Source of the DNA: Ignavibacteriota bacterium
Lineage (GTDB): Bacteria > Bacteroidota > Ignavibacteria > Kapaibacteriales > UBA2268
Direction: 5' to 3'
DNA: 64,000 nucleotides
Assembly: GCA_020437395.1 (NCBI GenBank)
Contig: JAGQWJ010000006.1
Coordinates: forward strand, 1 to 64,000
A model generated the notes under the pieces. It saw only the letters and a program-made list of their open reading frames with translations. It did no database searches and was not told the origin of the DNA. Below, piece after piece: positions 1-64,000 of the stretch. The first letter of the stretch is position 1, and each line of letters begins with the position of its first letter. Made by a program: the position numbers and the translations under genes.

Positions 1-3
1 AAG

Positions 4-77
4 CACCCCCGAAGGGATTCGAACCCCTAACCCTCAGAGCCGAAATCTGATGCTCTATCCAGTTAAGCTACGGAGGC
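4..77 (-). tRNA. tRNA-Arg (anticodon TCG)
   Basis: On the minus strand the sequence folds as a full cloverleaf: acceptor GCCTCCG, D-arm GCTT/GAGC, anticodon stem TCAGA/TCTGA closing the 7-base loop TTTCGGC, and a T-arm with TTCGAAT. The anticodon TCG (plus-strand bases 41-43) reads CGA/CGG arginine codons. The acceptor has a G1-U72 and a U4-G69 wobble, and CCA is not encoded (CTT follows the discriminator G), so CCA would be added after transcription. It lies 3 bases past the stop of the flippase gene, on the same strand. Because position 4 is close to the window edge, nothing downstream can be judged. Confidence 0.9.
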
Positions 78-80
78 GTT

Positions 81-1550
81 TTATCTTCTGCGAATAAGTT
101 TTTTGAGTGCGGCAATTTCTTGCTTAGTGAAGAATCCGAATAAACGGAGCAGCACAATGAACGTTACGAGTAAGGTAATTTTGAAAATTACGTCAATCGT
201 TGGTTCAAAATTAACGGAAATGGCTTGATTTACAAAATAAATTAGAGCCGTGATTGTGGCGATGATTGAAATTTTTGTCCAATCGTATTTTATGGGATAG
301 GATTTTCGTGCAAAGTAATAGATGAGAACCGCATTTGTAGCGAAGCCAATCAAAGTTGCCCACGCAGCGCCTATATAGCCGACGTTTGGGACTAACAAGT
401 AAAGCGAAGCGAAGTAAACGGCGGTGCCGGAGACTATCGAGTAAGCGAGGTACTTTGTCTTTTTGGCGATATGGAGTGACGCGGCAAAGTTGTTGTACAT
501 TCCGTTGAACCAGTAAGCTAAAAGGATGATGGGGATGATAACAAGACCTCCGAGGTAATCGTCTGGTAGTAGCTTTCCCCTTCCTATGAAAGGGATTTGG
601 GCTATGTAGCCAACGAAAAAGCTGAAGGCGAGGAATATTAGTGCCCCAATTAGCGTGAAATATGTTAAAATGCGGGCGAAAAGCTCTTTGGAGCCATCGT
701 TTTCGTAATTATTTAGGAAGAATGGTCGCCAAGCGTAGTCGAATGCTGTTATAAATAAGAGCATAGGGATTCCGAGTTTGTAGTTCGCGGAATAAACTGC
801 TTGTGCGTCTGACCCCGCGAACTCTTTTACTATTGGCTTGTCTGCGACGTTTAGCAAAATGGTAGAGAGTGCGGCCGGCAAAGTAGGGATTCCATAAGCA
901 AGCATATTTTTAAGTAGTTTTGAGTCAAATTTGAGCCTTAAATTGGCAATGATATCTTTCGAATGGATAGCGAGTGTAGTCAACGAGGCAACGAGTTGAA
1001 TTATCAAAACAGCGAGAACCCCCATCTGGAAAACGGAAATTGCAATGAAGTTGAGCGAAACATAGACAATGACGTGTACGAATCGTATTGCAACGAAGCG
1101 TTTTGCCTTGTTGGTCATCCTAAGCAATCCAAAAGGAATAAATTGGATTGCATCTATGAGGGGAACGAATGCTGCAAGGCGAATAAGGTCAGCAGAGTTT
1201 TCGACTTCTCCTGAAAGTAATGAAGTTAAGTAGTCCGCGGAAGCGAAAATAATCGCCGAGACAACGAATCCGAATAAAAATATAGTGATAAATGCGTGCG
1301 AGAAAACGGCACGAGATTTTTGGATGTCATTTTTATCATAAAAACGGAAGAAAGAGCTTTCCAAAGCAGCTGCGTAGAATACATTGAGAATACCAATATA
1401 TGAGTAGATAATGACAATGTCAGCATATTCGGCTTTAGGTAGATAATTGATGTAAAGCGGAAAAAGGATGAAAGTGAGAAACCGCCCAACGATATTGAAA
1501 ATACCGTAAGTAATGGTTTGCCCAGCTAACTCTTTAAGCTTGGCTTTCAT
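81..1550 (-). CDS. Wzx/MATE-like polysaccharide flippase
   Basis: A 489-residue, almost wholly hydrophobic protein with about 12-14 predicted membrane helices and a short basic tail (KKLIRRR). The N-terminal stretch TYGIFNIVGRFLTFILFPLY is typical of the oligosaccharide flippase/polysaccharide biosynthesis (MVF/MOP) superfamily, which moves undecaprenyl-linked glycans across the inner membrane. The length matches the family. Its ATG overlaps the TAA of the preceding small gene by one base (TAATG), so the two are translationally coupled. Its base composition is unlike its neighbours: 361-480 is 61/120 G+C by hand count, against 37/120 at 2161-2280 in scpB. This suggests relatively recent acquisition. 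The exact glycan carried cannot be told. Confidence 0.85.
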   Translation of the reverse strand: MKAKLKELAGQTITYGIFNIVGRFLTFILFPLYINYLPKAEYADIVIIYSYIGILNVFYAAALESSFFRFYDKNDIQKSRAVFSHAFITIFLFGFVVSAIIFASADYLTSLLSGEVENSADLIRLAAFVPLIDAIQFIPFGLLRMTNKAKRFVAIRFVHVIVYVSLNFIAISVFQMGVLAVLIIQLVASLTTLAIHSKDIIANLRLKFDSKLLKNMLAYGIPTLPAALSTILLNVADKPIVKEFAGSDAQAVYSANYKLGIPMLLFITAFDYAWRPFFLNNYENDGSKELFARILTYFTLIGALIFLAFSFFVGYIAQIPFIGRGKLLPDDYLGGLVIIPIILLAYWFNGMYNNFAASLHIAKKTKYLAYSIVSGTAVYFASLYLLVPNVGYIGAAWATLIGFATNAVLIYYFARKSYPIKYDWTKISIIATITALIYFVNQAISVNFEPTIDVIFKITLLVTFIVLLRLFGFFTKQEIAALKKLIRRR

Positions 1551-1738
1551 TATCTATCAGATTTTTTCTTTGTAGGGAATGCTAAGATAAGTCCTATGAC
1601 TGAACCGTAAAATGTCGTGATTCGCCAATCTGACTTGAGAGAGCAATTAGTCTCACACCCAAAGAAATAGAAGTATGTATAGCCAAGCACTGCTCCCACA
1701 ACCATAAAAAGTATTATTTTAATCTTTGTATTCATCAT
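1550..1738 (-). CDS. Small two-helix membrane protein, DUF6132-like
   Basis: A 62-residue protein with two hydrophobic helices (about residues 5-25 and 42-56) joined by a short loop carrying two cysteines (GCETNC). The pattern GxxLGYxYYYFxGC then TxYGSxxGxxxA resembles the small DUF6132 membrane family found in Bacteroidota; the family call is from memory of its motif and is moderate. Function is unknown. The start ATG overlaps the scpB TGA by four bases (ATGA) and its stop overlaps the flippase start, so it links scpAB and the flippase transcriptionally. The next codon is also ATG, so the start may be three bases later. Confidence 0.65.
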   Translation of the reverse strand: MMNTKIKIILFMVVGAVLGYTYFYFFGCETNCSLKSDWRITTFYGSVIGLILAFPTKKKSDR

Positions 1739-2448
1739 GCTTCTGGAACGTTTTTTTCATCGATTTGTTTTGACTCGTCTTCCATCTCAATTCTAAGAGT
1801 AAAACCAGATTCTTCAGATTCTGAAAACCCGAGTTCTTTAAGTTCTTTAAGCTTTGGAAGATCATCGAGTGAGTTCAAACCAAATGCTTTTAGAAAATCA
1901 GTAGTTGTCCCATAAAGATAAGGATTACCAGGCGCATCGCTTTTACCTATAATACGAACAAAACCCTTATCAATGAGTCCATTAATTATTTCTTTGGAAT
2001 TAACACCTCTTATAGATTCAATGCCAGGTCTGGAAATGGGTTGTCTATATGCAATAATTGCAATTGTTTCTAAATTGGCATTGCTGAGTTTTCTACGAAC
2101 AATATTTTTATTGATTTTACCTACAATTTTACCATATTTACGTGAAGTTACAAGTGAATACCCTCCCCCACTTTCAATAATACGAAAAGGACGATCATTA
2201 TCAGAATTTTCATTATTTAATTCATTTATCAGATTCTTAACATATTCACGATTAAAACCGATTTTATCGAGCAGTTCATATTCGATAATATCCTGTTCGT
2301 CAGCACTATTTGATTCATTAGAAGCGAGTATTTTCATTAATCTATTTATGTCAAGAGGTTCTTCCATTGTAAAGAGCAATGCTTCTAATGCTATTTTTTG
2401 TTCTTGTTTAGGTAAAGAGAAAAAATATGGTAAATCTTTTAATTCCAT
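1735..2448 (-). CDS. scpB: SMC-Scp complex subunit ScpB
   Basis: A 237-residue ScpB: two winged-helix domains that dimerise and bind the kleisin ScpA, completing the SMC condensin that compacts and segregates the chromosome. The diagnostic segment is TIAIIAYRQPISRPGIESIRG (about residues 128-148), followed by the GxxxPYLYGTTxxFLxxFGL motif near residue 180. The start is at once after the scpA stop (TAAATG), so the two are coupled and made together. The C-terminus carries a short acidic tail of low conservation, normal for the family. Confidence 0.93.
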   Translation of the reverse strand: MELKDLPYFFSLPKQEQKIALEALLFTMEEPLDINRLMKILASNESNSADEQDIIEYELLDKIGFNREYVKNLINELNNENSDNDRPFRIIESGGGYSLVTSRKYGKIVGKINKNIVRRKLSNANLETIAIIAYRQPISRPGIESIRGVNSKEIINGLIDKGFVRIIGKSDAPGNPYLYGTTTDFLKAFGLNSLDDLPKLKELKELGFSESEESGFTLRIEMEDESKQIDEKNVPEA

Positions 2449-3159
2449 TTAATTTAAGTTTATAGATGGTGAAATAATAATGTCGTTGAACAAATCATCT
2501 TGTGATATAAATAATTCATTGGAACGAATAAGCTCTAATAAAGCAAGGAACGTAACTACTATGAATGACTTTGGTTTATTTGAAGTGAAATCAAGAAATT
2601 TGATTCTTCCTCTCATATTTACAATCTTAACTAATTCGACTTTTTGTTCTTCTACTGAAATAGGAATTAATTCTACTACATGCTCTTGTATAGCATTATC
2701 AATTCTATCAACAGCTGTTTTAAAAGCCGTAAGTAAATCGAACATTGTAGTATTTGTATAAATTACTTCAGCTGATTCATCATTGTTAAAGAACTTCCTT
2801 TCATGGTAGTGAAGATTCTTCTCTTCAGCATGCCTTAATTCTTCCGATGCTTCCTTAATTTGCTTATATTCCAATAACTTTTGGACTAATTCTGTACGCG
2901 GATCTTCAATTTCCTCACCGTTCTCATCTTTTGGCTTAGGAAGGAGTAATTTCGCTTTAATGTACATTAGCGTCGATGCCATAAGTATAAACTCGCCTGC
3001 TAGTTCTAAGTCTAGCAACTTCATAACTCTAACATAACTCTGAAATTCTTCCGTAATTTTAGATATAGGTATATCATAGATATCTAATTCATCTCTTCTA
3101 ATAAAGTAGAGGAGCAAATCAAAAGGACCTTCGAAATTTGGTAGGTGAATTCTGTACAT
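2449..3159 (-). CDS. scpA: Segregation and condensation protein A (kleisin)
   Basis: A 236-residue ScpA. The N-terminal motif FEGPFDLLLYFIRRDELDIY with IPISKITEEF is the kleisin helix that binds the SMC neck, and AGEFILMASTLMYIKAKLLLP is the next conserved block. The C-terminal winged helix (about residues 160-236) would bind the SMC head. Length is normal for the family. It is the first gene of the scpA-scpB-DUF6132-flippase run, and a good promoter element lies 19-26 bases upstream of its ATG. Confidence 0.94.
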   Translation of the reverse strand: MYRIHLPNFEGPFDLLLYFIRRDELDIYDIPISKITEEFQSYVRVMKLLDLELAGEFILMASTLMYIKAKLLLPKPKDENGEEIEDPRTELVQKLLEYKQIKEASEELRHAEEKNLHYHERKFFNNDESAEVIYTNTTMFDLLTAFKTAVDRIDNAIQEHVVELIPISVEEQKVELVKIVNMRGRIKFLDFTSNKPKSFIVVTFLALLELIRSNELFISQDDLFNDIIISPSINLN

Positions 3160-3177
3160 AGTTATTTATTCTTTTAA

Positions 3178-3185
3178 CAAAAGTA
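3178..3185 (-). promoter_or_regulatory. Putative -7 element for scpAB
   Basis: On the minus strand TACTTTTG matches the Bacteroidota -7 consensus TAnnTTTG, placed 19-26 bases before the scpA ATG. No clear TTTG -33 box is seen about 20 bases upstream, so this rests on one element. Confidence 0.4.
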
Positions 3186-3224
3186 AAGTTTTATAAGCAG
3201 TAGTTAGAATTAATTTTTCAACAT

Positions 3225-4322
3225 CTATATATATTCGCGGTCTAAACGAGGTAAAAGGTGAGTAATAATCTCATAGGGGATTGTATTTGCTTTTTCTGAA
3301 ATATCATAAATCGAATCTCCATTAATTCCATCACCCATAATTATTACCTCATCGCCTACAGAAATATCAAGCCCACTAATATCGACCATAGTAAAATCCA
3401 TACAAACTGAACCAACAATTTTACACGGATTATTTTTAATATTAAATGAACCACAATTAGAGAGTGCCCAAGGAAAGCCATGCCCATAGCCAAAGGGAAT
3501 TAGTGCAATAGTAATATCTTTCTCAGCTATATATTTGTTACTATATCCCACAGTTTCACCCTTTTTAACTTGTTTAACAAGGGTTACTTCAGAGACTAAT
3601 TTTAGACTAGGTCTGAGATTACTATTTTCTTGAAGTTCACGAGTTGGCAAAAATCCATAAATTGCAATACCTGGACGGGAGTAATTACCTGGACTTTTAA
3701 TATCATTAAATATTGCTGCTGAATTATGAGTGTGTATGTATTCTAATTTTCCAAATGCTTGCTCAATTTTTTCAAGTGCAGTGGTAAATTGTGCAATTTG
3801 CTTTTCTGTTTGTGTTTTATCCTTATCGTCTGAAGAAATCAAATGAGTCAGACATCCAACCACTTTTAAATTTTCAAAAGTTTTTAATTTCGAAATGAAA
3901 TCATCTAAATTGATTAGTTTAACACCTTCCCTATTCATTCCAGTATCAACGAATATATGAAGCAATGCTTTTTTGTTTTGTGACTTCGCAGATTGATCTA
4001 ATGATTTGAGAACATTAATATTTACTGTGCAAACTTGTAAATCTAAATTTATTACTTCGTTTACTTCGCTTTCGAACAAAGTACCAGTTAAAAGAATATC
4101 ACCACTATCTCCTTTTTCCCTCAGCCCTTGGGCTTCATGAACATAAGGTACACCTAACATTTCAACACCTTCATCACGTAATACTTTAGAAATCTCATTG
4201 ATTCCGGTTCCATAGCCATTAGCTTTTACAATTCCGATAATCTTTGTATCTGATTTTTCCCTTATTATTCTTAAATTGTGTCTAATGTTTTTGGTATTTA
4301 TGATTGCTTTTGATCTATTCAT
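3225..4322 (-). CDS. alr: Alanine racemase
   Basis: A 365-residue PLP-dependent fold-III enzyme that makes D-alanine for peptidoglycan. The PLP lysine is K33 in VKANGYGTG. Further family signs are the HIFVDTGMNREG block in the barrel, the NYSRPGIAIYG phosphate-binding block and the GETVGYSNKY segment carrying the second catalytic base tyrosine. The C-terminal beta domain ends in PRLDREYI, near the usual family end. It is transcribed away from the lipoprotein gene across a 74-base gap. No MurF fusion is present, unlike in many Bacteroidota where Alr is fused to MurF. Confidence 0.95.
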   Translation of the reverse strand: MNRSKAIINTKNIRHNLRIIREKSDTKIIGIVKANGYGTGINEISKVLRDEGVEMLGVPYVHEAQGLREKGDSGDILLTGTLFESEVNEVINLDLQVCTVNINVLKSLDQSAKSQNKKALLHIFVDTGMNREGVKLINLDDFISKLKTFENLKVVGCLTHLISSDDKDKTQTEKQIAQFTTALEKIEQAFGKLEYIHTHNSAAIFNDIKSPGNYSRPGIAIYGFLPTRELQENSNLRPSLKLVSEVTLVKQVKKGETVGYSNKYIAEKDITIALIPFGYGHGFPWALSNCGSFNIKNNPCKIVGSVCMDFTMVDISGLDISVGDEVIIMGDGINGDSIYDISEKANTIPYEIITHLLPRLDREYI

Positions 4323-4368
4323 TAATAATTGATGTATTTTATGCCGAGAATAAGAGTGAATAATTTAC

Positions 4369-4380
4369 AATTTCGAAATT
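4369..4380. repeat. 12-bp perfect palindrome between divergent genes
   Basis: AATTTCGAAATT is a perfect palindrome midway between the divergent starts of alr and the PorE-like lipoprotein. It could be an operator, but short AT-rich palindromes also arise by chance in DNA of this composition. Confidence 0.25.
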
Positions 4381-4396
4381 ACTAAGATATTTTTTA

Positions 4397-6058
4397 ATGA
4401 AAAAACATATTACTATTATTTTCATACTATTTTTCTTAATCTCTTGCGGATCTATTAAAGAAAAGCAAGAATGTGTTAAAGTCAATTCCTCAGGAAACTT
4501 GGGAAATCTTATAAATACAGTTGACAATGAACCGTTAGTTAAACAAGTGAATAATGAGTTAGTTTATCTAACTAGTGATAATTTACTATATAATATTTTT
4601 CAAATAAAAGATAATACTAGCTTATTAACAAGTCTAGATAATTTGATTAAATTCAATAACCTAGTCTCTCCAGGTTTACCAACAACTTATTCTATTGACG
4701 ATGAAAAAACATTATATGTTATTTCAAGTTTAACTGTTGATTCGTTAGATAGAAATCTTATTGCATTTATGTATATAAGAGGTAATTATGCTAGAATAAT
4801 TGATATATCTAAACTCAACAGCCAAGGTTTTGAAGGTCATCCATTTTTTGTGGGTAATAGACTATATTTTACAAAAGAAATAAATAATCAATGGGATATT
4901 TTCTTTTCTGAATACGTAGATGGTCAGTGGACTACACCTAATCCATTGGCACACATTAATACTAATTCAGATGAAGGTTTCTATTCAGAATTTTATAATA
5001 AATCACTATTTGCTAGAAAGATAGAAAATAACTTTGATATATTTATCTATAATAATGACGAAGTAAGTGAACCATACAGACTTGATAATATATTTAATTC
5101 TAGCTATAATGATATTTCACCAACTATATCTGATAATTCCATTTATCTATCTTCTGATAGACTTGGAGGTTGCGGAAATTACGACATATATAAATTTGAT
5201 TTTTGCAAAAACGTCAAATTGAAAGGAAATGTGGTTAGTGAATTTGAGAACGTGCCACTTAAAGGTATAGTTGAACTTTATTCTCAGGATAGCAACCTAA
5301 TAAGTCAATATATAATTCCAAATAATTCCTATTTTGAATTTGCTCTATCTGCTAACAAATATTATTATTTAGTTTATAAGAATGATTGCTATAATACTAT
5401 TAAAAGTACTGACTTATTTCTAGCAGAGTGCAATGAAAACTCTGAAGTGATTTTTCAACAAGATATATTTTTGCCGAACTATACTGTAGAGTTTAATTTT
5501 GAAGAATATGATATTCCTTTTTTCGTTACGGGATATTATAGACCTAATACATCTGATAATTTAAAAGAACTTAAACATCTATTTAAATTAGGAGTCATTA
5601 CAGGCAAGGGTAATACATCATATATCGAATATCCCGATGAAAAATACCATGAGTATTCTTATATTATTGATTCTGCATTTGGAGAAGCAATAGAATATAT
5701 TAATGATAAATTAAATAATTTGAAAAATGAATGTATATTAAACAATACCAAAATAGTACTAGACATAACTGGTTTTTCTGACCCTAGAGATATTGCATCA
5801 AATAAAATCTATCCAGGGCCTGATATCTATGATGACAAAGGAAATGTAGTAGTAAAGCACGGTACTTTGATTGATAATCAATTGTTGTCATTCATAAGAG
5901 CTTACTATACTGGTGACTATATTAAAAATAAAGTCTCAGACAATCGGAATATAATAATAAACATGTTGACTGGAGGAATAGATGACAATTCAAAGAGACC
6001 TAATGATCTGAAACGACGTGTTAAAATAAGCATTCGACTAGAAACTAATACACAATAA
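4397..6058 (+). CDS. PorE-like lipoprotein: beta-propeller, CRD and OmpA-like domain
   Basis: A 553-residue protein with a lipoprotein signal peptide (lipobox LISC, C17). Residues about 60-270 hold repeated blades of PD40/WD40 type, clearest in SPTISDNSIYLSSDRLGG. Residues about 275-340 look like a carboxypeptidase-regulatory-like beta sandwich (LKGNVV...PLKGIVELYSQD). The C-terminus carries the signs of an OmpA-like peptidoglycan-binding domain: an aspartate in DITGFSDPRD, then NQLLSFIRAY, then RRVKISIRLE. This lipoprotein + propeller + CRD + OmpA order is that of PorE, the T9SS protein that anchors the complex to peptidoglycan, but without PorE's N-terminal TPR. The OmpA domain is divergent with an insert. 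Function is inferred from architecture only. Confidence 0.6.
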   Translation: MKKHITIIFILFFLISCGSIKEKQECVKVNSSGNLGNLINTVDNEPLVKQVNNELVYLTSDNLLYNIFQIKDNTSLLTSLDNLIKFNNLVSPGLPTTYSIDDEKTLYVISSLTVDSLDRNLIAFMYIRGNYARIIDISKLNSQGFEGHPFFVGNRLYFTKEINNQWDIFFSEYVDGQWTTPNPLAHINTNSDEGFYSEFYNKSLFARKIENNFDIFIYNNDEVSEPYRLDNIFNSSYNDISPTISDNSIYLSSDRLGGCGNYDIYKFDFCKNVKLKGNVVSEFENVPLKGIVELYSQDSNLISQYIIPNNSYFEFALSANKYYYLVYKNDCYNTIKSTDLFLAECNENSEVIFQQDIFLPNYTVEFNFEEYDIPFFVTGYYRPNTSDNLKELKHLFKLGVITGKGNTSYIEYPDEKYHEYSYIIDSAFGEAIEYINDKLNNLKNECILNNTKIVLDITGFSDPRDIASNKIYPGPDIYDDKGNVVVKHGTLIDNQLLSFIRAYYTGDYIKNKVSDNRNIIINMLTGGIDDNSKRPNDLKRRVKISIRLETNTQ

Positions 6059-6122
6059 CACTATAAGATAAAGTTATTCTTCTCTACCTTTCAGCAAGTT
6101 ATATTGTTGAAAATAATATCAT

Positions 6123-6130
6123 TATATTTG
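6123..6130 (+). promoter_or_regulatory. Putative -7 element for the P5C dehydrogenase gene
   Basis: TATATTTG is a perfect TAnnTTTG -7 box. Transcription would start near 6137, leaving about 40 bases of leader before the ATG at 6177 but almost none before an upstream TTG at 6141, which favours the later start. A TTG lies 16 bases upstream, closer than the usual 19-21. Confidence 0.5.
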
Positions 6131-6176
6131 CATATTAATATTGGTACAAAACAAAAAAAATAAAGCGGAGATAAAA

Positions 6177-7721
6177 ATGGTAGCTTACAAGCCCATGGAG
6201 TATTTGGATTTTAATAATCCATCAATAGCACAAGAACAAAAAAATGCAATAGAAAAAGTTAAAACTCAATTAGGTAAAGAATATCCTAATATTATAAATG
6301 GTAAAGAAGTATTTACAGATAAAAAGACAATATCGTATAATCCAGCTAATAAATCTGAAGTAGTTGGTGTATTTCAAAAGTCTGGGAAGGAAGATGCAGA
6401 GAATGCAATAAACGCTGCAGAAAAGGCATTTGCTACGTGGAAATTTGTTCCTGCTGCCGAAAGAGCAGAATATTTATTTAAGGCAAGTGAATTGATTAAA
6501 CAGAGAAGATTAGAAATTAATGCTTGGATGATTACTGAAGTAGGAAAAAATTATTTAGAAGCAGATGCTGATACATGTGAAGCAATTGATTTCTTAGAAT
6601 TCTATGGTAGAGAAATGTTACGTCTTTCCGAAAATCAACCCTTAACTGGACACCCTGATGAAATTAATGAATATTTTTATATTCCGTTAGGTGTAGGAAT
6701 TGTTATACCACCATGGAATTTCCCTTTTGCAATAATGGTCGGAACAGTAGCAGCATCTATTGTTACAGGAAATACAGTTGTTCTGAAGCCCTCATCTGAT
6801 GCACCAATGATGGCTAAAATATTTGATGAGCTTATGAGAGAAGTAGGATTACCAGATGGTGTATTCAATTATTTAGTTGCTAGTGGTGCAGAAGCAGGTG
6901 ATTATATGGTTGACCATCCAAGAACACGATTTATCTCTTTCACGGGATCAATGGAAGTTGGAACTAGAATTTATGAAAGAGCAGCAAAAGTCAATCCAGG
7001 ACAAATATGGCTTAAAAGAGTTGTAGCTGAAATGGGTGGAAAAGATGCAATGTTAATTGACAGTGAAGTTGATGTTGATTATGCTGTAGGTGAAGTTGTA
7101 AAAGCTGCATTTGGATTCCAAGGACAAAAATGTTCAGCTTGTTCTAGAGCAATTGTAGATGAAAAAGTATATGATGAATTTGTTGAAAAATTAGAGAAAA
7201 AAGCAAAAGAAATTGTTATTGGTGACCCAAGAGACAACGCACCTGCTGGACCAGTTGTTAGTGAAAGTGCTTACAATTCAATAAAAGAATATATTGAAAT
7301 TGGTAAAAAAGAAGGAAGATTAATCGTTGGTGGAACTACTCCTGATTCTGATAAAGGTTATTATATTACTCCAACAGTCATTGTTGATGTACCTGAAACT
7401 GCTAGAATAGCAAAAGAAGAAATTTTTGGACCTGTTTTAGCTGTTATAAAATCAAAGAATTTCGACGATGGTATTAGAATTTTCAACGATACTATTTACG
7501 GTTTGACTGGTGGCTTAATCACCAATAACCCAGAAAAACTAGCTAGAGGAAAAAAGGAACTTCACTGTGGCAACCTATATTTGAACAGAAAATGTACAGG
7601 TGCTTTAGTTGATGTACATCCATTTGGAGGGTTCAATATGAGTGGTACAGATAGTAAGGCAGGTAGCCGTGATTACTTACAATTATTTATGCAAGGTAAA
7701 TCTGTAGCCACTAAAAAGTAA
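6177..7721 (+). CDS. rocA: L-glutamate gamma-semialdehyde (1-pyrroline-5-carboxylate) dehydrogenase
   Basis: A 514-residue aldehyde dehydrogenase that oxidises glutamate semialdehyde to glutamate with NAD(P), the last step of proline and arginine breakdown. Catalytic glutamate E285 lies in VAEMGGKDAM and catalytic cysteine C319 in FGFQGQKCSACSR. The NAD-binding block PPWNFPFAIMVG and the C-terminal HPFGGFNMSGTDSKAG are those of the RocA/PutA-type branch. The ATG at 6177 is chosen over a TTG 36 bases upstream because GGAG sits about ten bases before it and the promoter leaves no room for the earlier start. No proline dehydrogenase is near, and the gene is flanked by its own promoter and terminator, so it is probably monocistronic. 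Confidence 0.93.
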   Translation: MVAYKPMEYLDFNNPSIAQEQKNAIEKVKTQLGKEYPNIINGKEVFTDKKTISYNPANKSEVVGVFQKSGKEDAENAINAAEKAFATWKFVPAAERAEYLFKASELIKQRRLEINAWMITEVGKNYLEADADTCEAIDFLEFYGREMLRLSENQPLTGHPDEINEYFYIPLGVGIVIPPWNFPFAIMVGTVAASIVTGNTVVLKPSSDAPMMAKIFDELMREVGLPDGVFNYLVASGAEAGDYMVDHPRTRFISFTGSMEVGTRIYERAAKVNPGQIWLKRVVAEMGGKDAMLIDSEVDVDYAVGEVVKAAFGFQGQKCSACSRAIVDEKVYDEFVEKLEKKAKEIVIGDPRDNAPAGPVVSESAYNSIKEYIEIGKKEGRLIVGGTTPDSDKGYYITPTVIVDVPETARIAKEEIFGPVLAVIKSKNFDDGIRIFNDTIYGLTGGLITNNPEKLARGKKELHCGNLYLNRKCTGALVDVHPFGGFNMSGTDSKAGSRDYLQLFMQGKSVATKK

Positions 7722-7748
7722 GTCATTTTTGAATATGAAATTAATTTT

Positions 7749-7776
7749 AAAGCTCTCAGAATTGAGAGCTTTTTTT
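7749..7776 (+). terminator. Intrinsic terminator after the P5C dehydrogenase gene
   Basis: A 10-bp perfect stem AAAGCTCTCA/TGAGAGCTTT with a 4-base loop (GAAT), followed by a T-run, 27 bases past the stop codon. On the other strand the stem is not followed by a long T-run, so it serves the plus strand. Confidence 0.85.
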
Positions 7777-7853
7777 ATTGATTTCTTAAAATAAAAATGA
7801 CCAATTACGTATAAATTGTAACTGGTCCAAATAAACTAATTTAATCAACAGTT

Positions 7854-9314
7854 TTATACTGTCATAGTCTCTTTTTTCCACCTAATATCAAGCGTTCTAT
7901 TAGCTGTTGCTTCGTCTAATCTTCTCAAAGGTGTATTCATAGGAGCTTGTAGAACAATTTCAGGATTTTCTTTTGCTTCATTAGCTATCTGAATCATTGC
8001 TTGTATAAAACCATCTAAATTCTCTAAATTTTCAGTTTCAGTAGGTTCTATTAACATTGCTTCTTTTACAACTAGAGGGAAATAGATAGTTGGAGCATGA
8101 TAGCCTAAGTCTAATAATCTCTTTGCTATATCTCTAGTTGTAACCCCATCTTGTTTCTGCAAATTACCACTAATAATACATTCATGTAAACAATACCCTG
8201 GATAAGGAACTTCGTAGTAATCTTTAATTTGACTTAAAATATAATTAGCATTTATAACGGCATTTTCGCTTACTCTTTTTAATCCAACTTCACCCAACAT
8301 CCTAATGTACGTATATGCACGGACTAATACACCAAAGTTTCCTCCAAAAGTATGTACTTTTCCTATAGTGTTAGGGAAATTATAGTTTAATTTATATTCT
8401 TCGCCGTGCTTCTCAATATTTGGCACTGGTAAAAAATCAATTAGTTTTTCACTAACGCAAATAGGACCTGCTCCAGGTCCACCACCACCATGCGGAGTAG
8501 AGAAAGTCTTATGCAAGTTAATATGAACACAATCAAACTTCATATCTCCAGCTCTAGCTATTGTCAATAGTGCATTAAGATTAGCGCCGTCCATATAGAT
8601 TAGTCCGCCACAGCCATGTACTAGTTTCTCAATCTCAACAACATCGGTCTCGAATAAACCTAATGTGTTTGGATTCGTCAACATAAGTCCTGCTACATTA
8701 TCTTGACATTTTGATCTCAAGTCATCTAAATCGATTCTTCCGTCTGAACCAGATTTGACACTTACAATATCGAATCCAGCCATTGCAGCAGAAGCAGGAT
8801 TTGTTCCATGTGCTGAATCAGGAATTAATATTACTGTTTTATGAGTTTCTCCTCTTGATTCAAAATATTTTTTAAAGGTTAGAATTCCTGTTAATTCTCC
8901 TTGAGATCCAGCTGCAGGTTGCAAAGAAACACCTGGTAAACCAGTAATTTTCTTCAAACACTCTCCTAACTCATACATTAACCTCAAAGCACCTTGAGCA
9001 TTTTCATCTCTACTAAACGGATGCAAATTTGCAAATCCATCTAATCCAGCTATTTTTTCATTAACCTTGGGATTATACTTCATTGTACAAGATCCAAGTG
9101 GATACATTCCTTTTTCTATATTAAAATTCAAATGAGAAAGATGCTGAAAATGTCTAGCTACTTCTATCTCACTTACCTCTGGCAACTCAGCAGGCTTTTC
9201 TCTTAAATACTTACTGGGTATTGAGTTAGAAATAGGTTTCTTGTCTATTTCTAATAAAGGTAGAGAATATCCTTTTCTACCTGGAGACGATTTTTCGAAA
9301 ATTAGTTTTTGCAT
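7854..9314 (-). CDS. gcvPB: Glycine dehydrogenase (decarboxylating) subunit 2, P-protein beta
   Basis: A 486-residue PLP enzyme, the C-terminal half of the split glycine cleavage P-protein. With GcvPA it decarboxylates glycine and passes the aminomethyl group to lipoyl-GcvH. The PLP lysine is in [19 protein letters not shown]; the [14 protein letters not shown]-type block appears as [14 protein letters not shown] near residue 90, and SHGTNPASA appears as [15 protein letters not shown]. gcvPA, gcvH and gcvT are not in the window. It starts only 5 bases after rnc, so it is probably the last gene of the fatty-acid operon, an unusual place for it. lipA, needed to lipoylate GcvH, lies 21 kb away. 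Confidence 0.94.
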
Positions 9315-9319
9315 AATAT

Positions 9320-10105
9320 TTAAATTTTTAATTGTTTTAAAGCCGATTTGGCTGCTTTCTGTTCAGCCGATTTTTTATTTTTTCCAATTCCACTACCTAT
9401 CAAATCATTTTCGGAATAAACACCTACTTCAAATTTTTTCATATGATCTGGTCCTTCTTCCGATAATACTTTATATGTTGGTGCTTCTTTTCCTTGACTT
9501 TGTATTAGTTCAAGTAATTTACTTTTAAAATTTTTTTCATATTCAAACTCATTGTCGTTTAACAATGGAATAAATTTTTTTGTTATGAAATATCGAGCAT
9601 TTTCTAATCCACTATCTAAATAAATAGCTCCAATAATTGCTTCAACACAATCCGCGAGTAAAGAATTACTACCATTTTGCAATGCTTTCTGAGCACTGAA
9701 GCTAAGTAAAATAAATTTATCTAAACCTAATTTTTCAGCACAATAAGCAAGGGATTGTTTATTAACTATTGAAGAACGCATTTTAGTTAAATCTCCTTCT
9801 AATACATCATGTTCTAGAAAAAGATATTCAGCAACTATCATTCCCAGTATTGAATCTCCAAAAAATTCAAGTCTTTCATTCGAATAAATCTTTTGTTCAG
9901 ATATCTGAAGATATGATCTATGCGTTAATGCCTGTTCAAAAAATGCAAAATTATTAATCTTCACGCCGATTTTTTCTTCAATAGACTTCTTTTGTTCTTT
10001 AGAAAAAAATCCAACTTCTACGAAAAATCTTTCGAAGTTGGATTTCTTTAAGTTCTTATCATCCGAGAATATAGAGCTAATAAGTCTATTTAGCTTAGAT
10101 CTCAT
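9320..10105 (-). CDS. rnc: Ribonuclease III
   Basis: A 261-residue RNase III that cuts double-stranded RNA, including the rRNA precursor. The signature [13 protein letters not shown] carries the metal-binding acidic residues, followed by the second acidic cluster [15 protein letters not shown]-terminal double-stranded-RNA-binding domain covers about residues 190-260 (ending [14 protein letters not shown]). The N-terminus is about 25 residues longer than in E. coli. It is 6 bases after fabF, the classic acpP-fabF-rnc order. Confidence 0.95.
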
Positions 10106-10111
10106 TAATTT

Positions 10112-11374
10112 TTACTCTTCGTATGCTTTGAAACATAATGTTGCGTTATGTCCACCAAAACCAAATGTATTGCTTAAAGCTGCTCTAACATCCTTTTTTA
10201 TCGGTGTGTTAGGAACATAATTCAAATCAGCACATTCTGAATCTGGAGTATCGTAATTAATTGTCGGAGGAACTATACCTTCTTTAATCGCCTTTACAGC
10301 AGCGATAGCTTCTATAGCACCAGCGGCTCCTAATAAGTGTCCAGTCATAGATTTAGATGAACTAACTAATAAGTTTTTAGAATGATCTTCGAATACTGTA
10401 ACTATAGCGTTTGATTCATTTTTATCATTGAAGAACGTTGAAGTTCCATGAGCATTGATATAGTCAATATCACTAGGAACAAGATCGGCATCTTTGATTG
10501 CAATTCTCATTGATCTAACTGCACCTTCCCCTCCAGGAGCGGGTTGGGTAATATGGAAAGCATCATCAGTAAGACCCATACCAGCTATCTCAGCATAAAT
10601 CTTAGCTCCTCTATTTTTTGCATGTTCTTCTGTTTCAAGAATCAATACCCCACCACCTTCGCCAATCACAAAACCATCTCTTGCTTTGTCAAACGGTCTA
10701 GAAGCTGTAGCATAACCTTCATTATTCTCAGAAAGAGCTTTCATAGCATTAAATCCACCAACTCCCATTGGACAGATAACTGCTTCTGCGCCACCTGTAA
10801 CCATAACATCGGCGTCTCCCCTTTGTAACAACATAAGGGCATCAGCAAGTGAATGTGATGAAGTTGCACAAGCAGAAACAGTTGCATAGTTAGGGCCACG
10901 TAGTCCCCATCTAATAGCAACTTGACCTGCTGCAATATCTGATATTAACATTGGTACAAAAAATGGCGAAATTCTATCTGGTTTACCATCACGCTTGTAT
11001 AGATTTTCTTGTTGATGGTGATATGTCCACATACCTCCAATACCAGAGCCGATTACAACACCAACTCTGTCTTTGTCGGTTTTTTCAAAATCAATCCCTG
11101 CGTCTTCAACAGCCATTACAGCAGAAGACATTGCGAATTGAGTGAATAAATCCATTCTTTGGATCTCTTTTCTTGATATATGAAGCTCAGGATCGTAATC
11201 TTTAACTTCACAAGCAAATTGAGTTTTGAAATCAGAAGCATCAAACCTAGTAATAGGGGCAGAACCACTTTTACCAGCTAATAGTGCATTCCAATATTCA
11301 TCAAGATTATTACCGATGGGAGTTACAGCTCCCATTCCAGTAATAACAATCTTTGGATAATCATATTTAGGCAT
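10112..11374 (-). CDS. fabF: Beta-ketoacyl-ACP synthase II
   Basis: A 420-residue condensing enzyme that elongates acyl-ACP with malonyl-ACP. The catalytic triad is complete: C169 in TVSACATSSH, a histidine in NAHGTSTFFNDKNES and a histidine in SSKSMTGHLLGAAGA. The length equals that of bacterial FabF. It follows acpP by 24 bases. The Cys-His-His set and the fab context place it with FabF rather than the initiation enzyme FabH, which is also present in this operon. Confidence 0.97.
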   Translation of the reverse strand: MPKYDYPKIVITGMGAVTPIGNNLDEYWNALLAGKSGSAPITRFDASDFKTQFACEVKDYDPELHISRKEIQRMDLFTQFAMSSAVMAVEDAGIDFEKTDKDRVGVVIGSGIGGMWTYHHQQENLYKRDGKPDRISPFFVPMLISDIAAGQVAIRWGLRGPNYATVSACATSSHSLADALMLLQRGDADVMVTGGAEAVICPMGVGGFNAMKALSENNEGYATASRPFDKARDGFVIGEGGGVLILETEEHAKNRGAKIYAEIAGMGLTDDAFHITQPAPGGEGAVRSMRIAIKDADLVPSDIDYINAHGTSTFFNDKNESNAIVTVFEDHSKNLLVSSSKSMTGHLLGAAGAIEAIAAVKAIKEGIVPPTINYDTPDSECADLNYVPNTPIKKDVRAALSNTFGFGGHNATLCFKAYEE

Positions 11375-11398
11375 TGATTTACCGTTTAGTTTTTTTTA

Positions 11399-11635
11399 TT
11401 AACTAACTTTACCTTGTAAATAACTTATTACGTCGCCTACTGTTAGAATTTTTTCAGCGTCGCTATCATCAATTGTTAAATCGAATTCTTTTTCGAATTC
11501 CATAATTAATTCAACTGTATCTAATGAATCGGCACCTAAATCTTTTGTAAAAGATGCTTCAGGTGTTACTTGTGATTCTTCAACACCAAGTTTATTAACT
11601 ACTATCTCAGTTACTTTACCGTTGATATCAGCCAT
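11399..11635 (-). CDS. acpP: Acyl carrier protein
   Basis: A 78-residue, strongly acidic ACP. The phosphopantetheine attachment serine is S37 in the DSL motif ([16 protein letters not shown]). It carries growing acyl chains for FabD/F/G/H and hands acyl groups to PlsX. It lies between fabG and fabF, as in most bacteria. Confidence 0.98.
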
Positions 11636-11679
11636 TTTATACCTCTAATATATTGTTTATAATAAATAATTGTTGTTTA

Positions 11680-12405
11680 CTAAATTGCTAATCCACCATC
11701 TACGTGCAGCACTTGACCCGTGATATATCTTGAATCTGTTGATGCAAAAAAAGCAACTACATCAGCAATATCACTTGGTTCTGCCGCTCGTTTCAATGGT
11801 ATATTATCTTTGAAAGCATTTACTTGATCTTCAGTTAATTTCCCTGTCATTTCTGTCAATACGTAGCCAGGAGCAATTAGATTTACTAAAATATTTCTTC
11901 CAGCTAATTCTTTAGCCAATGATTTCGTAAACCCAATCAATCCTGCTTTAGAAGCTGCATAGTTTGATTGACCTGCATTACCAGTTGTTCCAACTATAGA
12001 TCCAATATTAATAATTCTTCCTTGTTTTTGAGAAAGCATGAATTTGCTAACTGTTTTACAAGTATTAAATACACCTTTTAAATTGATATTCATAACATCA
12101 TCAAAATCACTTTCAGACATTCTTAATATCAAATTATCTTTTGTAATTCCAGCGTTATTAACTAAAATATCAATCTTACCAGATTCTTTATGAATTTCAG
12201 TTAATGTGTTTGTAACTGACTCTAAGTCAGAAACATCACATTGTTTATAAATTATATTGTATTTTGTGTCTAACTCAATATTTGCAGATCGACCCAAAGC
12301 ATAGACAGTAGCTCCAACTTCAGCAAGTTTTTCAGAAATTGCTAATCCAATTCCCTTTGCTCCACCAGTGACAACGGCTATTTTATTTTCTAAATTCATA
12401 CCCAT
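11680..12405 (-). CDS. fabG: 3-oxoacyl-ACP reductase
   Basis: A 241-residue short-chain dehydrogenase. The Rossmann glycine motif TGGAKGIG is near the N-terminus, NNAG is present, and the Ser-Tyr-Lys triad is in NIGSIVGTTG...NYAASKAG. It reduces 3-oxoacyl-ACP with NADPH. The context between fabD and acpP makes FabG rather than another SDR the safe call. The ORF begins MGM, so the true start may be the third codon. Confidence 0.95.
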   Translation of the reverse strand: MGMNLENKIAVVTGGAKGIGLAISEKLAEVGATVYALGRSANIELDTKYNIIYKQCDVSDLESVTNTLTEIHKESGKIDILVNNAGITKDNLILRMSESDFDDVMNINLKGVFNTCKTVSKFMLSQKQGRIINIGSIVGTTGNAGQSNYAASKAGLIGFTKSLAKELAGRNILVNLIAPGYVLTEMTGKLTEDQVNAFKDNIPLKRAAEPSDIADVVAFFASTDSRYITGQVLHVDGGLAI

Positions 12406-12460
12406 TTTTAGTTTTATTGGAATTATAAAAGTTACAATTTAACAATTATTTAACTTAAAG

Positions 12461-13375
12461 TTAAACATTTTCTATGTCTTGTAATTTATCAAATCCACTA
12501 ATATTTACATCATTTAATGTTCTTTTAGTCAAACCTTGAAGTACATTTCCGGGTCCCATCTCTACGAAATCAGTATATCCGTCGTTTTTCAAATTATTTA
12601 ATATTTGTGTCCAAAGTACTGGAGCCGTTAACTGATCTATTAATTTCTTTTTCAACATTTCCGAATTAGTCTCTGGTTTTGCATCAACGTTTGTATATAC
12701 AGGTATTTCAGCATCTTTAAATTCAATCTTATTGATTGCTTCTGCTAATTTTTCTTGAGCAGGTTTCATTAATGGAGAATGAAATGCACCACTAACAGGC
12801 AACTCCATTACCATTCGTGCTCCTTTCTCTTTGAATATACCTGAATTCTCTCTTAAGTAATTTCTTGATCCAGATATTACTATTTGACCAGGACTATTGA
12901 AGTTTGCCGGTACAATAACTTTTTTATCTTTAGTTAACCCATTGCAAATTTCTATTAGTACGTTGTCTTCCATTCCAATTACTGCAAACATAGTTCCTGG
13001 CTCATCTTCACCAGCAGAAAACATTAACTCTCCTCTAAGCGAGACAAGATTAACAGCTTCATCGAACGAAATAACTCCTGCAGAATATAAAGCTGCATAT
13101 TCACCAACGGAATGACCTGCAACAGCATCTTTTTTTACTTTATTTTTAGTTAGGTTGTTAACGATTGCACTATGTAAGAATATTGCTGGTTGCGTATAAC
13201 GAGTTTCTTTTAATTTCTCAGCAGGTCCATTAAAACAAATATCACTTAGAGAATAGCCAAGTAATTGGTCTGCTTTATCAATTAATTCTCTTGCATCTTT
13301 ATTAATATCACAATAATCTTTCAACATTCCTACGTACTGAGAACCCTGTCCTGAAAATAGTGCTATTTTTTTCAT
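12461..13375 (-). CDS. fabD: Malonyl-CoA:ACP malonyltransferase
   Basis: A 304-residue acyltransferase that loads malonate onto ACP. The nucleophile is S89 in AGHSVGEYAAL; the GQGSQYVGM oxyanion loop is at the N-terminus, and a catalytic histidine is in SGAFHSPLM. Length is typical. Its start overlaps the fabH stop by 4 bases, so the two are coupled. Confidence 0.97.
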   Translation of the reverse strand: MKKIALFSGQGSQYVGMLKDYCDINKDARELIDKADQLLGYSLSDICFNGPAEKLKETRYTQPAIFLHSAIVNNLTKNKVKKDAVAGHSVGEYAALYSAGVISFDEAVNLVSLRGELMFSAGEDEPGTMFAVIGMEDNVLIEICNGLTKDKKVIVPANFNSPGQIVISGSRNYLRENSGIFKEKGARMVMELPVSGAFHSPLMKPAQEKLAEAINKIEFKDAEIPVYTNVDAKPETNSEMLKKKLIDQLTAPVLWTQILNNLKNDGYTDFVEMGPGNVLQGLTKRTLNDVNISGFDKLQDIENV

Positions 13376-14361
13376 TTATTCATATTCCATTTTAAATAAA
13401 TTGAACCCCATGTGAAACCTGCACCAAAACTTGATAAAATTAGATTATCACCATTTTTTAGTTTACCAGCTTCTAACCATTCCGACAAACAAAGCGGAAT
13501 AGTGGCTGCTGTTGTATTACCGTATTTCTCTATATTAACCATAACTTTATCCATTCCAACGCCCATTCTTTCAGCAGTGGCACTAATAATTCTCAAATTG
13601 GCCTGATGTGGTACTAAATAAGCTACGTCTTCACTTTTCAAATTATTTTTTTCCATAATTTCTTTTGAAACATCAGCCATACCTTTAACTGCATATTTGA
13701 ATACGGTTTTTCCATCTTGATACACCGTATGTTCATTATTCTCTACAGTTTCCAAGGAGGCGGGTTTTGCACTACCGCCAGCTTTTTGATTCAAATATTG
13801 TCCCCCAACTCCATCTATATGTAGAATTGAATCTATTATACCAGAATTATCGTCATTCGATTTTTCTATAAGACAGACACCAGCTGCATCTCCAAATAGT
13901 ATTGCAGTATTTCTGTCATTCATATTTAATATAGAAGTCATTTTATCTGCCCCACAAAGTAAAACCTTTTTCGCAGAACCAGATTCAACTAAACTTGCTG
14001 CGGTCTTCAATGCAAAAAGGAATCCCGAACAAGCAGCCGAGATGTCGAATCCCCATACATTATTAATTCCTAGTTTATGTTGAACTACTGCTGCTGTTGA
14101 AGGGTACATGTAGTCAGGTGTGACTGTAGCTACAATTATACAGTCTATTTCCTGTTTATCTATTCCAGCATTTTCTATACACTTTAGAGCTGCAGGAACA
14201 ATCATGTCAGATGTTGCTCCATTTTTCATTATCCTTCTTTCATTTATTCCAGTACGAGTTCTTATCCATTCGTCACTAGTCTCTAAGTAAGACTCAAAAT
14301 ATTTATTAGTTAATTTGTCTTCAGGATAATAATGAGCAATCGCAGTTATTGTTGCTGGCAT
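13372..14361 (-). CDS. fabH: Beta-ketoacyl-ACP synthase III
   Basis: A 329-residue initiating condensing enzyme joining acyl-CoA to malonyl-ACP. The Cys-His-Asn triad is visible: C111 in DISAACSGFLFAL, histidine in VPHQANLRI, asparagine in KYGNTTAATIP. SDEWIRTRTGINERR at the N-terminus is the FabH signature. It follows plsX by 36 bases and overlaps fabD. Confidence 0.97.
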   Translation of the reverse strand: MPATITAIAHYYPEDKLTNKYFESYLETSDEWIRTRTGINERRIMKNGATSDMIVPAALKCIENAGIDKQEIDCIIVATVTPDYMYPSTAAVVQHKLGINNVWGFDISAACSGFLFALKTAASLVESGSAKKVLLCGADKMTSILNMNDRNTAILFGDAAGVCLIEKSNDDNSGIIDSILHIDGVGGQYLNQKAGGSAKPASLETVENNEHTVYQDGKTVFKYAVKGMADVSKEIMEKNNLKSEDVAYLVPHQANLRIISATAERMGVGMDKVMVNIEKYGNTTAATIPLCLSEWLEAGKLKNGDNLILSSFGAGFTWGSIYLKWNMNK

Positions 14362-14397
14362 GTTTATTTCTCAAATTAATAAAATCTATTTCGGAAA

Positions 14398-15423
14398 TTA
14401 AGAAGATTGTAAAGAAATTTCAATTTTCTTATTAATTTCTTTAGTATAAGTTATCAACGCAGTGTTTAGCATATTCTTGATTGCCTTAGGTGTTGACTTT
14501 CCATGACCAATTATCACGACACCATTCACGCCTAATAAAGGCACTCCCCCATGGTCTTGATAGTCAAATCCTCTAAATATATCTTTTATTGTTGATGCCA
14601 TCAATCCAACTTTTAACTTATTAAATGCGCTTTCATTTGCATATTTTTTTAATGTTTCTTTAAAAAATACGATAAAACTCTCTGCAAATTTAAGTATGAT
14701 GTTTCCAACAAACCCATCACAGACAACTATATCAGCAGTCCCAGGAAATATGTCTCTTCCTTCTATATTTCCTATAAAATTCAAACCGGATTCTTTCAAT
14801 AATTGATATGCCTCTTGAACAGTTTCTGTTCCTTTTTTTTCTTCTTCTCCAATGTTTAATAAACCTATTGAAGGATTTTTAATATTGTACATTTCAGAAA
14901 GATATATCTGACCCATTACTGCAAATTCATATAGAAATTGTGGTTTAACTTCTGAATTTGCACCAACGTCTAGCAATAAGGTAGGATTTGATTTTAATGT
15001 TGGGAAAAATGAACCAATTGTCGGTCTAGAAACACCATTAATTCGACCTAGTTTTAATGTGGCAGTAGAAAGCATTGCACCTGTATTACCAGCGGAAATA
15101 AAAGCGTTTACTTTATTTTCTTTTAATAAATCTAATCCAATAGAAATCGATGAATTCTTTTTAGATTTAACGCCTGCTGTTGCTTCATCAGACATAGTAA
15201 TTACTTGGTCAGCATTTACTATCTCATATTCGTAGTTTTTTATGGAAGGGTTTTTATCTATTTCAGACTTAATTACATCTTCTTTACCAACTAAATAAAG
15301 TCTTATATTCTTATCTGAGTTTTCTTTCAAAAACTCAATAGCACCTTTAATTTCACTTTCAGGAGCAAAATCACTACCCATTATATCAATAGCGATACTA
15401 ATAACTTGTTTTGCTCCTGACAT
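14398..15423 (-). CDS. plsX: Phosphate acyltransferase PlsX
   Basis: A 341-residue PlsX, which makes acyl-phosphate from acyl-ACP for PlsY and so links fatty-acid to phospholipid synthesis. The family blocks IAIDIMGSDFAPE (MGGD-type N-terminal motif, here MGSD), SAGNTGAML, LLDVGANSE and CDGFVGNIILK are all present. It lies between rpmF and fabH, the standard order. A short N-terminal lead of about eight residues precedes the usual start, common in this phylum. Confidence 0.96.
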   Translation of the reverse strand: MSGAKQVISIAIDIMGSDFAPESEIKGAIEFLKENSDKNIRLYLVGKEDVIKSEIDKNPSIKNYEYEIVNADQVITMSDEATAGVKSKKNSSISIGLDLLKENKVNAFISAGNTGAMLSTATLKLGRINGVSRPTIGSFFPTLKSNPTLLLDVGANSEVKPQFLYEFAVMGQIYLSEMYNIKNPSIGLLNIGEEEKKGTETVQEAYQLLKESGLNFIGNIEGRDIFPGTADIVVCDGFVGNIILKFAESFIVFFKETLKKYANESAFNKLKVGLMASTIKDIFRGFDYQDHGGVPLLGVNGVVIIGHGKSTPKAIKNMLNTALITYTKEINKKIEISLQSS

Positions 15424-15440
15424 GATACTACCTCAGAAAA

Positions 15441-15626
15441 TTAATCGAATTTTCTGCCATTATAATAGTAAACTTTTTTACCATCTTCTACTACTAAAGT
15501 AGCTCTATGCGAACGTTTAACTTCACCAGTTTGTTTACATGTAGACAAAGTTGGTTCATCAATTTTATAATGTGTTCTTCTTTTATCTCTTCTAGATTTC
15601 GAAATCTTTCGCTTAGGATGTGCCAT
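15441..15626 (-). CDS. rpmF: 50S ribosomal protein L32
   Basis: A 61-residue basic protein beginning MAHPKRKISKSRRDKRRTHY, diagnostic of L32. Only one cysteine is present, so this is the zinc-free (C-minus) form. It lies between yceD and plsX. Confidence 0.97.
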   Translation of the reverse strand: MAHPKRKISKSRRDKRRTHYKIDEPTLSTCKQTGEVKRSHRATLVVEDGKKVYYYNGRKFD

Positions 15627-15642
15627 TCTATTAACCTTTTAT

Positions 15643-16131
15643 TTAATTATTCTTCAAATTCTTTAATATATCAAATGGGCTGAGCCCTTCCTTTTTATCG
15701 TCTTTTAATTTCGGGTAAATATCTTCAATTTCTTTACCTCTATACTTTGGAGCAACTTTTTTCATTGGAATCTTAACTAAAAGTTCCTGCAAAACAATCT
15801 CAGTAATATTGGCAATTTTTTCTTCTTCACCAATAAATATTGTATTTTCATCTAATTCGGATCTGTATTCTTCTTTCATTCCTTTCATAACAATGATTTC
15901 AATTTCAGCTTCTATTTCTTCTTGAAATTTTTCTACTGATAAATCACAGATCAAATTAGCGATTGTCCTTGCTTTACCCTTCAAAATCAGTTTATCATTA
16001 TGAACTCTAAGTGAACCTTCCACAAAGACTTCTGAGTTGATAACCTCTGATACAAATTCCCCATCAGCTTTCCCACTGATTTCTACAAAGTGCTTACCAT
16101 TCGATAAACCATGGACATTTAATAATAACAT
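15643..16131 (-). CDS. yceD: YceD/DUF177 family protein
   Basis: A 162-residue DUF177 protein; the family is linked to 23S rRNA accumulation and almost always precedes rpmF. The conserved block (CDLSVEKFQEEIEAEI, normally with two CxxC cysteine pairs) keeps only one cysteine, so metal binding is unlikely. It is first in the operon, with its ATG about 20 bases from the inferred transcription start. Confidence 0.85.
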   Translation of the reverse strand: MLLLNVHGLSNGKHFVEISGKADGEFVSEVINSEVFVEGSLRVHNDKLILKGKARTIANLICDLSVEKFQEEIEAEIEIIVMKGMKEEYRSELDENTIFIGEEEKIANITEIVLQELLVKIPMKKVAPKYRGKEIEDIYPKLKDDKKEGLSPFDILKNLKNN

Positions 16132-16158
16132 TTCAAATAAACGTTTTAATACAAGCTA

Positions 16159-16190
16159 CAAATATACTAACTGATTATTGTATAATCAAG
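16159..16190 (-). promoter_or_regulatory. Promoter of the yceD-rpmF-plsX-fab operon
   Basis: On the minus strand, CTTG is followed after 20 bases by TATATTTG, which is a perfect TAnnTTTG -7 box with a near-perfect TTTG -33 box at the spacing known for Bacteroidota sigma factors. Transcription would begin near 16152, about 20 bases before the yceD ATG. Confidence 0.65.
16172..16188. promoter_or_regulatory. Candidate operator in the fab promoter
   Basis: TGATTAT-TGT-ATAATCA is a perfect 7+7 inverted repeat with a 3-base centre, placed exactly between the -33 and -7 boxes. A bound dimeric repressor would block transcription. No regulator gene is adjacent. Confidence 0.4.
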
Positions 16191-16209
16191 TATATTCTTT
16201 TATTTTTTA

Positions 16210-17916
16210 TTAATCGCAACCTAATGCTGATTTATTTTGTGCTGCTGCTTTATTTTTTGGATTAATTTTCAGTACTTTCGAATACCATAGACAAGCATTA
16301 GTTACATCTCCCATTCCTTGATATGCAATAGCTGCGTAAAGGAATCCATATTCTATATCAGGTTGTTCAACTGACCAATCCTTTGCAACTACAACCAATT
16401 TTTTCCATTCTTTTGTCTTATAATAAAGTCCAGATAATTTTGCATAAGCAGATCTAATATTATTTTTATTTATATCTGGAAAGGACTTCGAAATATTTAT
16501 AGCTCTTTCAAAATAATCTACTGCTTTCACATCATCTTCTTTGCTAGCGTAAGCATCACCCAAATAAACATAAGCTCCTGCATCAGTGCTATCCATATTA
16601 GCTGATTTTTCTAAATAAACAATAGCTGTGTCTTGTTGATCCATAAATAAATAAGAAAGACCTTTATAGTAAATAATCTTAGAATCTGTACTATCGTTAC
16701 AAGCTGCAGTATTCAATCTTTTATCAAAAAAGAACAGGGCTTCATCATATTTTTTAGCTGAGAACATTAACCTACCTACCATATTCATCAGATTACAAGA
16801 TGCATCCGGATTCTTATTTACTAAATTTTTATAAATAGTCAAAGCTGCTACAGTGTCACCCGTAAAAAGTTCTGCTGTACCATATCTTCTTATATCAGCT
16901 TCTTCTATTTCTGGATTATCTTTGTCCATTGCCAGTATTGATTTATAAGCAGATTTGGAATTCGGATAATCTTTATTGTCATAGTAACATCTAGCCATTA
17001 ATAACTGTGCTTTGAATTTAACTGAATCTATATGTTCAGCAACATATTTCAATTGAGGTGCTGCAGAATCACATAATCCAAGCTCATATAAAGATTGACC
17101 TAAATACCATCTTCCTAGGTCGCCATCTGGTCTAAGTTGATAATATCTGAATAAAGCTGGAACTGCATCTTTAAATTGTTTTGCAAAGAATAATATTTTA
17201 CCTTTGTTAAAGAATGCACTTGCATTCATTGAATCTTGTTTTGTAACTCTATCCCACTCTTTCAAAGACATTGTAAACAACTCATTCGAAAGATCTTGAT
17301 CTGCTTCTCTATTTGCCAACCAATAATATGATGTTGCTAATTTAGAACGAGCTTCTTTTTGATTTTCGTCTAAGGATAAAGCTTTTTCATAAGATTTTTT
17401 AGAAAGTTCGTAAACTCTTTGATCGAAGTACATATCACCCTCTGTTATGTATATACGAGGGTCATCTTCATTTATATCCTTTGCTCTTTTAATTTGTACT
17501 TCTGCATCTGTCAACTTACCCGCTCTTATATAATTGCTTGCAAGTTCTAATCTTATAGGGATACTTTTTTCAAAATCATCAATCCCATTTTTTAAAATTT
17601 TTTCTGCTTTTTTAAAATCTTTAGTTACTGATAATATTCTACCATATTTTATAATAGCAATTTCATTGTCATCAATTTCAAAAGCTTTTTCATAGGCTTT
17701 TTTTGATTCATCATATTTCTCCAATTCAAAATAAATATCTCCTTTTAGAATCAATAACTTTTGATTATCAGATTCATTACTTACTTTCTTTGCTATTTGT
17801 TCAGCTTCAATATATTTTCCATTGTTAATTAAAGCTTGCAATTCGTCAGCACTCTGCGAATATAAGTTTAATGATATTGTTAAGAATAAAATTGCTATTA
17901 AGTTGTAAAACTTCAT
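16210..17916 (-). CDS. Secreted TPR-repeat protein
   Basis: A 568-residue protein with a signal peptide (MKFYNLIAILFLTISLNLYSQS) followed by about a dozen tetratricopeptide repeats spanning almost the whole length, such as KAYEKAFEIDDNEIAIIKYG and DYFERAINISKS. The start at 17916 is chosen since GGAG precedes it and the signal peptide then begins at the first residue; an in-frame upstream codon would sit inside the PstS-like gene. It lies 1 base after that gene's stop and is the last gene of the TonB/ExbD cluster. The TPRs probably serve as a periplasmic scaffold; the partner is not known. Confidence 0.85.
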   Translation of the reverse strand: MKFYNLIAILFLTISLNLYSQSADELQALINNGKYIEAEQIAKKVSNESDNQKLLILKGDIYFELEKYDESKKAYEKAFEIDDNEIAIIKYGRILSVTKDFKKAEKILKNGIDDFEKSIPIRLELASNYIRAGKLTDAEVQIKRAKDINEDDPRIYITEGDMYFDQRVYELSKKSYEKALSLDENQKEARSKLATSYYWLANREADQDLSNELFTMSLKEWDRVTKQDSMNASAFFNKGKILFFAKQFKDAVPALFRYYQLRPDGDLGRWYLGQSLYELGLCDSAAPQLKYVAEHIDSVKFKAQLLMARCYYDNKDYPNSKSAYKSILAMDKDNPEIEEADIRRYGTAELFTGDTVAALTIYKNLVNKNPDASCNLMNMVGRLMFSAKKYDEALFFFDKRLNTAACNDSTDSKIIYYKGLSYLFMDQQDTAIVYLEKSANMDSTDAGAYVYLGDAYASKEDDVKAVDYFERAINISKSFPDINKNNIRSAYAKLSGLYYKTKEWKKLVVVAKDWSVEQPDIEYGFLYAAIAYQGMGDVTNACLWYSKVLKINPKNKAAAQNKSALGCD

Positions 17917-17917
17917 A

Positions 17918-18835
17918 CTACTCCTCATATTTAAGTTTGATTCTTGCAAATGCAGGAACTATACCTTTGTCTAAAAATAATCTTTGTACACTTTCTTGTT
18001 TCGCTAAAAATGTTCCAAACCAAAACGGTAAATTTTGTCTATCTTCCAGAAGATAAGTATAATATGGAACTTTATATGGATATAGATCTTGTACTATATA
18101 CCCTTGATGAACAGGTTTTGGAGTTATATATTGATTCAATGAATCACTATCAAAACCCAACCTAATCATCTTAAAATTTTCTTCGTTTATAATTTGAGAA
18201 AGAAAACATATACCTATAATACTGTTATTTGCTGCTACATGTTTCTTCAATGCGTCAATATTATCAAATAATTCTACTTTTCTTTTTAAAGGATTGTCTT
18301 TTACTATCATTGAATTAAAATTAGCATATACCGATGAATACTGATCTAAAGTAGCATAAGAAGGTTCAAAATTCAACCCAGCAGTAGTTGAATTTAACTC
18401 TTTACCTAATAAAATTGAATTTGCTATCTGGTTAGCATTGAGAGTATCAACTGGAAAATTCTTATTAGTAAAATAAACCAAAGCATCATAAGCAATTATA
18501 AATCTCTTGTGATTTTCAATATTATATACTTTCATTAATGAATCTTCATCCGTCAGATAATCCCTAGCATTAACTATCACTCTTGCTTCCTTAGAAAGCA
18601 ATTGTGACATCACATTTCTAGAGTTTGCATAGACTGTTGTTAGTTCAACTTTCTGATATTCCTTGGTGTATAAATTAAATGCGGAATCTAAAATAGGTTT
18701 TGTTAGTTCATCACAATAAACTGTCAATTTACCTGAATTGATTGTTTCTAAATCATCTGGGTCTTTTGCTTCATATTTATTATCGCAACTAGTAAATAAA
18801 ACAGCAAATGCAAGTATTATTAAATTAATTTTCAT
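17918..18835 (-). CDS. PstS-like substrate-binding lipoprotein
   Basis: A 305-residue lipoprotein (lipobox FTSC, C17) of the PstS-type periplasmic binding fold: KLTVYCDELTKPILDSAFNLY at the N-terminus, a hinge region near residue 110, and the C-terminal FWFGTFLAKQESVQRLFLDKG-type element. Family members bind phosphate or similar anions for an ABC importer, but no pstC, pstA or pstB is present. Instead it is embedded in a TonB/ExbD/TPR operon, overlapping the 68-residue gene by 11 bases. The glycine/serine phosphate loops of true PstS are not obvious, so the ligand may differ. I infer a role with the TonB system. Confidence 0.75.
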   Translation of the reverse strand: MKINLIILAFAVLFTSCDNKYEAKDPDDLETINSGKLTVYCDELTKPILDSAFNLYTKEYQKVELTTVYANSRNVMSQLLSKEARVIVNARDYLTDEDSLMKVYNIENHKRFIIAYDALVYFTNKNFPVDTLNANQIANSILLGKELNSTTAGLNFEPSYATLDQYSSVYANFNSMIVKDNPLKRKVELFDNIDALKKHVAANNSIIGICFLSQIINEENFKMIRLGFDSDSLNQYITPKPVHQGYIVQDLYPYKVPYYTYLLEDRQNLPFWFGTFLAKQESVQRLFLDKGIVPAFARIKLKYEE

Positions 18836-19031
18836 CTTTTATCGAATTATATCTTTTTTTATTTGCTCTGTAAAGTGCTAATCTGTAAAAACCAAACAGT
18901 ACAAAAACTACACCGAAAACCCTCATCATTGTGGGATCAGAATCTTCTGGCATTAAAATTCCACTTACAAATAATAATCCTAATAGAATTATTAATATTC
19001 TGATACCATAGTTTATTATATCATTTATCAT
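18825..19031 (-). CDS. Small two-helix membrane protein
   Basis: A 68-residue protein with two hydrophobic helices (about residues 7-27 and 38-54) and a basic C-terminus (YRANKKRYNSIKDEN). I do not recognise a family. Its ATG overlaps the stop of the second tonB gene (ATGA) and its end overlaps the PstS-like gene by 11 bases, so it is an integral part of the cluster. Confidence 0.75.
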   Translation of the reverse strand: MINDIINYGIRILIILLGLLFVSGILMPEDSDPTMMRVFGVVFVLFGFYRLALYRANKKRYNSIKDEN

Positions 19032-19810
19032 TGTAATTTGAATTTAATTGGTATAATTATCCAACATTCAACAGCTCTTTCATTATGAATAGCAGGTGAA
19101 AAATCGTTATAATTTTGCACCGCTTCCAATGCTTCTTTTTCAAATATTGAGTTTGTAGAACTAAATATGTAGCTTTTTATAAGTTTTCCAGATTTACTAA
19201 TTAAAGCTGCAACATGAACAGTCCCACTCAAATTTAATGCTTTTGCGTCTTTTGGATATTTAACTAAGCTCTTAAGTTTTTCATAATCCATACTCGGGTA
19301 TTTTTGAAATTCCTGATGAACAAACTCTTTAGTTAAGTCCAAATTCTTTTCATTAGAATTATTATTCCAATCGTCATCTTTGACGAATAGATTACTGTTT
19401 TCATTGCCATTTTCAACTCCAATTCCTATGGATTTTCCAATATTTCTTATAAATTCATCAGTTTCAATCCCAACATCTAACATTGCAGCAGAACTTATTG
19501 GTACATCAATATCTTCAATGAAATTTTGATTTTTACCGATATCTTCTGAAGTTCCTTTTGGCAATTCCCTCGAAACTTTATTCTGACCTTTTGAACTAGA
19601 TTTCTCAAGATCAAAGGAAGAAATAACTGTTATCGGTATTTTAGAATTTATGGTCGAATTAACATTGACTATCAATTCATTTAAAGAAGAAACAGCAAGA
19701 CCTAGAACAATAAAGAACATAATACTAAGGAAAAATCCTTTCAATGTTGAGTGATTTATCTGCGTTTTCAACTCAACTGCACCATAAGTACGGTTTTCTA
19801 ATCTTTTCAT
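19028..19810 (-). CDS. TonB-family energy transducer (second paralogue)
   Basis: A 260-residue TonB protein. MKRLENRTYGAVELKTQINHS at the start matches the other TonB (QRNEYGALELKTYINKS), which fixes the start at 19810 with AGAGG upstream, rather than 54 bases earlier. One membrane helix (about 26-46) is followed by a Ser/Asn-rich periplasmic linker without the usual proline run, and a C-terminal TonB domain (about 180-260: YPKDAKALNLSGTVHVAALI). Such proteins pass energy from ExbB/D to outer-membrane receptors. It is separated from the first tonB by a terminator-like hairpin, so its level may be set independently. Confidence 0.85.
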   Translation of the reverse strand: MKRLENRTYGAVELKTQINHSTLKGFFLSIMFFIVLGLAVSSLNELIVNVNSTINSKIPITVISSFDLEKSSSKGQNKVSRELPKGTSEDIGKNQNFIEDIDVPISSAAMLDVGIETDEFIRNIGKSIGIGVENGNENSNLFVKDDDWNNNSNEKNLDLTKEFVHQEFQKYPSMDYEKLKSLVKYPKDAKALNLSGTVHVAALISKSGKLIKSYIFSSTNSIFEKEALEAVQNYNDFSPAIHNERAVECWIIIPIKFKLQ

Positions 19811-19835
19811 TTGTTGTACCTCTTTATATAAATTT

Positions 19836-19868
19836 AAAAATGCCTCTGTAATATATAGAGGCATTTTT
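19836..19868 (-). terminator. Hairpin between the two tonB genes
   Basis: A 12-bp stem, AAAAATGCCTCT paired with AGAGGCATTTTT around a 9-base AT loop, lies 32 bases past the first tonB stop and 25 bases before the second tonB start. In the gene direction it ends in TTTTT. It probably ends or reduces transcription from the exb genes. Confidence 0.65.
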
Positions 19869-19900
19869 TATTAAAAAGGTTACAAGTATTAAGAACTTTT

Positions 19901-20674
19901 TTATCTAAGCTTAAATCTCAATGGAATTGATATCCATACCATAACCGGTTTATTATTCTGAATAGCCGGTGTAAAATTTTTATAGTTCTTAATTGCATCT
20001 ATTGCAGCTTGATTCAAAAGTGAGTTATCGGTATATTCGACTAATGTTCTACGAACTTTTCCATTAGCGTCAATTAGTGCTTTTACAATAACTCTACCTT
20101 CCACCCCTGCTTCTTTTGCTAACTTCGGATATTCAACAAGTTTTTGAAGTTCCGCAATATCCATACCGGGTTGTTTTTCAACCGGTACGAACTCATCAGG
20201 ATCAGGTTCAGCTTCTCTAGTCTCTACTTTTACTCCTTCTCCTTCCCAATCAATATTACCGGCAAAATCACCCATATCAATACCATCACCACCTTCTGCT
20301 GATGCTCTGTCAAGAACATCCATATCTGCAAAATCTTGTAAATCTGGTGCTATTTCAGCATCTGGGATAGGTGTTGGAGTACCAGCTCTTGCTGCTGGAC
20401 CGGCAACTATTTGTTCAGGTGCAGGTGGCGGAGGAGCTTCAATCTCTTCTGCGGGAGCATCTAAACTTATCAAATCTAATTTTGCAATGGGTGCCAAAGG
20501 AGGTGCTTCTTCTTTCCCAGCTATTGAACCACTAATTAAATGATATATCAAAAACAATAAAAGCAAAGATGCAGTGATAAGGAATCCACGAATAGTAGAT
20601 TTATTAATGTATGTTTTTAGCTCTAACGCACCATATTCGTTACGTTGAGGGATTGGAACTACTTTTACAGACAT
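19901..20674 (-). CDS. tonB: TonB-family energy transducer (first paralogue)
   Basis: A 257-residue TonB: one membrane helix (about 28-48), a proline-rich periplasmic linker (APPPPAPEQ...), an acidic stretch (about 100-165), and a C-terminal TonB domain (about 168-257: YPKLAKEAGVEGRVIVKALI, ending MVWISIPLRFKLR). It would couple the TolQ/ExbB-ExbD proton channel to TonB-dependent receptors; a receptor-like barrel is encoded at 60749-62635. Its start overlaps the ExbD stop by one base. Confidence 0.92.
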   Translation of the reverse strand: MSVKVVPIPQRNEYGALELKTYINKSTIRGFLITASLLLLFLIYHLISGSIAGKEEAPPLAPIAKLDLISLDAPAEEIEAPPPPAPEQIVAGPAARAGTPTPIPDAEIAPDLQDFADMDVLDRASAEGGDGIDMGDFAGNIDWEGEGVKVETREAEPDPDEFVPVEKQPGMDIAELQKLVEYPKLAKEAGVEGRVIVKALIDANGKVRRTLVEYTDNSLLNQAAIDAIKNYKNFTPAIQNNKPVMVWISIPLRFKLR

Positions 20675-21255
20675 TATTCTCCACCTCCTTTCTGAGGATT
20701 AAACTCAGCAATTTTTTCTCTATCTTCATCAGTGAAATCAGCAATAGTAAACTTTCTACTTCTTTCAAAGTTCGGATTGTTTCTATTTACTCTCATTTCA
20801 TCTACAATACCTGCTTCAGCTAAGTTCAACTCATCCAAAACTTGTACTACAGTTCCGTAATCAACATTCTCAGATACTTTTAATACAATGATTAGTTCAT
20901 TAATCTGATTCAGGTTTTCTTTAATTGCTAAATTTCTAACATCTTTCATTTCCAATGGTTCTGCATCTTCTTGAGCTTTGAAGTAAAACAAATCCCCCTC
21001 GTCATCAACAAGAATACTCAATAATTGGGATTCTTTTACTTCTACTGGCACATCTCTTTCTGGTGGAACTTTCATTTCCATTACCTGTGGAGTTGCCATT
21101 GTAGTTGTAAACATAAAGAATGTAAGAAGTAGGAATGTGATATCTACCAAAGGTGTCATATCAAGTACGAAACCTACTCTTTTTTTAGCTTTCCTTTTTG
21201 ACGATTTTCCTCTTTTTGAGCGACCTCCGCCGCCTAAAGAACCACCACCAGCCAT
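20674..21255 (-). CDS. exbD: ExbD/TolR biopolymer transport protein (193 aa)
   Basis: An ExbD with a Gly/Lys-rich cytoplasmic tail (about 1-27), one membrane helix (about 30-50) and a periplasmic domain. The proton-pathway aspartate is in DMTPLVDITFLLLTFFMFTT, identical in core to the paralogue upstream. The C-terminus (about 165-193) is an acidic/lysine-rich extension. Works in the inner membrane with the TolQ/ExbB pentamer. Confidence 0.93.
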   Translation of the reverse strand: MAGGGSLGGGGRSKRGKSSKRKAKKRVGFVLDMTPLVDITFLLLTFFMFTTTMATPQVMEMKVPPERDVPVEVKESQLLSILVDDEGDLFYFKAQEDAEPLEMKDVRNLAIKENLNQINELIIVLKVSENVDYGTVVQVLDELNLAEAGIVDEMRVNRNNPNFERSRKFTIADFTDEDREKIAEFNPQKGGGE

Positions 21256-21296
21256 AATATTACTCCTTAAACTTTAGTATAAATACTAAATTGTTT

Positions 21297-21806
21297 TTAT
21301 CGTTTCTTAGTTACGTAATTAAATTTTGTGAATCTATTATCACTTAATACATCCATTGCATCGGAGATCCATTTGAATCTGATACTCTTGTCGGCATCAA
21401 TCGCCATAGAAGTTTCCTTGTTAACTCTATAAGTTTGTTTTATCAACGCTTCTAATGTTTCTAAAGAAACTTGTAATTGAGCTTCTTGCATTTGCTCAGG
21501 AGTTAGTCCTTCAATTCCTGATTTAACAGCTACCCAATCAGCTTCATTAGTCATTTCATAATAATATGAAGTGTCTTGCTTTGTTGAATCAGGAAATGCA
21601 ATTTTTACAATTGCTAAATCTTGCTCTGGAAGTTTCGATGTATCTGCAGATGCTAAAGGTCTTTCGATAAAAAACTTTTGCTCAGCTTCAGCTTCAGATT
21701 TGAATTTAGCTGTAAACATAAAGAATGTAAGAAGTAGAAATGTAATATCCACCAAAGGTGTCATATCAATCACAAAACCGACTCTTTTCTTTTTAACTTT
21801 CGCCAT
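21297..21806 (-). CDS. exbD: ExbD/TolR biopolymer transport protein (169 aa)
   Basis: Begins MAKVKKKRVGFVIDMTPLVD: a short basic tail, then the single helix with the conserved aspartate (VDITFLLLTFFMF) and a periplasmic domain that differs from the other ExbD, containing an insert of about 30 residues (about 60-100). Two unlike ExbD genes in tandem suggest a hetero-dimer in the channel. It is 20 bases after the tolQ stop. Confidence 0.93.
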   Translation of the reverse strand: MAKVKKKRVGFVIDMTPLVDITFLLLTFFMFTAKFKSEAEAEQKFFIERPLASADTSKLPEQDLAIVKIAFPDSTKQDTSYYYEMTNEADWVAVKSGIEGLTPEQMQEAQLQVSLETLEALIKQTYRVNKETSMAIDADKSIRFKWISDAMDVLSDNRFTKFNYVTKKR

Positions 21807-21826
21807 ATTAATTCCCCATTAAAGGT

Positions 21827-22609
21827 TTATTTTCTGACCATACTTGTAAAGATTTCAGTTACGCTAAGGATACCTTCATCAATTACATAAACGAAATTAT
21901 CTACTTTTGTTGTAAAGAAGTTATAAGCAACGATTGCGATAATCGCACCTAATAAACCACCAGCAGTATTGTAAAGTGCTTCAGAGATACCAATTGATAA
22001 TTGAGTCGCCGATACAGTCCCGCTTTCTGCAAGAGCTTGGAATGCTCTAATCATACCAAGAGTTGTACCTAATAGACCAACCATCGTTGAGATTGATGCA
22101 ACAGTTGATAATATTACAAGGTTTTTTTCTAATAGCGGAGTTTCCAAATTCATTTGTTCATCAATAGCTCTTTGAACTTCTGAAATTTTTGCAGGTGCAG
22201 AATATTCTGGATCATTTTGCACTTCTCTGAATCTTTCAATCCCAGCTCTCATCACATTACCAATACTTCCTCTTTGAGAATCACATAATGCAACTGCACC
22301 TTCGATGTTACCTTGAGAAAGTAAACCCGATAATTCTTTCACAAACTTTTCAGGATTATTTTTTCCTTGGGCTTTGTTAATAGAAAAGAATCTTTCTAAA
22401 CTAAATGTGATACCGATTAAAATAAACGACATCAAAAGTGCAACTAATGGACCACCTGTATAAATAGTAGCCATTATATTACCAGCTATAGGTTCGTGTT
22501 TCGTTAAAGGATCATTAAATCCGTCTGGATTACCCATTACACCATAATAAAATGCAAATGATAATACTAGTGCAAGAACAATTACAATGATATTGAACAA
22601 GTTCTTCAT
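21827..22609 (-). CDS. exbB: MotA/TolQ/ExbB proton channel protein
   Basis: A 260-residue channel subunit with an extra N-terminal helix (about 5-23), a helix at about 52-72, then the conserved pair at about 165-190 (VILSTVASISTMVGLLGTTLGMIRAF) and 205-235 (ALYNTAGGLLGAIIAIVAYNFF), which line the proton path. Works with ExbD and TonB. It is 20 bases downstream of the STAS gene and is the core of the cluster. Confidence 0.93.
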   Translation of the reverse strand: MKNLFNIIVIVLALVLSFAFYYGVMGNPDGFNDPLTKHEPIAGNIMATIYTGGPLVALLMSFILIGITFSLERFFSINKAQGKNNPEKFVKELSGLLSQGNIEGAVALCDSQRGSIGNVMRAGIERFREVQNDPEYSAPAKISEVQRAIDEQMNLETPLLEKNLVILSTVASISTMVGLLGTTLGMIRAFQALAESGTVSATQLSIGISEALYNTAGGLLGAIIAIVAYNFFTTKVDNFVYVIDEGILSVTEIFTSMVRK

Positions 22610-22629
22610 AATACTCCTACTAAATTAAG

Positions 22630-22965
22630 TTAATTATTAATAATATATTTTGCTTCTTCAAAAGTGCTTTGCACTTTAAATACCAAATTCAATTGAGTTA
22701 AGTTTAATAAATCATTAACTGATTCATTAGCATTAACTAAAACAATTTGATTTCCTTTAGTTATGAAATTCGACTGCGCTGATATTAAAACACCTAAAGC
22801 AGTTGAGTTCATATATGTAACATTACTTAAATCAATTATCAAATTATTGTCAGATAATTGTAAAAGCTTTGAACGCAAGGCGTCTGTTTCTTCCCCACCA
22901 ATAAATCTTCCAGTTAATCGGAGAATTACTATATTCTCCTCATTTTCTATTAATATTTGTGTCAT
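22630..22965 (-). CDS. STAS-domain protein (anti-sigma factor antagonist type)
   Basis: A 111-residue single-domain STAS protein of the SpoIIAA/RsbV type. The phospho-acceptor loop DLSNVTYMNSTALGVLISAQ keeps a serine/threonine where family members are phosphorylated by a kinase/anti-sigma factor. No RsbW-type kinase is in the window. It is the first gene before exbB, 20 bases apart, which is an unusual partner and may point to a regulatory link with the Ton system. Confidence 0.88.
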   Translation of the reverse strand: MTQILIENEENIVILRLTGRFIGGEETDALRSKLLQLSDNNLIIDLSNVTYMNSTALGVLISAQSNFITKGNQIVLVNANESVNDLLNLTQLNLVFKVQSTFEEAKYIINN

Positions 22966-23096
22966 TACTGGCTAAGTATTTTTTGCAAACGCACTAATAA
23001 AACATTACGCAATTTATTTATTTATTATGAAAAATACTATTTTATTTGCTGAAAATAGCTTCAGGTGGATAAGTTAATGAAAAAATTAGAAGAATA

Positions 23097-23951
23097 TTAA
23101 CTTAATCTCCCCTTTAGTATTCTTGGTTTTCCAAATAAATCTTTTACTATTTCGATGTCATATTCTGTTTCAAATAAACTTTTTACTTCTTCAGCCAAAG
23201 AACTATTTAGTTCTAAATAAAACTGCCCTTCAATAGACAATATATTTTTGAAAATAGTTACAAATCTTCTATAAAATTCTAAACCATCTGAGTTATCTGT
23301 TAATGCTGCTTTTGGCTCATAGGTTAACTCTGGCTCTAATTCTTCTAATTCATTACTAGAAACATAAGGTGGATTAGAGATTATTATATCATACTTTAAT
23401 TGAGGTTCACTTTCCAAAATATCTGCATAGATCAATTTAATATTCTCAACATTCAAATCTAAAGAATTCTGTTTTGCAATTTTTAAAGCAGATGTAGAAT
23501 TATCAATTGCTGTAACTTCGGAATATTGGAATTTCTTCGCTAAACTTAAAGCTATACAACCCGAACCTGTTCCAATATCAAGTATTTTGTATTTTTTATT
23601 ACGGTCATTCTCATTTATTACAAGCGAAACTAGCTCTTCTGTTTCAGGTCTAGGAATTAACACATCCTTATTAACAATAAAAGTATTATCTAAAAATTGT
23701 ACTTGACCGAGTATATATTGCAAAGGAACTCTTTTGATTCTTTGTTTCAACATTTCTCTTATTGTGGTCAATTCCTCGTTTGAAAGAGGTTTGTCATAAT
23801 CAGTGTAAAGTTTTACTCTATCTACTGACAATACACTTACTAGCATCAATTCAATAGTTAGTCGAGGCGAATCTATATTATGCTTAGCCAAATACTCTTT
23901 CGACCAATTGATAATATCAATTATTCTCCATGTTTTAATTTCCAATGTCAT
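23097..23951 (-). CDS. prmC: Release factor glutamine methyltransferase PrmC
   Basis: A 284-residue SAM enzyme that methylates the GGQ glutamine of release factors RF1/RF2. The SAM motif is ILDIGTGSGCIALSLA and the catalytic NPPY is in IIISNPPYVS. The N-terminal helical domain (about 1-85) includes PLQYILGQVQF, typical of PrmC. It overlaps pyrB by 17 bases. Confidence 0.96.
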   Translation of the reverse strand: MTLEIKTWRIIDIINWSKEYLAKHNIDSPRLTIELMLVSVLSVDRVKLYTDYDKPLSNEELTTIREMLKQRIKRVPLQYILGQVQFLDNTFIVNKDVLIPRPETEELVSLVINENDRNKKYKILDIGTGSGCIALSLAKKFQYSEVTAIDNSTSALKIAKQNSLDLNVENIKLIYADILESEPQLKYDIIISNPPYVSSNELEELEPELTYEPKAALTDNSDGLEFYRRFVTIFKNILSIEGQFYLELNSSLAEEVKSLFETEYDIEIVKDLFGKPRILKGRLS

Positions 23952-24825
23952 TCAATATTTTTTTTAAAATTGCCATTCTCATTAATACACCATTTTTTAC
24001 CTGAGAATTTATAAGGCATCTTTCGTGTGTTTGCAGACCATTTTCTATCTCAACACCATAATTAACTGGTCCAGGGTGCATTAAATATATTTCTTTATTA
24101 GTTTCAAAGTGTTTCTTTTTAAAACTATACTTGTTATAGTATTCGTTTACGTTTGGTATATCTGCTTGTTGCATTCTTTCTTGCTGAATACGAAGACACA
24201 TAACAACATCAGAATTTTCGACTGCTAAATCTATATCATCATAGAAATTAAATTCATTATAGTTTTGACCGATTAGACTTTTTGGTCCACATAATGAGAT
24301 ATCGACTCCAAAAAACTTAAGTAAATCAATATTAGATTTGGCAACACGACTATGAAGTATGTCTCCACATATTGTTAATCTTACATTTTCTAATTTGCTA
24401 AAATTTTGTGTCAATGTTAATAAATCAAGTAGTGCTTGAGTTGGATGTTGATTCGTTCCATCTCCTCCATTGATAATTGACATACTTAAATTTTGGGATA
24501 AATATTTTGCAGTACCTTCTTCTTTATGCCGAATTATCGCTGCATCTATACCCATTGATTCTAAAGTACTGAAAGTATCAAGTAATGTCTCGCCTTTGTT
24601 TATACTGCTCAACTCCGGCATAAAGTCAATTACTTGAATACCTAAATTTTTAGCAGCAATCTCAAAAGAAATTTTAGTTCTTGTGGAATGTTCAAAAAAA
24701 GCTAATAATAATCTTTTGTTTTTAAGTTCATCAGTAATTATATCAAGATTTTGTTTTGAAGCAGTTTTTAATAATTCTTCAATCTCATCTCGAGTTAACT
24801 GATTAATAGCAAATAAATCTTTCAA
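23935..24825 (-). CDS. pyrB: Aspartate carbamoyltransferase, catalytic subunit
   Basis: A 296-residue PyrB making carbamoyl-aspartate in pyrimidine synthesis. Carbamoyl-phosphate is bound by FEHSTRTKISFE, and HPTQALLDLLT and MHPGPVNYGVE are the family blocks (the last usually HPGPxNRG, here Tyr for Arg). The start codon is TTG at 24823-24825: MKDLFAINQLTRDEIEELL aligns with normal PyrB N-termini, so no other start is likely. No regulatory subunit pyrI is adjacent. It has its own -7 element close upstream. Confidence 0.95.
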   Translation of the reverse strand: MKDLFAINQLTRDEIEELLKTASKQNLDIITDELKNKRLLLAFFEHSTRTKISFEIAAKNLGIQVIDFMPELSSINKGETLLDTFSTLESMGIDAAIIRHKEEGTAKYLSQNLSMSIINGGDGTNQHPTQALLDLLTLTQNFSKLENVRLTICGDILHSRVAKSNIDLLKFFGVDISLCGPKSLIGQNYNEFNFYDDIDLAVENSDVVMCLRIQQERMQQADIPNVNEYYNKYSFKKKHFETNKEIYLMHPGPVNYGVEIENGLQTHERCLINSQVKNGVLMRMAILKKILNDIGN

Positions 24826-24844
24826 AAATCAAACCTTTTTTTGA

Positions 24845-24852
24845 CAAATATA
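24845..24852 (-). promoter_or_regulatory. Putative -7 element for pyrB
   Basis: TATATTTG on the minus strand is a perfect TAnnTTTG box that begins at the T-run of the hup terminator. A TTTG in the hairpin loop lies 14 bases upstream, shorter than the usual spacing. The leader before the TTG start would be only about 13 bases. Confidence 0.45.
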
Positions 24853-24880
24853 AAAAAAAAGCCGTTCAAAGAACGGCTTT
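24853..24880 (-). terminator. hup: Intrinsic terminator of hup
   Basis: A 10-bp perfect stem AAAGCCGTTC/GAACGGCTTT with a 3-base loop, followed in the hup direction by eight more T. It lies 23 bases past the hup stop and separates hup from pyrB. Confidence 0.9.
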
Positions 24881-24902
24881 AATTTGAATCGTGGATAAAA
24901 GA

Positions 24903-25187
24903 TTATTTCTTTTTACCATTTACAGATTCTGCAAGTGCTTTACCTGGCTTAAACTTCGCAACTTTTTTAGCAGCAATTTTCATTGGCTTACCAGTTTGTA
25001 AGTTAACACCTTTACGAGCAGCTCTTTGAGCAACAGAAAAAGTACCGAAGCCAATAAGACGTACATCACCGCCTTTTTTTAGCTCTTTAGAGATTTCTGT
25101 AATTGTGCTGTTGATTGCTCTTTCAGCAGCAGCTTTTGTCATATCAGTTGATTTTGCAACTGCGTCAATTAGTTCTGATTTGTTCAT
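24903..25187 (-). CDS. hup: DNA-binding protein HU
   Basis: A 94-residue HU-family nucleoid protein. MNKSELIDAVAKSTDMTKAAAERAI and the arm LIGFGTFSVAQRAARKGVNLQTGKPMKI are diagnostic; the RNP motif of the arm appears as VNLQTGKP. It has a strong Shine-Dalgarno AAGGAG (25197-25202), rare in this window and fitting high expression, and a strong terminator. It is a single-gene unit. Confidence 0.96.
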   Translation of the reverse strand: MNKSELIDAVAKSTDMTKAAAERAINSTITEISKELKKGGDVRLIGFGTFSVAQRAARKGVNLQTGKPMKIAAKKVAKFKPGKALAESVNGKKK

Positions 25188-25359
25188 ACTTGTTAACTCC
25201 TTAGTATGTTAGGTTAAAGAATAATACCGTTCTTTGCAATTTAAAAATTTATTTTTAATATCCAAACAATTATTGAAAAAAAAGTTGCTAAAACGTCTAA
25301 TATATGGTTGTTTTAACTGATTTTTTTTATTTTTTGTTACTTTTTTTTGAATTTAATAA

Positions 25360-25956
25360 CTATTTTTTATCATATCCAAATAATATTTGAACCACTTTTT
25401 TATTATCTTTTATATAGTCAATTAATGTCCATACTGTAAAAACTGTCAAAAATAACATTAAATAATAAATATAGTCTTTTGTTACTAAATTCAACATTGT
25501 AGCATCATTTTGTAACAAACTAACAAAATAAACTGAAATAACATAAATAATTAATACGAATTGAAGAACTGTTTTTATTTTAGCAATTTCTTTTGTTTTT
25601 ATAGATAGTTTATGTGACTCTGCAAATAAACGTAAGAAAGTCATAAAACTATCACGCAATATTATTATTAAAACCATCCAAAATGGAATTATTCCTTCAA
25701 AAACAAAAGCTAAAAATGCGGTTGAATTGAGAATCTTGTCAGCTAAAGGATCAATAAAAATACCCCATTTTGATGTTTGATTGAATTTTCTTGCATACCA
25801 GCCATCGAGCCAATCACTAAACGCTCCTAATACGAATAATACTATTGATATTAGTACTAGGGTCTCGTTATCAGAAATAAAAAATATTAAAAAGAATGGA
25901 GCTACTAATATTCTAAAATAGGAAATAATATTTGGTACATTGAATAACATCAACAA
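25360..25956 (-). CDS. pgsA: CDP-diacylglycerol-glycerol-3-phosphate phosphatidyltransferase
   Basis: A 198-residue integral membrane CDP-alcohol phosphatidyltransferase. The signature DWLDGWYAR...GIFIDPLADK fits D-G-x2-A-R-x8-G-x3-D-x3-D. NVPNIISYFRI at the N-terminus is typical of PgsA, the first step to phosphatidylglycerol. Its start overlaps the tpiA stop by 7 bases. The 172-base gap to hup is very AT-rich with T-tracts on the plus strand and holds the hup leader only. Confidence 0.93.
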   Translation of the reverse strand: MLMLFNVPNIISYFRILVAPFFLIFFISDNETLVLISIVLFVLGAFSDWLDGWYARKFNQTSKWGIFIDPLADKILNSTAFLAFVFEGIIPFWMVLIIILRDSFMTFLRLFAESHKLSIKTKEIAKIKTVLQFVLIIYVISVYFVSLLQNDATMLNLVTKDYIYYLMLFLTVFTVWTLIDYIKDNKKVVQILFGYDKK

Positions 25957-26699
25957 AGTTTTATTGCTGTATTATATATAGATAAAAAACTATCTGGTTT
26001 TAGAGAAGCTCCGCCTATCAATCCGCCATTAACATTTTTTATTGAAAGTATTTCTTCAGCATTTTCGGCATTCATACTACCGCCATATAATATTTTGATA
26101 TTGTTTTCACCAAATCTTTTTATCAAGAATTTTGAAATAAACTCATGAGTCTCAGAAATCTGTTCCTTATTAGCAGTTTTGCCAGTACCTATCGCCCAAA
26201 CGGGTTCATAGGCAATTTTCAAATTAATTATTTTTTCTACACCAATCAGACCTTTTTCTAACTGATTTTCTAATATTTCGAATGTTTCTCCCTTTTCTCT
26301 TTGTTCAAGAGTCTCCCCTATACAAAGTATCACCCTTAATCCAGCATTTAATGAGTTTACAACTTTCTTATTAATAAATTTATCATCTTCACCAAAGATT
26401 GATCGTCGTTCCGAATGACCGATTATAACATATTCACAACCTACGCTCAAAAGCATATCAATTGATATCTCTCCTGTATAAGCACCATTTTTTTCACTAT
26501 GTACATTCTGAGCACCTAAAGAAATGCGGCTTAAATCTATTAACTCAGATAAAAAACTCAAATGAGTAAAAGGAGGACATATCAATAATTCTACTTCACT
26601 ATCATAATCAAGATAACTATGTAATCTATCAGTGATGGATTTTGCTTCATCTAAATTGGTATTCATTTTCCAATTTCCAGCTATCAAATACTTACTCAT
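25950..26699 (-). CDS. tpiA: Triosephosphate isomerase
   Basis: A 249-residue TIM barrel of glycolysis. All catalytic elements are visible: AGNWKMN (K11), VIIGHSERR (histidine) and AYEPVWAIGTGKTA (glutamate and the flexible loop). Its ATG overlaps the lptC stop by four bases. Confidence 0.97.
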   Translation of the reverse strand: MSKYLIAGNWKMNTNLDEAKSITDRLHSYLDYDSEVELLICPPFTHLSFLSELIDLSRISLGAQNVHSEKNGAYTGEISIDMLLSVGCEYVIIGHSERRSIFGEDDKFINKKVVNSLNAGLRVILCIGETLEQREKGETFEILENQLEKGLIGVEKIINLKIAYEPVWAIGTGKTANKEQISETHEFISKFLIKRFGENNIKILYGGSMNAENAEEILSIKNVNGGLIGGASLKPDSFLSIYNTAIKLC

Positions 26700-27229
26700 T
26701 TATACTTTACTCCTTTCACTTTATATATAGTATAATTTTTTAATGTTTCGTCCGATTCGAAACCAATTCCTTCTATCTCTTGATCTGGAGAGATAATCTT
26801 TACATATTTATCGGAAGTCAATTTTCTTGTATCATTATGCCACTCTAATACAGAAGTTTTGACTGTAGTTTTGTTGCTATCAGATACCACAACAACATTA
26901 CCCATAGCAATCATATTTTTCGTAGCATCGTCTATTGTCACACTGTCAGCTACCAGATTACTTACTTTTTTTCCATTTTCCTTTGAATAAAAATCTACAA
27001 CTACATGACTATCTAATTTAGTTTCTTTTTGTTTTTCATATATTCTAGCTCTGTCTGCTTTCAGAAATGCTTTTACTAATGATGAATCCATAAAAAAAAC
27101 ACTAAAGTCATAACTTATCTGATCAGGACTATCTTTTACTTGATCAATAGCAAAAAGTTTTTTTACTTCTTTCTTATCATTACTACATGCAATCAGGAGT
27201 ATAAAATATAAAAAAAATAATTTTCTCAT
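26696..27229 (-). CDS. lptC: LPS export ABC transporter periplasmic protein LptC
   Basis: A 177-residue protein with a lipoprotein-like signal (ILLIACS, C15) and a beta-jellyroll like that of LptC/OstA: SDKYVKIISPDQEIEGIGFESDE is the typical block near the C-terminus. LptC relays lipopolysaccharide from LptB2FG to LptA. It overlaps the symporter stop and tpiA by 4 bases each. A second Lpt part, an LptF/G permease, is at 47959-49044. Confidence 0.82.
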   Translation of the reverse strand: MRKLFFLYFILLIACSNDKKEVKKLFAIDQVKDSPDQISYDFSVFFMDSSLVKAFLKADRARIYEKQKETKLDSHVVVDFYSKENGKKVSNLVADSVTIDDATKNMIAMGNVVVVSDSNKTTVKTSVLEWHNDTRKLTSDKYVKIISPDQEIEGIGFESDETLKNYTIYKVKGVKYK

Positions 27230-28725
27230 TCTATTGTAAAATTCTTTTCAGTATTTGCTACCGTCACAGCAACCGCAGCGTCACCGGTTACATTAGTTAT
27301 TGTTCTCAACATATCTAGTATTCTATCTACACCTAAGATAAGTGCTATACCTTGTGCCGGTATATTTATCGCATTTAGTATCATAACTAACATTATTATC
27401 CCAACGCCTGGCACAGGTGCAGTACCTACTGAAGCCAAAACAGCTGTTAAGACTATAGTCATTTGTTCAACTACAGTTAAATCAAATCCATAAACTTGTG
27501 CTATAAATACAGCAGCAACACCTTGGTAAAGTGCAGTACCATCCATATTTATGGTTGCACCTAAAGGAAGAACAAATCCAGCTATTTCTTTGTTAGTATT
27601 CATCTTATTCTCAACACAATCTAATGTAATTGGTAGAGTTGCTGCACTAGAACTTGTCGAAAATCCTATCGCTTGGGCATTCCTTATATTTAAAAAGAAA
27701 TCTTTTAAAGAAGCTTTACCTAAAAACTTTAATAAAGAACCATATACAACATAAGTTTGAACAAAAAGACCCAAGATTACAGCTACAATATACCAAATTA
27801 ATGTAGTTAATATTTCAAATCCAAAATCAGCAATTGTTGCGGCTATTAAAGCAAAAACGCCATAAGGTGCAATTAACATAAACAGATCAACCATTTTAAT
27901 CATAGTGTCACTAACACCATCAAAAAATTTTAAAACGGTTTCTCTTTTTGATTTTTCAATTAGAGTAAGTGTAATACCAAATATCACAGCAAGAAATACA
28001 ATTTGCAACATATTACCATTACTTATTGCATCAAAAGGATTCTTAGGTACAATTTCAACAAAAAAATCCACTATACTTATATCAAGAGTTTCTACTGCTT
28101 TTTCTGCAGATTCTTCTTGAAAGGATGACATAAGTCGTTCTTTGGACTGAGGATCAATTCTTGTTCCTGGAGAAATAATATTTGCTAATCCTAATCCAAT
28201 TGTAATAGCAATTGTAGTTGTGAGTAAATATAGTGAAAAGGTTTTTATTCCTATTCTACCTAATTTTTTAAAATCTGTTAGACTGGCTGCACCAACAATT
28301 AGAGTAGAAATAACTAGGGGTATCGCCAAAAAACTAAGTAATCGAATAAATAAATCTCCAACTGGTTTTATATAAGTAGCTAATGTGTGCTCTTTTTTTA
28401 CAGCAACGACATCTGTATATTCAAATTTACCTTTTTCAGTTTCGAAGGTTAGTTTTATCGATTCCCTTGAATTACTATATAAATGTTTAAATTTATTAAT
28501 AATTGCAATTTGATCATTTGAACTAAATTTTGCAATAGTACTGTCGTTTGCTATTAGATATCCACTATTCCAATTTTTAATAGATTCTACGACTTGATTT
28601 GAATTTTTCTTATATGTAATCTCTAATTTATTCTTATTAATACTAAAAAAAGCTCCAAATGCTGCTCCTAGTATTAATGCTAATAATATCTGGATGTGCA
28701 GTGGAACTTTTTTCATTCTTTTCAC
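27226..28725 (-). CDS. Dicarboxylate/amino acid:cation symporter with periplasmic insert
   Basis: A 499-residue member of the DAACS (GltP/GltPh/DctA) family. Diagnostic blocks: FSTSSSAATLPIT (serine-rich hairpin), GATINMDGTALYQG (NMDGT cation/substrate site) and a hydrophobic HP2 region with APVPGVGIIMLVMIL. It probably imports glutamate, aspartate or a C4-dicarboxylate with sodium or protons. Between the first helix (about 8-28) and the second (from about 120, PVGDLFIRLL) is an insert of about 85 residues in place of the usual loop of about 20; it looks like a small folded domain. It is 24 bases after the gene at 28750. Confidence 0.9.
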   Translation of the reverse strand: MKRMKKVPLHIQILLALILGAAFGAFFSINKNKLEITYKKNSNQVVESIKNWNSGYLIANDSTIAKFSSNDQIAIINKFKHLYSNSRESIKLTFETEKGKFEYTDVVAVKKEHTLATYIKPVGDLFIRLLSFLAIPLVISTLIVGAASLTDFKKLGRIGIKTFSLYLLTTTIAITIGLGLANIISPGTRIDPQSKERLMSSFQEESAEKAVETLDISIVDFFVEIVPKNPFDAISNGNMLQIVFLAVIFGITLTLIEKSKRETVLKFFDGVSDTMIKMVDLFMLIAPYGVFALIAATIADFGFEILTTLIWYIVAVILGLFVQTYVVYGSLLKFLGKASLKDFFLNIRNAQAIGFSTSSSAATLPITLDCVENKMNTNKEIAGFVLPLGATINMDGTALYQGVAAVFIAQVYGFDLTVVEQMTIVLTAVLASVGTAPVPGVGIIMLVMILNAINIPAQGIALILGVDRILDMLRTITNVTGDAAVAVTVANTEKNFTIE

Positions 28726-28749
28726 TATTATATTATTTTAAAATTGGAA

Positions 28750-29307
28750 CTATTTTATCGATAAATAGTATTTATAATTTTCCCAGTAATTGTCCATTCT
28801 TCTTTTCATCTTATCAGACCAATAAATTGGATATATATATTCAAAATAGTATCTATTACTATCATCTTTATGAGCTACAAATCCCTTATCACCATCAAAA
28901 TGATTTTTTACTATAAAACCATAATCTTCTAGTATAAATCCAACTTTACCAAATATTACTCTGAAATCAAAATCTAACAAATTATCTATGTCCTTGTAGA
29001 AATCACGAGGAACATCTGTAATAACTCCAGTATGCCACCAATATCTATCTTGTTTCAGTAAATTATTTAATTCAATAACTACTGAATTCTGAAGTAACTT
29101 TAATTCCTTATTTATGTTCTTCTTATGCTCATCAGTTAGTTGTTTGGATGCTGGCGGATATGTTTCAATAAATTTATTGATAGTAAATTCATACCAATTA
29201 GGTACAAACCTAATTGTTTCATCAATAAATGCTTGTTTCAATTTTTCAGCTCTTTCAACTGTCTTTTCAATAGTTTGGTTTGTACTTAATACTTCTTTAA
29301 TTCTCAT
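28750..29307 (-). CDS. Unrecognised 185-residue protein
   Basis: A soluble, Tyr/Trp-rich, charged protein without a signal peptide or membrane helix. The N-terminal half is helical (TVERAEKLKQAFIDETIRF, then LTDEHKKNINKELKLLQNSV), the middle holds RYWWHTGVITDVPRDFYKD, and the end is very aromatic (YYFEYIYPIYWSDKMKRRMDNYW). I do not know a family. A -7 promoter box lies upstream and the symporter gene follows 24 bases later, so they may share a transcript. Confidence 0.75.
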   Translation of the reverse strand: MRIKEVLSTNQTIEKTVERAEKLKQAFIDETIRFVPNWYEFTINKFIETYPPASKQLTDEHKKNINKELKLLQNSVVIELNNLLKQDRYWWHTGVITDVPRDFYKDIDNLLDFDFRVIFGKVGFILEDYGFIVKNHFDGDKGFVAHKDDSNRYYFEYIYPIYWSDKMKRRMDNYWENYKYYLSIK

Positions 29308-29348
29308 AATATTTTTCCAAATATTAACATTGGTAATGTAATCTTTAA

Positions 29349-29356
29349 CAAATATA
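29349..29356 (-). promoter_or_regulatory. Putative -7 element upstream of the 28750-29307 gene
   Basis: TATATTTG on the minus strand is a perfect TAnnTTTG box 42 bases before the ATG. It lies just after the OsmC gene stop. No clear -33 box. Confidence 0.45.
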
Positions 29357-29382
29357 AAAAAACTAAAACAGATTAAGTAATC

Positions 29383-29793
29383 TTATTTAGCATAATTAAA
29401 ATTATATTCTAGTTCAATTTCTGATGTAAGGCTTCTAGTAACTGGACAAGTCTTAACAACATTAGACAACATCTTAAAGTCATCTTCAATTAAGGGGTGT
29501 GGAAAAGTAATATCCAAAATAAGCTTATCTATTCTTCTGAATGGTACATTGGTCATTATTTTGGAACATGTAATATTCATCCCCTCAATATCGATATTTT
29601 TTTCGTTGGCTTTTATACCCATTATTGTAGTTACACAAGATGCTATAGATGCAGCAACTAAATCCGTAGGTGATATTTCATCCCCTTTTCCTTTGTTATC
29701 TATAGGTGCATTTGTTTTGAAGGACTTTCCCGATGGTGTATGTGTAACTTTGCAATACAAATCACCTAAATAATCAACACTAATTTTTACCAT
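29383..29793 (-). CDS. OsmC/Ohr family protein
   Basis: A 136-residue OsmC-fold protein, a likely thiol peroxidase for organic hydroperoxides. The two reactive cysteines are in SIASCVTTIMG and VVKTCPVTRSL, and DLVAASIASC is the family block. The ATG at 29793 is preferred over a GTG 12 bases earlier, since it gives the normal N-terminus MVKISVDYLGD. It starts inside the last codons of the metallo-hydrolase gene, so it is coupled to it. Confidence 0.88.
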   Translation of the reverse strand: MVKISVDYLGDLYCKVTHTPSGKSFKTNAPIDNKGKGDEISPTDLVAASIASCVTTIMGIKANEKNIDIEGMNITCSKIMTNVPFRRIDKLILDITFPHPLIEDDFKMLSNVVKTCPVTRSLTSEIELEYNFNYAK

Positions 29794-30580
29794 TAAATTT
29801 TCCACTAAATGTTATTCCATCATACGCTAATTTTATACCAGATGGTAATGATTTTTCAATTTCAGAATGTTTAATCTGATGTGCTATATGCGTTAAATAT
29901 GTTCGTTTGGCGTTTATAATTTTTGCTTGGTCAATTGCTTCTTCAATATTAAAGTGGGTATTATGTTTCATTGGTCTTAATCCATCTAGTATTAAGACAT
30001 CCAAATCTTTCATTAAATCCAATGTACTTTGTGGAATACTATTCGTATCAGTACAATATGCAATATCCCCTATCCTAAATCCTAAGACTTCTAAAGAGCC
30101 ATGAACTAATGGCAAAATTGTAATCTCAATACCTTCAATTTCAATAGTACCATCAGATATAATGTTTACATCAACCATTGGTATCCCTTTACCAGTTTCT
30201 CCATAATCTTGAAATGCATAGGAAAATATTCTTGATAGATTCTTAAGAGTTTCAGTGTTCAAATAAATTGGTAATGTATCCCTTGAAGTAAAATTAATCC
30301 CTCTAATATCATCAAATCCACCAATATGATCAAAATGGTGATGAGTGTAAAGTATTGCGTTTAGTTTTTTTATATCGTACTTTAAGAATTGTTGTCTAAA
30401 ATCTGGGCCAGTGTCTATTATTATATTTTTATTGTTGAAAGTAATTAAAGCTGAACATCGAAGTCTTTTATCTCTTGGGTCAGTTGATGTACAGGTAATA
30501 CAATCACACGAAATAGTAGGGACTCCGGTTGAAGTCCCAGTACCTAATAATTTTAATTCAAATTTCTCTTCATTAGACAT
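29780..30580 (-). CDS. MBL-fold metallo-hydrolase (PhnP-like)
   Basis: A 266-residue metallo-beta-lactamase-fold enzyme. Metal ligands are in THHHFDHIGGFDDIR, a histidine in LPLVHGS, an aspartate in YCTDTNSIP and a histidine in LTHIAHQIKH. The N-terminus LLGTGTSTGVPTISCDCITC has the paired cysteines of the PhnP-type cyclic phosphodiesterases, which open ribosyl 1,2-cyclic phosphates; the actual substrate is unknown. It overlaps lipA by 8 bases. Confidence 0.88.
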   Translation of the reverse strand: MSNEEKFELKLLGTGTSTGVPTISCDCITCTSTDPRDKRLRCSALITFNNKNIIIDTGPDFRQQFLKYDIKKLNAILYTHHHFDHIGGFDDIRGINFTSRDTLPIYLNTETLKNLSRIFSYAFQDYGETGKGIPMVDVNIISDGTIEIEGIEITILPLVHGSLEVLGFRIGDIAYCTDTNSIPQSTLDLMKDLDVLILDGLRPMKHNTHFNIEEAIDQAKIINAKRTYLTHIAHQIKHSEIEKSLPSGIKLAYDGITFSGKFNGKN

Positions 30581-31517
30581 GTCTTTCAGCGTGGTAGGAA
30601 GAGCGAACTAATGGGCCAGATTCTACATATTCTATACCCATTTCTTCACCAATTTCTTTATATTTTTTAAATGTATCCGGATGAACAAATCTATCAACGG
30701 GTGAGTGTTTAACTGAAGGTTGTAAATATTGACCTATCGTAAAAACATTCACTTTTATTTTTACTAAATCTTTCATTAATTCATACACTTCTTCATCAGT
30801 CTCACCAATTCCAACCATTATACCGGTTTTAGTACGCATTCCTAAACGCTTAGCTTCTTCTAATAAATCCAAAGAACGTTGATATCTTGCTTGTGGTCTA
30901 ACGATTCTGTACAATCTTGGAACAGTTTCAATATTATGGTTAAGTACATCTGGTTTAGCATCCGTAACTCTTTTTAAACATTCCATATCACCTTTGAAAT
31001 CAGGGATTAATACTTCAACAGTCGTATTCGGATTTTCTTCTTTAATTCTTTCAATCGTTTTTGCCCATAGAGTTGATCCTTGATCTTTTAATTCATCTCT
31101 ATTTACAGATGTTACAACGGCATGTTTCAATTGCATTTCTTTAACAGATCTAGCAACATCGTTAGGTTCTTGCCAATTCAAAGTTCCAGGTCTTCCAGTC
31201 TTTATAGCACAAAAACTACATGCTCTAGTACAAGTATCACCCAAAATCATAAAAGTGGCAGTACCACTCCCCCAACATTCACCTATGTTTGGGCATCTTG
31301 CTTCTTCACAAACAGTATGAAGAGATTTTGACCTCATCATTTTTTTTATATTTGCGAAACTGTCACCTCCTGGCGCTTGTACTTTAAGCCACTCAGGTCT
31401 TTTGCCACGAGTTGTTTTAAGCTCTGGGTTGTTTCTGTTTCCTTTTTTAAATTGAGGTATATTAACTTTATCTTTTAATTTTGGTTTAGTTAATACCGGT
31501 ATATCTATGTGCTGCAT
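30573..31517 (-). CDS. lipA: Lipoyl synthase
   Basis: A 314-residue radical-SAM enzyme adding two sulfurs to octanoyl groups on lipoyl proteins such as GcvH and the E2 subunits. The auxiliary cluster cysteines are in CEEARCPNIGEC, the radical-SAM cysteines in CTRACSFC, and the C-terminal serine motif is RSSYHA. lipB is not in the window. It follows rpoD by 21 bases. Confidence 0.97.
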   Translation of the reverse strand: MQHIDIPVLTKPKLKDKVNIPQFKKGNRNNPELKTTRGKRPEWLKVQAPGGDSFANIKKMMRSKSLHTVCEEARCPNIGECWGSGTATFMILGDTCTRACSFCAIKTGRPGTLNWQEPNDVARSVKEMQLKHAVVTSVNRDELKDQGSTLWAKTIERIKEENPNTTVEVLIPDFKGDMECLKRVTDAKPDVLNHNIETVPRLYRIVRPQARYQRSLDLLEEAKRLGMRTKTGIMVGIGETDEEVYELMKDLVKIKVNVFTIGQYLQPSVKHSPVDRFVHPDTFKKYKEIGEEMGIEYVESGPLVRSSYHAERHV

Positions 31518-31538
31518 ATCTTTCCCAAATTTTTATTA

Positions 31539-32402
31539 CTATTGACCTAAAAAAGCCCTTAGTGATTTAGATCTAGACTGATGTCTTAATCTACGAATAG
31601 CTTTTTCCTTAATCTGTCTTACTCTTTCTCTTGTTAGATTGAATTTTTCGCCAATTTCTTCTAATGTAAGACTATTTCCGTCTATACCAAAATAAAGCTT
31701 AATAACTTCTGCTTCTCTTTCGGATAATGTGGTTAAAACCTGCTTAACTTCAGTTCGTAATGATTCTTGCATCAAATCTGTATCAGGTGGAGGTTGTTGT
31801 TCATTCGGTAAAACATCGAGTAAACTATTATCTTCACCTTGCACAAATGGTGCATCAACTGAAAGATGTCTTCCCGAAATTTTGATTGTCTCAGTTATTT
31901 CAGAAATACTCATTTCTAATTCATCGGCTAATTCAGTAGCTGTTGGCTCTCTTTCGAATTCTTGTTCTAATTCTGAGAATTTTTTACCAATTTTATTCAG
32001 AGCACCTACTCTATTAAGAGGAAGTCTAACAATTCTGGATTGTTCTGCTAATGCCTGAAGAATTGATTGTCTTATCCACCAAACTGCGTAGGAAATGAAT
32101 TTGAAACCTCTAGTTTCATCAAATCTTTTGGCAGCTTTTATTAGGCCTAAATTTCCTTCATTAATCAAGTCACCCAGTGAAAGTCCTTGATTCTGATATT
32201 GTTTCGCAACTGATACAACAAATCGAAGATTAGCTTTTACCATTTTTTCAAGAGCTCGCATCCCTGGAACTCCACCTTTCTTAATTAGTTGTGCTAATTC
32301 AATCTCTTCTTCAGCTGTAATCAAATCTACTCTACCAATCTCTTGTAAGTATTTATCAAGCGATTGTGATTCCCGATTCGTATATTGTTTGGTTATTCTC
32401 AT
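31539..32402 (-). CDS. rpoD: Primary sigma factor (RpoD/SigA)
   Basis: A 287-residue sigma-70. It begins at region 1.2 ([19 protein letters not shown]), has no region 1.1, and has region 2 ([42 protein letters not shown]), region 3, and region 4 with helix-turn-helix ([28 protein letters not shown]). This length and layout is that of the Bacteroidota/Chlorobiota housekeeping sigma factor, fitting the TAnnTTTG promoters found here. It is 58 bases after ctp and leads lipA. Confidence 0.95.
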
Positions 32403-32460
32403 ACTATTTCAATTAACTAAATAAATTGTTTTCTATTGTTATTTAACCCAAATAAATGGA

Positions 32461-34098
32461 CTAATTTTCATTGGTGTCAATTACGTTTGCATTCAAAATA
32501 TTATTATATTTGTCTGTTAATACGTTAATTGCTTCATTTATATATATGTCATCTTCTATTCGATCAAAGAATGAAACTTCTCGACCTTCAAGAATATATG
32601 TTGATAATTCATTAATCAGTTCGACAATAATATCTTTATTACTGATTATTGATTTCCTTATATCTGACTTCAATGAGCTTTCAAGTACTATAAGATTATC
32701 TTGGGTTTCAGACGAAATAACATCTTTATATTTTCTTTTTGATAATTCCTTTAAAGGTTTAAGTTCATCAAATTTATAAAAACGTTTCTCTTTTTCTAGA
32801 AAATCAAGAAAATCATTAAAATCTAGTTTATCAAAAATATAATTGCCACTACTATTTTCGAATTTAGCAGTGTGCATAACTGCAAAATTAAATATGATAT
32901 CACTCTTTATCAAATTATTAATGATTTCTGGGTAATCTTTATTCTTAACAATTCTATCTGGACTAATCCCATCTTCTTTATTTACAGTTCTTCCATTCTT
33001 CGTTTTGAATAAAACTGATGTCGATAAATCATATTTATTTTTATCAATATTATAATCTAATTTCTGTATGCATCTTCCAGAAGGTGTGTAGTACTTTGCT
33101 ATTGTCATTCTAAGTTTTGAATTTTCATCAAGCGGTAGGGTTTGCTGCACTAATCCTTTTCCATAGGATTTCCTACCAATTATAACACCTCTATCTGTGT
33201 CTTGAAATGCACCGGCAACAATCTCGCTTGCAGAAGCACTATTTTCATTTATCAAAACTGCTACTTTCAAATCTGGGTACAATGGTGAAGTCCTAGAATA
33301 ATAATCTTGTGAATTTTCCTTTAATTTACCTCGAGTTGTAAGTAAAAGAGTATTCTCTGGCATAAATAATTCAAGTATTCTAAGCGATGCCTGCATTACT
33401 CCACCTGGATTATCTCTCAAATCTAATATTAAGGAAGAAAATTTTCCTTCATATTCTAATTCTCTTAGTGCTTTTCTAAAAGCAAAGTCAGCTTTCACAG
33501 AGAATTGGTCTAACTTAATATAAGCTATAGAGTCTTTTATAATTCTTTGAAAAGGTACATCTTTTACTGAAATCTCAGATCGAGTAATTTCCACTTCCGA
33601 AGTGTCATTTCTTCCTAATCTATAATATCTGAATTTTGACTTAGTCCCAGACTTACCAAGTAAGACAGTCCTCAACGAGTCTTGTTTAAGTTTTCCAACA
33701 TAAATACTATCTATTGCAATTAGTTCATCCCCAATTCTAAGCCCTGCTTTATCGGCTGGGTAGTCTTTCATTATTTTGACTATAGTATTTTTTGAATTCA
33801 CTTTATCAACTGTAAATCCGAATCCTATATAGTATCCAGTGGATAAATAATCAGATTGTAGCTCACCCTCATTTTCCTCATATCTAGTATATGGATCAAG
33901 TTCAGATACCATACCTTTAATCGATTGCTTAATTAACTCATTAGGATTGACATCGTTTACATATCCATTATTGAGTTGTTCATAAGCTCTGCCAAAAGTA
34001 TTAAGAGAATTGTATAAATCATAATACTTGTCTTTTTTCTTAGCACTAACAGTTGAAACCAGTAGTAATAAGGATAATATGTAATAAGCTTTTTTCAA
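32461..34098 (-). CDS. ctpA: S41 family C-terminal processing protease
   Basis: A 545-residue secreted protease. Signal peptide about 1-19 (YILSLLLLVSTVSA), PDZ domain about 85-170 (YPADKAGLRIGDELIAIDS), then the S41 catalytic domain with nucleophile serine in NENSASASEIVAGAF and general-base lysine in GRKSYGKGLVQQ. A long C-terminal helical part (about 390-545) is typical of Bacteroidota homologues. It trims periplasmic proteins from the C-terminus. It is 11 bases after glyS. Confidence 0.93.
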   Translation of the reverse strand: MKKAYYILSLLLLVSTVSAKKKDKYYDLYNSLNTFGRAYEQLNNGYVNDVNPNELIKQSIKGMVSELDPYTRYEENEGELQSDYLSTGYYIGFGFTVDKVNSKNTIVKIMKDYPADKAGLRIGDELIAIDSIYVGKLKQDSLRTVLLGKSGTKSKFRYYRLGRNDTSEVEITRSEISVKDVPFQRIIKDSIAYIKLDQFSVKADFAFRKALRELEYEGKFSSLILDLRDNPGGVMQASLRILELFMPENTLLLTTRGKLKENSQDYYSRTSPLYPDLKVAVLINENSASASEIVAGAFQDTDRGVIIGRKSYGKGLVQQTLPLDENSKLRMTIAKYYTPSGRCIQKLDYNIDKNKYDLSTSVLFKTKNGRTVNKEDGISPDRIVKNKDYPEIINNLIKSDIIFNFAVMHTAKFENSSGNYIFDKLDFNDFLDFLEKEKRFYKFDELKPLKELSKRKYKDVISSETQDNLIVLESSLKSDIRKSIISNKDIIVELINELSTYILEGREVSFFDRIEDDIYINEAINVLTDKYNNILNANVIDTNEN

Positions 34099-34109
34099 AT
34101 ATTAAATAT

Positions 34110-35516
34110 TTAAATATTAGTTTTTAAATAACTTAGAACTTCTTCTTTTCCAATTCTAATTTGTTCCATTGAATCCCTGTCTCTTATTGTCACAGTACCA
34201 TCTTCCAATGACTGTCCATCGACAGTTATACAATATGGTGTTCCTATCTCATCTTGTCTTCTGTATCTTCTACCAACTGCACCAGATTCATCATATTGTG
34301 CCTTAAAAGTGGTCTGAATTTCATTGTATATTTCTTTAGCAAGTTCTGGCATTCCATCTTTTTTAACTAAAGGAAAAACTGCGGCCTTTATTGGTGCTAA
34401 TTTTTTATGAAATCTTAAAACCGTTCTTATGTCGTCTTTACCATCATCGCTATTTACTTCTTCTTCATAAGCATTACATAAAAACGCCATAAAAGAACGA
34501 GATACGCCACCTGAAGTTTCAATAACATAAGGTACAAATCTATCCCCATTTACAGTATCAACATATTCTAATTTCTTGCCAGAATATTCTTGATGTTTAA
34601 GTAAATCAAAGTCTGTTCTTGAATGAATACCTTCCATTTCTCCAAATCCAAAAGGAAATTTATATTCAATATCTGAGGCAAAATTTGCGTAATGAGCTAA
34701 TTTTTCGTGATTGTGCCAACGTAAATTTTCTTCTTTCATACCAAGTTTAACATACCAATCCCATCTTTCTTTCTGCCAATTTTCAAAGTTCTCCTTTTCA
34801 GTACCTGGCTTTACAAAATATTGCATTTCCATTTGTTCAAATTCTCTTGTTCTAAATAGAAAATTTTTAGTGTTTATTTCGTTTCTAAATGCTTTTCCAA
34901 TTTGAGCAATTCCAAAAGGTACTTTTTGCCTACCTGATTCCATTACGTTCTTAAAATTAACAAATATCCCTTGTGCAGTTTCTGGTCTCAAATAAACAGT
35001 ATTTGAAGTGTCCTCAACTGGACCAACAAAAGTTTTGAACATCAAATTAAAATTCTTAACGTCAGTCCACTCTCTACTTCCATTATCATGAATATCTGAT
35101 TCTATTATTATGTTATAAAAATCCTCATTACTTTTTGCTTCATCAAGCTTTTTCTGAAGTTCAGATGCCTTTTCAGTTTTACCTTTTTTGTTTAGTCTAT
35201 CTATTTCTTCTTCTATTAGATTGTCGGCTCTAAATCTCTTCTTCGTAGTTTTATTATCAATCATTGGGTCAGAAAATTGTACAGTATGACCTGAGGCATC
35301 CCATGTTTTTGGATGCATTAATATTGAAGCATCTAATCCTTCAATATTTTCACGGTAAGTCATTGACTTCCACCATTCATCTTTAATATTTTTTAGTAAT
35401 TCTACCCCAAGAGGACCAAAGTCCCAACAACCATTTAAACCACCATAAATTTCTGATGATTGAAAAACAAACCCCTTTCTTTTTGAAAGAGAGATAATCT
35501 TTTCTAACAAATCCAT
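34110..35516 (-). CDS. glyS: Glycyl-tRNA synthetase, dimeric (eukaryote-like) type
   Basis: A 468-residue class II synthetase of the alpha2 type (not the GlyQ+GlyS tetramer). Class II motifs appear as YLRPETAQGIFVNFKNV and PFGIAQIGKAFRNEI (motif 2), with GVSRSFMAFL as motif 3. The N-terminus KGFVFQSSEIYGGLNGCWDFGPLGVELLKNIK is diagnostic for this type. The C-terminal anticodon-binding domain is at about 365-468. Confidence 0.96.
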   Translation of the reverse strand: MDLLEKIISLSKRKGFVFQSSEIYGGLNGCWDFGPLGVELLKNIKDEWWKSMTYRENIEGLDASILMHPKTWDASGHTVQFSDPMIDNKTTKKRFRADNLIEEEIDRLNKKGKTEKASELQKKLDEAKSNEDFYNIIIESDIHDNGSREWTDVKNFNLMFKTFVGPVEDTSNTVYLRPETAQGIFVNFKNVMESGRQKVPFGIAQIGKAFRNEINTKNFLFRTREFEQMEMQYFVKPGTEKENFENWQKERWDWYVKLGMKEENLRWHNHEKLAHYANFASDIEYKFPFGFGEMEGIHSRTDFDLLKHQEYSGKKLEYVDTVNGDRFVPYVIETSGGVSRSFMAFLCNAYEEEVNSDDGKDDIRTVLRFHKKLAPIKAAVFPLVKKDGMPELAKEIYNEIQTTFKAQYDESGAVGRRYRRQDEIGTPYCITVDGQSLEDGTVTIRDRDSMEQIRIGKEEVLSYLKTNI

Positions 35517-35709
35517 TCGTTATATCTTTATTTTCTTAATTGACAATTTTGAAGACACAAAATAGCATTTTTTAGAGATTTAGAGTAATTTCTTTATAAA
35601 TAATTAACAGAATTGAGACTAATTATCAACAATCCATTAATTAAGTATTAAATGTTATATTCTACAAAATTGATTTTTTAAATTAGTAGTTCATAAAAAA
35701 ATCATTTAG

Positions 35710-36906
35710 ATGAAAAAGTTTATATTTATTTTTATATTAATTAATGCATCAACATTGTTGAGTTTGGAATATTTAGATGTACTTCCCAAAGAAGGTGATG
35801 GTATTAGAACCATATTTCAGAGATATAAATTGGAATATTCTGAAGAGAATGTTGCTAATTTTTTTGAATTGAATAAATCAAAACTAGGGAAAAGTAAATC
35901 TTTATTGTTAGGAGTTAAATATCAATTGCCTATTCAAATTTATGAATATAATGGGAAATCAATTAGGTCAAGTATAGGTAACAATGATTATGATTATGCA
36001 GTAACTCTACGAGATTATAATGATTTTTTGTTTTCTAAAGGCATCAAAGAAAATAATTACAGAATTGACAAAGTTCTTTGGGTCCCAACAGTTACTTTTT
36101 ATCTTAATAATAGTAATTTGGTTACAAAACAATCCAACACTTTAAAGAAAAATGAGACTTCTGGTCTTAGAACAGTTATTGAACCATTATTTGGTGAAAA
36201 GTATAAAGAAGTCAAAGAAATAAGTCATAAACTAAAAGGAAATATTTATTATTTAGTTGGTGGCCATGGTGGACCGGACCCAGGAGCAATTGGTTTTAGA
36301 AATGGAGTTGAACTACACGAAGATGAATATGCTTATGATGTAATACTTAGATTAGCAAGAAAACTAATGGAGCATGGAGCTACTGTAAAACTAATCGTTC
36401 AAGACAAAACTGATGGTATTCGTGATGATTTATATCTTAACAATAGTTTCAATGAGGTATATTTAGGCGATGAAGAAATCCCAAGAAATCAATTAGCTAG
36501 ATTAAAAAAGCGAGTTGAAATAATAAATGATCAATTTTATAAAAATCAAACAACAGCAAAAGAACAAATTGTAGTTCCTATTCATGTTGATAGCAGAGAA
36601 AATAAGAACAGAAGAATAGATATTTTCTTTTATCATAATGAAAACTCTGAACGTGGTAAAATCATAGCAAATACACTATTAGAAACGATTGAAAATAAAT
36701 ATAGATCTGCACAACCTGGTAGAGGATATAATGGCTCCGTCTCTGCTAGAGGTTTGTATATGATACGAAAAACTTTACCTGTAACAGTTTATATAGAGTT
36801 AGGTAATATACAAAACGAGCTTGACCAAGTAAGATTAATAGAAAATAACAATAGACAAGCAATCGCAAATTGGCTAACAGATGGCTTTCTTAAATTAGCG
36901 GAATAA
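35710..36906 (+). CDS. N-acetylmuramoyl-L-alanine amidase
   Basis: A 398-residue secreted zinc amidase (Amidase_3/AmiC type) that cuts the peptide stem from glycan in septal peptidoglycan. Signal peptide about 1-18. Zinc ligands: histidine in VGGHGGPDPGAIG, glutamate in ELHEDEYAYD, histidine in VVPIHVDSRENK; the catalytic glutamate is in VYIELGNIQNELD. Residues about 25-130 precede the enzyme domain and include a LysM-like segment (VLPKEGDGIRTIFQRY...). The 193-base gap upstream, divergent from glyS, must hold both promoters but I see no clear box. Confidence 0.9.
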   Translation: MKKFIFIFILINASTLLSLEYLDVLPKEGDGIRTIFQRYKLEYSEENVANFFELNKSKLGKSKSLLLGVKYQLPIQIYEYNGKSIRSSIGNNDYDYAVTLRDYNDFLFSKGIKENNYRIDKVLWVPTVTFYLNNSNLVTKQSNTLKKNETSGLRTVIEPLFGEKYKEVKEISHKLKGNIYYLVGGHGGPDPGAIGFRNGVELHEDEYAYDVILRLARKLMEHGATVKLIVQDKTDGIRDDLYLNNSFNEVYLGDEEIPRNQLARLKKRVEIINDQFYKNQTTAKEQIVVPIHVDSRENKNRRIDIFFYHNENSERGKIIANTLLETIENKYRSAQPGRGYNGSVSARGLYMIRKTLPVTVYIELGNIQNELDQVRLIENNNRQAIANWLTDGFLKLAE

Positions 36907-36919
36907 AAGAGGTATAAAA

Positions 36920-38455
36920 ATGTCAAATGTACATGAGTTAAATGGAAATAATCTGACCATAGATGCAATAGTTGATATAGCAAGAAACAATGCAAAAGTC
37001 AAGATTTCGGACGAAAGTAAAGAAAAAATCATCAAATGTCGTAAATTCTTAGAATCAAAAATAGATTCAAAAGAAGTGATGTATGGTGTAAACACTGGGA
37101 TAGGTGAATTTTCTGAGATTGTTTTAAATGATGAACAATTAGAATTATTTCAAAAGAATCTCATTTACAACCACTCTGCTGGAATTGGAGACCCAGCTCC
37201 AATTGAATATGTAAGAGGAGCTTTAGCAGGAAGAATAAACGTTCATTCCAATGGTCATAGCGGTTGTAGATTAGAAATAACTCAGACAATAGTTGATATG
37301 TTAAATAAAGGAGTAACACCATTTGTTTGTCAAAAAGGTTCAGTAGGGGCTAGTGGCGATTTGGCACCAATGGCTCAAGCTGCATTATTGATGCTTGGTG
37401 AAGGTCAAGCGTATTATCAAGGTGAACTACTTCCAGGTAAAGTGGCATTTGAACGAGCTGGTATTCCTATACCTGGACTAAAAGCTCGAGATGGTCTTGC
37501 TTTCATTAATGGTTCAAATTTACTAACTGCAATGAGTGCAATCCACTTATATGATTTCAAGAAGTTAATAAAACATGCAGAAATTGCTGCCGCAATGTCA
37601 TTGGAAGCATTGATGGCAAATATGAAACCTTACAGTAAAAAGTTGCATGAAGTAAGAGGTTTTCAAGGTGCTGTTAAGAGTGCGATATCAATTAGAAAAT
37701 GCTTAGAAGGTAGCGATTTGATAACTGGTAAAATAAAAACTAAAGTGCAAGATGCTTATTCTATGCGTTCAAGCCCACAAGTAATAGGTACTGCTAGAGA
37801 TTCGATTAGATGGGCTCAAGAACAAGTCGAAATAGAGCTTAATGGAGTTGGGGATAACCCAATATTTTTCCCTGACGATAATGAAGTTCTATCTGGTGCT
37901 AATTTCCAAGGTTCGCCAGTATCATTACCAATGGACTCAGCTGGGGCTGCAATTACTATGGTATCTGTACTTTCTGAGCGTAGATTAAACAGATTGCTAA
38001 ATCCAGCTCTAAGTCAAGGTTTACCTAGTTTTTTAACAGATAAAGCTGGTTTATATAGTGGTTTAATGCTAAGTCAATATACTGCAGATACATTAATTGT
38101 TGAACAAAGAATCCTATCAACGCCTGCATCTGTTCAATCTATTCCAGCTGCTGCGGATCAAGAAGACTTCGTATCAATGGGAATGAATACTGCATTAAAA
38201 AATAAACAGATTCTAGAAAATGCACAAAGCGTTATTGGAATCGAATTTTTCGCAGCTGCACAAGCATTAGATTTTAGAGATTTTAATTACGGTCAAGGTG
38301 TCACAAAAGCATATCAAGTAATCAGAAAATATATAGAGTACTTAGACGAAGATAGACCACTCTATAATGATCATAATACAATAACTGAGTTAGTTAGATC
38401 GAATGAAATACTTGAATCTGTAGAATCTGTAATTGGTGATTTGGATATTGAGTAA
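36920..38455 (+). CDS. hutH: Aromatic amino acid ammonia-lyase, probably histidine ammonia-lyase
   Basis: A 511-residue MIO enzyme of the HAL/PAL/TAL family. The self-made MIO group forms from A144-S145-G146 in GSVGASGDLAPMAQ; the base tyrosine is in MYGVNTGIGEF (Y55). Specificity positions are N84-H85 (IYNHSAG): histidine lyases have Ser-His, tyrosine lyases His-Leu, so His85 favours histidine while Asn84 is unusual. VEQ in QYTADTLIVEQ keeps the HAL-type glutamate. hutU, hutI and hutG are absent. It is 13 bases after the amidase and overlaps the uracil-DNA glycosylase gene. Confidence 0.75.
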   Translation: MSNVHELNGNNLTIDAIVDIARNNAKVKISDESKEKIIKCRKFLESKIDSKEVMYGVNTGIGEFSEIVLNDEQLELFQKNLIYNHSAGIGDPAPIEYVRGALAGRINVHSNGHSGCRLEITQTIVDMLNKGVTPFVCQKGSVGASGDLAPMAQAALLMLGEGQAYYQGELLPGKVAFERAGIPIPGLKARDGLAFINGSNLLTAMSAIHLYDFKKLIKHAEIAAAMSLEALMANMKPYSKKLHEVRGFQGAVKSAISIRKCLEGSDLITGKIKTKVQDAYSMRSSPQVIGTARDSIRWAQEQVEIELNGVGDNPIFFPDDNEVLSGANFQGSPVSLPMDSAGAAITMVSVLSERRLNRLLNPALSQGLPSFLTDKAGLYSGLMLSQYTADTLIVEQRILSTPASVQSIPAAADQEDFVSMGMNTALKNKQILENAQSVIGIEFFAAAQALDFRDFNYGQGVTKAYQVIRKYIEYLDEDRPLYNDHNTITELVRSNEILESVESVIGDLDIE

Positions 38456-39266
38456 TTTAAAACAAGACATATTGAATTATTTTGAAAGACAAAAAGTATT
38501 TGGTGACAATATCTTTTTTGAAAGCAGTGACATTGATTTTAAGATAGAAAAAAATCTAAGTAGGAATGATATGCCCAAAAGAAGCAAAGCAGTAGAGAAA
38601 ATTGATGACAATTCTAAAAAATCAATATCAGAAGTTGAATCTAACACAAAAAATAAGACTACCCCAAATGTTTCGATTAAAATTGATGATAATTCTGTTA
38701 ATAAGAACTGGAAAGATGCTGCAACATTGGATGTTTTATATAATGATATTCATAATTGTTTGAGATGTGAACTTGGAGCTACTCGGAATAAATTCGTTTT
38801 TGGAAAAGGTAACCCAAATGCTGATTTATTGATAATAGGAGAAGCTCCAGGTAGAGATGAGGATTCTCAAGGAGAGCCATTCGTAGGTAGATCTGGGAAA
38901 TTACTAACAAGTATCTTAGAATCGATTCAACTTTCAAGAAATGATGTGTATATAGCTAATATTATTAAGTGTAGGCCCCCAAACAATAGAAAGCCATCAA
39001 CAAAAGAAGTGGATACATGTGAAGTTTATCTACATAAGCAAATTGAGTTGATAAATCCGAAATACATATTAGCACTTGGACTTACTGCAGCGGATACTTT
39101 GCTCAAAGAAAAAAATATTATGAAAGATATAAGAGGAAAGATTTTAGATTATCGCGGAAAAAAATTGATGATTACTTATCACCCTTCTGCACTACTAAGA
39201 AATCCAAACTTCAAAAGACCAGTTTGGGAAGATATGAAAATATTAAAATCACTACTTTCTGAATAA
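38448..39266 (+). CDS. Type-4 uracil-DNA glycosylase
   Basis: A protein of about 272 residues with the family 4 iron-sulfur uracil-DNA glycosylase domain (about residues 95-270). It has the active-site GEAPGRDEDSQGEPFVG block, the HPSALLR motif, and four cysteines for a 4Fe-4S cluster (CLRCELG; then one in KCRPPNNRKPS and one in VDTCEVYL). It removes uracil from DNA. The first 90 residues are a Lys/Ser/Asn-rich, probably disordered extension. There is no ATG: TTG at 38448 with GGTGAT upstream is preferred, but TTG at 38433 is also in frame. All overlap the end of the lyase gene. Confidence 0.88.
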   Translation: MSNLKQDILNYFERQKVFGDNIFFESSDIDFKIEKNLSRNDMPKRSKAVEKIDDNSKKSISEVESNTKNKTTPNVSIKIDDNSVNKNWKDAATLDVLYNDIHNCLRCELGATRNKFVFGKGNPNADLLIIGEAPGRDEDSQGEPFVGRSGKLLTSILESIQLSRNDVYIANIIKCRPPNNRKPSTKEVDTCEVYLHKQIELINPKYILALGLTAADTLLKEKNIMKDIRGKILDYRGKKLMITYHPSALLRNPNFKRPVWEDMKILKSLLSE

Positions 39267-39267
39267 A

Positions 39268-40500
39268 TTATTCGTAACGTAAGGCATCAATCGGATCAAG
39301 ACTTGCAGCCCTAAAAGCTGGATAAAGACCAGAGACTAATCCTAATATTGTAGTAATTGTGATACTTATTATCATCCAATCAATAGGAATAGTTACTTTT
39401 AATCCAAGGAAATAACTAATCATAGATGACATTAAAAATCCTAATGCGATACCTATTAAACCACCTATTAACGTAATTGTCATTGTCTCAACAAGAAATT
39501 GCATAGTTATCCAAAATCTTCGTGCACCAAGAGCTTTTCTAAGTCCAATCTCTCTTGTTCTTTCTTTTATTGCAACTAACATTATGTTTGTTATTCCAAC
39601 TCCAGCAGCTGCAAGAGCAAAAAAACCAGCTAACAAACCGAAATAAGTTAAATATCCAGTTAATCCCGAGAATTGTTGTGTGATTGACTCATTGGTTTCT
39701 ATTTCAAAACTATTTTCAGCTCCGGGTTGATCGCTTCTTAATGTACGTAGAGCTCCGATTGTTTCATCCAATACATACGGAAAAGACTCTTTGCTAAATG
39801 CTTTTATACTTATATCAAGAGATTCCCACCAATTGCTATAATATTTATTAAATCGTGTGATAGGTATTATAACTTGATTATCCTGACTTTTACCAAGAAT
39901 AGCTCCTTTTTCATCTAATACACCAATTACTTCAAATTTTTGTTTGCCAATTTTTATTTGTTTTCCAATTGGATCAATTCCTTTGAACAACTTATTGAAA
40001 ACATCGTTTCCTATTACTGCGACATTTCTGTCATATTCAACATCTGCTTCAGTTATCGGTCTTCCTTTGGGCACATCTCTATTGTTGATATTGAAATAAA
40101 CTTCATTGGTTCCTTGGAGAGTTACGTCGGGATCAGTTTCAAATTCAGAATATTTAATAGTCATATTACTTTGGTTTGACTCAACACTAACAAATGCCAT
40201 ATCCCCTATTTTATTTTTTAATTTGGAATATTGTTTATAATTGATTCTTTCCCTTTTTCTGTACTTTCTCCAAGAATCATGACCTGTTTGAACTGAAGGT
40301 GTTCTGGTAATTTTAAATGAATTTTCACCTAGATTTGCCATTTCAGTTTCAACAGTATTATCGAATGATGAAACTAATGAACCAGAACCCATAATAGCAA
40401 ATACTCCGATTGCTACACTTAACAAAGTAAGGAATGACCTCAATTTATGAATAAAAATCGAATTTATTGCCATTCTTATGCTTTCAAACAGGTTCATCAA
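39268..40500 (-). CDS. ABC transporter permease (MacB/FtsX type), second
   Basis: A 410-residue permease: helix near residue 20-42, a large periplasmic MacB-type core domain (about 45-265), and three helices in the C-terminal FtsX domain with TNIMLVAIKERTREIGLRKALGA and the final RAASLDPIDALRYE. It overlaps the other permease by 4 bases, and the pair probably forms a heterodimer on the ATPase at 41754. It is last in the long operon; there is no terminator hairpin at 39267, where it converges with the glycosylase gene. Confidence 0.93.
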   Translation of the reverse strand: MMNLFESIRMAINSIFIHKLRSFLTLLSVAIGVFAIMGSGSLVSSFDNTVETEMANLGENSFKITRTPSVQTGHDSWRKYRKRERINYKQYSKLKNKIGDMAFVSVESNQSNMTIKYSEFETDPDVTLQGTNEVYFNINNRDVPKGRPITEADVEYDRNVAVIGNDVFNKLFKGIDPIGKQIKIGKQKFEVIGVLDEKGAILGKSQDNQVIIPITRFNKYYSNWWESLDISIKAFSKESFPYVLDETIGALRTLRSDQPGAENSFEIETNESITQQFSGLTGYLTYFGLLAGFFALAAAGVGITNIMLVAIKERTREIGLRKALGARRFWITMQFLVETMTITLIGGLIGIALGFLMSSMISYFLGLKVTIPIDWMIISITITTILGLVSGLYPAFRAASLDPIDALRYE

Positions 40501-41747
40501 TCAAACCTCAATGCTTCTACTGGATTCAATCTTGCTGCTCTTATTGCTGGTATTAAACCTGCTAATAGTCCTACAAAAATAGATACAACTGTTGATATTA
40601 TAAAAAGTTCTGTAGGTAGGACTGGAAGCAGAAAACTAACTTCTGGAAAATAATCAGGTAAATATGTTGCAGCAAAGTAAGCTATTGCAGAACACATTAC
40701 AAGTGAAAGTATTGCTCCCATTAGACAGAGGAAAGAAGATTCGATTAGGAATTGAAGCCAAATAGATCGTTTTTTTGCACCTAAGGATTTTCTAATTCCA
40801 ATTTCTTTTGTTCTTTCAGTAACAGTCACGAACATTATATTCATTATTCCTATTATTCCAACAATAAACGCTAATGAAGTCATAACAATACCAATCATAT
40901 AGACATTAAGTCTTAAAGTCTCAATTGATTTCTCAAATGCCTTAGTTTCATTAATCGAAAAATCATTTGGTTCATTCGGTTTCAGATTTCTAATAATCCT
41001 CATCAAACCAATCGTTTCGGTTCTTACTTCATCAAGATTATTATCTACCCCTGCTTTTATACCTATAGACATTGATTTTTTATCTACATCCCAAATTGCA
41101 GAATATTTTTTTAGAGGTATAAACATTTGTCTATCAATAAAATCGAAAAACATAGTTCCCCTTTTCTTTACAACCCCAATTACTCTTAATGGCCTACCGT
41201 TTAGCTTAATCGTTTTCCCTAAGGGATTCTCACCTTTAAATATAGTAGCATAGACTAAGTGCCCTATTACTATTACATTAGAACCAAATTCTTCTTCAAA
41301 CTCATTAAAATAGCGTCCTAATAATAAATTACCTACAGGTGTAAATGCATTTTCTGCAGTTGTTCCAACGGCTGTCATACCTTGATAAACTTCCCCATCA
41401 TATTCAATGTTTGTACCCCATTGATTTATATTAGGTATCACATATTCAGCACTTCCGTGAAGTTTTCTTAGTTGCTCTGCTTGTTTTTGAGTTATATTCT
41501 TTCTATTTCTTACACTTCTCCAATTGTCATTACCTGTCCAGTCCCATTTATCAATATAAAGCATATCAGTCCCAATGATAGAGAAAGTATCTTGCATAGC
41601 TTTATCAAGTCCACCTAATAGCCAACCCATCATTATAACAATTGAAATACCAATAACTACACCCAAAGAAGCAAGAAAAGCTCTAAGCTTATTTGTTCTA
41701 AGTGCTTCAAAAGAAAGTAGTATTGATTCTTTTATTTCGTAAAGCAT
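40497..41747 (-). CDS. ABC transporter permease (MacB/FtsX type), first
   Basis: A 416-residue permease with the same plan as its downstream partner: N-terminal helix (about 20-42), periplasmic core (about 45-275), FtsX domain with NIMFVTVTERTKEIGIRKSLGA and ending RAARLNPVEALRFD. The two are paralogues by gene duplication. It starts 6 bases after the ATPase. With the HlyD adaptor and TolC it would make a MacAB-TolC-like tripartite pump driven from the periplasm. Confidence 0.93.
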   Translation of the reverse strand: MLYEIKESILLSFEALRTNKLRAFLASLGVVIGISIVIMMGWLLGGLDKAMQDTFSIIGTDMLYIDKWDWTGNDNWRSVRNRKNITQKQAEQLRKLHGSAEYVIPNINQWGTNIEYDGEVYQGMTAVGTTAENAFTPVGNLLLGRYFNEFEEEFGSNVIVIGHLVYATIFKGENPLGKTIKLNGRPLRVIGVVKKRGTMFFDFIDRQMFIPLKKYSAIWDVDKKSMSIGIKAGVDNNLDEVRTETIGLMRIIRNLKPNEPNDFSINETKAFEKSIETLRLNVYMIGIVMTSLAFIVGIIGIMNIMFVTVTERTKEIGIRKSLGAKKRSIWLQFLIESSFLCLMGAILSLVMCSAIAYFAATYLPDYFPEVSFLLPVLPTELFIISTVVSIFVGLLAGLIPAIRAARLNPVEALRFD

Positions 41748-41753
41748 TTGTGA

Positions 41754-42458
41754 TTAAAATTTAACTTGATTGTTATTGATTTCGTCAGACTCTATTAATC
41801 CATCTCTTAATCTAATTATTCTCTTTGCATGCAAAGCTATTTCTTCTTCATGAGTTACTAAAATTATAGTATTTCCCGACTCCCACAATGTTTGAAAAAG
41901 TCGCATTATATCGTTACCAGTTTTTGAGTCTAAGTTACCTGTTGGTTCATCAGCTAAGATTATTGAAGGTGATGTAACAAGTGCCCTAGCAATTGCTACT
42001 CTTTGTCTTTGCCCACCAGATAATTCATTTGGTTTATGTTCCATTCTATCTTCAAGACCCACACTTCTTAGAGCTTCTTCAGCTTTTTCAATTCTTTCAT
42101 ATTTTTTTATTCCAGAATAAACTAGTGGTAATTCTATATTCTTTAGTGCAGTTGCACGTGGTAAAAGATTGAAAGTTTGGAATACGAAACCGATTTCCCT
42201 GTTTCTAATTTCAGCTAATTCATTGTCATTTAATTCACGTACATTAGTATTATTGAAGAAGTAAGTACCACTGCTAGGAGTATCAAGACACCCCAAAATA
42301 TTCATCAATGTTGATTTACCTGAACCAGATGGACCCATTAGGGCGACATATTCATTTTCATTAATTGTTACAGTTATATCTCTGAGTGCATGAACTAGCT
42401 GCGAACCCATTTGATAAATTTTACTTATGTTCTTTATATCAATAATTGGCTTTGACAT
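41754..42458 (-). CDS. ABC transporter ATP-binding protein (LolD/MacB type)
   Basis: A 234-residue ATPase. Walker [11 protein letters not shown]-loop [10 protein letters not shown], signature [15 protein letters not shown], Walker [12 protein letters not shown] and H-loop VTHE are all intact. This subgroup powers FtsX-type permeases in mechanotransmission. Its ATG overlaps the adaptor's TAA by one base. Confidence 0.95.
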
Positions 42459-43738
42459 TATCTGCTACCAACATTTTTCTTACCTGATCTTGTACTTTCT
42501 CTTTTTATTTTTGCGCCATCATATAACTCTTTGCTTATTGCCGAGAAACTTCCTGTTACTATTTCTTCCCCCTCTTTCAGCCCAGTTTTGATTTCAATAA
42601 AACCACCATCACTTATTCCTGTCTCAACATTAGCAGCAATTACTTTATTACCTTCGGCAACGAAAACAATAGATTTTGGCTTATCTAATTCTGTTTTATT
42701 AGTTTTGTCAACTTTTGAAATTTTGGAATTGTCTTCCTCATTTCTTCCAGCCATATCTAATCTAACAGTAACTGACTGCAATGGAGCTGCAATAACGTTA
42801 TATCTAGTTTCAGTTTCAATATCAACATTGCAGCTCATACCCGGTCTCATTTTGGGGTCTATATCAAGAAGTCTAATTTTTACTTCGAAATTTGTAACTT
42901 GATCCTGAGATGCTTGAGATGAAATTTTAGCTGAATGTCCAATTTCTTTTACAATACCTTTGAATATTTTTTCTGGGAAAGCATCTATTTCAATACTTGC
43001 AGTATCACCTACATTAATCAAAACAATATCATTTTCATCAACATCTACTTTAGTATTCATTGTTGACAAATCAGATATCCGCATCATTTCTGTTCCCATA
43101 TTCTGTATTGTACCTAAAACTTTTTCTCCAACTTCTATATTTAAAGCCGTTACAATACCATCTATTGGTGATACAATTGTAGTTCTTGAAGCATTTTGTT
43201 GAATTTGTTTTAGTGAAGCTTTAGCTTGATTATATCTTGCAAGTGAATTTTGGTATTGACTTCTTGACTGGTCTAAAGTTGTTTTAGCTCTATCTAAGTC
43301 TTGTTTTGCAACATATTCCTTTTGATACAAATCTCTAATTCTACTGAATTCGTACTCAGCTCTTTCTAAAGATGATTTTTGATAATCAATATCTGTTTTT
43401 GAAGCATCGAGTGCCGCTTGATATTGATCTAGTTGAGTTTGAATAAGATCAGGTTTTATTTTCGCTAATAATTGACCTTTTTTAACTGTATCGCCTTCCA
43501 TAACTGGCAGTGAAATTATTTCACCGCTGGCTTCAGAAGAAATTTTAACTTCAGTTTCTGGTTGAAGATTACCTATTGCATTTACTTTTTGAGTTATTGT
43601 TCTTAGACTAACAGTATCTGTTCTAACGGGTATATCTAATGTTTTATCTTTTGATAGGAAATATGCGATAGCAGATATTGCAACTATAATAAAAAGAGTT
43701 AGTAATATTATTTTTCCTTTAGATTTTTTCTTTGCCAT
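42458..43738 (-). CDS. HlyD/MacA-type periplasmic adaptor
   Basis: A 426-residue membrane-fusion protein: N-terminal membrane anchor (about 8-26), barrel-sandwich hybrid/lipoyl halves ([25 protein letters not shown] and [18 protein letters not shown]), an alpha-hairpin between them (about 95-175), a beta barrel and a membrane-proximal domain. It bridges the ABC permeases to TolC. A Lys/Asn/Glu-rich loop at about 330-350 is specific to this protein. Confidence 0.93.
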
Positions 43739-43746
43739 TTTTTTTC

Positions 43747-44355
43747 CTAGTAATTTTTAATGTTTTCTTTAAAGTAAACTGCTGTTTTTGATATTTTATC
43801 ATGTAATGCTTGTCTTGTAGAACCGAGTGAAACTAAAGACCCTATAATAAATATTACTAAACCTAATACTGATAGATAAGTTATTAATACAGATTCTAAT
43901 AGAATTGCAATTATTGCTAAAATTGGAAATGAATATTTAATTAAATATCTGATTAGTAAATTCGATGTATTAGCCTCTGACCTATTCTCAGCGGCAATCC
44001 GAATCTTTAAGATGAGCTTACCAAGACTAAAGCCAAAAAACACTTCCGAAATATAATAAAGCAGTGTTACTATGAACATAATTGACAAAATATCTTTAAG
44101 ATATGGTATTACCAAATCCAAATTTTCTTGATTTTCAATAATACTTTCGAGAGCTTTCTCATCAAAGAAAAACGAATTGATGATAGTAACAATTATATAA
44201 GCCAAAACGACATCTATTATAAATGCTCCTAACCTTCTCCCAAATCCAACCCTGTAACCCAATTCATAATCATCTCCAAACTGGGATCTCATGTATTCAT
44301 CATGCTCTTGTGTTCCTTCTTGAGGAACGTCTGGTAAATTATAACCTTCATTCAT
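43747..44355 (-). CDS. RDD family membrane protein
   Basis: A 202-residue RDD-domain protein. RRLGAFIIDVVLAYIIV begins the domain with the Arg-Asp pair; SLGKLILKIRI and STRQALHDKISKTAVY are the later family blocks. Three or four helices. The N-terminal 35 residues are an acidic cytoplasmic tail. Function is unknown; some RDD proteins act in ion transport. It sits between tolC and the adaptor gene with gaps of 8-11 bases. Confidence 0.85.
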   Translation of the reverse strand: MNEGYNLPDVPQEGTQEHDEYMRSQFGDDYELGYRVGFGRRLGAFIIDVVLAYIIVTIINSFFFDEKALESIIENQENLDLVIPYLKDILSIMFIVTLLYYISEVFFGFSLGKLILKIRIAAENRSEANTSNLLIRYLIKYSFPILAIIAILLESVLITYLSVLGLVIFIIGSLVSLGSTRQALHDKISKTAVYFKENIKNY

Positions 44356-44366
44356 TAATTTATTCC

Positions 44367-45737
44367 TTATTGTTCCACACCGATTGCATACAATAATTCT
44401 CTTTTTGCTTTGAAATAATTATATGCTGCATTAACTTTATTCAATTGCGAATTAATAAATTGTGTATTCGATTTTTGTAGTTCTAGAAGTGTTGCTGCTC
44501 CAACTCTATATCTCTCTTTTGTACTTTCATTATTTTTAAGTGAAGACTGATATGATTTTTCAGATACTTGTAGTTGCTTTTGTGATATTTCAAGATTCAA
44601 AAGAGTAGTCTTTACTTCATTTCTTACTCTATTCTCCAATCTTTGTTTTTCTATTTCTGCTTGTTTTAGTTGCAACTCAGCATTTTGAACTTGTTGATCA
44701 GTCCTAAAATTATTAAAAATTGGGATATTCAGATTTAGTCCTACGGCAAAGTTACCTCTTGTATTAAATTCTGTAATCTCAGTGTTAGCCCATGTCCAAC
44801 CAGTGGAAGCTGATATATTAGGAAAATAGCTTCCCTCTACAGCTTTTTTGGCAGATTTAGCTGCGTTGCCACTCATATCGTAAGATTTTATATCATATCT
44901 ATTGTTCAAAGCTTTTCTAATTAACTCTCTTTCGTCATTGTGATTATTATAAAAACTATCTACATCCTTTTGTGTTACTTCCGAAGGAATACTATTTACA
45001 TCGAATTTTACATCTAAGTCAGGTGAAAGTCCCATTAATATCAGAAGATTTGCCTTGGAGTTGAATTGATTATTTTCTGCTGTTAATAATTCATATTCCA
45101 AATTACCGAGCTCTGCTTCCTGCGAGTATATTACTGGTAGAGCTGTAACCCCTGCCTTATATTGAGCTTTCATTTTTTCTAAGTCTATTTTACCAACTTC
45201 AATATTCTCTTTTCTAATTCTTACAATCTGAGAATTTCTTATTACTTCCGTAAACGCCCTATATATCTGTATTTTAATATCTCTTTTTAGTTGTTCCAAA
45301 TTGAATTTAACAGATTCTAGATTGTCCTTTGATGAAGAATAATTATACTCACGAGCGAAACCGTCAAAAAGAGTTAAACGAGCACCAGTACTTGCGTTAT
45401 ATCGGTTTGGATTTTGATTTGATTGGATTACCCTATCACCAAATACTAAAGATTGACTTAAATTGTTAAGTTGTCGATTATAGCCAATGTTTGCTGAAAT
45501 CGTCGGCAAATACTCACCGAAAGCACTTCTAAGTCCAGCTTCTGCTACATTTACTCTTTCTTCACTTATTAATAAATCAAAATTCTTTTCTAATGCTATA
45601 TTAATACATTCTTGTAAAGTAAGTGTTGCACCAGGTCCTGATATTTGTGAGATTAGACTAAAAGGAATAAATAAAAAGAGTAATATAAACTTCATCAATT
45701 CTGCCATATATTTTTTTACTGCTATTACGTATTTCAT
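44367..45737 (-). CDS. TolC-family outer-membrane channel
   Basis: A TolC-like protein of up to 456 residues, with the repeated helical hairpins of the family (LTLQECINIALEKNFDLLISEERV... and TLLELQKSNTQFINSQLNKVNAAYNYFKAKRELLYAIG). It forms the exit duct for the ABC pump. The signal peptide begins at an internal methionine, most naturally at 45695 (MKFILLFLFIPFSLISQ) or 45707; the ATG at 45737 would add a 14-residue lead. No Shine-Dalgarno decides. Confidence 0.92.
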   Translation of the reverse strand: MKYVIAVKKYMAELMKFILLFLFIPFSLISQISGPGATLTLQECINIALEKNFDLLISEERVNVAEAGLRSAFGEYLPTISANIGYNRQLNNLSQSLVFGDRVIQSNQNPNRYNASTGARLTLFDGFAREYNYSSSKDNLESVKFNLEQLKRDIKIQIYRAFTEVIRNSQIVRIRKENIEVGKIDLEKMKAQYKAGVTALPVIYSQEAELGNLEYELLTAENNQFNSKANLLILMGLSPDLDVKFDVNSIPSEVTQKDVDSFYNNHNDERELIRKALNNRYDIKSYDMSGNAAKSAKKAVEGSYFPNISASTGWTWANTEITEFNTRGNFAVGLNLNIPIFNNFRTDQQVQNAELQLKQAEIEKQRLENRVRNEVKTTLLNLEISQKQLQVSEKSYQSSLKNNESTKERYRVGAATLLELQKSNTQFINSQLNKVNAAYNYFKAKRELLYAIGVEQ

Positions 45738-45755
45738 ATTAATTAGTTACATCAT

Positions 45756-47177
45756 TTATCTTGGTGTATATCTCTTCAAAGTAGAAGATTGGCCATTTTT
45801 CTCAATAAGTTGTATTTCTATACTATTTATAGGTTTGTCAAGTCTTTCACTTTCAAATGTTTGGAATAGAAAGCCATCATCATAGTAACTTTTTCCAATG
45901 ATATCACTAAATTTCAAATTAGCACTATTTTTCACTTTCATTACATAGTTTTTACCTTTTTGTAAACTAAAAGACTTAGTTTTAATTAGTATTCTGTTGT
46001 CTTTTATTTCTATATACTCTACAACTGGTTTAGGAGTTCTTTTAATCAACAATTGGTAACTATCTAATCTTTTATTTTCGATGTACCTAGTAAGAGTCAA
46101 ATTCGAACCTAACATTTCTTCGGTTGGAGTGAAACTGAATTGACTATTATTGAATCTTTTCTCATAGTTATTATCAGATTTTATTACACTGTATGAACTA
46201 AGAGTTGTACTTGATTCTAACTTTGTATTAATATTATAACTTTCACCTACATACATAACATCAGGAATATTTGGGGCTACTCTCGGAGAAGGTATTACCA
46301 AAAAGTCAAAAGAAAACTCAGAGTTATCTACTTTTCTTTTTATGGAAACATTCACTTTCATTGTGTCATAAGTAGGTGACATACCAGAAAATACAAAATA
46401 GTTTCCTTCAGAAGATTCGAACTTTGCTGTTCCACCTAATAAAGAGTCACCTTCAATTCTTACTTTAGGAGGCCCAACCAAATCATCAATTGAACTAATA
46501 TTATAAATACGTACAAAGTTTTTCCATTCATTATCAGCAAATGTTATAATTGGATTTCTACTAACTTTTGCATCCATTTCTGATAGATTAGTAGGTAATG
46601 AAAGAGGAGTATTAAAAAATAAAAAATCATTATTCAGTGAATCGTTCTGATTTGATACCAAATCTTCTTCTGTAACTTGATTTAAAAATAAGGAGTTCAA
46701 TGTAAACTGTGTTGAGGAAGTTTTAGAATGACCATTTTTTTCAATTATAGCTGTCAATTTAACTAAATAAGTTGAGTTGTAATCAAAATTAAAATCCGGA
46801 TTCCATCTGAAATCAATATAATTATCTTGTAAATTCTCGGTTATCTTAAATTGTTCTTTTGAATTATTTAATTCATTGATTTCTACTGTTTCTCCCCTGT
46901 TTACATCACTTATTGTGTATGTAAAATCAATATTATCATATTTACCATCGAAAAATATCTTGTTAACGGAATCAAATCTAACAATTCTATTAGTTCCATT
47001 CTTTTTTAACATTCTCAGATTTAGAACCGTTTTTTCAGGGACTAAGCGTATATCAATTCTAGAAGTGCTATTATCAACATCAACCTTTTTCTTACTATCA
47101 GGTAGAATTAATATAAGAGCAGCAAGATAAAGAATAAAATATATTTCTACTTTAGTTCTTTTTTTCTTTTGTGTCAT
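45756..47177 (-). CDS. GldM/PorM-like single-helix periplasmic motor partner (divergent)
   Basis: A 473-residue protein with one N-terminal helix (about 10-26) after a basic tail, then an all-beta periplasmic region of probable Ig-like domains. The start KKRTKVEIYFILYLAALILIL can be laid over the GldM start, with R7 on the arginine that in GldM meets the GldL glutamate. IPSPRVAPNIPDVMYVGE (about 280-297) resembles a domain linker. It lacks the helical D1 domain of true GldM and is about 50 residues shorter. It overlaps the GldL-like gene by 26 bases, in the GldL-then-GldM order. Sequence similarity outside the helix is not evident, so this call is inference; otherwise it is an unrecognised membrane-anchored protein. 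Confidence 0.5.
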   Translation of the reverse strand: MTQKKKRTKVEIYFILYLAALILILPDSKKKVDVDNSTSRIDIRLVPEKTVLNLRMLKKNGTNRIVRFDSVNKIFFDGKYDNIDFTYTISDVNRGETVEINELNNSKEQFKITENLQDNYIDFRWNPDFNFDYNSTYLVKLTAIIEKNGHSKTSSTQFTLNSLFLNQVTEEDLVSNQNDSLNNDFLFFNTPLSLPTNLSEMDAKVSRNPIITFADNEWKNFVRIYNISSIDDLVGPPKVRIEGDSLLGGTAKFESSEGNYFVFSGMSPTYDTMKVNVSIKRKVDNSEFSFDFLVIPSPRVAPNIPDVMYVGESYNINTKLESSTTLSSYSVIKSDNNYEKRFNNSQFSFTPTEEMLGSNLTLTRYIENKRLDSYQLLIKRTPKPVVEYIEIKDNRILIKTKSFSLQKGKNYVMKVKNSANLKFSDIIGKSYYDDGFLFQTFESERLDKPINSIEIQLIEKNGQSSTLKRYTPR

Positions 47178-47955
47178 TATCTCTGACTCTTTCGATTAGC
47201 AAATTTTCTAATTCTTTTCTTATCTCAAATCTAATATCTTTTTCTCTTATGCTCTTAGTTGACTCAGATAATATTTCTATCTGTTCCTTTAAACTACTAA
47301 GTTGTTCGTTAGTTCGTTTTATATTGATGACGAACTCATCTGAAGGTGAAACAGCTTTTGAAATATTATCTGTAGCTTTAGCTAATTGATTAATTAATTC
47401 TGATTGATTAATATTGAAATTCTTTAGCTCAAGACTAATATCTTCTAGTTTATTAACTGCATTTGCAAAATCAGTCCCAATTTCACCTATTTCATGAATT
47501 AAGATGCTTTCTTCTGATTCTTTCTCATCAATAATTAAGTCTTCATCAGGAGAAAAAAGCATCACTATAAATATTAACAGCAACATACTTGCTTCGAATA
47601 TTATACTTGCTATAACAAGCTCAGTAGATATTGCGTCAGAAAATTTTCTTACACCTATCAAAACAAGCAATATAGCTGCTCCAAAATATACGAATGAATT
47701 AATTGTAGAATAAAAATGCCTATTTACAACTTCTTCTATCCAAAGCGTAGTCCCCTTCCAAATACCAAGTCTATGTAATATTATAGTATCTGTTTTTACG
47801 AATTTGCTGGGGTTTTTTTCAAAAACACAAACTTTCCAACATATAATAAGAATCATTAATCCAGAAAGTTCATTTTCATATTTTAACTTTTGGTATAGTT
47901 CGTTTAAGAATTTTCTCCCTTCAAGTGAGGAAAGTGTTTCTAATTTTTTTTCCAT
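47152..47955 (-). CDS. GldL/PorL-like two-helix motor protein (divergent)
   Basis: A 267-residue protein with a cytoplasmic N-terminal part (about 1-85), helix 1 (87-103, FGAAILLVLIGVRKF), helix 2 (112-134) with an intramembrane glutamate E121 in IIFEASMLLLIF, then FSPDED and a long coiled-coil-like tail (about 155-255). GldL has the same plan: GAA at the start of helix 1, a glutamate in helix 2 needed for proton-driven rotation, then a proline and acidic residues and a helical tail. The N-terminal extension is unlike GldL. It follows the LptF/G gene by 3 bases. This family call is inference from pattern, not from a search. Confidence 0.5.
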   Translation of the reverse strand: MEKKLETLSSLEGRKFLNELYQKLKYENELSGLMILIICWKVCVFEKNPSKFVKTDTIILHRLGIWKGTTLWIEEVVNRHFYSTINSFVYFGAAILLVLIGVRKFSDAISTELVIASIIFEASMLLLIFIVMLFSPDEDLIIDEKESEESILIHEIGEIGTDFANAVNKLEDISLELKNFNINQSELINQLAKATDNISKAVSPSDEFVINIKRTNEQLSSLKEQIEILSESTKSIREKDIRFEIRKELENLLIERVRDNDTKEKKN

Positions 47956-47958
47956 TAT

Positions 47959-49044
47959 TTATGTTTTTGTTTTAATTAAGTTTATGATACCAACTACAAA
48001 AAACAAGCCATTTGCAAACCAACCAGCAACAATTGGTTGCAAGCCAGTCCCTAATACAACTGCTTGGCTTACTTTCGTAAATATTAAATATAAAAATGAT
48101 ATGACCAAAGCTGCTCCAATTTGAACAGCAATGCCACCTTTCTTCTTAACTGATGCAAAAGGAACACCAAATAAAACAACTATTATATTAGCAATAGGGA
48201 AAGCATATTGACCGTAATAATCAGTCATTTCTAGATCTACATTCTTACCCCCATCCTTCAACAATGAAAGATATGATCTTAACTCATCGAAAGTCATTTC
48301 ATCAGTTGATCTTTTTAAATCGACTATTTTTTCGTGTGTTAGAACTAAGTCTATTCTCAAGGAATCATATTTTTCAACTGACTCTATATTTTCTATTGTA
48401 AATTTACGAGTTAATACATCTTCTAACAACCAATTCTTAGATACAGTATCCCAGGTTATTGACTTAGCTTCAATTGTTTTTAATAATCGGGGGGATTTTA
48501 TATCCGTAAAATATTCAATTCCAATATTGAATCCTTTTTTTTGATCACTTCTATAAGATTTCATGTGTAAGTTAGCAGTAGGAGACTCTCTGAAATATAA
48601 ATCATATATAGAACCAATACTGCTGCCCTTGTTCATATATTCTCTTTCTATGTCATTTTTGGCAATATTTGCCTTCGGTACAATCCATCCATTGAAATAT
48701 AGATGTAAACCACTAACTAATATACTTAATAGCATTAGAGGTGCCATGAATCTATATAGACTAATTCCACCAGATTTTATAGCAGTAATTTCATTTAAGC
48801 CAGATAATCGACCAACGGTAAACAATGTAGAAAGGAGCATCGCTACCGGAATTAATAGTTTTAGAATTTCTGGGAAAAAATAAAAATAGTATTCTGCTAT
48901 TTTCATTATTCCCATCCCATTATCAAGAAAATCCTCTAAATTTTCAATCATATCTACTATTAAAAAAATAGTATATAGTGCAATGAAAGAAAAAATCAAA
49001 GTCGTAATGAATGATTTTATTATATACCTATCTAATATTCTCAT
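47959..49044 (-). CDS. LptF/LptG family LPS export permease
   Basis: A 361-residue YjgP/YjgQ permease: helices at about 13-32, 50-72, 97-117, a periplasmic jellyroll (about 125-265), then three helices at the end. DRYIIKSFITTLIFSF and GLNEITAIKSGGISLYR are family signatures. It extracts LPS from the inner membrane with LptB. Only one permease of the F/G pair is here and lptC is 20 kb away. It overlaps the flippase stop by 4 bases. Confidence 0.9.
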   Translation of the reverse strand: MRILDRYIIKSFITTLIFSFIALYTIFLIVDMIENLEDFLDNGMGIMKIAEYYFYFFPEILKLLIPVAMLLSTLFTVGRLSGLNEITAIKSGGISLYRFMAPLMLLSILVSGLHLYFNGWIVPKANIAKNDIEREYMNKGSSIGSIYDLYFRESPTANLHMKSYRSDQKKGFNIGIEYFTDIKSPRLLKTIEAKSITWDTVSKNWLLEDVLTRKFTIENIESVEKYDSLRIDLVLTHEKIVDLKRSTDEMTFDELRSYLSLLKDGGKNVDLEMTDYYGQYAFPIANIIVVLFGVPFASVKKKGGIAVQIGAALVISFLYLIFTKVSQAVVLGTGLQPIVAGWFANGLFFVVGIINLIKTKT

Positions 49045-50348
49045 TTATTGTAAAAGTCTTTAATAAAATTTTTCGTATCAGGGATTGCTCTGAAAATATC
49101 AAAAATTGGAAATCCTAATTGTTTTTTAACAATATACAAACTAGATAATCCAATTATAATATAATATATAACTATTCCTAAAGAAACAAATTCATATTCA
49201 GCAACTTGAGCTATTACAAAAATAGAAATTAGTGATGTAATTGCAGCAATTATACTTATGTACACTACAGATTTTATTTTATTTATTGCTGTTAATATCA
49301 TATTCAATGAAGCAAATGGTAAGAACAAAGTTGCTATCAATAATATTTTGAAATAGTCAATTGAAGAGTGAAACTTTACTGGCAAGAAGTTATATATTAT
49401 GAAATCAGCAACCCCAATTTGAAGTAATGTAAATATAATTATGTTCAGTATGAGTACAAAAGATGTGCTTTTAGTCATTATACTTCTAACCTTATCTTTA
49501 TAATCTATATTCTTTACAGCAGACGGATAGACAAGAGCTGAAACACCATCTGAAATTTGTTCGAAGACCTTAAAAAGTATTTTTGCTGAACTGTAAAGTC
49601 CTACAATTTTAATGCTATCTTTACTATTAATAGCAAAGGATATAGCATATACGTCTAAGTATTTAATAGATGAATAGAAGATTGCATGAATTGTCCAGGG
49701 AATTGCGAAATTCAAGTACTTTCTGAATGTTATAATTCCATTAGTACCAAAACTAGATTTCTTTATAATCAGAATTGCTGAATAAATTCCCGAAGTTGCA
49801 CTGCCAATTAGGTATGAAATAATTAAATCACTAAAAAATAAGAAATCTTTTGTCACAATATAGTATCCAATAACTAGAGTCATAATTCCAAAATTGATGA
49901 AATCTATAAAAAATGACTTCTTGTATTCTAAATCTCGAGCTAGAATTTTATAAGCAAAAGTTCTTGGTATTACGAAAACTGAAATTAATGGTAAGAAATA
50001 AGAGACTTCTATAAAATCGTCTCCACCTAATAAATTAGAAAATTCATGTCGGAAAAGAAATAGAATTATTGGAACGAAAAGTAAAAAGAATGATTGCAGT
50101 AACATTGCAATACTATTTAACTTAGGTCTATCTTCTAATCTATTACCAAACTGAATTATACCCTGCAATGAAAAAGAATCTGATACACTTGCCAAATAAG
50201 TTATCAATTGAGTAAATAAGAAATAAAGTCCAATATTATATGGGTCAGTATGACCTATAATTACTAGATTTATTAATCCCCAAACTAGATAAATAAGCCT
50301 ATTTGCGAATGACCATGATATTTTATCTAAATGATCTTTAACTCTCAA
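49041..50348 (-). CDS. Oligosaccharide flippase-like membrane protein
   Basis: A 435-residue hydrophobic protein with about 12 helices, of the polysaccharide-flippase (MVF/MOP) superfamily: WSFANRLIYLVWGLINLVIIG at the N-terminus and the FAIPWTIHAIFYSSIKYLDVYAI block in the second half. Its AT-rich composition matches its neighbours, unlike the flippase at 81-1550. It overlaps the heparinase-like gene by 11 bases, suggesting a joint role in a surface glycan. Confidence 0.82.
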   Translation of the reverse strand: MRVKDHLDKISWSFANRLIYLVWGLINLVIIGHTDPYNIGLYFLFTQLITYLASVSDSFSLQGIIQFGNRLEDRPKLNSIAMLLQSFFLLFVPIILFLFRHEFSNLLGGDDFIEVSYFLPLISVFVIPRTFAYKILARDLEYKKSFFIDFINFGIMTLVIGYYIVTKDFLFFSDLIISYLIGSATSGIYSAILIIKKSSFGTNGIITFRKYLNFAIPWTIHAIFYSSIKYLDVYAISFAINSKDSIKIVGLYSSAKILFKVFEQISDGVSALVYPSAVKNIDYKDKVRSIMTKSTSFVLILNIIIFTLLQIGVADFIIYNFLPVKFHSSIDYFKILLIATLFLPFASLNMILTAINKIKSVVYISIIAAITSLISIFVIAQVAEYEFVSLGIVIYYIIIGLSSLYIVKKQLGFPIFDIFRAIPDTKNFIKDFYNK

Positions 50349-52239
50349 TTGAGTCTCTATATTTATGAATTATTAAATTTTCTGATGATGTTAATACGAT
50401 TTTAAATGCACCTAGTTTTACTCCGTATGCTGGTGAAAACTCATAGTTTTCTAATTTGATTTTCTGTGCATTTGTTTCGAAAAATAATATATTTTGTTCA
50501 TTGAACAATTTATAAACATTCTTTTCCACAGCTTCAACTTTTATATTTGGAAACAAGTAAATATTTATCTCTTTATCTATATCACTGTTATACTTATCAC
50601 TTACGGTAATAATATTAGAATTCGATTCGATTTCTCTTGTATAAGGTTTTCCACAGTAATCTATTGTACCAGAAATTAATTTCTCTTTGTCAGAATCTAT
50701 TCTACTATTCTGATGATTGGTTTCTAACCAAAACATATCGTCATTATTTGTAGATGAAAAACTATTTTGCTCACAATCATTTATCCATATTACGTTGTGT
50801 GATGCTGTAGAACGATATTTATTTCGTAATTCAAAATTTGATGTATAACAATAAGTACCTATATCAACAACAAAAGGTTCCATTCCGCAATAAAGATTAT
50901 AAGATAAATTATCATTGTGATCATGACCGCCTTTACCCTTTTGTCCTAGTTTTCCACATTTGAATATTAAATCATAATTATTAGTCTTTCTTCGTAATAG
51001 ACCAAAATTCATAAAGTTATCTTGTTTTTTATAATTATATTTATTACTAATGATTTTTATAAGAGATTGATATGTAAATTTTTCTGAATTATTTAATTTC
51101 CAGTAGAAACCCGAATCGTTATCCCCTATTTGTGGAACGAATCCATATTCTAATAGTAGTGAGGAAAAACTTGAAATATTTTGTAATTTTTGTTGGTTAA
51201 GTTTTTCAAATCCATTCTCCATTAGAATTATATCAACTGTGATTAACATTTGGAATGTGAACAAATGGTAACGGCTTGAACCTTCAAAGTTCGACCCATC
51301 TTTATTAAATTGATAGTCTAACTCCTTTTCTAACAGACTTTTATATCTTTCAATTAATGATGTTCTTACATCGCTTTCCTTAGTGTAAACTAAATAAATC
51401 AAAATACTACAGAGATTAGAAAAATAGTGGTTTCCTCGTAACCCTTCCGAATACTCAATATTCTCTTTAATATGACTAAAGTGATCATATAAAAAAGAAT
51501 CAATGAGTTCTATTTCATCAATAGTAAATAAGTTATCTCCTTTTAAAGTTAGTAAAGCAAATAAAATATTTACTAATCTTATCCCAATATCCATAGAGCA
51601 AATCCATTGAACTCCAAAGTTTGGTGGATTTGAAGCCATAAAGTCAAACATTTGATTTCTAATCTCTATTAGAACTGCATTAGATTGTGATAAATTAAAT
51701 TCTAATGCCAAAATAGGTAAATGTTGCATTCTTCCTATTTCCCAAGGAACTTTTATATCGTGACCAGAATTATTACCATAGCTAATATTTTTGAACCAAT
51801 TAAATTCCCATCTATAGTCAGAATTATAGTCTTTTTGCCAATCTATTTGTTCATATTCATTAGTTATTTTGTTGAAGCATTTTGTCGAAAATGGTATTAA
51901 TTTTTTATTAAACTTACTTTGAATTGAATTGAATTCTGCGTTACTATTGACTGATAATAATTCATTTGAAAGTACTTTGAATTTATGATTTAAACAATTA
52001 TCTATAAACTTAAGATCTCTATAATTTTCATAATCAAAATAGAATATCTTATCATATTCTATAGTTTTAGAGTAATCTATTTCTAAAAACGATATGTAGT
52101 CCAAGGAATAAGTTGAGAAATTCTTATCTCTTAATTTATAGAATTTGTCAATTATTCTATCAATTATCTTTTTCTTGAACTTTCGATAAATTATTCTCTT
52201 ATCAATTCTGGCTGTTTTTTTAATATAGTTAATATTCAT
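50338..52239 (-). CDS. Heparinase II/III-like polysaccharide lyase
   Basis: A 633-residue protein with an alpha/alpha-toroid (about 150-400; SGHDIKVPWEIGRMQHLPIL, GNHYFSNLCSILIYLVY) and a C-terminal beta-sandwich Heparinase_II_III domain (about 415-630) with KGGHDHNDNLSYNLYCG and RSTASHNVIWIND. No signal peptide is evident, so it may be cytoplasmic. In glycan gene clusters this family is often linked to uronic-acid polymer or exopolysaccharide assembly. The ATG at 52239 is used; an in-frame TTG lies 18 bases upstream. It is first in the long operon. Confidence 0.85.
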   Translation of the reverse strand: MNINYIKKTARIDKRIIYRKFKKKIIDRIIDKFYKLRDKNFSTYSLDYISFLEIDYSKTIEYDKIFYFDYENYRDLKFIDNCLNHKFKVLSNELLSVNSNAEFNSIQSKFNKKLIPFSTKCFNKITNEYEQIDWQKDYNSDYRWEFNWFKNISYGNNSGHDIKVPWEIGRMQHLPILALEFNLSQSNAVLIEIRNQMFDFMASNPPNFGVQWICSMDIGIRLVNILFALLTLKGDNLFTIDEIELIDSFLYDHFSHIKENIEYSEGLRGNHYFSNLCSILIYLVYTKESDVRTSLIERYKSLLEKELDYQFNKDGSNFEGSSRYHLFTFQMLITVDIILMENGFEKLNQQKLQNISSFSSLLLEYGFVPQIGDNDSGFYWKLNNSEKFTYQSLIKIISNKYNYKKQDNFMNFGLLRRKTNNYDLIFKCGKLGQKGKGGHDHNDNLSYNLYCGMEPFVVDIGTYCYTSNFELRNKYRSTASHNVIWINDCEQNSFSSTNNDDMFWLETNHQNSRIDSDKEKLISGTIDYCGKPYTREIESNSNIITVSDKYNSDIDKEINIYLFPNIKVEAVEKNVYKLFNEQNILFFETNAQKIKLENYEFSPAYGVKLGAFKIVLTSSENLIIHKYRDSIES

Positions 52240-52288
52240 TTTTAAGTATGATTTCAATCTTTATACAAAATCAATAAACAAGTTAGCA

Positions 52289-52305
52289 TAAATTTGTTAA
52301 TTTTG
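52289..52305 (+). promoter_or_regulatory. Two overlapping -7-type boxes before the HicB-like gene
   Basis: TAAATTTG (52289-52296) and TAATTTTG (52298-52305) both match TAnnTTTG, 35-51 bases before the ATG at 52340. No TTTG -33 box is present. Confidence 0.35.
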
Positions 52306-52339
52306 GATTATTACTAAACCGAAAAATGGGAATTATATA

Positions 52340-52534
52340 ATGGAAAGACAAATTTCAAAAAGCTTAAATGTTAATGATTATGAAGTTCTGATAAGAAAAA
52401 GAGGAGAAGGTAAGTATGCCTCTTATTGTCCGCAATTGAATTTTATGATTGCAGGAGAAGAACATGAACAAGTTTATGGTTTAATGATTGAAAAGATAAA
52501 CAGTCATATTGAATCACTAAATACAACTAAATAG
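52340..52534 (+). CDS. HicB-like small protein
   Basis: A 64-residue protein: VLIRKRGEGKYASYCPQLNFMIAGEEHEQVYGLMIEKINSHIESL follows the HicB/UPF0150 N-terminal pattern (partial RNase-H-like strand, then YxAYCPxL, then a helix), but without the C-terminal DNA-binding tail of HicB antitoxins. No hicA is adjacent, so a toxin-antitoxin role is unlikely. It is followed after 2 bases by the CPBP protease gene. Confidence 0.65.
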   Translation: MERQISKSLNVNDYEVLIRKRGEGKYASYCPQLNFMIAGEEHEQVYGLMIEKINSHIESLNTTK

Positions 52535-52536
52535 CT

Positions 52537-53400
52537 ATGCAAAAATTATTGGCGCATTGGTGGGTTAGAATCATTATAGCTATCATTGCGTCAATTTTGC
52601 TTTCGTTACCTCTTCTTATTTTCCCGTCAGGTTTTCTTTTTACAAACATACTAACGGCAATTGGACTAACTGTGATAAGTATAAGTTTACTTGCTTTTAG
52701 AGCTGGTTCTGCTTTCAATGCTTTTGGGTTACAGTTTGATAAATTTGCTATTATAGATTTTTTGAAAGGATTTATAATTGTGATTTCTATGAATTTAATA
52801 TTCATTATTTTGGGATTGATATCTGGTTATGAATTTAGACTAAGTAACGATTTTTCTTTGTTAGATTATAAGTCTTTCCTATTTATTTCTTCTTATATTT
52901 TCTTAATGGCTTATTTAGAAGAAATAATTTTTAGAGGTATTGTATTTCAAACTCTAAGAGAACGCTTCGGAGATTTTATAGCGATTTTATTATTAAGTAT
53001 TTTTTTTTCATTAGCACATTATTCAAATCCAAATATTTCGAATATGGGATTAATTAACATTATATTGGCTGGAATAATGCTTTCGGTATTATATATAACA
53101 ACTGAATCTTTATGGCTTCCAATCTCAGTTCATTTTTTCTGGAATCTCAACCAGCAAGTGTTATTAGGTTCAAATATAAGTGGAATAAATTTTGATATTA
53201 AAATTTTTGAACTAACGGCCATTGGAAACGAATATAGTTGGTTTTTTGGTGGACAGTTTGGAATAGAGGAAGGTGCACTCACAACGATATTATTAACTAT
53301 TTTAACTGTTATTTCGTTTAGAATAAATAGACAGAATCCATATATAATGGCAACCAAATTTAGAATAAAATTTGAAGAAAGTAAATTACTAAAATCATGA
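52537..53400 (+). CDS. CPBP family intramembrane metalloprotease
   Basis: A 287-residue protein with about eight helices and the CPBP (CAAX protease/bacteriocin-processing) motifs: LEEIIFRGIVFQTL (catalytic glutamates), SIFFSLAHYS (histidine) and SVHFFWNLNQQ (histidine/asparagine). Substrate is unknown. Its stop overlaps the TPR gene start by 4 bases (ATGA). Confidence 0.9.
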   Translation: MQKLLAHWWVRIIIAIIASILLSLPLLIFPSGFLFTNILTAIGLTVISISLLAFRAGSAFNAFGLQFDKFAIIDFLKGFIIVISMNLIFIILGLISGYEFRLSNDFSLLDYKSFLFISSYIFLMAYLEEIIFRGIVFQTLRERFGDFIAILLLSIFFSLAHYSNPNISNMGLINIILAGIMLSVLYITTESLWLPISVHFFWNLNQQVLLGSNISGINFDIKIFELTAIGNEYSWFFGGQFGIEEGALTTILLTILTVISFRINRQNPYIMATKFRIKFEESKLLKS

Positions 53401-54545
53401 AATCAATATTATTTATAATTGTTTTTTTCTTATCTGCAACTGCAAGTTTTTCGCAATGGGCAATTTTAAAAAGTGACGCCGATAGTCTTGTAAGGCAGGG
53501 TGCCAATCATATTTATAACGTTGAATTTGATAGTGCCGAAGTGGCATTTCAACAAGTAATTGAAAGATATCCAGAACATCCTGCAGGATATTTTCTACAA
53601 GCGATGGTTGATTTTTGGAGATTAACACTATACAGATATACAGATAAAATAAATGATGATTTTCTAAGAAAAATAGGTAAAGTTATTGAAGTAAGTGATA
53701 AACTCCTGAACGAGAATCAATACGATATAACTGGTTTATTTTTTAAAGGAGGAGCATTAGGATATAGAGCAAGATTTTATACTAATGAAAAACAATGGTT
53801 CAGTGCAGCATCAGATGGCAAAGAAGCTTATGACATTTTGATGCGAGCACATAAAAAAGCACCCGGTAACCATGATATTATGTTGGGGACAGGTTTATTC
53901 AATTATTTTGCAGTGGCAATCCCCGAAGATTATCCGATTTTGAAACCAGTTGTTTTATTTTTCCCACCAGGTAATAAAAAACTTGGTTTACTTCAACTCA
54001 GAGCTTCAATGCATCATTCCAGATATTCATCTATAGAAGCCGAAGTGGCACTTATGCAGATTTATTATTCTTTTGAAAAAGATTTTGATCAGGCCTTTTA
54101 TTATGCAAATGATCTATTTACTAGGTTTCCTAGAAACCCATATTTTCATAGGTACTTAGGCAGATGTTATGTAAAGCAAGGGAAATGGGCTGAAATAGAA
54201 TCCACTTGGAGGGAAATTGTAAAAAAATGTTTGGCTCGAGAACTCGGCTACGACAACCTTACAGCACGAGAAGGTTTGTATTATGTTGGTCTTTCATTAC
54301 AAAGAAAAGGAGACCAAGAAATGGCAATAAAGTACTTGAAAAAGTGCTTAGAAGTTAGCGAATTTGTTGATGGAAACGAGGATAGTGGCTATTATTCAAG
54401 TAGCTTACTTAAATTAGGGATTTCGTATAAGAAATTAGGTGATAAAAAAAATGCACTTTATTATTTCAAAAAAGTATTAGATGTAGATGACAACAACAAT
54501 AATCATGAAACAGCAAAAAGGTATATTGCTGATTATAATAAGTAG
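53397..54545 (+). CDS. Secreted TPR protein
   Basis: A 382-residue protein with a signal peptide (about 1-19, SLSATASFSQ-like end) and TPR units at the N-terminal (DSAEVAFQQVIERYPEHPAGYF) and C-terminal ends (YYVGLSLQRKGDQEMAIKYLKKCL, SYKKLGDKKNALYYFKKVL). The central part (about 110-230) is a conserved block of unknown function (FNYFAVAIPEDYPILKPVV). It overlaps both the CPBP gene and the muramidase gene. Confidence 0.85.
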   Translation: MKSILFIIVFFLSATASFSQWAILKSDADSLVRQGANHIYNVEFDSAEVAFQQVIERYPEHPAGYFLQAMVDFWRLTLYRYTDKINDDFLRKIGKVIEVSDKLLNENQYDITGLFFKGGALGYRARFYTNEKQWFSAASDGKEAYDILMRAHKKAPGNHDIMLGTGLFNYFAVAIPEDYPILKPVVLFFPPGNKKLGLLQLRASMHHSRYSSIEAEVALMQIYYSFEKDFDQAFYYANDLFTRFPRNPYFHRYLGRCYVKQGKWAEIESTWREIVKKCLARELGYDNLTAREGLYYVGLSLQRKGDQEMAIKYLKKCLEVSEFVDGNEDSGYYSSSLLKLGISYKKLGDKKNALYYFKKVLDVDDNNNNHETAKRYIADYNK

Positions 54546-55737
54546 TTTAATTATTCTTATTTCTAATTTTTCACCGCTTTTATCGAAGGATATAAGATTA
54601 GGGATAGATGTTTTGATGAGTGACGAAATTAATGTTGTTCAAAACAAACGAATTGCACTATTTACTAATCAATCTGGAATAAATGCAGATGGAGTTCCAA
54701 CTGCTGAATTATTATCACATGATATACGAATAGATTTAAGAAAAATTTTCGTACCTGAGCATGGTTATTACACCACAATACCAGCAGGAGAACCAGTATC
54801 AAACGATTCCATCTTTGGAACACCAATAGTTTCTCTTTATGGACCATTAAAAATCCCAGATAAGAAAGTATTGTCAAATATAGATGCTGTAGTTGTTGAC
54901 ATACAAGATATTGGGGTAAGGTCTTATACCTATATAAGTAGTTTACTTTATTTAATACAAGGTTGTGCTGAAAACAACATTGAAGTGATAATACTAGATA
55001 GACCAAACCCTTTGGGAGGATTAATTGTAGATGGTAACACACCAGAAAAGAAGTTTAAATCATTTGTGTCCTTAGTTCCGACAACTTACATCCATGGCTG
55101 TACAATCGGTGAACTCGCGTTAATGATAAACGGTGAGATATGGACAGAGAATAAAAAACAATGTAATCTTACAATTGTTAGAATGGAAGGATGGGAAAGA
55201 TGGATGGCTTGGGAAGATACAGGTTTAATGTGGATACCTACTTCACCCCATGTACCAACCGCTAATTCGGTGAGAGGAATATCAACATTGGGCACAATTG
55301 GTGAATTAGGAATTGTAAGTATAGGTATTGGTACAACATCTCCATTTGGCTACATTGGTTCTCCATATTTGAACTTTGATAATCTAAGTGTAAGCTATGA
55401 AGGTGCCTATTTACAGAAGACATTTTATAGACCATTTTACGGTATGTTTAGTGGCAAAGATGTTCCTGGCTTTTATTTGAAATTCAATTTGTCAAACCAC
55501 TTCAAACCATATACAACTGGGTTGTTAATACTCAATGAATTGGTTAAAAATAATCCCGAACTACTTTCTGATAAAAATTTAAAATCTCAATCAATCAATA
55601 TGTTCAACAAAATAACTGGTACAGATAAAATATTAAAAGCAATAGAATCAAATCTACCGAATGAAATGATTGTTACTTTAGCCAATGATGGTTTAATCGA
55701 TTTTTTAAATATACGAACGAAATATTTGCTTTATTAA
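54505..55737 (+). CDS. namZ: DUF1343 / NamZ-type exo-beta-N-acetylmuramidase
   Basis: A 410-residue DUF1343 protein; the family member NamZ (YbbC) of Bacillus subtilis removes terminal MurNAc from cell-wall glycans. Conserved blocks: ALFTNQSGINADG, FVPEHGYYTTIPAGEPV, VVDIQDIGVRSYTYISSL, ILDRPNPLGG and SPHVPTANSVRG. Signal peptide about 1-30 from the chosen start at 54505; an upstream ATG at 54487 would lengthen it by six residues. It overlaps the TPR gene by 41 bases. No MurNAc-recycling genes are near. Confidence 0.9.
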   Translation: MKQQKGILLIIISSLIILISNFSPLLSKDIRLGIDVLMSDEINVVQNKRIALFTNQSGINADGVPTAELLSHDIRIDLRKIFVPEHGYYTTIPAGEPVSNDSIFGTPIVSLYGPLKIPDKKVLSNIDAVVVDIQDIGVRSYTYISSLLYLIQGCAENNIEVIILDRPNPLGGLIVDGNTPEKKFKSFVSLVPTTYIHGCTIGELALMINGEIWTENKKQCNLTIVRMEGWERWMAWEDTGLMWIPTSPHVPTANSVRGISTLGTIGELGIVSIGIGTTSPFGYIGSPYLNFDNLSVSYEGAYLQKTFYRPFYGMFSGKDVPGFYLKFNLSNHFKPYTTGLLILNELVKNNPELLSDKNLKSQSINMFNKITGTDKILKAIESNLPNEMIVTLANDGLIDFLNIRTKYLLY

Positions 55738-55738
55738 T

Positions 55739-56242
55739 ATGTTAGATGGGCTTTCAATAAGATTAGCAGACATTAGCGATACTAACCGAATTGTAGAAAT
55801 TTATAATGAAGCCATTGTAAACAGAAAAAATGCTTTATTAGATGAAATTTTACTTTCAGATTATCAAATATCATTTAGAAACCGAGATTTAAAAAACTTC
55901 CCAATATTAGTAGCTACAATTAATAATAGTGTTGTGGGATGGATTTCTTTATCGCCTTACCGTGCAAATCGTAAAGCTTATCAAAATTTAAAAGAAGTAA
56001 GTTTTTATATAGATAATCATTTTAAAGGAAAGGGAATCGGTTCGCTTTTATTAAAATATATTATCAATGAGAGAAGTAAGTTCAATTATAAATCATTAAT
56101 TGCTATTCTAGTAGCTAATAATCAAGAGAGTGTTTATTTATTGAAAAAATTTGGATTTTCGCTTTGGGGGTGTTTGCCAAACGTGTTAGATATGGATGAT
56201 GCGAGTAATGATGCATTAATTTATGGTAAAAATTTTGAATAA
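55739..56242 (+). CDS. GNAT family N-acetyltransferase
   Basis: A 167-residue GNAT. The acetyl-CoA loop is in HFKGKGIGSLLLKYI (Q/RxxGxG/A type) and the PAT-like N-terminus is IRLADISDTNRIVEIYNEAI. It resembles phosphinothricin/methionine-sulfoximine acetyltransferases in layout. The substrate is not known. It follows namZ by one base and is closed by a strong terminator. Confidence 0.88.
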   Translation: MLDGLSIRLADISDTNRIVEIYNEAIVNRKNALLDEILLSDYQISFRNRDLKNFPILVATINNSVVGWISLSPYRANRKAYQNLKEVSFYIDNHFKGKGIGSLLLKYIINERSKFNYKSLIAILVANNQESVYLLKKFGFSLWGCLPNVLDMDDASNDALIYGKNFE

Positions 56243-56244
56243 AA

Positions 56245-56273
56245 AAAAGGCAGTTTTTAGTAAACTGCCTTTT
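56245..56273. terminator. Bidirectional intrinsic terminator
   Basis: A 12-bp stem (AAAAGGCAGTTT/AAACTGCCTTTT) with a 5-base loop, between the converging GNAT and T9SS-cargo genes. T-runs lie on both sides, stronger (eight) for the minus-strand gene. Confidence 0.85.
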
Positions 56274-56287
56274 CTAAAGTTATTATT

Positions 56288-56932
56288 TTATTTAATAAAA
56301 ATAATTCTTTTTCTAAGTGTATAATATTTATTTCTAATTACTAAAAAATAATTGCCACTATTCATTGAACTTCTACTGAAATCTAATTTTAGTTTATTCT
56401 CACCCAATTCTGATTCAATTAAATCAGAATAGACAATATTCCCATCAAGATCAAATAATTCTAATTTACTTTTTTCAAAATAATTTGATAGATAGTTTAC
56501 ATTAAGAACACCCAATGAAGGCACTGGATAAACATTAGAATTTCTACTTACAAAGTCATCCTCAACTGAGCTAGTAGTTGGCTTGCTATTTGGATTCCAA
56601 GGTTGAGTAACCAAAGAAGGGTCACCAGGATTTGCTTGCCCAATTGACCATTGACCATCAGGGTCTTGAAGCTCTTCCCCATTTGTAAATCCGTCACCAT
56701 CCGAATCGATGTTAAAAATTAAATCCCATCTTACATTCCCATTACTTAGATTATCATTTACAGTTTCACCAAATAGAGTTCTTGCTCCTCCACCACCAGC
56801 ACTAATATGACAACTCGCACACTGAAACTTATTTCCGTTTGGAATTTGGTTGACTCTTTGAGGCCGAGATTCGAGTGGTTGTGTCACTAATCCAATCATT
56901 ATTACTAAAAAAAGTGTATTTAAAACATTCAT
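56288..56932 (-). CDS. Temptin-like T9SS-secreted protein
   Basis: A 214-residue protein: signal peptide (about 1-22; start at 56932 is chosen over one 45 bases upstream because it gives a proper signal, with AAGG before it), a temptin-like domain (IPNGNKFQCASCH, GGGGARTLFGETV, DSDGDGFTNGEELQDPDGQW), then a T9SS type A sorting domain (about 135-214: VYPVPSLGVLNVNYL ... SGNYFLVIRNKYYTLRKRIIF). The aspartate repeat should bind calcium. The two cysteines spell CxxCH but the surrounding pattern is that of temptin, where they make a disulfide. It should be exported by T9SS to the surface or medium. Confidence 0.85.
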   Translation of the reverse strand: MNVLNTLFLVIMIGLVTQPLESRPQRVNQIPNGNKFQCASCHISAGGGGARTLFGETVNDNLSNGNVRWDLIFNIDSDGDGFTNGEELQDPDGQWSIGQANPGDPSLVTQPWNPNSKPTTSSVEDDFVSRNSNVYPVPSLGVLNVNYLSNYFEKSKLELFDLDGNIVYSDLIESELGENKLKLDFSRSSMNSGNYFLVIRNKYYTLRKRIIFIK

Positions 56933-57001
56933 ATAAACCTTATGTTTAATAAAAAAAATATATAGTTGTATAAACAACTAAAACATCAAAAAGTTACAAG
57001 A

Positions 57002-58048
57002 TTACTCTGGTGACCCCATAATTCTTGCAAATATCTGTGTATCTGGGAAGTGTTCGAAGATTAGTTTAAGAAGAACTAATAATGGAATAGATATAATCAT
57101 ACCCGCTAATCCCCATATATAGCCCCAAAATACAAGACCAAAAATAACTGTTAAAGTATTTAATTTTAATCTATCACCAGTGATAATTGGTTCAACCAAG
57201 TTACCCATAACCATTTGTATTGAAGACAATATTAGCAAGAGGAAAATTACAGGTTGAAAAGTATCAAATTGTATAAAAGCCATAAGAACAGGTGGGATTG
57301 TTGCAATAATAGACCCAATAGAAGGTATAAAGTTTAAAAGAAATGCAATAAATCCAAAGAAAAATGCAAAATTAAGGTCAAAGAAAAGACAAGTTAAATA
57401 GACAAGAATCCCTGTTAAAAGACTAATTAACATCTTAATCATCAAATAAGAAAGTATAGACCCTTGAATTCTACTCATATTTTCTATCAATCTAGAATCA
57501 GTATCACCTTTAACGTGAGCTATATATAAATCATAGTCGGCCAATCCTATAAGTAGTACGACATAGTATAAGAAAAACATAACAAAAGAGCCAGAAAGAG
57601 AACTTAATAAATTTGCTAATGCTGGAATTGTGGCTGGAAGACCATATTCGTTAATTAAATACTCTAAATTAATTTTCTTATCAGCAGTTGAAAAAGCTGT
57701 ACCAAAGTTTGTATTTATCCAAACGACGACATTTTTGATTCGCATATTTAGTTTTTCAACTAAGAAATCTTGATTTTCAATAATAGATTGAATAGCTTCA
57801 TTCAAAATAGAATATACAGCAAAAACAACTAATAAGGTTATTAAAGTTACAGTTGGGAAAATAAGCCATTTCGGTGCTTTAAACCTTTGAAGAAATCCAA
57901 CTAATGGTTGGAACATTAGAGCTATAAGAATGGCTAAAGCTAAAGGAACAAGAATACCAGATAATTCCTTTAGCAAATACATAACTAGAACAAAAAGAAA
58001 TACGAATAGTATATTTTTGATCGAATTTAGTTGTGATTCATTATTCAT
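57002..58048 (-). CDS. AI-2E family transporter (PerM-like)
   Basis: A 348-residue membrane protein with about eight helices and the conserved C-terminal block GNLVEPIITGDRLKLNTLTVIFGLVFWGYIWGLAGMIISIP. It belongs to the AI-2E/PerM family; despite the name, most members' cargo is unknown and some act as Na+(Li+)/H+ antiporters. It is divergent from gyrA across a 206-base gap in which I see only a weak TATATTAG box for gyrA. Confidence 0.92.
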   Translation of the reverse strand: MNNESQLNSIKNILFVFLFVLVMYLLKELSGILVPLALAILIALMFQPLVGFLQRFKAPKWLIFPTVTLITLLVVFAVYSILNEAIQSIIENQDFLVEKLNMRIKNVVVWINTNFGTAFSTADKKINLEYLINEYGLPATIPALANLLSSLSGSFVMFFLYYVVLLIGLADYDLYIAHVKGDTDSRLIENMSRIQGSILSYLMIKMLISLLTGILVYLTCLFFDLNFAFFFGFIAFLLNFIPSIGSIIATIPPVLMAFIQFDTFQPVIFLLLILSSIQMVMGNLVEPIITGDRLKLNTLTVIFGLVFWGYIWGLAGMIISIPLLVLLKLIFEHFPDTQIFARIMGSPE

Positions 58049-58254
58049 TTGTATGCTGCAATTTTATACACTACACAATATAATTAATTATTTTTGATTA
58101 GTCCAATATTTTAAGTAAATTTTAGACAAAATAATCATCCAATGTAAGCACATAGAAAGCTAATTTGTTGATAATTAAGATAGACTTTTAATCGGATATT
58201 GCTTATATTAGCGGATTATAAAATTACATTTACAATATAAAGCAGCATAAATAA

Positions 58255-60744
58255 ATGGCACTTTTTGGAAACGAACACATCGTTGTTACGTCGTTAGAAG
58301 ATGAGATGCGTAATTCATATCTTGACTATTCAATGTCAGTAATAGTATCAAGAGCACTTCCAGATGTAAGAGACGGTTTGAAACCTGTACATAGACGTAT
58401 TTTGTACGCAATGCAAGAACTAGGCTTACAACCAAATAAACCACATAAGAAATCAGCCAGACTTGTTGGGGAAGTACTTGGTAAGTATCACCCACACGGC
58501 GATTCGTCGGTTTATGATGCCATGGTTAGATTGGCACAAGAATGGAGTATGCGTTATCCTTTTGTCGATGGGCAAGGAAACTTTGGCTCTGTAGATGGAG
58601 ACTCTCCTGCGGCTATGCGTTATACAGAAACAAGATTAGCAAACATCGCTACAGAAATGTTAAAAGACATTGATAAAAATACGGTTGATTTTAGATCGAA
58701 TTTTGATGAGTCTTTAGAAGAGCCCTCAGTACTACCTTCTGTTATCCCTTCTCTATTAATGAATGGTTCTTCTGGTATTGCGGTTGGTATGGCAACTAAT
58801 ATCCCACCACATAATTTAAGAGAGGTTTGTGCGGGGTTACAAGCATTGATTGAAAATCCTGATATGACTTCCGAAGAAATGATTAAGTACGTTCCTGCTC
58901 CAGATTTCCCTACTGGTGGTATAATATATGGCTATAAAGGCGTTCAGGAAGCAATAACTACGGGAAGAGGAAAAATAAAAGTAAGAGCTAAAGCAAGTAT
59001 TGAAGAAAATCACACTGGCTCAAAACAAGCAATTATAGTACATGAACTTCCTTATCAGGTTAATAAGGCCAATTTAATTGAAAAAATTGCAGATTTAGTA
59101 AGAAATAAAAGTTTAGAAGGTATCTCTGATATCAGAGACGAATCGGATAGAGATGGTCTCAGAATTGTTATCGAATTGAAAAGAGATGCTATAGCACTTG
59201 TAGTCTTAAATATGCTATTTAAGTTTACGCAAATGCAAGTTACATTTGGAGCAATATTATTAGCTCTTGACAAAGGTAGACCAAAGGTTATGACCATCAA
59301 AGAAATGATGGAAAAGTTCTTGGTTCATAGAAATGAAGTTATTGTACGTAAAACACAATTTGAACTTGATGCAGCTGAGAAAAGAGCTCACATTTTGGAA
59401 GGTTTTATAATTGCATTAGATAATATTGATGCTGTTATTAAAACAATTAGGGAATCTAGAGACCCAAACACCGCATCTACTTTGTTGCAAGAAAGATTCG
59501 AATTATCTGAAATTCAAGCAAAAGCAATTCTAGAGATGCGTTTGCAAAGATTAACTGGTTTAGAAATTGATAAAATTAGAGATGAGTACCGTGAAATATT
59601 ACAAACAATTGAAAGATTGCAAGCTATATTAGCTAACAAAGAGCTTCAATTACAAATTATTTCTGATGAATTGAAAGAAGTTGCTGAAAAATATGGAGAT
59701 GACCGTAGAACTGAGATTGTTCACGATGCAGATGATTTTGCGATAGAAGATATTATTGCAGATGAAGATGTAATCGTAACTATAACTAGAAATGGTTTAA
59801 TAAAACGTACTAAAGTCTCAACATATAGAAAACAAAATAAGGGTGGCAGAGGCTCTAAAGGAACTGGAACTCACGACGATGATTTCGTAGAACAAGTATT
59901 TCAAGCTTCTACGCACAATAATTTATTATTTTTTACTGATAAAGGTAAAGTGTATAAAGTTAAAGTCTATGATTTACCAGAAGGAAGTCGGACATCTAAG
60001 GGTAGATCATTAGCAAATGTGATAATGAAAGATCCCGATGAAAATGTTACTGCCTTCCAAACTGTAGTAGATTTTGATGCTGCTGATTCTTATATAATTA
60101 TGTGTACTAAATACGGTACAATAAAGAAAACTGAATTGTCTGCATTTGCAAACATACGTCAAAATGGTATTATAGCGATTGGATTGAAAGACGATGATAA
60201 AATGATTGGTGCCATGTTAACAAATGGAGATTATCAAGTTGTACTTGCAACTCATCACGGTTTAGCTTGTAGATTTATGGAAAGTGAAATCCGAGATATG
60301 GGTAGAACAGCACAAGGAGTCAGAGGAATTAGACTCTCTAAAGGTGATTATGTAGTTTCTATGGTAGTTGTAAGAAGAAATGATTCTCAATTGCTTATCA
60401 TTGGTGAAAATGGATATGGTAAGAGAACTGCACTGAATGAGTTTAGACTTACAAAACGAGGTGCAAAAGGAGTTATAGCAATGAATTTGACTGCAAAAAC
60501 AGGCAAAGTTGTTGGTATGATGAGCGTTTTAGACACACAAGATCTAATAGTGATTACTACTAAAGGGATATTAATTAGACAAAATATCAAAGATATTAGA
60601 ACTATTGGAAGAAATACTCAAGGCGTTAAACTTATAAGATTAGATAGTGGAGATCAAATTTCTGACTTTACTATTGTTAATGAAGACGAAGATATTGACA
60701 ATGATGATATACAAGAAGCTGATAATCAAGATACACTTCTTTAA
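58255..60744 (+). CDS. gyrA: DNA gyrase subunit A
   Basis: A 829-residue GyrA. The DNA-cleaving tyrosine is Y123 in AAMRYTETR. The quinolone-contact residues are S84 and D88 ([11 protein letters not shown]), the sensitive forms. The GyrA box QNKGGRG in the C-terminal wrapping domain marks gyrase rather than topoisomerase IV. The last 20 residues are acidic. Four bases after the stop comes the next gene, and a strong terminator lies within that gene's first codons. Confidence 0.97.
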
Positions 60745-60748
60745 AAAA

Positions 60749-62635
60749 ATGATTTCGAAAATAAATAATAATAACGCTGGGATTTTAATAATTCTCAGCG
60801 TTTTTTTTATTTTCAATGGAAAGGGGTTTTCTAACACTAAGGATTCGTCCTTGTTAACTGTACCTTATGAATCACATGGTAGATTAATAAAAGATACATC
60901 GGACTTAATTAAAAAATCTACAATTCAAAGAATAAATTATAGTTCATTATTTGATATTCTCAATACAAGTAATGAATTATTTGGAATGTCTTTAGGTATT
61001 AATGGCCATAAAAATAATTTTTTAAGCTACGGTTCATTAGAAAACAATGTCGAGTTAGGTTTTAACGGACGTTCATTAAAAAATTATTATGATGGCAAAT
61101 ATAACATTGAGAATTTTTCTCCTGAATTCTTTGAAAGAATAGAAATTTTGAAAGGCTCTGACGCAGCCATTTTGTCCTCTGAACCTAATAATCTATATTT
61201 GAATATTCAAGAAATAATTTATAATACTAAAACACCTTTTACTCGACTATGGTATGCTCAAGAAGGGGGTTCATTTATCAGTGCAGATGGAATTTTTAGT
61301 CAAAATTTTTCAAAAGATTGGAATTTCACTTTTGGTTTTAAAAAAATCGATGATAGATTAAATTTTGACAACATGTCATCAGATTATTGGAATTTAAGAT
61401 TCATACTTAGATATAATATAGATTCTACATCTTCCCTATCTTTCTCTGATAATTTCACTAATAATTTGACAATTTCCAATGGAGGTTCAGACCCACTCAA
61501 TTCTTTCAATATTTATAGTCCTATCAACTCAACTTCTTATTACGAAAGTATAAAGTTGAGGAATTTAAGACATGATTTAAATTTAACCTACAGTAAGACT
61601 ATAGGATTGATAGAAATAAGCAACACAGCATTTCTAACTTCTGATATTAGTGAACGAGCTTTACCTCCGTTTGATAACAATGACACTTCAGGAAATACTG
61701 CTAACTCTGAATTTCAATATGGCAATAGATTAATTGTTGATGTTAATTCTGATGTTTTAGATTTGAAATTTGGATCTAATGTAAGTAGTTTTAGTTCTGA
61801 TGGTACAAACTTTTTCTCGAGTTATAGTGGAGTTAATTGGAACTTATTTTCACGAGCAGAGATTAAACTTAAAAATAATATAAATGTATCGGGAGGAATT
61901 AATTATGGTAATGACTCAAGAAGTACTTTCATATCTTTTGGAGAAAAGATTCAGTATGAATTTGATAATAATACCCATCTTTATCTAGACCATTCATTTA
62001 TTTCAAAAAATGGCTTGGTTCACAGTAAAGGTTTAAAGAATGAAGAAACAAATTTAATTATACTTGGATTACAAATTAGTGAATTGAATATCGAAGGTTT
62101 TTACAGAATTGCAAAAAATCCTATTTATAATAAATTGATTAATGCATATACAACCGAACAGTATAATATTAGTGATTATAATGCTTTGGGAGGTAATGTA
62201 TCTTACAATAACACTTTGCTAACAGATATATTCGATAACGAAGATAGAATCAGTTTTAAAATTCAAACAAAATTAAATATCATACTAAATAATGAAGAAT
62301 TTAAGAATTACTATCCTTTGTTCACCTTAAATGCTGGTCTGAATTATTTATTAATGATAAATAAAAGTGAATTAAATTTAGGTTTCAAGGCCGGGTTACT
62401 TGATTCTAAAGTTGCACCTCGATATATCCCAATTTCAAATAGCTATATTAATACAACTGAAAAAGTTGGTATTCAAACAACAGGACTTAACTTATATTCA
62501 ATTATGAAACTAGGAAACGCATTTGTAAAAATTGAATGGGAGAATGTATTAAATGCCAATTATTATTTTGTTTCATATTATCCTGAACGCGGTCAGATAG
62601 TAAAACTTTCAGTAGCATGGTCATTTTTTGATTAA
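60749..62635 (+). CDS. TonB-receptor-like outer-membrane barrel protein
   Basis: A 628-residue protein with a signal peptide (about 1-27: AGILIILSVFFIFNGKGFS), a plug-like segment (about 45-130; GRSLKNYYDGKYNIENF then FERIEILKGSDAAILSS, which is the end of the TonB-receptor plug), and a beta barrel (about 140-628) of alternating strands ending in LSVAWSFFD, with a terminal aromatic. It lacks an obvious TonB box and the CarboxypepD domain, so it may be a plug-reduced receptor. The start at 60749 is supported by the signal peptide; in-frame codons upstream lie within gyrA. Confidence 0.7.
   Translation: MISKINNNNAGILIILSVFFIFNGKGFSNTKDSSLLTVPYESHGRLIKDTSDLIKKSTIQRINYSSLFDILNTSNELFGMSLGINGHKNNFLSYGSLENNVELGFNGRSLKNYYDGKYNIENFSPEFFERIEILKGSDAAILSSEPNNLYLNIQEIIYNTKTPFTRLWYAQEGGSFISADGIFSQNFSKDWNFTFGFKKIDDRLNFDNMSSDYWNLRFILRYNIDSTSSLSFSDNFTNNLTISNGGSDPLNSFNIYSPINSTSYYESIKLRNLRHDLNLTYSKTIGLIEISNTAFLTSDISERALPPFDNNDTSGNTANSEFQYGNRLIVDVNSDVLDLKFGSNVSSFSSDGTNFFSSYSGVNWNLFSRAEIKLKNNINVSGGINYGNDSRSTFISFGEKIQYEFDNNTHLYLDHSFISKNGLVHSKGLKNEETNLIILGLQISELNIEGFYRIAKNPIYNKLINAYTTEQYNISDYNALGGNVSYNNTLLTDIFDNEDRISFKIQTKLNIILNNEEFKNYYPLFTLNAGLNYLLMINKSELNLGFKAGLLDSKVAPRYIPISNSYINTTEKVGIQTTGLNLYSIMKLGNAFVKIEWENVLNANYYFVSYYPERGQIVKLSVAWSFFD
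60773..60808 (+). terminator. Terminator hairpin inside the signal-peptide codons
   Basis: AACGCTGGGA pairs with TTCTCAGCGTT (10 pairs with one G-U) around a 10-base loop, and is followed by TTTTTTTT at 60801-60808. This is a full intrinsic terminator shape 28 bases after the gyrA stop, but it covers about codons 9-20 of the barrel gene. Confidence 0.75.
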
Positions 62636-64000
62636 TTAACTTTTATCATTCTATTGAAACTAGGTTCCGATGATTTGTTTACTATAACTAGTTTATAGTA
62701 ATAAATTCCGGAAGAAACCGAATTACCAAAAGAGTCTAAACCATCCCAATCGATTTTATTTTCACCAAAATTGGCATTTGATTCAATAGTTTTAATCTCT
62801 GAACCTAAGGCATTATAAATTGTTACTCGAACTTTAATATTATTTTCCTTACCAACATAATTATATTTAAAGGATGTGTTTTCATCAAATGGGTTTGGAT
62901 AATTTATTAATTCATTAGTAAAATAATCATTAGAAACTATTAAATCAATATTAAGTGTATCAGCATGATTTCCAGTTGCGTCCTCGCCAATGACATTTAA
63001 TATATTCTGACCTATATCTAATTTTTCTGTTGGTCTGAAAGTCACTCTTGCTTTTAAATCCCCTTGGTTAATTAGTTCAAAATTAAATGTATCTACATTA
63101 TTATTAAGCATTACTTTTCTGTTAATTCTATTAAATATGACATTTTCTTTCAAAACTTCTAATGTAGATTTGTCATAAAGTTCCACTGAGAATATTGGTC
63201 TTTCAGAAACAAATGATTTATCGCTTAGTTCAACTCCATCTGCGTAAGCAATAAGCCAAGGTTTTGTCGTATCTTCATCAATTTTGATATCGGCCCTTAA
63301 TATGTTATTGAATGTAAACAGTTCATTCAATTGCGATTTAGGGTCTATTTGTGAAAATAACATATTCTCAGTTGCAAATTCAGTAGTATTAAAATCAATC
63401 AATGTATTTAAACTAGTGTCTGTAGCTAATAGTGGAATATTCTTATTTTTCTTTATAGGATTAAAATTATTCTCAATTGTGAATTCAAATTCAATATTTT
63501 CTGCAATCGATCTAGTTGAAATGTTTTCAACTTTATAAGTAAACTCAGCCGTCTCACCTCTTTCATAATTATCTTTATTTAGTTTTGATTCCGATTTAAT
63601 GACAGCTAATTCCGGAGTTGGGACAAAATCAATCTTTACGAAGTTGAAACTAAATGGACTACCAACACTATCTCTTTTGAAAATCATATCCAAGTTTAAT
63701 GATGGGTTTTCGTTACAATCAATTTCTGACATATCTGTTATATTCTTGTTGCTGTTCAATATTGTGGCACCGTTTGAATTGAATTTGGTGTCTGTACTTA
63801 TATTATCACCAGTATAATTAATATTACTGCTAATAAATTTCTTTGACTTACCAACATTTTCGATTAATACTCTTGCGTTTGTTTGAAATCTAGTAAATTC
63901 AGTTGTTAATTGAATAGTATCTCCAAGTAAATGATAATCAATCGTTGACTCAGGAAATCCAATTCTTGTAAACATTACGAAACTTGAGTTAAATTGAAGT
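62632..64000 (-). CDS. T9SS-sorted surface protein, 5' end beyond window
   Basis: At least 455 residues in frame to the window edge without a stop, so the gene continues upstream. It shows a stack of Ig-like/CARDB beta domains (TPELAVIKSESKLNKDNYERG; ETAEFTYKVENIS) and ends with a FlgD-type T9SS sorting domain (LINYPNPFDENTSFKYNY, GENKIDWDGLDSFGNSVSSG, YYYKLVIV). In Ignavibacteria-like genomes this C-terminal set often follows a C25 gingipain-like peptidase; whether that is so here cannot be seen. An ATG at 63975 is probably internal. Its stop overlaps the barrel gene stop. Confidence 0.85.
   Translation of the reverse strand, partial: LQFNSSFVMFTRIGFPESTIDYHLLGDTIQLTTEFTRFQTNARVLIENVGKSKKFISSNINYTGDNISTDTKFNSNGATILNSNKNITDMSEIDCNENPSLNLDMIFKRDSVGSPFSFNFVKIDFVPTPELAVIKSESKLNKDNYERGETAEFTYKVENISTRSIAENIEFEFTIENNFNPIKKNKNIPLLATDTSLNTLIDFNTTEFATENMLFSQIDPKSQLNELFTFNNILRADIKIDEDTTKPWLIAYADGVELSDKSFVSERPIFSVELYDKSTLEVLKENVIFNRINRKVMLNNNVDTFNFELINQGDLKARVTFRPTEKLDIGQNILNVIGEDATGNHADTLNIDLIVSNDYFTNELINYPNPFDENTSFKYNYVGKENNIKVRVTIYNALGSEIKTIESNANFGENKIDWDGLDSFGNSVSSGIYYYKLVIVNKSSEPSFNRMIKVN

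Follow-up and report, generated by a model that had tools for sequence, protein, structure and literature searches.

The overlapping genes GL and GM, found on the minus strand of the window (the whole stretch of DNA analysed here, 64,000 nucleotides from a member of the Kapaibacteriales), encode the best candidate for a motor that is otherwise apparently missing from these bacteria. We consider it likely, with a probability of about three quarters, that the pair is remotely homologous to GldL/GldM (PorL/PorM), the proton-driven rotary motor of the type 9 secretion system (T9SS), and energises the T9SS of Kapabacteria, where canonical GldL, GldM and GldN are missing. T9SS has been studied almost exclusively where gldKLMN is present, and our literature search found no paper describing a T9SS motor in the Kapabacteria lineage. 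An entire, poorly known order, probably together with other members of its class, possesses the translocon without known motor genes. What, then, can drive it? The pair is a specific and testable candidate. The first of the two genes, GL, has the following features.

47152..47955, minus strand: GL, a 267-aa candidate GldL-like ring subunit with a transmembrane (TM) hairpin and a long helical cytoplasmic tail (ORF; profile match to the GldL hairpin; AlphaFold2, AF2)
47641..47712, minus strand: GL TM1, residues 82-105, with invariant Y90, G92 and A93 (Y-x-G-A) (AF2 helix and invariant columns)
47557..47625, minus strand: GL TM2, residues 111-133 (AF2 helix)
47593..47595, minus strand: codon of GL E121, the invariant TM2 glutamate aligned with GldL E49 (61/61 sequences; hhalign)
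47161..47514, minus strand: GL cytoplasmic helices, residues 148-265, coiled-coil-like (AF2; profile matches solely of coiled-coil type)

The AF2 model of GL (mean pLDDT 79.8) has helices at residues 82-105 and 111-133, forming the TM hairpin with E121 inside the second helix, followed by those at 148-202 and 206-265. E121 is invariant in all 61 GL-family sequences, as are Y90, G92 and A93. Direct searches of Pfam, NCBIfam and PDB sequences with GL returned coiled-coil noise alone, and GL stays below the cut-off of the curated GldL model TIGR03513, above which none of 80 genomes of the order scores. Profile comparison nevertheless supports GL as a remote homologue of GldL via the hairpin. When GL was aligned with 17 canonical GldLs by hhalign, the probability was 87.7 (E 3.4e-6) and E121 fell opposite E49. 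The GL hairpin alone scored 31.2 against GldL, and none of 300 column shuffles preserving hydrophobic (composition) class was as good (mean 12.0, SD 2.7, maximum 29.7). If the hairpins of GL, its paralogues and its Ignavibacterial relatives are pooled into one family, the score becomes 34.4, with a maximum of 18.6 in 200 shuffles. An HMM of this hairpin family, run over 3806 ORFs, ranks canonical GldLs right after its own members, with the top GldL outranking all unrelated ORFs, and in the reverse search a GldL HMM likewise places the GL family directly after the GldLs. Taken singly, the Ignavibacterial GL gives a borderline result (3/150 shuffles as good) and paralogue B, described below, is not significantly similar to GldL (25/200 as good). 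Comparison of folds did not single out GldL: Foldseek returned 62 matches to the GL model, among them the PorL/GldL chains 7sat_D, 7sat_C and 7sau_C, all with poor E-values, and the Z of 5.6 between GL and GldL/PorL is no higher than that of unrelated hairpins (Z about 5-7).

GL and GldL/PorL (TIGR03513; PDB 7SAT, 7SAU, 7SAX) have in common a two-helix TM hairpin with a glutamate in TM2 (E49 corresponding to E121), a G-A-A/S motif in TM1 with a basic residue at its end, a helical cytoplasmic tail, and a gene directly upstream of that of the axle. In contrast, GL carries about 60-80 extra N-terminal residues, its TM2 is about one turn longer, the curated model does not recognise it, and its gene is not in a gldKLMN cluster but among different neighbours, GldN being below cut-off in the order sample. 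In GldL, E49 is strictly conserved and needed for secretion, while E59 is needed for gliding and not for secretion (PMC8986121). The GL position aligned with E59 has no acidic counterpart and is serine or threonine in 59/61 sequences.

The partner gene, whose ORF overlaps that of GL by 26 bp on the same strand, is laid out as follows.

45756..47177, minus strand: GM, a 473-aa candidate GldM-like axle/shaft with a single TM segment and four all-beta periplasmic domains (ORF; profile match to GldM D2-D3; AF2)
47157..47159, minus strand: GM R7, basic residue ahead of the TM segment (R 41, K 13 of 57)
47100..47150, minus strand: GM TM segment, residues 10-26, starting with an invariant acidic E/D11 (conservation, n=57)
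46680..47054, minus strand: GM D1, residues 42-166, an Ig-like beta sandwich (AF2 strands; Ig variable domains match residues 42-165 at Z about 10)
46287..46586, minus strand: GM D2, residues 198-297, aligned with GldM D2 (AF2; hhalign, 0/120 shuffles as good)
46026..46286, minus strand: GM D3, residues 298-384, aligned with GldM D3 (AF2; hhalign)
45759..46025, minus strand: GM D4, residues 385-473, C-terminal beta domain (AF2; assigned by position, with no profile match to GldM D4)

The AF2 model of GM (mean pLDDT 83.5) contains one helix (10-23) and then nearly all strands; the borders of the four domains are our own division of this model. Direct searches of Pfam, NCBIfam and PDB sequences gave nothing of note, the fold search gave matches of a generic Ig/cadherin kind, neither GldM nor PorM being among those listed, and GM lies below the cut-off of the curated GldM model TIGR03517, above which no protein of the sampled order genomes was found. 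Full-length hhalign between GM and GldM is at noise level. The match emerged once both proteins were restricted to their beta domains: GM(198-473) against GldM(200-513) scored 32.3, and none of 120 shuffles was as good (14.7 +/- 2.4, maximum 25.3). It is collinear over 158 columns, GM 212-387 against GldM 247-413, and the beta-domain scores of 29.7-31.8 exceed the maximum of 20.6 for 37 real unrelated families. GldM has been divided into a helical D1 (32-232), D2 (233-320), D3 (321-405) and D4 (406-513) (PMC5790014). The aligned part corresponds to D2-D3 of this map, so that GM appears to retain the four-domain plan with an all-beta D1 replacing the all-helical, five-helix D1 of GldM. These comparisons support GM as a remote homologue of GldM via D2-D3, on weaker evidence than that for GL. 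Since both proteins fall below the curated definitions, we do not assign them to the GldL and GldM families. PF19578 was also considered and is not a GldL/GldM family.

GM and GldM/PorM (TIGR03517) are alike in their single N-terminal TM following basic residues, in their four periplasmic domains, and in D2-D3, where profiles are similar and domain borders match. They differ in the TM itself, whose sequence is not significantly similar in the two (43/150 shuffles as good), and in gldN, which neither adjoins GM nor occurs in the genome. Several residues at the TM are strongly conserved in GM: Y13, F14, L16 and Y17 are each present in 57/57 sequences, and position 11 is acidic in all 57 (E 55, D 2). 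This strict acid at the start of the helix (residue 11, window 47145-47147) is absent from canonical GldM. In placement it resembles the aspartate of MotB, ExbD and TolR. Position 7 carries a basic residue in 54/57 sequences (R 41, K 13), and GldM has R9 before its TM, in a region that cannot be aligned with that of GM.

The initial annotation of this DNA, made by reading the sequence, had described GL as two helices with E121 in the second and a helical tail, and GM as one helix followed by an all-beta periplasmic region; the ORFs and the models agree with this. Its view that the two form a divergent GldL/GldM-like pair gains profile evidence for both partners, through the GL hairpin and GM D2-D3, though the curated models of those families are not passed. 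It had also placed an RxK motif with R7 before the GM helix. What is conserved there is a positive charge and not a strict arginine, as position 7 may be R or K.

How widely is the pair kept? Of 80 related genomes belonging to 10 families, all have GL and 78 have GM, and GL was found in 119/123 genomes of the order. At all 66 loci where both genes were detected, they are adjacent and on the same strand. Conservation over 10 families and 45 genera argues that the ORFs are not there by chance. Named relatives of the pair are Kapaibacterium/Ignavibacteria MAGs, and in a sample of 198 genomes of the phylum the hairpin family is confined to the class of the window (27 genomes). A 768-aa fused frame in one genome (G294) is an artefact, in which a run of N joins the frames.

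The same order has the T9SS translocon, SprA, and the shuttle, PorV, almost everywhere. SprA was found in 122/123 of its genomes (here at G000:C50:28830-35330) and the PorV family in 122/122, the genome of the window included. One genome with the pair has no SprA match, and as this draft is only 88% complete, we take the gap as missing sequence. GldN (TIGR03523) is not above cut-off in any sampled genome of the order; the lone match in the genome of the window, at 23 bits far under the cut-off, belongs to an outer-membrane-barrel-like ORF. It is to be noted that T9SS and the pair are both near-universal in the order, and therefore their co-occurrence there, taken alone, is no proof of a link. 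The argument for T9SS is built on the missing canonical motor and on linkage to PorU, seen mostly through a paralogue of GL.

Genomes of the order as a rule carry two further hairpin proteins, B and C. B has about 445 aa and, as read from its sequence, four TM; in 12/14 genomes its neighbour is a PorU-like C25 protein, and it matches no curated family. In the genome of the window, B is a 443-aa protein (G000:C103:68247-69575; L062:6248-7576) on the same contig, about 20 kb off and outside the window, with a Y-x-GAA / TM-glutamate hairpin as in GL, and its gene is directly upstream of a PorU-like C25 gene. Matches of the PorU-like proteins to the PorU/PorU2 models stay under the curated cut-off. 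The pair itself stands together with a PorU-like gene at a single locus, L145 (genome G052), in the order LptG-GL-GM-B-PorU. C, with about 311-325 aa, four TM and a short tail, occurs in almost every genome of the order (for example L257:5020-5994, in G000:C73, and L073:9083-10015).

With SprA and PorV throughout the order, no canonical GldL, GldM or GldN, and a GL paralogue beside a PorU-like gene, the role of a T9SS motor fits. This had been proposed as a lineage-specific role in the initial annotation, together with the absence of gldN, which holds. Our searches found neither a canonical GldL, GldM or GldN in this genome nor, apart from the incomplete draft, a genome having the pair without SprA. 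By analogy with GldLM, TM hairpins of GL would form a ring around two GM TM helices. E121, in the place of GldL E49, may be protonated and deprotonated, paired with the positive charge before the GM helix, and thereby drive relative rotation, and the four-domain periplasmic shaft of GM would transmit it to the SprA/PorV/PorU machinery of the outer membrane. The 5:2 stoichiometry, the use of protons, the rotation and the physical coupling to SprA are all inferred from that analogy. If GL and GM are indeed this motor, they would tell us which parts are essential (the TM hairpin, one glutamate, the D2-D3 shaft) and which are replaceable (D1, the TM sequence, GldN), and would connect GldLM with acidic-axle motors. 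They also give annotators a profile for motors that current models miss.

Other roles can be postulated for the pair, and one comes from its neighbours in the window.

47959..49044, minus strand: LptF/LptG-family permease, upstream of GL (PF03739, 3e-75)
44367..45737, minus strand: TolC-type outer-membrane efflux protein (OEP), downstream of GM (PF02321, 7.9e-59)

Judged by their sequences, the ORFs beyond the TolC gene encode an RDD protein, a membrane-fusion protein, an ABC ATPase and two FtsX/MacB-type permeases, so the pair does stand between an LptF/G permease and a TolC-ABC pump, as first annotated. The further suggestion that a new motor is re-used here for LPS or glycan export found no support, and we regard it as highly improbable. 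The window has LptG directly upstream of GL, as do about 29 of 77 loci, and flippase-like and heparinase-like genes are neighbours at some; however, the TolC neighbour is downstream in about 14 loci, the pair elsewhere lies among unrelated genes, and its conservation is far wider than the LptG linkage. The LPS-operon setting is lineage-specific. As it is limited to part of the order, the LPS context is not a functional constant. In addition, known Lpt export draws its energy from a dedicated ABC ATPase. The pair might instead be a motor of the Tol/Ton/Mot type (MotA/ExbB with MotB/ExbD family) that serves the envelope in a way not connected with T9SS. Such a 5:2 motor (MotAB, ExbBD, TolQR) would share the presumed ring-plus-axle layout, the acid at the axle TM and, by sequence reading, the four-TM, MotA-like layout of B and C, the invariant E/D11 being reminiscent of the Asp of ExbD/TolR/MotB. 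But 35 GL and 33 GM members gave no reported MotA_ExbB, ExbD or MotB match in Pfam at E<=1, while GldL and GldM profiles do match them, and this origin seems improbable to us.

A closer competitor accepts a GldLM-type motor and assigns it to a different task in the envelope, for instance surface motility or movement of adhesins, with B as the main driver of T9SS. Each genome indeed has three hairpin proteins, and it is B that adjoins the PorU-like gene, GL-GM being usually elsewhere. Against it, the GM search finds one GM-type axle gene here and in most genomes, and none adjoins B; the L145 operon joins B, GL-GM and PorU; and the residue specific for gliding in GldL (E59; PMC8986121) has no acidic equivalent in GL. 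We therefore think this division of labour unlikely, and prefer GL-GM as the T9SS motor. A more elaborate form of the preferred reading is that a new rotary-motor architecture runs the Kapabacterial T9SS: several ring subunits (the 2-TM GL and the 4-TM B and C), each with a TM glutamate, would surround one axle, GM, which has its own TM acid, so that ring and axle would both be protonatable, and the Ig-like D1 would be a coupling element replacing the helical D1. We offer this as a tentative proposal, and doubt that all of it will prove correct.

Outside the order the picture is more varied. In the phylum sample, canonical GldM was found in 51 genomes and SprA in 154; the large family that lacks SprA is also devoid of canonical GldM and of the hairpin family. 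Outside the order, many genomes with SprA likewise have no canonical GldM and no member of the hairpin family; thus other unrecognised T9SS motors probably exist. One 100% complete genome (G081) has canonical GldM and GldN with no SprA match. Ignavibacterial mini-pairs, in other families of the class (L203-L208, L258-L265), consist of a GL-like hairpin protein of about 175-215 aa followed by a GM-like single-TM protein of about 200 aa, sometimes about 440-450 aa. The TM of these GM-like proteins resembles that of GM (YFVLY motif; probability 93, 0/150 shuffles as good), and the periplasmic part of the 200-aa partners would be far shorter than that of GldM. Finally, a contig labelled Desulfobulbaceae (L134, JAGXRP010000077.1) carries a complete Kapabacterial LptG-GL-GM-TolC-MacB operon and probably comes from a mislabelled or contaminated MAG.
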